A DNA stretch of 32,359 nucleotides, taken from an uncultured Verrucomicrobiota bacterium (GTDB lineage Bacteria > Verrucomicrobiota > Kiritimatiellia > RFP12 > UBA1067). Shown in pieces: positions 1 to 32,359 of the stretch. The notes beneath the pieces are model-generated. The model was not told the DNA's origin and searched no databases. It worked only from the letters and a program-made list of their open reading frames with translations. Numbering within the stretch: the first letter of the stretch is position 1; every line of letters begins with the position of its first letter. The stretch lies in assembly GCA_945834475.1 (NCBI GenBank), contig CAMAHK010000020.1, positions 1-32,359 of the forward strand, written 5' to 3'. Made by a program: the position numbers and the translations under genes.

Positions 1-71
1 CGCTATTGGTAGGTGCAGATGGGGAGAAGAAGTTTTAAAATCCACAGATGCGCCCCCGAATGACCCCCTCG

Positions 72-100
72 TTGTTTCGCGGCGGTCGTTTTGATATAAT
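72..100 (+). promoter_or_regulatory. Promoter of the beta-strand-repeat protein gene
   Basis: TTGTTT at 72-77 and TATAAT at 95-100 are 17 bases apart, with a TG one base before the -10 (extended -10). The predicted transcript start near 107 leaves a leader of about 79 bases. A purine-rich ribosome binding site (GGGGAAAG, 168-175) lies about ten bases before the ATG at 186. The stretch 1-71 holds no gene start that I can see; a short open frame from base 2 to 94 could be the tail of an upstream gene but is not recognisable. Confidence 0.7.
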
Positions 101-185
101 TTAAAAACTTTCAAAGTTTAGTCGCTTTGGAAGCGTTCTGTGTTTTCAAAGTATCAGGTCGTCAATCGGGGAAAGTAGTCAAACT

Positions 186-2903
186 ATGAAGAACCACGTT
201 CTTTCAAGTCTCGTTTCCGTATTGTTCTTTGGCTTCGCCACCGCCGCGTGGGCGGATATGACGATCCCGGGCGACGCTTGTCCGGAGCAGTTGACGGGTG
301 ACGTAACGATTGATGGTTGCGGCAAGGTGACGGTTTCGGATAGCATTGACCTCAACGGCCACAGTCTGACGCTCAACGGCATTTCCGGATTGCTTGGCAC
401 GGGGACGATAACCGACAGCACGACAGAAAAGGCCAGTCCAGGAAAATTGCATCTAGACGTAACGGCCGATTTTTCGGCATTGACGGTTGTTTTGACGGGT
501 AACATGCGGCTGGTGAAGGAAGGCGCGAAGACCTTGACGATGGCTTACTCGTCGGCATCCTACGCCGGAGGGAACGAGGTCAATGCCGGTACGCTGAAGA
601 TCGGTACGACTTCGCAGACCATTGCCAACTTTAAGCCACTTGGTTCAGCGGGCAGTGAGATCGTCGTCAATGAGGGCGGCACGCTGGATGTCAACGGCAA
701 GTATGGTTTTAAGGATGTTTATGCGATCAAGCTGAACGGCGGAACGCTTGCGAATACGGGAACACGTTCAAATATTGGCAGCAATCCGTTTAATGCGGAG
801 ATTACGTTGGCGGCCAATTCGACATTCAAGACGTCGAAGGAATACAACTATGCTGGCAAGTTGAATCTTAATGGCTATACCTTGACGCTGAACCTGTCAA
901 ACATCCTGCATTGGGGGCCGTCGGCGGTCGATGCAGGCACGATTGTTCTCGGGGGTACAAAAAACCTGCAGCTCGAAAAGAATTCCGACCTTTCAGATGT
1001 GTCTTTCCGAGTCGGAGGATTGCTTAATCTTCAGACCTACACCTTGAGGGTTAAGGATTATGTCGCCAATGATGCGACGTGTTCGGGCACGGGCGCTTTG
1101 CAGGTTTCGGGAACCTTTACGCCGACGAGCGACAACTTCTATCCGTGCACGCTGATGAAGGGCTCGACGATTGACCTGTCGACGAAGGAGACGACGTGGT
1201 CGCTGTCCAACGCGGCGGGGGCGGCGGCGCAGTTTGCGGCCGGTGCGACGGTGACGATTGACGTGGGCGTGCGCGAGATTGCCGCGGGGGACAAGATTGT
1301 CGAGTGGAGCGAAGGCACGGAGTACGCGGGACGGGAATTCGTCCTGAAGACGAACGGAGCGACTTCGGAAGACTTCGAACTTCAGGTTTCGGCGACCGGG
1401 CTCACGGTCGCGGCGCGAGGTGCGAAGGTGCCGACGGCGACTTGGACGGGCGCGGTCAGTGCAGATGCGGCGAATCCTGACAACTGGTCGTGGGCGAACG
1501 TGCCGGAACCGACGCCGGGGCTAACGCCGGGAGGTTCTCTGAATCTGACGCCGGGCCCGACGACGGCGGTGGTGATTCCGTGGGACAAGCTCGCGACGAT
1601 CAGCTGGCCGGATACGACTGACCTCTCCTTCGCAACGATTGAGTTTGCGGGTGAGAAGCCGACGGAGACGGTCGTTATCGACGGTGACCGCGACTGGCGC
1701 GGCCTCGGGCCGATGGACATTCCCTTCGCCCTTGACCTGAACGGCCACAAGCTCTACCTCGTCCTGCCGGGCGCGGCGTCGGTCAACAAGACGGAAGTGA
1801 CGAGCTCGGTCGAAGGCGGCGAACTGCATGCGACGGTGGCGACGGACAAAGTCCACGACAACACCTCGGTCGCGTTGACGGGCAACCTCACGCTCATCAA
1901 GGAGGGTCCGGGCACGTTCGTGCAGACCCTGACAACACAGTCCTACTCGGGTGAGACGCGTGTTGTGGAGGGCGTCCTGGCGACGGCAAGCGGCGACATG
2001 TCGGCAGAAGGCGTTTCGCTTTTTGGCGCGGATAAGTCCGTGACGGTTGCGGCAGGTGGCGCACTTGATCCGCGCGGCAGCTACAATTGGTCAGATTATA
2101 CAATCGTCCTAAACGGGGGCATGATTTCGAATACAGTTGCCAACATCGGTACGAATAACGACAATACGCAGTATAATGTTTCTTTAGACAAAGTGAATCG
2201 CCGCTTTAATCCCAATGTCACATTGCTGGACGATTCGACTTTCGCGACAACCAAGACCTATACGTTCTTCGCGACGGTTGATTCCAATGGATATGAGTTG
2301 CGGAACTGGATCGCCACGGATGCGGAAGTCCGCTGGCAGCCGAAGACGAAAACAGGTGGGATGCCGCTGATAATAGACGTCGTGGGCGGCGGCGAGCTGT
2401 TCATTTTGAAGAACTGCTCGCTGAATCAGCCGACGATGACGCTCAAGATGACGGACGGATGGGTGACCATGGGGGGAAATATGGTGGTTTCAAACTATGT
2501 TGCCGCGTCCGAGAAAAATTCGTTCGCCTACAAGAATGATACTGCGGTCTTGAAGGTCTCGGGAACGTTCACGCCGACAACGCAGCGTTTCATCGGGTGT
2601 ACGATGCAGAATGGTTCGACGATTGACCTATCGGGAAAGACAGAACCTTGGAAGTCTCAGGGCTTCGCCTGGGGCAAGGGCGACGTCGACTTCGCGGCCG
2701 GCGCGACGGTGACGATTGACGTGGGCGTGCGCGAGTTCAAGGGTATGGAACAGATCGTCACGTGGTCGGAGGGTTCGAAGGCAAGCGCGGCAACGGCGAC
2801 GTTTGTCTTGAATGCAGCGGCGAAGGCGAAGGGGTATTGCCTCATGCGCGACGCGAACGGGCTTTCTGTCGGGCGCAAGGGGCTTGTGCTGCTGTTCCAG
2901 TAA
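186..2903 (+). CDS. Secreted autotransporter-associated beta-strand (PATR) repeat protein
   Basis: This 905-residue protein has a signal peptide (residues 1-23, cleavage after AWA). The rest is beta-rich, Gly/Thr/Asn-rich sequence with the passenger-associated transport repeat pattern (L.K.G.GTLT...YSG.T.V..GTL), as near residues 108-140 and again near 620-650. The protein is an internal duplication: residues about 25-410 and 420-890 share blocks such as VSGTFTPT, GSTIDLS and FAAGATVTIDVGVRE. The last is encoded by nearly identical DNA (1236-1277 and 2694-2735, 41 of 42 bases). The C-terminus ends GRKGLVLLFQ. No outer-membrane beta-barrel is visible, so this is a passenger-like surface or secreted protein whose export partner is elsewhere or unknown. 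Its substrate or ligand cannot be told from sequence. Its own promoter lies at 72-100. Confidence 0.8.
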   Translation: MKNHVLSSLVSVLFFGFATAAWADMTIPGDACPEQLTGDVTIDGCGKVTVSDSIDLNGHSLTLNGISGLLGTGTITDSTTEKASPGKLHLDVTADFSALTVVLTGNMRLVKEGAKTLTMAYSSASYAGGNEVNAGTLKIGTTSQTIANFKPLGSAGSEIVVNEGGTLDVNGKYGFKDVYAIKLNGGTLANTGTRSNIGSNPFNAEITLAANSTFKTSKEYNYAGKLNLNGYTLTLNLSNILHWGPSAVDAGTIVLGGTKNLQLEKNSDLSDVSFRVGGLLNLQTYTLRVKDYVANDATCSGTGALQVSGTFTPTSDNFYPCTLMKGSTIDLSTKETTWSLSNAAGAAAQFAAGATVTIDVGVREIAAGDKIVEWSEGTEYAGREFVLKTNGATSEDFELQVSATGLTVAARGAKVPTATWTGAVSADAANPDNWSWANVPEPTPGLTPGGSLNLTPGPTTAVVIPWDKLATISWPDTTDLSFATIEFAGEKPTETVVIDGDRDWRGLGPMDIPFALDLNGHKLYLVLPGAASVNKTEVTSSVEGGELHATVATDKVHDNTSVALTGNLTLIKEGPGTFVQTLTTQSYSGETRVVEGVLATASGDMSAEGVSLFGADKSVTVAAGGALDPRGSYNWSDYTIVLNGGMISNTVANIGTNNDNTQYNVSLDKVNRRFNPNVTLLDDSTFATTKTYTFFATVDSNGYELRNWIATDAEVRWQPKTKTGGMPLIIDVVGGGELFILKNCSLNQPTMTLKMTDGWVTMGGNMVVSNYVAASEKNSFAYKNDTAVLKVSGTFTPTTQRFIGCTMQNGSTIDLSGKTEPWKSQGFAWGKGDVDFAAGATVTIDVGVREFKGMEQIVTWSEGSKASAATATFVLNAAAKAKGYCLMRDANGLSVGRKGLVLLFQ
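1236..1277 (+). repeat. Intragenic duplicated segment, copy 1
   Basis: A 42-bp segment encoding AAGATVTIDVGVRE matches 2694-2735 in the same gene at 41 of 42 positions. It marks the end of the first of two homologous halves of the beta-strand-repeat protein. The surrounding halves are much more diverged in DNA, so this block is either strongly constrained or recently gene-converted. Confidence 0.85.
2694..2735 (+). repeat. Intragenic duplicated segment, copy 2
   Basis: This is the second copy of the 42-bp block at 1236-1277. The only difference is T at 1244 against C at 2702. It lies near the C-terminal end of the second half of the protein. Confidence 0.85.
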
Positions 2904-2906
2904 TTG

Positions 2907-2915
2907 TGGTAGAAT
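2907..2915 (+). promoter_or_regulatory. Possible extended -10 promoter for the small gene/nucleotidyltransferase pair
   Basis: TGGTAGAAT (TG at 2907-2908, -10 hexamer TAGAAT at 2910-2915) follows the stop codon of the upstream gene and precedes the ATG at 2940. No good -35 is visible at normal spacing. It fits the extended -10 form seen at other promoters in the window, but is the weakest of them. Confidence 0.4.
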
Positions 2916-2939
2916 ATGCAGCGAGCGAGGATTGTTTGA

Positions 2940-3185
2940 ATGAGCTGGCAAGATATCGTCAAAACAGAGGAGTATAAGTCCGTGGTGACAGATTACCGCG
3001 CGACGTGCCTTTGGTTTGCCGGCGATGTCTTGCATCCAGAGACGGACGTACAGCTTGAACAGGTCCTTGATGCCATTGAGACCAATGGGGACATGGCGGC
3101 GTTTAAACGTGTAGGGAGAATCAGACGATGGCTGTCACCCGATTTCAGGCCGAAGTACTCAAGCGGATTGCCCGTTCGCGCATAA
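2940..3185 (+). CDS. Small conserved-type protein, partner of the nucleotidyltransferase
   Basis: This 81-residue soluble protein has no signal peptide or membrane segment. Its ATG lies 25 bases after a possible -10 (2910-2915), with no strong ribosome binding site. Its central part, with an aromatic/aspartate patch (LWFAGDV) and a following helix ending in RIRRWL, resembles to me the short proteins often encoded just before AbiEii-like nucleotidyltransferases; that is recollection, not a search result. Its last 58 bases overlap the start of the nucleotidyltransferase gene in another frame, which suggests coupled translation and an antitoxin-like or accessory role. Toxin-antitoxin function is an inference. 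Confidence 0.55.
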   Translation: MSWQDIVKTEEYKSVVTDYRATCLWFAGDVLHPETDVQLEQVLDAIETNGDMAAFKRVGRIRRWLSPDFRPKYSSGLPVRA

Positions 3186-3544
3186 AGAACGGGGAGACCT
3201 ATGTAGCAGGCGGACTCGCGCTCAATTATCAGTTGGGGCGTCCGAGGCTCTCGTCAGACATTGACGTCTTCAACAACAGCTATGATGCGCTGGTAGCTGC
3301 CGCGGCTGCCGATCGCGCGGCGTTGGTGGAGGCCGGCTACACGATTGACGTTAAACGCGAACGTGACTTCATCATAGAGGTCACGGCATCCAAGGGCGGC
3401 GAGTCGACGGATTTGCAGTGGGTGCAGGATGCGGCGTCGAAGGCAACGGGGCTGAGGTTGGTTGCGGAGCCGTATGATGAGGCGAATCCGGACGTGGGCG
3501 GCCTGTATGTCGAGCGTCGGGGGCTGGTGCTGCTTTCCCAGTAG
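3128..3544 (+). CDS. Truncated AbiEii-like nucleotidyltransferase with a beta-strand-repeat C-terminal tail
   Basis: Residues 1-101 look like the N-terminal half of a nucleotidyltransferase of the AbiEii/MNT superfamily. The helix-turn GGLALNYQLGRPRLSSDIDVF has the GG...hhh...R.S.DID signature in which the two aspartates bind metal and nucleotide. A downstream LQWVQD fits the family's third conserved stretch. From about residue 102 the sequence leaves the family and instead matches the last 30 or so residues of the beta-strand-repeat protein at 186-2903 (AASKATG against AAAKAKG; GLYVERRGLVLLSQ against GLSVGRKGLVLLFQ). Full-length relatives are usually about twice as long. The gene is therefore probably a broken enzyme spliced by recombination to a paralogue's 3' end, and likely inactive or altered. 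Confidence 0.6.
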   Translation: MAVTRFQAEVLKRIARSRIKNGETYVAGGLALNYQLGRPRLSSDIDVFNNSYDALVAAAAADRAALVEAGYTIDVKRERDFIIEVTASKGGESTDLQWVQDAASKATGLRLVAEPYDEANPDVGGLYVERRGLVLLSQ

Positions 3545-3550
3545 GAACTT

Positions 3551-3585
3551 GGAAACGCCGCGGGCGGGGACGCACCGCGGTACGG
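3551..3585 (-). repeat. Solo half of the CCGTACCG palindromic repeat (copy A)
   Basis: This 35-bp stretch matches the right half of the full element at 18379-18413 at 34 of 35 positions and ends in the same CGGTACGG terminus. It fills most of the gap between the nucleotidyltransferase and metallophosphoesterase genes. Its last two bases contribute to GGAGGGG (3584-3590), the ribosome binding site of the gene starting at 3599. Confidence 0.85.
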
Positions 3586-3598
3586 AGGGGCGGTTGAT

Positions 3599-5074
3599 AT
3601 GAATAGACGGGCGTTTTTGCAGGGGTTCTTGGCTTCGGCGGGATTTGTCTCGCTGGGCGGGAGTCGCAATTTGTTTGCGGCGCCGGCGGGTTGGAGTCCG
3701 GCCGGGAAGGCGAATCTTACCTTTGGTGTCTTGAGCGATCTGCACGTGCGGCTCTGGAAGGATGGGAAGTCCCTTAGCTACCATCACGACACGAAGACGT
3801 TCCGCAAGGCGCTTGAGTACTTCAAGTCGCGCGGCGTCGACGCGGTGATGATTGCGGGCGACCTCGCCGACAAGGGTCTCACGGACGAACTGGAGGCGAT
3901 CGCACAGGTGTGGTACGAGGTCTTCCCCGAGGGCTGCGGCGTCGAGAAGATCTTTGTCTACGGTAACCACGACCTCGACGGACACAACTACGGCAACTAT
4001 GCCGCGCAGTGTTTCAAGGATGAGGATATCCGCAAGCAACATATTCTCGCGACGGACATGAAGGGCAACTGGGAGCGCATCTTCCACGAATCCGAATCGT
4101 CCGTTTTCATGAAGACCGTCAAAGGCTACCGCTTCATCGGCTCGCAGTGGGATCACCACATCGAATGCGAGGGCGGCGACTTCGGGACGCTTTTGAAGCC
4201 GTTCCTTGACGCGCACAAGGACGAACTTACGGGCGACAAGCCGTTCTTCTACGTGCAGCACGCGCACCTCAAGGACACGGTGTTCGGTCCCTGGGCCTGG
4301 GGTCACGACGACGGCGGCGCGACCGCCGCGCTTTCGGCGTATCCGAACGCGGTCGCATTCTCGGGACACTCCCATTTCTCCGAAACGGACGAGCGCGCGA
4401 TCTGGCAGGGGGCGTTCACGGCCGTCTGCTGTTCGTCGCTTCGCTACACGGGTCTCATCGACTGCTTCCGTGGCGACGTGAAGCCCGATTACGAAAACGG
4501 CTTTTCGGGCGGCGAGTCGGCGATCATGCCGCGCTACGATTCGAACGACGGACAGCAGGGTCTCCTCGTGAGCGTCTACGACGACGCAATCGTCTACGAA
4601 CGCCACGACTTCCGCTACGGCCGCAAGCTCGGTGCGGACTGGGTGCAGATGCTAGTACCCGGCGTGACCTCACGCCGTGGCGCTGATTCGCAACCCCCGT
4701 TCGCCTTTGAACCCCGCAAGGCGAAGGAGGTGCCGCCGGCTTTCGCTGCGGATGCGACGATCACGACGAAGACGACCGAGGGCAAGAAGCGCGGGAAGGG
4801 ACGCCAGCCGACGCTGGAGGCAATCGAGATCCGCTTCCCGGCGGCGAACGCGAGCGTGACGCGTCCGTACGGGTACCGGGTGCGGGTGGGCGAAGTCGAG
4901 CGGTTTGTGTTGGCGCAGGGGTATAACATGCCGCTTGAGGACCAGCGGGCTCAGGGCGAGTCGTACATCACGCTTGCGAAGGCGATTCTGCCAAAGGGTG
5001 AGAAGCTGAAAGTCACGGTCGAACCATTCTCCTCCTTCGGCACTTTCGGCAACCCAATCGAAGGCTCGCTCTGA
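3599..5074 (+). CDS. Tat-exported calcineurin-like metallophosphoesterase
   Basis: This 491-residue protein belongs to the calcineurin-like phosphoesterase superfamily, which hydrolyses phosphomono- or diesters with two metals. The metal-binding motifs appear in order: D47-x-H49 (SDLH), G87-D88, G122-N-H-D125, H221-x-H223 and G256-H-S-H259. The N-terminus (NRRAFLQGFLASAG) has a twin arginine and a hydrophobic stretch, so export through Tat is expected. About 170 residues after the core form a beta-rich tail of unknown role. The substrate cannot be named; relatives include nucleotidases and sugar-phosphate or phospholipid phosphatases. Its TGA overlaps the ATG of the transporter gene (TGATG at 5072-5076), implying translational coupling. 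Confidence 0.85.
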   Translation: MNRRAFLQGFLASAGFVSLGGSRNLFAAPAGWSPAGKANLTFGVLSDLHVRLWKDGKSLSYHHDTKTFRKALEYFKSRGVDAVMIAGDLADKGLTDELEAIAQVWYEVFPEGCGVEKIFVYGNHDLDGHNYGNYAAQCFKDEDIRKQHILATDMKGNWERIFHESESSVFMKTVKGYRFIGSQWDHHIECEGGDFGTLLKPFLDAHKDELTGDKPFFYVQHAHLKDTVFGPWAWGHDDGGATAALSAYPNAVAFSGHSHFSETDERAIWQGAFTAVCCSSLRYTGLIDCFRGDVKPDYENGFSGGESAIMPRYDSNDGQQGLLVSVYDDAIVYERHDFRYGRKLGADWVQMLVPGVTSRRGADSQPPFAFEPRKAKEVPPAFAADATITTKTTEGKKRGKGRQPTLEAIEIRFPAANASVTRPYGYRVRVGEVERFVLAQGYNMPLEDQRAQGESYITLAKAILPKGEKLKVTVEPFSSFGTFGNPIEGSL

Positions 5075-6165
5075 TGGAGAAAACCTCCCGCCATTGTCCA
5101 CCTCCACCTCATCTCTCCACTTCTTTCTCACTCTCCACTTTGTTCTTGCTCTTCCTCGAGCTCTTCAAGATCTCGCTTTTCATCATCGGAGGCGGGTATA
5201 CCATCATTGCGGCGGCAGACCAGACGTTTGCCAAGAAGGGGTGGACAAAGGAGGGCGAGCTCCTCGACCATTTGCCGATCTTTCAGATGATTCCGGGGCT
5301 CATCGCGACGCACACGGCCGTCTACGTCGGGCGCAAGGTCGCGGGACGTCTCGGCGCGGCGGTCGGCGTTCTCGCGGTTGCGCTCCCGAGCATCATCATC
5401 TTTACGGGCGTTGCAATGGGCTACCAGGCGATCCCGCTTGGGAATCCGTACCTCGAATCAGCGTTCGTCGGGCTTCGAAGTGCGCTCACCGGTATCATTG
5501 CGGCAACGATCATTCGCGGCTGGAAGAAGTCCCTCCCCGACGCCTTCGCCTATGGTGTCGGCGTGGCCGCGCTCGCGGCGCTCCTCGCGGGCGTGGCGGT
5601 CCCGTGGGTCTTGGCCGGGGCGATGATTTTAGGCGTAGGCTCAGGGTGTAGGGGTGCGAAGGAAAAGAAGACATCCTCCGCTCTACACCTACGCCTTTCG
5701 ACTACACCTATAGCCCTCCTCCTCTTCCTCAAGTACGGGGCGCTTTGCTTTGGCGGCGGATTCGTGCTGGTGCCAATGTATATTGAGGACTTTGTCGGTC
5801 CGACGGCGCATTTCTTGCAGATTACGACGGAAGAATTTGCGAACCTGATGGCGCTCACGCAGATGACGCCCGGTCCGATCGGGGTCAATGGGGCGACCTA
5901 CTTCGGTTTTCAGCTCGCAGGGATCCCCGGGGCGGTGCTCGCCTCGATATTTTTGCTCCTGCCGGGCTCGTTGCTCGCGTATCTGGCCTTTGCCTCGCTC
6001 GAGCGCTTTCAGACGAGCCGAATCGTCCGCGGTATTTTGCGCGGCGTCAAGCCCGCGTCCGTCGCGCTGATGCTGGTTGCGCTCGTTGCCTTCGCGAAAA
6101 TGAGTGTCTTTGGCAGACAAGAATTTAATACAATCGCGTTGATAATTGCTATAATATGTACTCTT
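5074..6165 (+). CDS. chrA: Two-domain chromate-type (ChrA/CHR family) membrane transporter
   Basis: Two homologous CHR domains are visible. The first covers residues about 28-185 (GGGYTII near 39 and PGLIATHTAVYVG near 90); the second covers about 210-385 (FGGGFVLVPM and PGPIGVNGATYFG). In known members this architecture exports chromate by proton antiport, but gut relatives may carry other oxyanions. Residues 1-27 are an unusual Ser/Leu/Pro-rich extension from CT-rich DNA. The linker between domains (5629-5712) is a degenerate 7-bp repeat. There is no stop codon before the next gene: the frame runs on through 6166 to 9924. I end the entry just before the ATG at 6166 only for convenience, because the expected last membrane helix (about residues 367-388) lies beyond it and doubles as the next protein's signal peptide. 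Confidence 0.75.
5629..5712. repeat. Degenerate heptad repeat with inverted arms in the transporter linker
   Basis: TAGGCGT/AGGCTCA/GGGTGTA reads in 7-base steps from 5630. The opposite-strand version CTACACC/TACGCCT/TTCGACT/ACACCTA runs from 5683. CTACACCTA occurs twice (5683-5691 and 5702-5710). The two sides are partly complementary and can pair. The stretch is translated in frame as a hydrophilic, low-complexity linker between the two transporter domains, where length change would be tolerated. Confidence 0.6.
6147..6155 (+). promoter_or_regulatory. Internal extended -10 promoter for the DUF3857/transglutaminase gene
   Basis: TGCTATAAT lies inside the open frame at the end of the transporter. 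TATAAT ends at 6155 and the first ATG begins at 6166, ten bases later, with no ribosome binding site between. A transcript starting about seven bases after the hexamer would be nearly leaderless. No clear -35 is seen. Its match to the promoters at 16592-16600 and 26482-26490 supports a real start here. Confidence 0.6.
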
Positions 6166-9100
6166 ATGACGATGAAGAAGAAATTGAATGTTGTGCTCCT
6201 CGTGGTTCTGGCGTCGCTGGCGGCGACGGCCGTGCGGGCGGACGAGGTGACAGTCGAACGTTTCCCTGATGCGGATTCGGTGCTCGTCGACAGTCTGTCG
6301 AAGATTACTTACAAGCCGGACGGTTCTTATGAGGAGATCAGCGAGAGCTGGACGAAGATCCTGACCGAGAAGGGGCGGCGCGACGAAAGTGTCATTTCGA
6401 TGCGCTACTCGAAGCGCTACGGCAACGCCGAGATCCTGTATGTCGGCGCGATCGGCACGAACGGCGTCGAGCGTGTGATCGACATTTCGAAGACGACGAA
6501 GGAGTCGACGGACAACTCGTCGATGTCCGTCAACATCTACGATCCGCTCGACCGGCGCATCGTCTGCACGATTCCGAACCTGAAGGTCGGCGAGACCGTC
6601 CACACGAAGACGCGCTCGGCTGAGACGAAGGCGCGCTGCGAGGGCGTCTGGAGCGACATCAACGTCTTCGAGTGGTCGTGTCCGATCCTGAAGTCGACGG
6701 TCGAGATCACAGCCCCGAAGGAACTACCGCTCAAGAAGAAGACGATCCTGAATCCCCTCGGCAATGTGACGGCGACGGAGAAGGAGCTTGCGGACGGCTC
6801 GATCCTGCACACGTGGGTCGCGACCAATTCGCCGCAGTGCTTCCCCGAGCCGGCGATGCCGCGCCTCTTCACCGAGGTGCAGCACATGCGCGTTTCGACG
6901 GCCGAGACGTGGGAGGAGCTCTCGCAGTGGTACTGGAACCTCTGCCTGCCGCACATCATGAAGACGACGCCGGCGATGACGAACAAGGTCGAGGAAGTGC
7001 TGGTCGGGCTGAAGGACGACGATGCGAAGATCCGCGCGATCTTCAAGTTTGTCTCGCAGGAGATCCGCTACATGGGGCTCACGATGGAAGACACGTCCCC
7101 CGGCTACGCGCCGCACGACATCGATGTCACGTTCGACAACCGCTACGGCGTCTGCCGCGACAAGGCGGGGCTCCTGGTGGCGTTGCTGCGCATTGCGGGC
7201 TTCGAGGCGTATCCCGTCCTCATCCACGTCGCCGAGAAGATCGACCCGTCCGTGCCGCGTCCCTTCTTCAATCATGCGATCGTCGCCGTGGACCGTGGGA
7301 GTCGCTCTTACATGCTGATGGACCCGACGAACGAGAACGCGAAGGACCTCTTCCCGGCGTACGAGAGCGACAAGAGCTACCTCGTGGCGCGTCCCGACGG
7401 GGAGACGCTGCTGACGACGCCGATCCCGACGGCCGAGCATAACCAGCTCAAGGTCAATTCGCACGCGCGGCTCGCGCAGGACGGTTCGATGTTCCTCGAG
7501 AACGAGATCTTCTTCAACGGCATCAACGACTCCGTCTACCGCGAGAGCTTCGTGAAGATGACGAGCGAGGCGCGCACGAAGTTTTTCGAGCGCGTCGTCA
7601 GGGCGGTCGCGCCGGGCGCGGAGCTCGTGCGCTGCTCGGTCGAGCCGGAGAACATGCTCGACACCGAGACGCCGATCCGCGTCGTGCTGTCGTCGCGCCT
7701 TCCCGAGGCGGTGCTTCCGGGCGAGACGTGCGGCGAACTGATGGTGCCGTTCGTGACGCGCGCCCTCGGCATGGCGAACTTCATTCTGAACGGCAACACG
7801 GCGCTTGAGAAGCGGCGCTTCAAGCTGACGCTCGACTCGACGGCGTCCGTCTGCGAGACGATCGAGATCGAGCTCAACGGCGCGCTCGGCGCGGTGAAGG
7901 AGCTTCCGGGCGACGAGGCGATCCAGGGCGGCTACAACTACAACCGTTCGTTCCGGTATGCGGACGGCAAGCTTACGGCGCACCGCTGCGCGGCGGTGAC
8001 GTCCGTCGAGTTCACGCCGGAGGAGTACGCGCAGCTCCGGGAGGACATCAAGCGCACTGAGGCGGCGGAGCGGAAGCGTCCAGTCTTCTTCAACGACCGT
8101 ACGTCGGGGGCGGACGTTCGGTGGCGTCTCGAGTCGACGGAAGTCGACATCTTCGGTCCGCACAGCTGGGTTAGTACGAATCGTATCGAGAAGGAAATTC
8201 TCACGTACGAGGGTAAGAAGAGCTCAGCAGAACTCAAGTTCTCTTATAATCCCGCGATCCAGGATTTGAAGCTCCTTTCGGCGAGCGTCCGCAACAAGGA
8301 CGGCACGGAGTACGCGGTCTCGGAGAAGGAGATCAACGTGATGGACTGCGGCTGGGCGGCCGCGGCGCCGCGCTATCCGGCCGGCAAGCTCCTCGTCGTC
8401 AACCTGCCGTCCGTCGAGATCGGCAGCACGATCAGCTACACGCTCGTCAACGTGATGACGAACGCGCCGGCCTCGTTCTACACGACGTTCGGCTTTGACG
8501 CGAAGGATCCGCTTGACCGCCGTTATGTGCGCCTCAACGATTGGACACGCGAGGTGATCAATCCGCGGCGCATCCCGAATGAGCCCGGCCAGCCCTATTC
8601 GTCGCTCTGGCGCGACCAACTCATCGTCTCGTCCAACGACTTCTCGCAGCTGATGGCCGAATTCCGCGCGGCGGACGACGCGGCGGTAGGCACGGACGCG
8701 GCGCTCGAGGCGGCACTCGAGACGATTGCGAAGGAGGAGCAGGCGACACTCGTCGGCACGAACGGCGTCGTCGCGATCCGCAACTGGATGACGAAGCACG
8801 TCTCGGTCGCGGGGCCCTCGCTCTGGGAGCTGCCGTTCAAGGACCAGTTCACGTCCCCCGACGTGATTCTCGCCGAGCGCTACGCGACGCGCGTCGACTA
8901 TGTGCGCACGCTCGCAGCGCTCTATCGCGCGGCGGGCTACGAGGCGGATGTCGTCCTCGCGGGCACAGACGCGGCCTACCCGGAGGACCTCCGCAAGCGG
9001 ACGCGCTACGAGAAGCCGAACGCCTACGAGTTCGCCCACGCGCTCTGCCGCGTGACGGTGAAGTCGGGCGGGTTCCTCGGCTTCTTCCGGGATTCGGTGA

Positions 9101-9924
9101 CGTACTTCGTCGGCACGGAGAACGAGTACTTGCCGCTCGGCATCTGCGCGTATCAGGGCAACGGATTCCTCGATCCGTCGACGGCCGAGTTCGGTACGGT
9201 GATCGTGCCGCAGGACGGGACGTACTACTACGACTACACGTCGCAGACGAAGGAACTCGAGGTGCGCGAGAACGGCGGCGTTGACATGGTCGTCAAGACT
9301 GTGTTGTGGGGCAATCCCGTCGGGGCGTTCCGCAAGCAGTACGCGGAGATCCTGCCCGAGGACCGCAACCGACTCCACCAGAAGATTCTTGGCTCGATCG
9401 CGCAGGCCGCGACGGCGACGGGCGAGCTCGAGGCGGACATCACGAGCTATCCGGCGCGCCGCGAATTCAAGTGCTTCGTGCCCGACTACGCGACGGTGGC
9501 GGGCGACACAATCACGCTGCAGCTGCCGGCGCTGATCTCGACGATTCCGAACTATGCAGGCAAGGTTCGCCGCACACCATTCGCCGTGGCGGGCGCAGGG
9601 GCCGAGGACGAGACGTACGTCATTCGTTTCCCTGAGGGCTACACCGAGATCGAGCATCTGCCTCAGTCGTTTACGTTCGCGAATCCCTACGACAGCAACT
9701 TCCCGTGGCTCGTCGCGAAGGTGGCTTCACGTATTGACGACGACGGCCGTCTCGTGGTCGAGATCCGCCGCGACGTGAAGGGTCGGACATATTCGTGGTA
9801 CTACGCCGATTTCATCGAGCTTATCCGCGACCGCAACCGGATCGCCGCCTCGCGGGCGAACCGGACGATCGTGGTGCGCAAGACCGTACCGTCCGCGTCC
9901 TCGCGGACTGGCGCTGGCAAGTAA
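6166..9924 (+). CDS. Secreted DUF3857/transglutaminase-like tandem protein
   Basis: Starting at ATG 6166 (or 6172), this is a 1252-residue protein with a clear signal peptide (MKKK start, hydrophobic core, cleavage after VRA). It contains two DUF3857-plus-transglutaminase-core units. The first has the papain-like triad: C330 in YGVCRDKAG, H370 in FFNHAIVAVD and D386 in MLMDPTNE. The second (about residues 700-1000) keeps the fold signature ERYATRVDYVRTLAALYRAAGYEA but has Arg in place of the Cys and Gly in place of the Asp, with only H958 retained, so it is probably non-catalytic. Related proteins are periplasmic and often sit near sugar- or peptide-processing genes, but no substrate is established here. 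The reading frame is continuous with the upstream transporter. The last 13 residues are encoded by repeat copy D. Confidence 0.8.
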   Translation: MTMKKKLNVVLLVVLASLAATAVRADEVTVERFPDADSVLVDSLSKITYKPDGSYEEISESWTKILTEKGRRDESVISMRYSKRYGNAEILYVGAIGTNGVERVIDISKTTKESTDNSSMSVNIYDPLDRRIVCTIPNLKVGETVHTKTRSAETKARCEGVWSDINVFEWSCPILKSTVEITAPKELPLKKKTILNPLGNVTATEKELADGSILHTWVATNSPQCFPEPAMPRLFTEVQHMRVSTAETWEELSQWYWNLCLPHIMKTTPAMTNKVEEVLVGLKDDDAKIRAIFKFVSQEIRYMGLTMEDTSPGYAPHDIDVTFDNRYGVCRDKAGLLVALLRIAGFEAYPVLIHVAEKIDPSVPRPFFNHAIVAVDRGSRSYMLMDPTNENAKDLFPAYESDKSYLVARPDGETLLTTPIPTAEHNQLKVNSHARLAQDGSMFLENEIFFNGINDSVYRESFVKMTSEARTKFFERVVRAVAPGAELVRCSVEPENMLDTETPIRVVLSSRLPEAVLPGETCGELMVPFVTRALGMANFILNGNTALEKRRFKLTLDSTASVCETIEIELNGALGAVKELPGDEAIQGGYNYNRSFRYADGKLTAHRCAAVTSVEFTPEEYAQLREDIKRTEAAERKRPVFFNDRTSGADVRWRLESTEVDIFGPHSWVSTNRIEKEILTYEGKKSSAELKFSYNPAIQDLKLLSASVRNKDGTEYAVSEKEINVMDCGWAAAAPRYPAGKLLVVNLPSVEIGSTISYTLVNVMTNAPASFYTTFGFDAKDPLDRRYVRLNDWTREVINPRRIPNEPGQPYSSLWRDQLIVSSNDFSQLMAEFRAADDAAVGTDAALEAALETIAKEEQATLVGTNGVVAIRNWMTKHVSVAGPSLWELPFKDQFTSPDVILAERYATRVDYVRTLAALYRAAGYEADVVLAGTDAAYPEDLRKRTRYEKPNAYEFAHALCRVTVKSGGFLGFFRDSVTYFVGTENEYLPLGICAYQGNGFLDPSTAEFGTVIVPQDGTYYYDYTSQTKELEVRENGGVDMVVKTVLWGNPVGAFRKQYAEILPEDRNRLHQKILGSIAQAATATGELEADITSYPARREFKCFVPDYATVAGDTITLQLPALISTIPNYAGKVRRTPFAVAGAGAEDETYVIRFPEGYTEIEHLPQSFTFANPYDSNFPWLVAKVASRIDDDGRLVVEIRRDVKGRTYSWYYADFIELIRDRNRIAASRANRTIVVRKTVPSASSRTGAGK
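9884..9917 (+). repeat. Solo half of the CCGTACCG palindromic repeat (copy D), coding
   Basis: This 34-bp stretch begins CCGTACCG and folds as GTCCGCG (9891-9897), loop TCCT, CGCGGAC (9902-9908). Its first 33 bases match the reverse complement of 11587-11619 in copy B at 29 positions. Two of the four differences are a paired C-G to T-A change that preserves the stem. It encodes the C-terminal residues VPSASSRTGAG of the secreted protein. Confidence 0.8.
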
Positions 9925-9946
9925 TCATAACGAAAGGAGAAATGAC

Positions 9947-11026
9947 ATGAAGAAACTCGTGCTGACGTTCGCTCTCTCGGCGGCGGCTGTTGCCGGCGCT
10001 GCCGTGTCACCTGTCCAGACGCTTTGGAAGGCGGGGGACAACGGGATCAAGATCTACCGCATTCCGGCGTTGTGCACGGCGCCGAACGGGGATCTCGTCG
10101 CGGCGTGTGACGCGCGCACGAACCACGGCGGCGACCTCAATACCTGCCAGCCGATCAACATCACGATCCGCCGCTCGAGCGACAACGGCAAGACGTGGAC
10201 GGCACCCAAGAACTCGTACACGTGGACGTGGACCGACGTCGAGAAGTGGGCGGGTTCGGATCCCTCGCTGATCGTTGACAACGAGGCGAAGAAGATCTTC
10301 CTCTTCTACAACGTGTGGGAGTGCAAGCACAACTACGGCGTCTACCAGTTCTGGGTGCAGGAATCGTCCGACAACGGCAAGACGTGGTCCAAGCCGCGCG
10401 ACATCTCGAAGGACATCGCCTTCGACGCCTGGCCGTTCGGCAAGCGCCAGAATCAGGGCGGCTTCATCTTCATCACGTCCGGTTCGGGCATCCAGACGAA
10501 GGACGGCACGCTTCTTCACACGCTCGTCCATGTCGGCGACGGCAACGCGCTCTTCGGCTCGACCGACCACGGCAAGACGTGGAAGGCGATCGGCACGCCC
10601 GTCAAGTGCGGCGACGAGTGCAAGGTCGTCGAACTCAACGACGGCACGTGGATGATCAACTCGCGTTGGCGCGGCGGCGGGCGTCAGATCCATGTCTCGA
10701 AGGATCGTGGCCAGACGTGGGAGTCGCGCTACGACAACACGCTGCGCGATCCGCAGTGTAATGCGCAGATCATGCGCGTCGGCAAGACGCTTCTCTTCTC
10801 GAACTGCAACTCGGGCGGCCGCAACAATCTCTACCTGCGTGCCTCGCTTGACGACGGCCAGACCTGGAACGAGGGCATCTCAATTTGTCCGCAGGGCGCC
10901 GCGTACAGCGACATCACGATCACGAAAGACAAGCAGGTCGGCATCCTCTACGAAGGCGCCGGCTATGCGACGATTGATTTCGTGACCGTCCCGCTTGCCG
11001 ACGTGAAGGCGAGTCTGGGGAAGTGA
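9947..11026 (+). CDS. Exo-alpha-sialidase (GH33-type), secreted
   Basis: This 359-residue protein has a short signal peptide (about residues 1-19). It carries the sialidase hallmarks: YRIP at 37-40, whose arginine belongs to the carboxylate-binding triad, and five Asp boxes of the form SxDxGxTW, the first at 77-84. R56 and the D63 region lie in the usual acid/base segment. A late AYSDI gives Y320, the expected nucleophile, followed by an LYEG segment with its partner glutamate. It should release terminal sialic acids from host mucin glycans in the periplasm or outside the cell. AAAGGAG sits just upstream of the ATG. The next gene encodes a mutarotase-like/symporter fusion, which fits capture of the released sugar. 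It lies 22 bases after the transglutaminase gene, possibly co-transcribed. Confidence 0.88.
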   Translation: MKKLVLTFALSAAAVAGAAVSPVQTLWKAGDNGIKIYRIPALCTAPNGDLVAACDARTNHGGDLNTCQPINITIRRSSDNGKTWTAPKNSYTWTWTDVEKWAGSDPSLIVDNEAKKIFLFYNVWECKHNYGVYQFWVQESSDNGKTWSKPRDISKDIAFDAWPFGKRQNQGGFIFITSGSGIQTKDGTLLHTLVHVGDGNALFGSTDHGKTWKAIGTPVKCGDECKVVELNDGTWMINSRWRGGGRQIHVSKDRGQTWESRYDNTLRDPQCNAQIMRVGKTLLFSNCNSGGRNNLYLRASLDDGQTWNEGISICPQGAAYSDITITKDKQVGILYEGAGYATIDFVTVPLADVKASLGK

Positions 11027-11027
11027 G

Positions 11028-11096
11028 GGTTGTTGGTTGCGGGTTGTTGGTTGTTGGTTGCTGGTTGTTGGTTGAGGTCGATGGTTGAGGTTGACG
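11028..11096. repeat. GGTTGNN heptad tandem repeat
   Basis: Seven uninterrupted 7-bp units beginning GGTTG run from 11028 to 11076, followed by degenerate units up to the ATG at 11097. It starts two bases after the sialidase stop codon and fills the whole gap to the symporter gene. It contains the only Shine-Dalgarno-like bases (GAGG, 11087-11090) for that gene, so change in repeat number might affect its translation. Confidence 0.85.
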
Positions 11097-13823
11097 ATGG
11101 AATGGCTTAAGCGTCTTGTTTGGGTGGCTTTGCTTGCGCCTGTGGCGCAGGCGACGCCGGTTGAGGTTCAGTGGGGAGCGGTCGAAACGCTGCCCGCGAA
11201 GGTGGCACGTCCCTTCGGCGGCTTCCTGCCGGACGGTGCGTTCCTCGTCGCCGGCGGCAGCGACTTCGTCGACGGCGTCAAGGTTTACGGCGATTCCGTC
11301 TGCGTGCGGCGGGCCAACGCCGCGGTCGAGACGGCTCGCGGTACGGGGGCGGGGGACGTCTGGACGGTCGTCGGGCGTTTGTCGCATCGCGTCGCCGAGG
11401 GCGTCTCGTGCGAAGTGCCGACGGGTGTCTTCTGCGCGGGCGGTACCGACGGCGACACCGACTACGCCGACGCCTACATCTTCGACCCGCAAGTTCCGAT
11501 GGCTGCTACCGTACCGTCGCGGCCTTCGGCTGTCTCGCTTCGCTCGGCTGCGTCCTCAGCGACTGGCACTGGCCAGCCGACTGTTACCGCGCCTGTCCGT
11601 GAGGACACGGACGGTACGGGTGTGCCTGTCGTTCCGACGCGAGCCCTCGCGCCTTTGCCTGAGCCTGTGAAGATGGGCGCGGCGGCGGCCGACGGGTCGG
11701 TCGTCTACGTCGTCGGCGCGAAGAAGGTCTGGCGGCTCGATGTCGCGGCCGAAGACGCGGCGTGGGAATTCATCGGCGAAGTCCCCGGACCGGCGCGTGT
11801 GCAGCCGGTTGCGGCGATTCAGAACGGCGACCAGAAGGAGAAAATGCTCGTCGTCTACGGCGGCTTTGACAAGGAGACGTATGCGCCGCTGACCGACGGA
11901 CATGCGTTGATTCTGTCCTCTATTGGAGGAGGCAAGAGTGCCTCCTCCCCGACTTGGAAAACGCTTTCGCCGCTCCCGGAGAAGACAACGGTGATCGGCG
12001 CGGCGTTTCTGCCGTCGGGGCATCAGCACGTTCTTCTGATCGGCGGTTTCGGCTATGACGGCTGGGTTGCCCGGGCGCTCAACAAGTCGACGGAGAAGGA
12101 TCCGGTCAAGCTCGGCTGGCAGCGGAAGATCCTCGCGTACAACTGCGTCACCGACGCGTGGTGCGACTACGGCGAACTCGCGGAGGGCGACGTGCCGCGG
12201 TGCGGCGCGGCGGCGGGACTCAAGAAGGGCAAGACGCCCGAATCGTACGAGCTCGTGATCGCGGGTGGCGAACAGGCGCCGGCCCTGCGCACGGCCGCCG
12301 TCTCGACGGCGTCGTTCCGCAAGACGGGCAAGTTCGGCGCGACAGCCTGGGCGGTCGTCGCCGTCTACGCGCTTCTGATGGTCGGCATGGCCTGTTTCTT
12401 TATCTTCAAGAAGAAGGACGAGAACGACTACTTCCGCGGCGGCGGGAAGATTCCGTGGTATGTCGCGGGCATGTCGATCTTCGCGACGATGCTCTCGTCC
12501 ATTACCTTCATTGCGATTCCGACGCAGGCGTATCTGCAGGACTGGCGGTACTTCGTGATGGCGTTCTTCATCATCGGCATGGCGCCGGTCGCGATCTACT
12601 ACTATTTGCCGTTCTTCTGCCGTCTCGGCATCACCTCGGCGTACGAGTATCTCGAGAAGCGCTTCAACCTGGGCGTGCGGCTCTTCGGCTCGGCGGCGTT
12701 CATCGTCTTCATGGTCTGCCGCGTCGCGGTCGTGACCTTGCTTCCGGCGATCGCGCTTAATGCGGTGACCGGCGTTTCGATCGACACGTGCATTCTCATC
12801 TGCGGCATCCTCACGATGGTCTACTGCTCGCTCGGCGGACTCGAGGCCGTCATCTGGTCGGACTTCGTGCAGGGCATCGTGCTCATGGGCGGTGCGGTCT
12901 CGGTGCTGGTGCTCCTCATCTGCAAGACGGGCGGCGTCGGTGCGTTCTGGACGGTTGCCGCGTCGTATGATAAGAACACGCTCTGGGACTTCCGCTTCCT
13001 CTTCTCGCAGCCCGTCTTCTGGGTCGTCGCGGTGCAGGGCCTCATCTCGAACCTCTCGAGCTACACCTCGGACCAGTGCGTCATCCAGCGTTACATCGCG
13101 ACGCCGGACGAGAACGCGACGAAGCGCTCGCTGTGGTTCAACGGCTGCATGTCGGTCTTTGCGCAGGTCGTCTTCTACGGCATCGGCATGGCGCTCTTCG
13201 CGTTCTATCACACGCATCCGGCGGCGATGGACGTGACGATGCCGAAGGGCGATTCGATCCTGCCGATCTTCATGGCGACGGAAATGCCGCCGTGGCTCGC
13301 GGGTCTCGTGATCGCGGCGGTCTTCGCGGCGACGATCTCAACGCTCTCCGCCAACCTGAGCTCGGCCTCGACGGCGATTGTGACGGACTTCATCAAGCGC
13401 TTCAATCCGACGATCTCGGGCAAGGCGCAGATCCGATCGGGACAGGTCTGCACGTACGTGATCGGCGTCCTCGGCATCACCGTGGCGCTCATCCTCTCGC
13501 GCATGGAGTCGTCGGCCCTCTTCGACAACTTCAACAAGTACATCGCGATGCTGACGGCGGGTTTGACGGGGCTCTTCTTCATGGGCGTCTTCCTGCCGCG
13601 CATCAAGGGCTGGGCGGCGGTTCTCGGTCTCATCGCGAACTACTTCGTCTGCTTCAGCTGTGAGATTCTCAATTGCAATGTCTTCGGCCTCAAGTTCCAT
13701 CCGTTCCTTCTGGGCGGCATCGGGCTCGTGGTCTGCGTCGCGACGGCGACGGTTGCGTCCTTCCTTTTCCGCGAGAAGGGACACGACCTCACGGGGCTGA
13801 CGATCAAGACGCTGAAGAAGTAA
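11097..13823 (+). CDS. Kelch/mutarotase-like domain fused to a sodium:solute symporter
   Basis: This protein has 908 residues from ATG 11097; a TTG at 11085 lies inside the repeat and is less likely. Residues 1-19 are a signal peptide. Residues about 20-410 form kelch-type beta-propeller blades (PFGGFLPDGAFLVAGG, LVVYGGFD, HVLLIGGFGYDG, YELVIAGGEQ), like the NanM-type cyclically permuted mutarotase. From about 413 to 905 is an SSS-family transporter with a dozen or so membrane segments, including SLGGLEAVIWSDFVQG and TLSANLSSASTAIVTDF. The likely task is to equilibrate sialic acid anomers outside the membrane and import them with sodium, in line with the sialidase just upstream. Substrate is inferred from context. 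Two palindromic insertions lie in the propeller (11509-11619 and 11925-11948). No nanA, nanE or nanK is in the window. Confidence 0.8.
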   Translation: MEWLKRLVWVALLAPVAQATPVEVQWGAVETLPAKVARPFGGFLPDGAFLVAGGSDFVDGVKVYGDSVCVRRANAAVETARGTGAGDVWTVVGRLSHRVAEGVSCEVPTGVFCAGGTDGDTDYADAYIFDPQVPMAATVPSRPSAVSLRSAASSATGTGQPTVTAPVREDTDGTGVPVVPTRALAPLPEPVKMGAAAADGSVVYVVGAKKVWRLDVAAEDAAWEFIGEVPGPARVQPVAAIQNGDQKEKMLVVYGGFDKETYAPLTDGHALILSSIGGGKSASSPTWKTLSPLPEKTTVIGAAFLPSGHQHVLLIGGFGYDGWVARALNKSTEKDPVKLGWQRKILAYNCVTDAWCDYGELAEGDVPRCGAAAGLKKGKTPESYELVIAGGEQAPALRTAAVSTASFRKTGKFGATAWAVVAVYALLMVGMACFFIFKKKDENDYFRGGGKIPWYVAGMSIFATMLSSITFIAIPTQAYLQDWRYFVMAFFIIGMAPVAIYYYLPFFCRLGITSAYEYLEKRFNLGVRLFGSAAFIVFMVCRVAVVTLLPAIALNAVTGVSIDTCILICGILTMVYCSLGGLEAVIWSDFVQGIVLMGGAVSVLVLLICKTGGVGAFWTVAASYDKNTLWDFRFLFSQPVFWVVAVQGLISNLSSYTSDQCVIQRYIATPDENATKRSLWFNGCMSVFAQVVFYGIGMALFAFYHTHPAAMDVTMPKGDSILPIFMATEMPPWLAGLVIAAVFAATISTLSANLSSASTAIVTDFIKRFNPTISGKAQIRSGQVCTYVIGVLGITVALILSRMESSALFDNFNKYIAMLTAGLTGLFFMGVFLPRIKGWAAVLGLIANYFVCFSCEILNCNVFGLKFHPFLLGGIGLVVCVATATVASFLFREKGHDLTGLTIKTLKK
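11509..11619 (-). repeat. Full palindromic repeat element (copy B) inside the kelch domain
   Basis: This 111-bp element is bounded by CCGTACCGTC (11509-11518) and its exact reverse complement GACGGTACGG (11610-11619). The right half folds as GTCCGTG (11595-11601), loop AGGA, CACGGAC (11606-11612). The core at 11519-11550 matches the reverse complement of 18332-18363 (copy C) at 30 of 32 positions, so B and C carry the core in opposite orientations. At 37 codons it keeps the frame and adds a Ser/Ala/Thr-rich loop at residues 138-175. Confidence 0.85.
11925..11948. repeat. Perfect 9-bp hairpin within the kelch-domain coding sequence
   Basis: GGAGGAGGC (11925-11933), a six-base loop, and its exact complement GCCTCCTCC (11940-11948) lie in frame and encode a Gly/Ser-rich stretch (IGGGKSASS). 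It differs in sequence from the CCGTACCG family. It may be a second kind of small palindromic insertion; only one copy is in the window. Confidence 0.6.
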
Positions 13824-13839
13824 AAGGACTCAAACGCAA

Positions 13840-14118
13840 ATGCTGACGCTCTCGTCGATTTTTGAATTCGCGATGCTGTTCACCTTCGGCTTCTCCTGGC
13901 CCTTCGCCATTGCGAAGACGCTGAAGGCGAAGCGGGTGGACGGCAAGTCGCCGCTCTTCATGATCATCGTGCTCGCGGGCTATGTCTGCGGCATTGTCGC
14001 GCGGCTCGTGGATGACGTGCCCGGCAACGACTGGCTCTGCCTCGTCTATCTGCTCGACATGGCACTCGTCTCGACGGACCTGACGCTCTACTTTCATTAC
14101 GCACGTAAAAACAAATAA
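13840..14118 (+). CDS. Small PQ-loop (SemiSWEET-like) membrane protein
   Basis: This 92-residue protein has three predicted membrane segments (about residues 5-25, 38-58 and 64-86). Residues 17-45 read FGFSWPFAIAKTLKAKRVDGKSPLF in form, matching the PQ-loop/SemiSWEET pattern of a kinked first helix followed by a basic loop and GKSP; the usual PQ is PF here. SemiSWEETs form dimers that move sugars down a gradient, so a sugar channel is plausible but unproven. It lies 16 bases after the symporter gene and 9 bases before fucU, within what looks like one operon. Confidence 0.6.
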   Translation: MLTLSSIFEFAMLFTFGFSWPFAIAKTLKAKRVDGKSPLFMIIVLAGYVCGIVARLVDDVPGNDWLCLVYLLDMALVSTDLTLYFHYARKNK

Positions 14119-14127
14119 GGAGTCGTT

Positions 14128-14571
14128 ATGCTCAAAGGCATTTCCCCGCTGGTTTCCCCCGATCTCCTGAAGGTCATGGCCGAGATGGGCCATGGCGACG
14201 AGATCGTCTTCTCCGACGCGCACTTCCCGGCGCATTACTTCGGCAAGAACTGCAACTATGTGCTGCGCGCGGACGGTCTCAAGGCCGACCAGCTCCTCGC
14301 GGCGATCGTTCCGCTCTTCGAGCTCGACTGCTACGCGACGCCGGTCGTCATGATGGAGGCGGTAAAGGGCGATACCCTCGACCCGAAGGTCGAAGAGGCC
14401 TACCGCGCCGCGCTCAAGTACGACGGCACCATCGAGCAGATGGAGCGCTACGCCTTCTACGAGCGCGCGAAGAAGGCCTATGCAATCGTTCTTACGGGCG
14501 AAACCCGCAAGTACGGCAACATCATCCTCAAGAAGGGCGTCACGCCCGTCGCTGCGATCATGACCGCATGA
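14128..14571 (+). CDS. fucU: L-fucose mutarotase (RbsD/FucU family)
   Basis: This 147-residue protein has the family's N-terminal signature, beginning [26 protein letters not shown]22 and D30 stand where the E. coli FucU active site is expected, and the C-terminal [15 protein letters not shown] is also typical. FucU interconverts the alpha and beta anomers of L-fucose; relatives act on ribose. Fucose and sialic acid are the two capping sugars of mucins, so it fits the neighbouring sialidase and transporter genes. AAGGAG precedes the start. Its TGA overlaps a small open frame (14568-14627) that bridges to the next gene. Confidence 0.85.
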
Positions 14572-14627
14572 TGGACATCGAGCGCCTCATCTCGGACCTC
14601 TTTTTACAAAAGGAAAATAACGGATGA
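14568..14627 (+). CDS. Possible 19-residue coupled mini-ORF or gene remnant
   Basis: ATG at 14568 overlaps the fucU stop by the ATGA pattern (14568-14571), and the frame ends in TGA that overlaps the potD start by the same pattern (14624-14627). The peptide begins [12 protein letters not shown] and looks like the N-terminus of a longer, lost gene. It could instead be a chance frame that carries ribosomes onto potD, whose own binding site (AAAAGGAAAA, 14608-14617) lies inside it. No family is recognised. Confidence 0.35.
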
Positions 14628-15694
14628 AAACGATAAATATTATTCTTGTTGCGGTCGCAATGCTTCTTTCCGGGTGCGCGAAGAAGGAGACGCTTCATGT
14701 CTACACGTGGGCGGATTACATTTCGCCGGATGTTGTGAGCGCGTTCGAAGAGAAGTACAACTGCAAGGTCGTCATTGACACGTTCGACACGAACGAGTCG
14801 ATGTATGCGAAGCTTAAGGCGGGCTCGGCCGGGTATGACATCATGTTCCCGTCGAGCTACATGGTGAAGCTGATGGCGAAGGAGGGTCTCATCGTCAAGC
14901 TCGACCACGCGAAGTGTCCCTCGCTTCGGAAGAACTTCTACAAGCCGTATGCGAAGATGCTCCCCGAGGATCCGGATCTTGAGTGGGCCGCGCCGTATTC
15001 GTCGTCCCCGACGATCCTCTTCTACAATCCCGCGAAGATTCCAGCGGGGACGGACATGGAGACGTGGGCGGTCTTGGCGAATCCCGCGTTCAAGGGCAAG
15101 GTCTCGTTCCTCGACGACATGCGCGAGGTGGTCGGCGCGGGACTGATGGCGAACGGCTTCTCGATTAACTCGACGAATCCCGCCGAACTCGACAAGGCCG
15201 TCGAGACGGTGCTCGTGTGGAAGGCGAACGTGCGCAAGTTCGACTCCGAGTCGTACAAGACGGAAGTGGCGAGCGGCTCGACGTGGATCGGACAGGGCTT
15301 CGGCCAGGTCGCACGCCAGGTCATCCTCGGTGAGGCGGAGGACGGCTCGGATGCGCGTCCCGATCTCGCCTACGCCTATCCGCGCGAGGGCTTCACGGAA
15401 TCGTGCGAGGAGATGGTGATTTCGTCGAAGGCGCAGAATCCCGACCTCGCCTACAAGCTGATCGAGTTCCTCTACGCCGACCTCGAGGCGGGTGTCGCGA
15501 ACATGCAGTACGTTCTCGGCATGCTCCCCTGCGCACCGGCGATCGCGGCGCTGGACGAGAAGTTCCGCGACGCTGTCGTTGCCAAGCCTGAGACCCTGGC
15601 GAAGGGACAGGTCATTGTCGGCCTCGAGGAGATTCCCGGTGCGATGGAGCTCTACGCCAAGGCGTGGGACCGGATCAAGGCGACGGATAAATAA
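14624..15694 (+). CDS. potD: Spermidine/putrescine-binding lipoprotein (PotD-like)
   Basis: This 356-residue periplasmic binding protein has a lipoprotein signal (LLSGC, lipidated C18). The mature start LHVYTWADYISPDVVSAFEEKYNCKV is typical of PotD/PotF, as are YDIMFPSS near residue 68, PYSSSPTILFYN near 124 and GSTWIGQGFGQVA near 223. It would bind polyamines in the periplasm and hand them to an ABC permease. No potA, potB or potC is nearby, so it either works with a permease encoded elsewhere or acts as a sensor. Three bases separate it from an agmatinase gene, a functional link because agmatinase makes putrescine. Confidence 0.85.
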   Translation: MKTINIILVAVAMLLSGCAKKETLHVYTWADYISPDVVSAFEEKYNCKVVIDTFDTNESMYAKLKAGSAGYDIMFPSSYMVKLMAKEGLIVKLDHAKCPSLRKNFYKPYAKMLPEDPDLEWAAPYSSSPTILFYNPAKIPAGTDMETWAVLANPAFKGKVSFLDDMREVVGAGLMANGFSINSTNPAELDKAVETVLVWKANVRKFDSESYKTEVASGSTWIGQGFGQVARQVILGEAEDGSDARPDLAYAYPREGFTESCEEMVISSKAQNPDLAYKLIEFLYADLEAGVANMQYVLGMLPCAPAIAALDEKFRDAVVAKPETLAKGQVIVGLEEIPGAMELYAKAWDRIKATDK

Positions 15695-15697
15695 CGT

Positions 15698-23510: not shown

Positions 23511-23566
23511 GTCGCTTGTCGGTTGTCGCGTGTCGACGGCCGACTTGCGAGGACCGACTTGCGAAT
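23511..23566. repeat. Heptad tandem repeat in the rplJ-rplL gap
   Basis: Eight consecutive 7-bp units run GTCGCTT, GTCGGTT, GTCGCGT, GTCGACG, GCCGACT, TGCGAGG, ACCGACT, TGCGAAT. It lies in the 126-base gap, which otherwise contains only the ribosome binding site of rplL (AAAAGGA just before 23629). Confidence 0.8.
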
Positions 23567-23628
23567 GACAAAACCAATTTCCCTTGGATGAAACACGTCA
23601 AGGGTTGAACTAAAAAGGAACAAAGAAA

Positions 23629-23994
23629 ATGACGAACGAAGAAATCATTCAGGAACTCTCGGGCAAGACCGTTCTCGAGATCAACGAGCTCGTGAAGGCT
23701 CTCGAAGAGGCGTGGGGCGTTTCCGCCGCTGCTGCCGTCGCCGTTGCGGGTCCGGCCGCTGGTGCCGCCGCCGCTGAGGAGAAGACGGAGTTCGACGTGA
23801 TCCTCAAGTCCGCCGGTGCGAACAAGATCGCGGTCATCAAGGAGATCCGCGCGATCACGGGTCTGGGCCTCAAGGACGCCAAGGACATGGTCGACGGCGC
23901 GCCGAAGAAGGTCAAGGAAGCCATCGCGAAGGACGAGGCCGAGAAGATCGCCGAGCAGCTCAAGAAGGCTGGCGCCGAAGTCGAGGTCAAGTAA
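23629..23994 (+). CDS. rplL: Ribosomal protein L7/L12
   Basis: This 121-residue protein has an N-terminal dimerisation segment, an Ala/Gly-rich hinge (about residues 34-53) and the C-terminal domain with [43 protein letters not shown]-type sequence that recruits translation GTPases. It is the last gene before a strong terminator. rpoB, its usual next neighbour, is not present. Confidence 0.96.
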
Positions 23995-24012
23995 TCTCAG
24001 CTTCAGCAAGCA

Positions 24013-24050
24013 AAAGAAGAACCCGTGGCCTTCGCCACGGGTTCTTCTTT
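24013..24050. terminator. Strong, probably bidirectional intrinsic terminator after rplL
   Basis: A perfect 17-bp stem (24013-24029 with 24034-24050) closes a CTTC loop. It is flanked by an A-run on one side and T-rich bases on the other, and ends the tuf-to-rplL transcript. Confidence 0.92.
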
Positions 24051-24100
24051 CTGTTGGCGAGATCGACGAAGCTCGCCGCATAAATCTCCCCGGTAGAGTA

Positions 24101-24130
24101 TTGACAGGAATCGCCGAATTTTGATATACT
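24101..24130 (+). promoter_or_regulatory. Promoter of the rplY-rpsF-ssb-rpsR-rplI operon
   Basis: A consensus TTGACA (24101-24106) and TATACT (24125-24130) are 18 bases apart, with TG one base before the -10. It is the best -35 in the window. Transcription from about 24137 gives a leader of about 70 bases before the rplY ATG at 24206. Confidence 0.85.
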
Positions 24131-24205
24131 TCTTCCCGTTTTGGCCGTGAGAGTGTAGCGCGGGTGCGTGAGAGTATCGCGGAAAATTACCAGAAAAGGC
24201 ACATA

Positions 24206-24847
24206 ATGGATCAGATCAAGCTCATGGCGGAAGTGCGTACCGAGCAGGGTACTGGCGCTGTCCGTCGTCTGCGCCGCGCGGGGATGATCCCCGGCTCGGT
24301 GATGAAGATGAAGAAGGGTGGCACGGACCTCATCAAGCTCCCGGCCCACGCCTTCATGATGGCGATGCGTGGCCGCACCGGCAAGCAGGTGCTCGTCTCG
24401 CTCGATATTAACGGTACCCAGGTCCCGGCGCTTCTGCGTGAGATGCAGAACGACGTCCTTAAGGGTACGCCCATTCACGTGGATTTCAGCGAGGTCTCGC
24501 TGTCCGAACAGGTCCGCATCACGGTGCCGCTGTATCTCGTCGGCGAGCCGGTCGGTGTGAAGATCGGCGGCGGCATTCTCGCTCAGGCGCTCCGCACGGT
24601 CGACATCGACGTCCTCCCGGGCAACATCCCCGAGAAGATCGAGATCGACGTCTCGACGCTCAACGTTGACCAGACGATCTTCGTCCGCGACATCAAGCTC
24701 GGCGAAGGTGCGACGATGGTGACGCGCGGCGAGGTTCCGGTGGCGGTCGTCAAGGCCCCGGATGATGCTCCTGCGGCGGCTGGCGGCGAAGCCAACCCCG
24801 AGGTGATCAAGAAGGGCAAGGAAGAGGCTAAGAAGGAGGCCAAGTAA
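24206..24847 (+). CDS. rplY: Ribosomal protein L25, long Ctc form
   Basis: This 213-residue protein has an N-terminal L25 5S rRNA-binding domain (LMAEVRTEQGTGAVRRLRRAGMIPG, about 6-30) and a C-terminal TL5/Ctc beta domain (VPLYLVGEPVGVKIGGGIL near 111-129, and LPGNIPEKIEIDVSTLNV). The tail is Lys/Glu-rich. I chose ATG 24206, which has AAAAGG upstream and fits the family; a GTG at 24164 would add 14 unrelated residues. Its stop overlaps the rpsF ATG (TAATG). Confidence 0.92.
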   Translation: MDQIKLMAEVRTEQGTGAVRRLRRAGMIPGSVMKMKKGGTDLIKLPAHAFMMAMRGRTGKQVLVSLDINGTQVPALLREMQNDVLKGTPIHVDFSEVSLSEQVRITVPLYLVGEPVGVKIGGGILAQALRTVDIDVLPGNIPEKIEIDVSTLNVDQTIFVRDIKLGEGATMVTRGEVPVAVVKAPDDAPAAAGGEANPEVIKKGKEEAKKEAK

Positions 24848-25245
24848 TGAAGACGTATGATGCTCTTTACATTTTCGTCGGTATCGCGAAGGACGACGTC
24901 CTCGACGCGAACCTCGAGAAGGCCCTCGCGGAAGTGACGCGTCTCGGCGGCAACGTCGTCGCGAAGGAGACGCTTGGCCGTCGTCCGTTTGCGCGTCCGA
25001 TGAAGAAGCGCGAGAACGGCGTGTACGTCAAGGTGCGCTTCGAGCTCGATCCGCTCAAGGTCGACGAGCTCGTCAACCGCTACCACCTCGTTGAAGAGGT
25101 CTTCCGCGTGCAGATTCTCGCCGTCGACGCCCGTCGTGAGGCGAAGATCGCCTCCGAGCGTCAGGCCCGTGCCGAGCGCATCGCGAAGAAGGAGGCCGCT
25201 CAGGCCGCCGCGCTCGCCGCCAAGACCGAGACCGTCGAGGCCTAA
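24847..25245 (+). CDS. rpsF: Ribosomal protein S6
   Basis: This 132-residue protein has the S6 core (TYDALYIF at the N-terminus, RPFARPMKKRENGVYVKVRFELDP near residues 46-68, VNRYHLVEEVFRVQIL near 76-91) and a charged, Ala/Glu-rich C-terminal extension of about 35 residues. It pairs with S18 in the 30S platform. rpsF-ssb-rpsR-rplI is a widely conserved cluster. Confidence 0.95.
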   Translation: MKTYDALYIFVGIAKDDVLDANLEKALAEVTRLGGNVVAKETLGRRPFARPMKKRENGVYVKVRFELDPLKVDELVNRYHLVEEVFRVQILAVDARREAKIASERQARAERIAKKEAAQAAALAAKTETVEA

Positions 25246-25264
25246 GTGATTCGGAGGTGCCAAG

Positions 25265-25678
25265 ATGGCGTCTTTCAATAAAGTGATCCTGATGGGCAAC
25301 CTCACGCGCGACCCGGACATCCGCGCGACGGGGGCGAGCGGCATGAAGGTCGCGCGTCTCGGTTTGGCGGTCAACGAGCGCCGGAGGGATCGTAATGGCC
25401 AGGTGCAGGACTTTCCCGTGTTCGTCGACGTCGACGCGTGGGACAAGCTTGCCGAGCTTTGCGGTCAGTACCTGTCGAAGGGCTCGCCGATTCTCGTCGA
25501 GGGCCGTCTTCAGATGGACAGCTGGGAGAAGGACGGCGTGAAGCACCAGAAGCTCAAAGTGCGTGCTGCGACCATCAAGTTCCTGATGAAGGGCGAGCGT
25601 CCCCAGGGCACCTCGCCGCGTCAGCAGGAGCCGATGAACGCATCGTACGAGGGCGAAGAATCCGATATCCCGTTCTAA
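25265..25678 (+). CDS. ssb: Single-stranded DNA-binding protein
   Basis: This 137-residue protein has the OB fold (FNKVILMGNLTRDPDIR at 4-20, DFPVFVDVDAWDKLAE near 49-64, GSPILVEGRLQMDSW near 73-87) and the acidic C-terminal tip ESDIPF, which recruits replication and repair partners. The linker is shorter than in E. coli. GGAGGTG precedes the start. Confidence 0.95.
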   Translation: MASFNKVILMGNLTRDPDIRATGASGMKVARLGLAVNERRRDRNGQVQDFPVFVDVDAWDKLAELCGQYLSKGSPILVEGRLQMDSWEKDGVKHQKLKVRAATIKFLMKGERPQGTSPRQQEPMNASYEGEESDIPF

Positions 25679-25705
25679 ACCAAATCTTAAAAAGGAAAAC
25701 CTAAA

Positions 25706-25936
25706 ATGGCTTTCAAGAAATCCAACAGCTCGGCCGGCGAGGAATTCGCCGCGCGTAAGCGTCCGCCGCTCGGCAAGGCCGATCAGATCGACGTGAACGA
25801 CATCGAGACGCTGAAGTACTACATCACCGACTACGGCAAGATCCTTCCCGCGCGCATCACGGGCGTCACGTCCGCGCAGCAGCGCCAGATCCGCCAGGGC
25901 GTCAAGCGCGCCCGCAACATGGGCCTCATGGCCTAA
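25706..25936 (+). CDS. rpsR: Ribosomal protein S18
   Basis: This 76-residue protein has the S18 pattern IDVNDIETLKYYITDYGKILPARITGVTSAQQRQIRQGVKRARNMGL-type from about residue 29. The zinc-binding cysteines of some S18 forms are absent. It has AAAAGGAAAA just upstream and lies in the conserved rpsF-ssb-rpsR-rplI order. Confidence 0.95.
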   Translation: MAFKKSNSSAGEEFAARKRPPLGKADQIDVNDIETLKYYITDYGKILPARITGVTSAQQRQIRQGVKRARNMGLMA

Positions 25937-25953
25937 GCGAAAGGAGCACGACA

Positions 25954-26427
25954 ATGGCACATATCGAAGTCATGCTCATGGACAATGTGAAGAAGCTCGG
26001 CAAGTCCGGCGAGATCGTCAAGGTCGCCCCCGGCTATGCCCGCAACTACCTCTTCACGAAGGGTCTCGCCGCCGTCGCGACGGAAGCCGCGAAGCGCCGC
26101 CTGAAAAAGCTCGAGGCCGAGCGCGCCGCGCGTGCCGCCGAAGAGAAGAAGGCCGCCCTTGAAGTCGCCAAGAAGCTCGAGAAGCTCGAGATCACGGTTT
26201 CGGCCGCGACGACCGACGGCAAGAAGCTCTACGGCTCCGTCTCCGTGACGGACATCCTCGCCGCGATCGAAGCGAACCGCGGCATCAAGATCGAGCGCCG
26301 CCAGCTCGACCTCGAGGAAGCCCTCAAGGAAGTTGGCGTGTACGAGCCCTCGATCGACTTTGGCCACGGCGTTGTCGTGAAGTTCAAGATCACGATCCTC
26401 GACGAGGCCGCTCCGGCCGCCGAGTAA
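25954..26427 (+). CDS. rplI: Ribosomal protein L9
   Basis: This 157-residue protein has the N-terminal L9 signature (IEVMLMDNVKKLGKSGEIVKVAPGYARNYLF-type, residues 4-34), a long Ala/Lys/Glu central helix and the C-terminal domain with KLYGSVSVTDI near residue 90. It binds 23S domain V and limits frameshifting. AAAGGAG precedes it. It is the last gene before the next terminator. Confidence 0.95.
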   Translation: MAHIEVMLMDNVKKLGKSGEIVKVAPGYARNYLFTKGLAAVATEAAKRRLKKLEAERAARAAEEKKAALEVAKKLEKLEITVSAATTDGKKLYGSVSVTDILAAIEANRGIKIERRQLDLEEALKEVGVYEPSIDFGHGVVVKFKITILDEAAPAAE

Positions 26428-26449
26428 GCGTTGGAATCAACGTGACACG

Positions 26450-26482
26450 AAAACGCCCCGCGGAAACCGCGGGGCGTTTTTT
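26450..26482 (+). terminator. Intrinsic terminator after rplI
   Basis: The stem AAAACGCCCCGCGG (26450-26463) pairs perfectly with 26467-26480 around an AAA loop, and the T-run extends to 26482. The -10 of the next gene starts three bases later, so terminator and promoter are packed end to end. Confidence 0.93.
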
Positions 26483-26490
26483 GTTATAAT
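26482..26490 (+). promoter_or_regulatory. Promoter of the U32 family gene, close to the start codon
   Basis: TGTTATAAT, with the hexamer at 26485-26490, abuts the terminator T-run. The ATG at 26499 starts nine bases after the hexamer ends, exactly as at manC, and no Shine-Dalgarno sequence is present. No recognisable -35 exists because that position falls inside the terminator stem. A leaderless transcript is predicted. Confidence 0.7.
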
Positions 26491-26498
26491 ACATAACT

Positions 26499-27770
26499 AT
26501 GAGACGACCTGAAATTCTGGCCCCGGCGGGGGATTTTACGTGTCTGCAGGCGGCGATCGACGCCGGGGCGGATGCGGTCTATTTTGGATTGGGCACGTTC
26601 AACATGCGGGCGCGGAGCGGCGTCAACTTCAAGGTCGAGGATTTGCCCGAGATTGCGCGGCGGTGTGGCGCACGGGTCAAGCGCTATCTGACGCTCAATG
26701 CGATCATGTTCGAAGGGGAAGTCGCGGCGGTTGAGGAGACGATCAAGGCGGCGGTGCCGTATGTGGACGCGTTCATCGTTTCGGACTGGGGCGTCATCTC
26801 GCTTGTGAAAAAACATGGCGGTGTCGTGCATGTCTCGACGCAGATGTCGACCTCGAATTCGCTGGCGGTCAAGTTCCTGGCGGAACAGGGTGTCGAGCGG
26901 GTTGTGTTGGCGCGCGAGTGTTCGCTCGCCGAGGTTTCCAGGATTCATTCGGTCATTCGACAATTCGGTCATTCGCAAATTGCGCCTCCGGAGCTCGAGT
27001 GTTTCGTGCACGGGGCGCAGTGCGTCGCGCAGTCGGGACGGTGCTTCATGAGCCATTCCATTTTCGGGAAGTCGGCGTGCCGCGGCGAATGCACGCAGCC
27101 GTGCCGGCGGCGGTTTCTCGTGAAGGCGGTCGACATGTATGAGAACGATCAGGGTGCGCCGGTCCACGAGGGCAAGACCGAGTTCCTCGTCGAGCCGCAC
27201 ACCGTCCTCTCGACGAAAGATCTCTGTTCGCTCGGTTTTGTGGACAAACTCATTGATGCGGGCATCGCGAGCTTTAAGATCGAAGGACGCGCCCGCAACG
27301 CCGAGTACGTGAAGACGACGGTCGAATGCTATCGGCGTGCGGTCGACGCGGTGATGAACGGCACGTACACGCCCGCGCTCGTCGCGGAGCTGACGACCGA
27401 GGTGAAGAAGGTCTTCCACCGCGAATTCTCGGACGGCATGTACTTCGGGCGTCCCGGCGTCGACCAGTTCACCGACACGGAAGACTCGCTCTCGACGACG
27501 GTGAAGCGTCACATCGGCATCGTAATCGACTACTATCTCAAGGCGCAGATCGCGCAGGTGAAGATCCAGGACCACGCCATCGCGGTCGGCGACACAGTGC
27601 AGATCCACGGCCCGACGACCGGCGTGCAGGAGACCGTCATCACCGAGTTGCACCGCGACGAAGAGCGGCCGACGCGCGCCGAGAAAGGGACGTGGGTGAC
27701 CTTCAAGGCCCCGCGCTGCCGCGTCGGGGACAAGGTGTTCTTCATCGAACGGCGGAATCCCGGCGTCTGA
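26499..27770 (+). CDS. Peptidase U32 family protein, TrhP-like tRNA hydroxylation enzyme
   Basis: This 423-residue protein starts RRPEILAPAGDFTCLQAAIDAGADAVYFG in type, the U32 N-terminal pattern. It has the family's cysteine motif ECFVHGAQCVAQSGRCFMSH (C168, C175 and C182 region) followed by C-rich CRGECTQPCRR. U32 members such as TrhP (YegQ) and RlhA are now known to hydroxylate tRNA or rRNA using prephenate, not to be peptidases. Domain order and length fit TrhP best, which would act on U34 of tRNA; this is inferred. Residues about 149-162 come from an 8-bp tandem repeat and look inserted. The start has no ribosome binding site. Confidence 0.8.
   Translation: MRRPEILAPAGDFTCLQAAIDAGADAVYFGLGTFNMRARSGVNFKVEDLPEIARRCGARVKRYLTLNAIMFEGEVAAVEETIKAAVPYVDAFIVSDWGVISLVKKHGGVVHVSTQMSTSNSLAVKFLAEQGVERVVLARECSLAEVSRIHSVIRQFGHSQIAPPELECFVHGAQCVAQSGRCFMSHSIFGKSACRGECTQPCRRRFLVKAVDMYENDQGAPVHEGKTEFLVEPHTVLSTKDLCSLGFVDKLIDAGIASFKIEGRARNAEYVKTTVECYRRAVDAVMNGTYTPALVAELTTEVKKVFHREFSDGMYFGRPGVDQFTDTEDSLSTTVKRHIGIVIDYYLKAQIAQVKIQDHAIAVGDTVQIHGPTTGVQETVITELHRDEERPTRAEKGTWVTFKAPRCRVGDKVFFIERRNPGV
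26947..26986. repeat. In-frame octad repeat within the U32 gene
   Basis: Five 8-bp units start ATTCGGTC, ATTCGACA, ATTCGGTC, ATTCGCAA, ATTGCGCC. They encode a short insertion (IRQFGHSQIAP) just before the cysteine motif. The unit length is eight here, unlike the seven of the other tracts. Confidence 0.7.
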
Positions 27771-27834
27771 CGGGTTTGATTGAGTAATGCGATTGAAGAA
27801 GTAGAATTTGATATATCCATTCCTCTTTGAAGTT

Positions 27835-27843
27835 TGCTATAAT
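27835..27843 (+). promoter_or_regulatory. Promoter of the sugar-oxidation cluster
   Basis: TGCTATAAT, with TATAAT at 27838-27843. The leader to the ATG at 27873 is about 23 bases and contains AGGAG (27863-27867), so this transcript is conventional, unlike manC. A weaker TGATATAT lies at 27810-27817. The gap 27771-27834 shows nothing else. Confidence 0.7.
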
Positions 27844-27872
27844 TTGAGTCAAGAGTTTAAATAGGAGAAGAC

Positions 27873-29348
27873 ATGAAAGATAATCTATCTCGGCGTTCGT
27901 TCCTCGCCTCGGCCCTGGCGGCCGGTTCCGCCCCGTTCCTGTTGAGTGGCTGCGCCGCGTCGTTTCTCGCGTGCCGCAAGATCAACATCGGCGTCATCGG
28001 CTACGGGCGCATCGCGCATACGATGGACGTTCCGGGTGTGCAGCAGTTCACGAACCGTTGCGTGGTGACGGCGGTCGCTGACTTCGACACGGTGCGTGCC
28101 GCGTACGGCAAGAAGGTCATCGAGGAGCGCTACCTCAAGCAGGGCATCGTGCAGGAGGTGAAGGCGTATCAGGACTATCATGAGATTCTGAACGACAAGT
28201 CGATCGACGCGGTGCTCCTCTGCATTCCGGACCACCAGCATGCGATCGTCGCGACGGAGGCGGTCCTGGCGGGCAAGCACATCTACCTGCAGAAGCCGTT
28301 CGCGCAGACGATTCAGGAAGGGCGCGTGGTCGCGAACCTCGCGACGGAGAAGGGCATCGTCCTCCAGGTCGGCGCGTGGCAGCGCTCGCGTCCGCAGTTC
28401 CGCAAGGTCGTGCAACTCGTCCGCAACGGCCGCCTCGGCAAGATCGCGCGCGTCGAAGTCGGCATCGGCTGCGACAAGGCGGGCGGGGACCGCACGCCGC
28501 AGGACGTGCCGAAGACGTTCGACTACGACGCCTGGCTCGGGCCGACGGATCCGACCGCGCCGTACAACTGGACGCGTTGCCACAATCAGGACCTGGCCAG
28601 GATCGGCGACCGACCGGGCTGGATCCAGCTCGCGCCGTACGGCTGGGGCATGATCACGAACTGGGGCGCGCATCACCTCGATATCACGGCGTGGGGCCTC
28701 AACGCCGATCCGACGTCCGTGAGCGGCACGTGCGAGTGGATGGATCTCTCGGGCAACAAGCTCTGGAACGTCCACACGACGTACGACCTCCACTACGCCT
28801 GTGCGGGTGCGGACGTGCACGTCAACAACAAGTTCCAGATGGGCGTCAAGTTCATCGGTGAAAACGGCGACTGGCTCTGGTGCACGCGTGGTGCGGTGAA
28901 GGTGACGCCGAGCGATCCCGAGCCGAAGGTCGCGCCGGGCCAGCTCGGTCCGATCGCGGCGTCGAAGCCCGAGCTTCTCGCGGACCTCCGCAAGGAGGAG
29001 ATCGTCGACGACGCGCTGGCCCATGGCGGCGAGAAGTTCCTGACGACGAACGATCACTTCGAGAACTGGCTCGAGGCGATTGCACGCGAGGATCCGCAGT
29101 ACACGGTCTGCGACGCGGAAGGCGCGCACAAGTCGACGGCGTTCTGCTCGCTCGGCCGGATGTGCATGGAGCTTGGCCGCGGCAAGGCCGAAGGCGCGTC
29201 GCTCGCCTGGGACGCGAAGGCCGAGGTCTCGGGCAACGCCGAGGCGGACAAGATGCTCGCGCCGTTCGCGCGCGGCAAGTACGATCTCAAGCCGATCCTC
29301 ACGGCGGCCGGTTACAACTACGAAAAAACAATCAAGCCCCTCGCATGA
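27873..29348 (+). CDS. Gfo/Idh/MocA family oxidoreductase, exported lipoprotein (first)
   Basis: This 491-residue enzyme has a twin-arginine signal (SRRSFLASALAAG) ending in a lipobox LLSGC (C27), so it is exported folded and anchored. The NAD-binding Rossmann motif GVIGYGRIAH lies near residues 40-49 and the catalytic lysine in LQKPF (near 138), a variant of the usual EKP. NWGAHHLDITAWGL near 264 is the conserved C-terminal motif. Members oxidise sugars, commonly at C3, with tightly bound NAD. The next gene begins in its stop codon (ATGA). Together with the following two genes it looks like a 3-keto-sugar pathway; the actual sugar is unknown. Confidence 0.85.
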   Translation: MKDNLSRRSFLASALAAGSAPFLLSGCAASFLACRKINIGVIGYGRIAHTMDVPGVQQFTNRCVVTAVADFDTVRAAYGKKVIEERYLKQGIVQEVKAYQDYHEILNDKSIDAVLLCIPDHQHAIVATEAVLAGKHIYLQKPFAQTIQEGRVVANLATEKGIVLQVGAWQRSRPQFRKVVQLVRNGRLGKIARVEVGIGCDKAGGDRTPQDVPKTFDYDAWLGPTDPTAPYNWTRCHNQDLARIGDRPGWIQLAPYGWGMITNWGAHHLDITAWGLNADPTSVSGTCEWMDLSGNKLWNVHTTYDLHYACAGADVHVNNKFQMGVKFIGENGDWLWCTRGAVKVTPSDPEPKVAPGQLGPIAASKPELLADLRKEEIVDDALAHGGEKFLTTNDHFENWLEAIAREDPQYTVCDAEGAHKSTAFCSLGRMCMELGRGKAEGASLAWDAKAEVSGNAEADKMLAPFARGKYDLKPILTAAGYNYEKTIKPLA

Positions 29349-30934
29349 AAAAGACAACGTTCGCTTTCGCGGCCCTGACCGCGCTTCCCCTGCTGGCCGA
29401 GGTTCCGTTCAACCTGGGCATCGCCGGCTACACGTTCAACAAGAAGACGCTCGACGAGACGCTTGCGATCATGGAGAAGGTCGACGCGCACTACCTGTGC
29501 GTGAAGGACTTCCATCTCAAGTACGACGCGAGCGACGCCGAGATCGCGGCGTTCAAGGCGAAGTGCGCGAAGGCGGGCGTCGTCCCGTACGCGCTCGGTC
29601 CCCTGTACACGAAGTCGAACGACAAGGTTCGCGCGTACTTCGAGTTCGCGAAGCGCTTCGGCGCGAAGGTGGTCGTGGGCGTGCCTTACGATCCGACGGA
29701 CGAGAAGGACTCCTGGGGCAAGCGCGTCGGCTCGCGAAAGCAGCTCGAGTACATCGACACGCTCGTCAAGGAATTCGACATCCGCTACGCGATCCACAAT
29801 CACGGTCCCGCCTCGCCGAACATGTATCCCGACGTCGCGTACGGCTGGAACCTCGTGAAGGATCTCGACGCGCGCATCGGCTTCTGCCTTGACGTCGGCT
29901 GGGAGCACGGCTGCGGCAACGATCCCGTCGAGACGATCAAGGCCCACGGCGACCGCATCTACGACATCCATCTCAAGAACTTCGAGATCGGCAAGCCCGA
30001 CGGCGCGACGACGCCGCTCCCGCGCGGCAAGATCGACTACGTGAAGGTCTTCACGGCCCTCGCCGAAGTCGGCTACACGGGCGTCTGCTCGCTCGAGTAC
30101 GAGAAGGACTTCACCGACAACATCGTTCCGATCGCCGAGTCGATTGGCTATGCGCGCGGTGTGATGGACGCGGTGAAGGTGCCGCCGAAGATGATGCCCG
30201 CGCCGGCAGGGGCGAACACGCTCACCGCCGAGGAGAAGGCCGAGGGCTGGACGCTCCTCTGGGACGGTGTGACGTCGGCCGGTTGGGTCAGCGCGAAGGA
30301 CACGACCGCCTTCCCCGCGAAGGGCTGGGTGATGAAGGACGGCACGCTCACGATGCGTCCGGTGAAGGGCATCTCGCCCGACCGCCAGTGGTTCCCGTTG
30401 CCGCCCGAAGACCAGAAGCTCGGTGGCGGCGGCGACATCGTGACGGAGAAGAAATTCAAGGACTTCACGTTCAAGTTCGACTTCCGCCTCACCCGCGCGG
30501 CGAACTCGGGCGTCAAGTACTTCTTTGACGAAGCGCAGAACGCCGGTTCGTGCGAGGAGTACCAGATTCTCGAGAACGTGCATCCCGATTCGGACAAGGG
30601 CGTGAACGGCAACCGCAAGTCGGCCTCGCTTTACGACATCATTCCGGCGAACGCCGACAAGATCCTCAAGGGCATCGGCCAGTGGAACACGGGCTTGATC
30701 GTCGCGAAGGGTGCGCACGTCGAGCACTGGCTCAACGGCGTGAAGGTGCTCGAATACGAGCGCGGCAGCGAGGCGTTCCGCGCGATGGTCGCGAAGTCGA
30801 AGTACGCGACGTGGGGCAAGACGGCCGACGGACAGCCGCAGCCGTGGGGCGAAGTGGCCGAAGGTCGCATCCTCCTCCAGGACCACAGCGACTCGACGGT
30901 CTCGTTCTGCAACCTGAAGGTGAAAGAGCTGTAA
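29345..30934 (+). CDS. Sugar isomerase-like TIM barrel fused to DUF1080, secreted
   Basis: This 529-residue protein starts at ATG 29345; much longer in-frame upstream reading overlaps the previous gene and is not real. A signal peptide (about 1-18) precedes an AP endonuclease 2/xylose isomerase-like TIM barrel (20-280) with likely metal ligands in YAIHNHG, FCLDVGWEHG, YDIHLKNFE and SLEYEKD. From about 300 to 529 is a DUF1080 (3-keto-disaccharide hydrolase) beta-sandwich (AEGWTLLWDG, AANSGVKYFF, SASLYDIIPA, VEHWLNGVKVLEYE). DUF1080 enzymes cleave 3-keto-glycosides made by Gfo/Idh/MocA oxidases. The barrel may epimerise or eliminate the product. The fusion channels two steps in one protein. Confidence 0.85.
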   Translation: MKKTTFAFAALTALPLLAEVPFNLGIAGYTFNKKTLDETLAIMEKVDAHYLCVKDFHLKYDASDAEIAAFKAKCAKAGVVPYALGPLYTKSNDKVRAYFEFAKRFGAKVVVGVPYDPTDEKDSWGKRVGSRKQLEYIDTLVKEFDIRYAIHNHGPASPNMYPDVAYGWNLVKDLDARIGFCLDVGWEHGCGNDPVETIKAHGDRIYDIHLKNFEIGKPDGATTPLPRGKIDYVKVFTALAEVGYTGVCSLEYEKDFTDNIVPIAESIGYARGVMDAVKVPPKMMPAPAGANTLTAEEKAEGWTLLWDGVTSAGWVSAKDTTAFPAKGWVMKDGTLTMRPVKGISPDRQWFPLPPEDQKLGGGGDIVTEKKFKDFTFKFDFRLTRAANSGVKYFFDEAQNAGSCEEYQILENVHPDSDKGVNGNRKSASLYDIIPANADKILKGIGQWNTGLIVAKGAHVEHWLNGVKVLEYERGSEAFRAMVAKSKYATWGKTADGQPQPWGEVAEGRILLQDHSDSTVSFCNLKVKEL

Positions 30935-30935
30935 G

Positions 30936-32303
30936 ATGCTTGATCGCAAGACATTCATCAGGGGTGTGCTGGCAACCGGCACGCTTCCTTTTCTGCCCGG
31001 ATGCTTCTCGGCGAAGACGTATTCGGCGAACGGCCGCGTGCGGCTCGCGTGCGTCGGCATCGGACATCAGGCGTGGCATGACATCCAGATGTTCGTGAAG
31101 ACCGGGCTCTGCGAAGTCGTGGGCCTTTGCGACACCGATCTGGCGGGCAGCCAATGCAGGGGTGCGCTTTCGGCATTCCCGGATGCGCCGCGCTTCACGG
31201 ACTTCCGCAAGATGTTCGACGCGCTTGGCGCGACGGTCGATGCGGTTGCGGTGATGACACCGGACCACTCGCACTTCCCGGCGCTGATGGAGGCGATGCG
31301 CCGCGGCTACGCGGTCTTCAGCGAGAAGCCGCTCGCCCATACGTTCCGTGAAAACGAGCTGCTCATGGCCACGGCGAAGAAGACGGGCGTCGTCACGCAG
31401 ATGGGTAATCAGGGACACTCCGAGGCGAACCTCTACCAGTTCCGCCACTACGTCGAGACGGGCATTCTCGATCCGGCGAAGATCACGAAACTCGTCGCGC
31501 ACATGAACAAAGACCGGCGGTGGTACAAGTTCAAGGGACAGGTCTCGGGGTTCCCTGCCGCCGAGGTGCTGCCGAAGGGACTTGACTGGAACATGTGGCA
31601 GGCGGGCGTGCCCCAGCACGACTACTCGTCCGCTTACATGCAGGGCGAATGGCGTTCGTGGTATGACTTCGGCACGGGCTGTCTCGGAGACTGGGGCGCG
31701 CACACGATGGACACGATGCACCGCTTCTTCGATCTCGGGCTGCCGACGGAGGTGAAAATTGCGGATGTCAGGGGCTGGAACGCGTTCGTCTATCCGCTGC
31801 AGGATACGGTGACGTATTCGTTTGCGGCGAAGGGACGGCGTCCGGCCGTCGACCTCGAATGGCGCGAAGGCCTCGCGAACCTGCCCTCCCTTCCAAACGG
31901 CTACAAGCAGGGCTTCAGCATGACGCGCGGCAGCTTCGTGAAGCCGGGCAAGATCATCTACCTTTCCGACGGCACGGTCTGGCAGGGGAGTTCCCACGGG
32001 TCGACGCTCTTCCGCTGCGGCGACGGTTTCGCACCGGATTATCCTGCGCCGAAGACGAGCGGCCTGTCGCATTATGAGAACTTCCTGAAGGCCGTGCGGG
32101 GAGAGGAAAAGACGAACTCGCCGTTCGAGATCGCAGCTCCCCTCTGCGAGGTCTTCTGTCTCGGCATCGCCGCGCAGCGCCTCAACCGGGGCTTTGCCTT
32201 CGATCCGGTCGCGAAGACGGCCCCGCACGATGCGGAAGCGAATCTGCTTCTGCGAGGCCCTGAACCGCGCGCCGGCTGGGAAAACTATTACAAAGTGTCC
32301 TGA
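30936..32303 (+). CDS. Gfo/Idh/MocA family oxidoreductase, exported lipoprotein (second)
   Basis: This 455-residue enzyme has an N-terminal RKTFIRGVLATGTLPFLPGC signal with lipidated C23. The Rossmann motif (ACVGIGHQAWHD) lies near 38-49, SEKPL (the catalytic EKP lysine) near 128-132 and GNQGHS near 153-158; the last is characteristic of a Verrucomicrobia/Planctomycetes-rich subgroup. LGDWGAHTMDTMHRFF near 248 is the conserved C-terminal motif. It starts one base after the preceding stop codon, so it belongs to the same operon. Having two different oxidoreductases suggests one oxidises the glycoside and the other reduces the released keto-sugar. Confidence 0.85.
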   Translation: MLDRKTFIRGVLATGTLPFLPGCFSAKTYSANGRVRLACVGIGHQAWHDIQMFVKTGLCEVVGLCDTDLAGSQCRGALSAFPDAPRFTDFRKMFDALGATVDAVAVMTPDHSHFPALMEAMRRGYAVFSEKPLAHTFRENELLMATAKKTGVVTQMGNQGHSEANLYQFRHYVETGILDPAKITKLVAHMNKDRRWYKFKGQVSGFPAAEVLPKGLDWNMWQAGVPQHDYSSAYMQGEWRSWYDFGTGCLGDWGAHTMDTMHRFFDLGLPTEVKIADVRGWNAFVYPLQDTVTYSFAAKGRRPAVDLEWREGLANLPSLPNGYKQGFSMTRGSFVKPGKIIYLSDGTVWQGSSHGSTLFRCGDGFAPDYPAPKTSGLSHYENFLKAVRGEEKTNSPFEIAAPLCEVFCLGIAAQRLNRGFAFDPVAKTAPHDAEANLLLRGPEPRAGWENYYKVS

Positions 32304-32310
32304 CGTACTC

Positions 32311-32346
32311 GGTCAGTCAACACCGCTATCGCGGTCTTGACCGACC
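32311..32346. other. Hairpin after the last gene
   Basis: A 16-base arm (32311-32326) pairs with 32331-32346 at 14 of 16 positions around a TATC loop. No T-run follows. It may be a terminator of the oxidoreductase operon, a repeat, or part of a feature beyond the window end. Confidence 0.5.
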
Positions 32347-32359
32347 TCGGCATCTGAGC

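Follow-up and report, generated by a model that had tools for sequence, protein, structure and literature searches.

The window analysed here is a stretch of 32,359 nucleotides from contig C20 of the draft genome (2.57 Mb, 134 contigs, 86% complete) of an uncultured Verrucomicrobiota bacterium. Within it, a CHR transporter and a DUF3857/transglutaminase protein are encoded in one reading frame (Table 1). The original prediction held that no stop separates the two, and the frame is indeed open throughout its 1616 codons; searches with the PF02417 and DUF3857 profiles found it to be both the sole CHR gene and the sole DUF3857 gene of the genome. The start of the CHR part overlaps the stop of the metallophosphoesterase-like gene upstream, and CHR is therefore probably co-transcribed with that gene. 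A small ORF at 3128-3544 has a weak AbiEii-like match, slightly below the Pfam cut-off, and 22 nt past the fused ORF begins a sialidase-like BNR-repeat gene (9947-11026) that has an AAGGAG of its own.

The CHR part carries two Chromate_transp domains within about 400 residues, the arrangement by which LCHR proteins are recognized. Against TIGR00937, the NCBI subfamily of chromate efflux transporters, it scores 132.7 bits, below the cut-off of 171.7; for this reason we refer to it as a CHR-family protein and do not claim chromate efflux. Its DNA includes a CT-rich low-complexity stretch at the N-terminus (5080-5140) and inverted-repeat-like DNA (GGCGTAGG...CCTACGCC) in the linker between the CHR halves (5631-5720). 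In the enzyme part, Transglut_core exceeds the Pfam cut-off and spans residues 640-750 of the fused protein. A putative catalytic Cys-His-Asp triad is present; among the 12 fused proteins described below, the Cys and His motifs are found in all and the Asp motif pattern in 11. The second DUF3857 domain is a weak sequence match to the solved structure 3kd4. By eye, a second transglutaminase-like stretch (ERYATRVDYVRTL ... EFAHALCRV), apparently without the catalytic Cys, can be made out at 8875-9100.

Table 1. Features of the fused locus, in order along the window.
Feature	Position	Strand	Basis or remark
Metallophosphoesterase-like gene, upstream	3599-5074	+	TGATG overlap between its stop and the start of CHR
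Fused ORF, CHR transporter and DUF3857/transglutaminase protein	5074-9924	+	1616 aa; single open frame without internal stop
CHR domain 1 (Chromate_transp, PF02417)	5149-5637	+	108.4 bits, profile positions 3-166, over cut-off
CHR domain 2 (PF02417)	5719-6222	+	118.6 bits, positions 5-164 of 166, over cut-off; match extends through the shared helix
Putative extended -10 promoter TTGCTATAAT, within codons of the next-to-last CHR helix	6146-6155	+	Genome motif; TATAAT enrichment at junctions
Likely nested start ATG (Met365)	6166-6168	+	10 nt after TATAAT (6150-6155); second in-frame ATG at 6172 (Met367)
Shared helix KKKLNVVLLVVLASLAATAVRA (residues 368-389), probable final membrane helix of CHR and putative signal peptide	6175-6240	+	Alignment to separate CHR tails, profile fit, helix score matrices
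Predicted signal peptidase I site V-R-A/D, after residue 389, before D390	6232-6243	+	Ala at -1 conserved in fusions; cleavage inferred
DUF3857 domain 1	6316-6834	+	57.0 bits, over cut-off
Transglutaminase-like catalytic triad Cys694 (GVC), His734 (NHA), Asp750 (MDP)	7144-7323	+	Motifs located in the sequence
DUF3857 domain 2	8161-8538	+	69.7 bits, over cut-off

The original prediction proposed looking for the same junction in related genomes, and an uninterrupted CHR-DUF3857 frame is found in 12 of the 60 species sampled from the genus (the grouping supplied with the compared genomes): the analysed genome (G000), G004, G012, G016, G017, G023, G025, G028, G032, G112, G118 and G126. The 11 further fusions are 47-58% identical to the analysed protein across almost its full length. 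The other genera of the family were also searched, and the fusion was absent among the matches listed for them. In unfused species, the CHR gene runs to about 375-440 codons and the DUF3857 gene to about 1240. The two lie side by side on the same strand in G117, G122 and G101, are 1-2.3 kb or less apart in G030, G034 and G116, and are divergent in G014 (L010/L032), head to head with about 58 bp between the match ends. Despite this head-to-head order, both G014 genes rank among the nearest relatives of the analysed fused parts. The CHR gene of G034 (L050) is split across two frames near the DUF3857 gene and is possibly a pseudogene or an assembly error. Where dN/dS was measurable among the fusions, it was 0.09-0.19 for the CHR part, 0.25-0.37 for the junction and 0.16-0.25 for the DUF part; the whole fused frame, junction included, is under purifying selection.

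An assembly or base-calling artefact, in which a lost base or a chimaeric join deleted the CHR stop, is scarcely credible: the genome is a fragmented draft and TGATAA does stand in the +1 frame at 6140-6145, as noted in the original prediction, which named a missing or extra base as the way in which the fusion could fail, but 11 other species, at about 50% identity, also have this junction uninterrupted, which rules out a sequencing error, and the junction helix aligns gap-free to CHR tails. Judged from these comparisons, transporter and enzyme are genuinely fused in frame.

The helix at the junction can be read in two ways, as the end of the transporter or as the beginning of an exported protein. 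Its basic start, KKK, is encoded at 6175-6183, and its hydrophobic part comprises residues 371-387. Separate CHR proteins end in a similar manner, with two basic residues, a hydrophobic helix some 17 residues long, in many cases a His or Arg, and a stop within about 10 residues; the fused sequence aligns with these tails without gaps (compare SRRIGVVKIVLLCALASLAVHFG of G030 with KKKLNVVLLVVLASLAATAVRADE of the analysed protein). The clearest pair is G117, in which the genes are separate, and G023, in which they are fused. The two are close in the CHR tree and have HVSWC...SVNFN in common, and the G117 transporter ends ...VNFNIAALATAIAAAALVLSKKCSIMTLVLASAAVGAALRA (...GAALRA, stop) where G023 reads on ...VNFNTIAAVIGIISAAMTLKKKIRIAALVLLASSVSCILRADDGIT (...SCILRADDGIT); the G117 enzyme has its own promoter and its own N-terminal signal. 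More generally, separate enzymes carry a signal peptide of their own, and the fusions are without one of enzyme origin.

Profile comparisons agree with the first reading. The TIGR00937 alignment reaches position 367 of 368 at residue 383, and the PF02417 score rises from 207.4 to 214.9 bits (+7.5 bits) upon addition of the helix, which bears out the earlier proposal that the residues around the junction fit the final helices of a CHR protein. We also scored the fused helices with position matrices, one derived from the helices of 31 separate CHR proteins and one from 28 signal peptides of separate DUF3857 proteins; nine of the 12 were closer to CHR, and G016, G023 and G025 were slightly closer to signal peptides. 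This matrix test is supportive only, because several signal-peptide windows were aligned automatically and a few were poorly placed. For most fusions, the alignments establish homology of the helix to the native last helix of CHR. It is thus most likely, as far as sequence comparison goes, that the junction helix is CHR's own last helix, that it took over export of the enzyme and that the enzyme's signal peptide was lost. The enzyme's old signal peptide as the source of the helix is disfavoured by the CHR tail alignments and by the matrices, although the latter leave G016, G023 and G025 undecided. The literature on the topology of the CHR C-terminus yielded nothing decisive. In one paper, 10 helices with the N-terminus outside were predicted; by parity, this would place the CHR C-terminus outside as well.

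Read from Met365, the same residues have the features of a Sec signal peptide: an n-region (MTMKKK), an h-region (LNVVLLVVLASLAA) and a segment, TAVRA, with small residues at -3 and -1, followed by DE. A Met just before or after the basic cluster occurs in all 12 fusions, compared with 8 of 31 separate CHR proteins (Fisher 8e-6), and Ala at -1 likewise in all 12, compared with 10 of 30 (Fisher 7e-5); the species are related, these and the other counts across species carry no correction for common ancestry, and neither value is a strict probability. The residue at -3 is V, L or A across the fusions, and position -2 is Arg, His or Lys in 11 of 12. A basic residue at -2, here Arg, is not what the c-region of a signal peptide usually shows, and it is in keeping with descent from CHR. 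The suggestion that the junction helix doubles as a signal peptide thus gains from the conservation of both Met and Ala. In a polytopic protein, a signal peptidase I site that had been engineered behind the last helix was used to release the C-terminal domain (PMC5449189), which makes cleavage of the fusion by signal peptidase I after Ala389 plausible. The fusion had also been described as possibly membrane-tethered; the fusion frame itself stands, and a tether would give way to a likely cut at VRA/DEV, predicted from the Ala at -1.

The DNA that encodes the end of CHR appears to hold a promoter. The original prediction placed an extended -10 element (TGCTATAAT, confirmed at 6147-6155) just before the second start, and this element belongs to a motif of the genome at large: TTGNTATAAT has 177 matches, including 6146-6155, against 5 for the reversed control, and TTTGNTATAAT has 165 exact sites against none for the reversed control. 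In the window, TTTGNTATAAT occurs at 90-100, 16590-16600, 26480-26490 and 27833-27843. In 30 sampled loci the motif mostly lies 6-10 nt ahead of an ATG, which points to near-leaderless messages, and these look common in this lineage. The spacing between TATAAT at 6150-6155 and the ATG at 6166 is of the same kind.

Among the 12 fusions, seven have TATAAT at the junction, compared with none of 34 separate CHR 3' ends; about one would be expected in total from synonymous shuffling. The codon-shuffle P value is below 0.01 in the analysed genome and in G023, and 0.10-0.32 in each of G016, G017, G112, G126 and G004. GC3 falls at the junction of promoter-bearing fusions (from 0.85 to 0.50 in the analysed genome), and a comparable fall was not seen in separate CHR 3' ends. 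Position and spacing of the element vary between lineages: G023 (TTGGTATAAT) has the same 10-nt spacing as the analysed genome, in G004 TTTGGTATAAT lies farther upstream of the nested ATG, and in G017, G112 and G126 TATAAT lies about 60 nt upstream. AGGAG precedes the nested ATG only in G017 and G112, and is not found there in the analysed genome, so that a universal Shine-Dalgarno start can be rejected. A universal nested promoter can be rejected as well, since a consensus box was not found at the junctions of G012, G032, G118, G025 and G028, and in G016 TATAAT overlaps the ATG and leaves no usable consensus promoter. Production of the enzyme in these six species may depend on its being fused, and this speaks for a functional long product. 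The tandem genes of G122 (L063) have a promoter-like TTTGATATACT for the enzyme within the last codons of CHR, whose stop lies 14 nt ahead of the enzyme ATG; this arrangement is a possible intermediate towards fusion.

We suggest, with a probability of roughly 0.6, that both products are made: CHR only as part of the fusion, which would probably be cut after VRA, and the enzyme alone from an internal near-leaderless promoter. CHR lacks a stop codon, so that it can be made only as the fusion; ribosomes translating it would continue into the DUF3857/transglutaminase protein. Residues 371-387 would cross the membrane from inside to outside and carry the enzyme across, with KKK inside and RADE outside as expected from the positive-inside rule. 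The signal peptides of the separate relatives indicate that the enzyme belongs outside. Signal peptidase I would then probably cut after Val-Arg-Ala389 and free the enzyme. In addition, the promoter at 6146-6155 would start a short near-leaderless transcript with ATG 6166 as its first codon, and initiation there would turn the shared helix into an N-terminal signal peptide, giving the secreted enzyme alone. The transporter and the enzyme presumably work together. Of the three outcomes originally offered (the fusion, a nested secreted protein or both), the last is the best, the fusion, the dual-role helix and the nested start each being backed by relatives.

It is unlikely, in our view, that the locus makes only a tethered fusion, that is, one 1616-residue membrane protein with the enzyme attached outside, the -10 box and the ATG being there by chance. 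Such a product would agree with the lack of a stop in 12 species, with the six fusions that have no usable consensus promoter and with purifying selection over the whole frame. However, the site in the analysed genome matches the genome's own promoter and spacing, TATAAT is enriched at junctions and accompanied by a fall in GC3, and Met and Ala at -1 are kept in all 12 fusions, when a plain tether would not need Ala at -1. About as unlikely is the reverse scenario, a nested gene only, in which the enzyme comes from the internal promoter, read-through from CHR yields little or is cleaved at once, and the loss of the stop was nearly neutral. The embedded promoter and start of the analysed genome, together with the leadered versions with AGGAG in G017 and G112, are what this scenario has to offer; against it, a ribosome cannot complete CHR without making the fusion, a promoter is not visible in several of the fused genes, and the fusion appears to have arisen more than once and has persisted over large divergence.

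The number of origins was approached through phylogeny. The fused state needs six changes in the CHR tree and equally in the DUF3857 tree. For the CHR tree, the AU test rejects a single fused clade (p 4.7e-6), also when the long-branched G023 is left out (p 1.6e-4), and it rejects one clade made up of the larger group's eight fusions (p 0.007); a clade of G000 with G012, G016, G025, G032 and G118 is not rejected (p 0.051). We infer that the genes fused in place three or more times, perhaps six. In the fuller form of this scenario, which we hold tentatively and at a little under even odds, the same neighbour genes became joined in frame on at least three occasions, and perhaps on six, the enzyme's signal peptide was dropped each time for the transporter's last helix, and the transporter codons newly acquired a promoter and a translation start for the enzyme. 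A single ancient fusion that was later split many times or passed from species to species, which is compatible with any reading of the products, would agree with the likeness of the junctions (a basic residue, Ala and Asp at the boundary in most) and with the TATAAT-10 nt-ATG arrangement common to G000 and G023. We regard it as unlikely, given the outcome of the AU test and the six changes in both trees. In addition, fused CHR genes have the same upstream neighbours as separate ones (in one group folP and an exonuclease, in another a QueD-like gene, names assigned by eye), and separate CHR tails resemble those of outgroups.

Each half of the fusion has known counterparts. LCHR chromate-type transporters (PF02417/TIGR00937) have, like the analysed CHR part, two CHR domains in about 385 residues including the last helix; the analysed protein differs in falling below the TIGR00937 cut-off and in a C-terminus that runs on into a 1230-residue enzyme. 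Secreted DUF3857-transglutaminase proteins, of which 3kd4 is a solved relative, also combine DUF3857 with a Transglut_core bearing Cys-His-Asp, whereas here a transporter helix stands in place of the enzyme's native signal peptide. Unlike in these known proteins, DUF3857 is duplicated in the analysed enzyme, a duplication common to its separate relatives.

For the junction itself, a precedent is FbcH, the cytochrome b/c1 polyprotein of Bradyrhizobium, in which a polytopic protein and an exported protein are encoded in one ORF and an internal signal sequence is cut by signal peptidase. FbcH is not known to have an internal promoter, and the literature on it yielded nothing decisive. FbcH is a respiratory enzyme, and its proteins are unrelated to CHR-DUF3857. 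In Sec/Tat dual-targeted polytopic proteins such as Sco2149, the last membrane helix serves as the signal sequence for an outer domain, as it would here; those proteins, in contrast, are Tat-dependent, their cleavage site was engineered, and there is no nested gene (PMC5449189). Leaderless genes similarly have a promoter box a few nucleotides ahead of the ATG and no leader (PMC9581028), but the putative promoter analysed here lies inside the codons of another gene, in the same frame.

If these suggestions are correct, some 100 bases in one stretch are subject to four simultaneous constraints, as a membrane helix, a signal peptide with its cleavage site, a promoter and a translation start. The locus would show in nature, and with a possible intermediate, how two genes merge while the independent expression of the second is retained, and gene callers would list the 1616-residue form alone and overlook the secreted product. 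Finally, the pairing of CHR and DUF3857, as neighbours in some species and fused in 12, would provide a functional link for the DUF3857 transglutaminase-like proteins.

Follow-up and report, generated by a model that had tools for sequence, protein, structure and literature searches.

REPs are usually described as extragenic. Di Nocera et al. recorded intragenic REPs, most of them in Opitutus terrae and Rickettsia conorii, as well as REP subfamilies that carry alternative complementary stem residues (PMC3733652). Compensatory changes in REPIN hairpins were reported by Bertels and Rainey (PMC3116915). The precedent for recognition of such a hairpin as single-stranded DNA is TnpA-REP, whose guide-recognition residues are W94, Q95, and R104 (PMC6006769). 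The RPEs of Rickettsia are in-frame insertions in conserved proteins, and the one in Gmk was shown to be translated in an active protein (PMC2229807).

Here we describe hairpin units in a 32,359-nt stretch of DNA, the whole of which we call the window, together with their relatives in the rest of the genome. We consider it likely, with a probability of roughly 0.8, that they form a non-autonomous family of the REP/REPIN type that is driven by a RAYT encoded on contig C1 and whose copies in genes are retained when they are in frame.

Hairpin units in the window and across the genome

A sequence-only reading of the window had claimed that repeat copy D and the reverse complement of the right half of copy B form the same hairpin, in unrelated reading frames, and differ by a compensatory base change. 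Both hairpins are as described: D (9884-9917) reads CCGTACC GTCCGCG TCCT CGCGGAC TGGCG, and the right half of B, read from 11619 down to 11586, is CCGTACC GTCCGTG TCCT CACGGAC AGGCG. The 4 mismatches in 33 aligned bases were upheld, at positions 13, 20, 26, and 32, and a further mismatch lies at position 34. Positions 13 and 20 make up one stem pair, C-G in D and T-A in B-right. The frames are indeed different, D being in sense register 1 (ACC GTA CCG TCC) and B-right in antisense register 0.

A search of the 2.57-Mb genome gave 91 exact matches to the pattern CCGTACCG-N(2,10)-GTCCTC and 0 to the reversed pattern. On these counts and the covariation controls given below, we rejected chance. 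A covariance model with a threshold of E<=0.1 returned no fewer than 155 copies of type II, BLAST and covariance searches placed the family at well over 100 places in the genome, and a script counted 268 units within the 464 kb that was read. The unit counts are lower bounds, as these 464 kb are only a part of the 2.57 Mb. The genome itself is a draft, about 86% complete. We conclude that D and B-right are units of a genome-specific, probably mobile hairpin family of the REP/REPIN type that is present in high copy number.

A unit is about 38 to 40 nt long and consists of CCGTACC, the stem-loop, (N)GGCG, and a tail of about 8 nt, in that order. The stem has 7 bp, or 9 bp if the flanking CC/GG is counted, and the loop has 3 to 4 nt of pyrimidine. 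Type I units run CCGTACC, 7-bp stem, TCCT, AGGCG, tail. Type II units depart from this by a 1-nt bulge in the 5' arm, with loops of TCCT, TCCC, or TCT. Single units account for 147 of 202 clusters, and 40 of 66 pairs of neighboring units stand tail to tail. The 8-nt tail has the variants TCTCCAAG, CTGACAAG, and GGTAACAG, which may be traces of the target or may mark subfamilies.

The family extends beyond B and D, with seven units in the window (Table 1). A repeat of about 33 nt (CAGCCGAGCGAAGCGACGCAGCCGAAGGCCGCG-like) is found at 11522-11554 and 18329-18360 of the window and also elsewhere in the genome; about 20 units have it nested in their hairpin. This nested repeat could be a third mobile piece, or it could mark a subfamily of units with an extended loop. 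The window also contains one copy of a second hairpin family, unrelated to the first, and another copy is in frame in a MurD-like ORF. We counted 60 copies of it in 464 kb, with 0 for the reversed-pattern control, and it has alternative complementary stems (CGCGACA-AGAG-TGTCGCG, CGAGGCA-AGAG-TGCCTCG, and others).

Table 1. Units, host ORFs, and associated features (positions in the window unless a contig is named)
Feature	Position	Strand	Description	Support
A	3547..3585	-	Type II, between ORF 3128-3544 and ORF 3599-5074	R2 61.5 bits
D	9884..9921	+	Type I, 7-bp stem, TCCT loop	R1 58.7 bits
C-terminal codons supplied by D	end of ORF 5074-9924		Last codons of host ORF, TVPSASSRTGAGK	Sequence
E	11309..11346	-	Type II, 3-nt loop; missed by the sequence-only reading	R2 36 bits
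B-left	11509..11576	+	Type I, split by nested repeat of ~33 nt (GCGGCCTTCGGCTGTCTCGCTTCGCTCGGCTGC)	R1 23.9 bits
B-right	11582..11619	-	Type I (GTCCGTG-TCCT-CACGGAC), tail to tail with B-left	R1 62.2 bits
C-left	18304..18371	+	Type II with nested repeat of ~33 nt	R2 22.5 bits
C-right	18376..18414	-	Type II, inverted tail-to-tail pair with C-left	R2 61.9 bits
Second-family copy	11925..11948	+	GGAGGAGGCA-AGAG-TGCCTCCTCC, unrelated hairpin family; apparently in-frame insertion in epimerase-symporter ORF	
Host ORF of D	5074..9924	+	Chromate transporter / transglutaminase / DUF3857 domains	
Host ORF of B, E, and second-family copy	11085..13823	+	N-acetylneuraminate epimerase-like + sodium:solute symporter	
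Host ORF of C	17661..19184	+	B12-binding / radical SAM protein; insertion in linker between both domains	
RAYT-like ORF	C1:14093-14761 (= L100:2093-2761)	-	222 aa	NCBIfam NF047646

We looked for the family in 39 relatives, 23 of them from the same genus, and found it in none of these by pattern or by covariance model. Each relative gave 0 to 1 random-looking matches to the exact pattern, against 91 in the family's own genome. With R2 at E<=1e-4, the own genome was the sole match among 40 genomes.

Conservation of the fold

The covariation score was 0.309 for type I, compared with a shuffled mean of 0.108 and values of at most 0.064 for slid versions. For type II it was 0.259, compared with 0.087 and at most 0.086, respectively. 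An R-scape-like test on a tree covered 69 distinct core haplotypes and 435 column pairs, under a null that keeps the substitutions per column. The five top-ranked pairs out of the 435 were stem pairs, and the stem scores summed to 304, where the null reached 72 at most. Four of the five were significant (E<=0.045), but the pair that distinguishes D from B (columns 13-20), which ranked fifth, was not significant when taken alone (E=1.27). The copies used in this run had been preselected for the hairpin. Therefore, we recounted the pairing fraction in copies gathered without a pairing requirement and found the full 7-bp stem in 186 of 195. Thus, because stem pairs head the covariation ranking and nearly all copies retain all 7 pairs, the hairpin fold is conserved.

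Paired changes could also have a purely mutational origin. In template switching within the hairpin (quasipalindrome correction), one arm is copied to the other, and no selection on the fold is involved. Such one-step events fit the observation that many paired changes share a branch of the tree, in 4 of 4-5 cases for columns 12-21, 3 of 3 for columns 9-24, and 2 of 2 for columns 11-22. However, copying of the arms should erase the 1-nt bulge in the 5' arm of type II, which persists amid covarying pairs, and G.T intermediates exist. Template switching also leaves the copy number and the proximity to a RAYT gene unexplained, and we consider it an unlikely source of the pattern. In the reading that we prefer, the C1 RAYT recognizes the single-stranded form of the hairpin, and this would account for the fact that mutations in the stem persist mostly in complementary pairs.

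Copies inside genes

Genes were called with a small 3-periodic coding model that had been trained on the window and assigned 115 of 118 training segments correctly; calls beyond the window depend on this model. By these calls, 72 of 196 clusters lie within a gene that continues past them in the same frame and without a stop, while 8 change the frame and 3 meet a stop. The same-frame criterion held for 793 of 2,000 random positions, a fraction similar to that of the clusters (Fisher P=0.44). Units are not depleted in genes. Among the gene-internal clusters, the frame is open in 72 of 83, where one-third would be expected (P ~1e-23). Introns or programmed bypassing of the inserts are disfavored by this count, because bypassed DNA need not keep the frame.

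We assigned registers to 97 gene-internal units; sense register 1 (TVPRCVLARGVSK-like) had 36 and antisense register 0 (LGDAAGETHRGT- or LETPRARTHRGT-like) had 39. These data qualify the earlier claim that the fold, and not the encoded peptide, is selected. The fold is kept, but to leave out the peptide is too strong, as translated copies must also stay in frame. Since gene-internal copies are mostly open and mostly in two of the six registers, the peptide is filtered too.

Dozens of housekeeping genes carry in-frame copies. The hosts, named by eye from the sequence save those with Pfam or PDB support, include the tRNA synthetases LeuRS, AlaRS, ProRS, and ArgRS and also GltX. Further hosts are GltB, MetH, ThrC, MurE, MurB, PrmA, DnaG, RNase HII, FolP, IspA, QueA, GatA, and Era. 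Congener proteins lack the inserts of the window. This holds for C, which sits in the linker of the B12/radical SAM protein and was compared with seven aligned homologues, for both B and E in the epimerase-symporter, and for D at the C terminus of the transglutaminase-like protein. Copy E adds about 12 aa to its host that are not present in congener proteins, and congener proteins align to the host of D only up to about residue 628 of the 640-aa query. Inserts are likewise missing from congener ProRS, Era (twice), and others. In comparisons with solved PDB homologues, the second insert of MurE was evident, the insertion in RNase HII was only partly shown, and that in GltX was not cleanly shown.

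The net insertion of a single unit relative to congeners is about 7 to 17 aa, with approximate ends and with natural loop variation as a confounder. A fixed net insertion length was not supported: lengths vary, and host 19 (1 of 9 alignments) had no net insertion. Among gene-internal copies that are in frame, the TCT (3-nt) loop is roughly as frequent as the TCCT (4-nt) loop. These loops differ by 1 nt and yet the copies are in frame, so the tail length or the flanking bases must compensate.

Selection could instead act on RNA, with the hairpin kept for a role in mRNA stability, in attenuation, or as a structured regulatory element. The stable stem and short loop would suit such a role, and REPs elsewhere are thought to work as RNA elements (PMC3733652). 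However, the orientations in genes are about equal (43 sense and 54 antisense; P=0.31), copies stand mid-ORF in many unrelated ORFs, and a search of Rfam gave no match. An RNA-level role is therefore very improbable in our view. Because copies occur in host genes in both orientations, the fold is most likely read by a transposase as single-stranded DNA rather than as RNA.

The candidate transposase and known systems

There are ten Y1-transposase matches in the genome. The RAYT-like ORF on C1, which is intact, matched NF047646 (REP-associated tyrosine transposase) with E=2.6e-16 and 59.8 bits against a curated cut-off of 80 bits, and Pfam Y1_Tnp with 20.7 bits against a cut-off of 23. It has weak similarity to the TnpA-REP structure 4er8 (E=0.14) and carries the HUH motif MPNHLHV and the tyrosine. 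At W94, Q95, and R104 (E. coli numbering, placed by eye on the 4er8 alignment), it has W, R, and R, so that Q95 is replaced by R. RAYT matches in the relatives are only 28 to 49% identical, and a close named relative of the C1 RAYT was sought in the species collection, which gave only matches of 27 to 29% identity.

Nine units lie within 2 kb of the C1 RAYT, on both sides, against about 0.5 expected (Poisson P ~3e-9, with the genome count as a lower bound). It is conceivable that the family is an RPE-like selfish element moved by some other enzyme, such as the C24 Y1 transposase, with the C1 RAYT serving only as an insertion target. Several units are within 2 kb of the C24 Y1 ORF, so the assignment of units to one RAYT is not unique. 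CGTC repeats, including Rickettsia RPE-4/6, are without a dedicated transposase (PMC3733652), and genes here are struck about as often as random positions. However, units directly flank the C1 RAYT, the nearest about 30 and 75 nt away, at a density far above background. In addition, the second hairpin family flanks and enters a RAYT-like ORF on C17 (L106 = C17:29500-32864; 1861-2047 and 2848-2945), which fits one RAYT per family. We regard movement by another enzyme as quite unlikely.

Beside the C1 RAYT (C1:13765-15459 = L100 1766-3460), there are larger tandem segments of about 280 to 310 bp. They contain extra GGTAACAG-type repeats and resemble an amplified REP cluster. A RAYT-like ORF of the congener G007 (L152 / L158) contains the tandem in-frame peptides DVARAPRPC and KAGGGLATSRSAVDGAVAWEG. 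This suggests that other species of the genus carry intragenic repeat families of their own.

In the mechanism that we propose, the C1 RAYT, an HUH/tyrosine transposase, would recognize the single-stranded form of the hairpin and place copies of it elsewhere in the genome, genes included. Selection would then remove copies that break the frame, and copies with an open frame would stay. Retained inserts would be translated, as about 7 to 17 aa for single units and about 35 to 45 aa for inverted pairs, and the peptides are probably tolerated passengers. The mechanism builds on direct observations, namely, the family itself, its covariation, the nearby RAYT, the absence from relatives, and the in-frame inserts missing from congener proteins. 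A more far-reaching version is that the RAYT-driven family inserts in genes about as readily as elsewhere and has acquired features that make it translatable (few stops in most registers, two registers strongly preferred), so that the housekeeping proteins of one genome are strewn with recent peptides from mobile DNA, that at least two independent RAYT/hairpin pairs do this in that genome, and that an altered guide pocket of the RAYT reads a different tag. We offer this version tentatively and would not call it probable.

The route by which in-frame palindromes spread in Rickettsia is, to our knowledge, still an open question. Here, a family with RPE-like behavior adjoins its probable transposase. 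It is young enough that species of the same genus are without the inserted peptides, and many essential enzymes have been struck. This amounts to a natural experiment on where proteins tolerate 7 to 45 extra residues, on how a RAYT picks its hairpin when GTAG is lacking, and on whether new segments of proteins originate from mobile DNA.

The family shares with the REP/REPIN and RAYT systems (Pseudomonas, E. coli, and Opitutus terrae GTAG families; PMC3733652, PMC3116915, PMC6006769) its short high-copy hairpins, subfamilies with complementary stem residues, inverted doublets, unit-flanked RAYT-like gene, and species restriction. With at least 268 units, stems of 7 to 9 bp, and loops of 3 to 4 nt, it is within the size range of REP hairpins (about 20 to 40 nt, stem of 5 to 13 bp, short loop), and, as in a REPtron, units flank the RAYT-like gene (C1:14093-14761). 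In REPINs, the replicative unit is an inverted doublet that folds into a single long hairpin; here most adjacent pairs are tail to tail (40 of 66), but most clusters are single units (147 of 202). The family differs in that pairs are mostly tail to tail with near-zero spacers and relatives have no match. In place of the GTAG/GTGG tag 0 to 2 nt 5' of the hairpin foot, CCGTACC supplies GTAC or CGTA, depending on the stem definition. Canonical guide recognition by W94, Q95, and R104 is altered by the change of Q95 to R. The location is not predominantly extragenic, with 72 of 196 clusters in genes.

Like the RPEs of Rickettsia and Wolbachia (RPE-1, and RPE-4/RPE-6, which are CGTC repeats; PMC2229807, PMC3733652), the family places palindromic DNA in frame in many conserved genes, and the insertions are missing from orthologues. 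RPEs give extra translated peptides, and the units here probably do as well. RPE-1 is longer, at 105 to 146 bp compared with the unit of about 40 nt. RPE-4/6 have a CGTC tag, a stem of 8 to 9 bp, a loop of 4 to 5 nt, and no linked transposase, whereas here there is no conserved CGTC tag and a RAYT is adjacent. The subterminal hairpins of IS200/IS605 are alike in that an enzyme of the same HUH/tyrosine family recognizes a single-stranded hairpin there and probably does so here. They differ in that the units here are solitary or paired, and in their surroundings we saw no autonomous IS that has a left and a right end. Since defining features of GTAG REPs and of RPEs were looked for and are lacking in this family, we do not file it under either. 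Its kind is already known from intragenic REPs and RPEs, and it appears to work like both. It is set apart by the lack of a GTAG/GTGG guide, the change at RAYT position 95, and insertion into genes at about the random rate.
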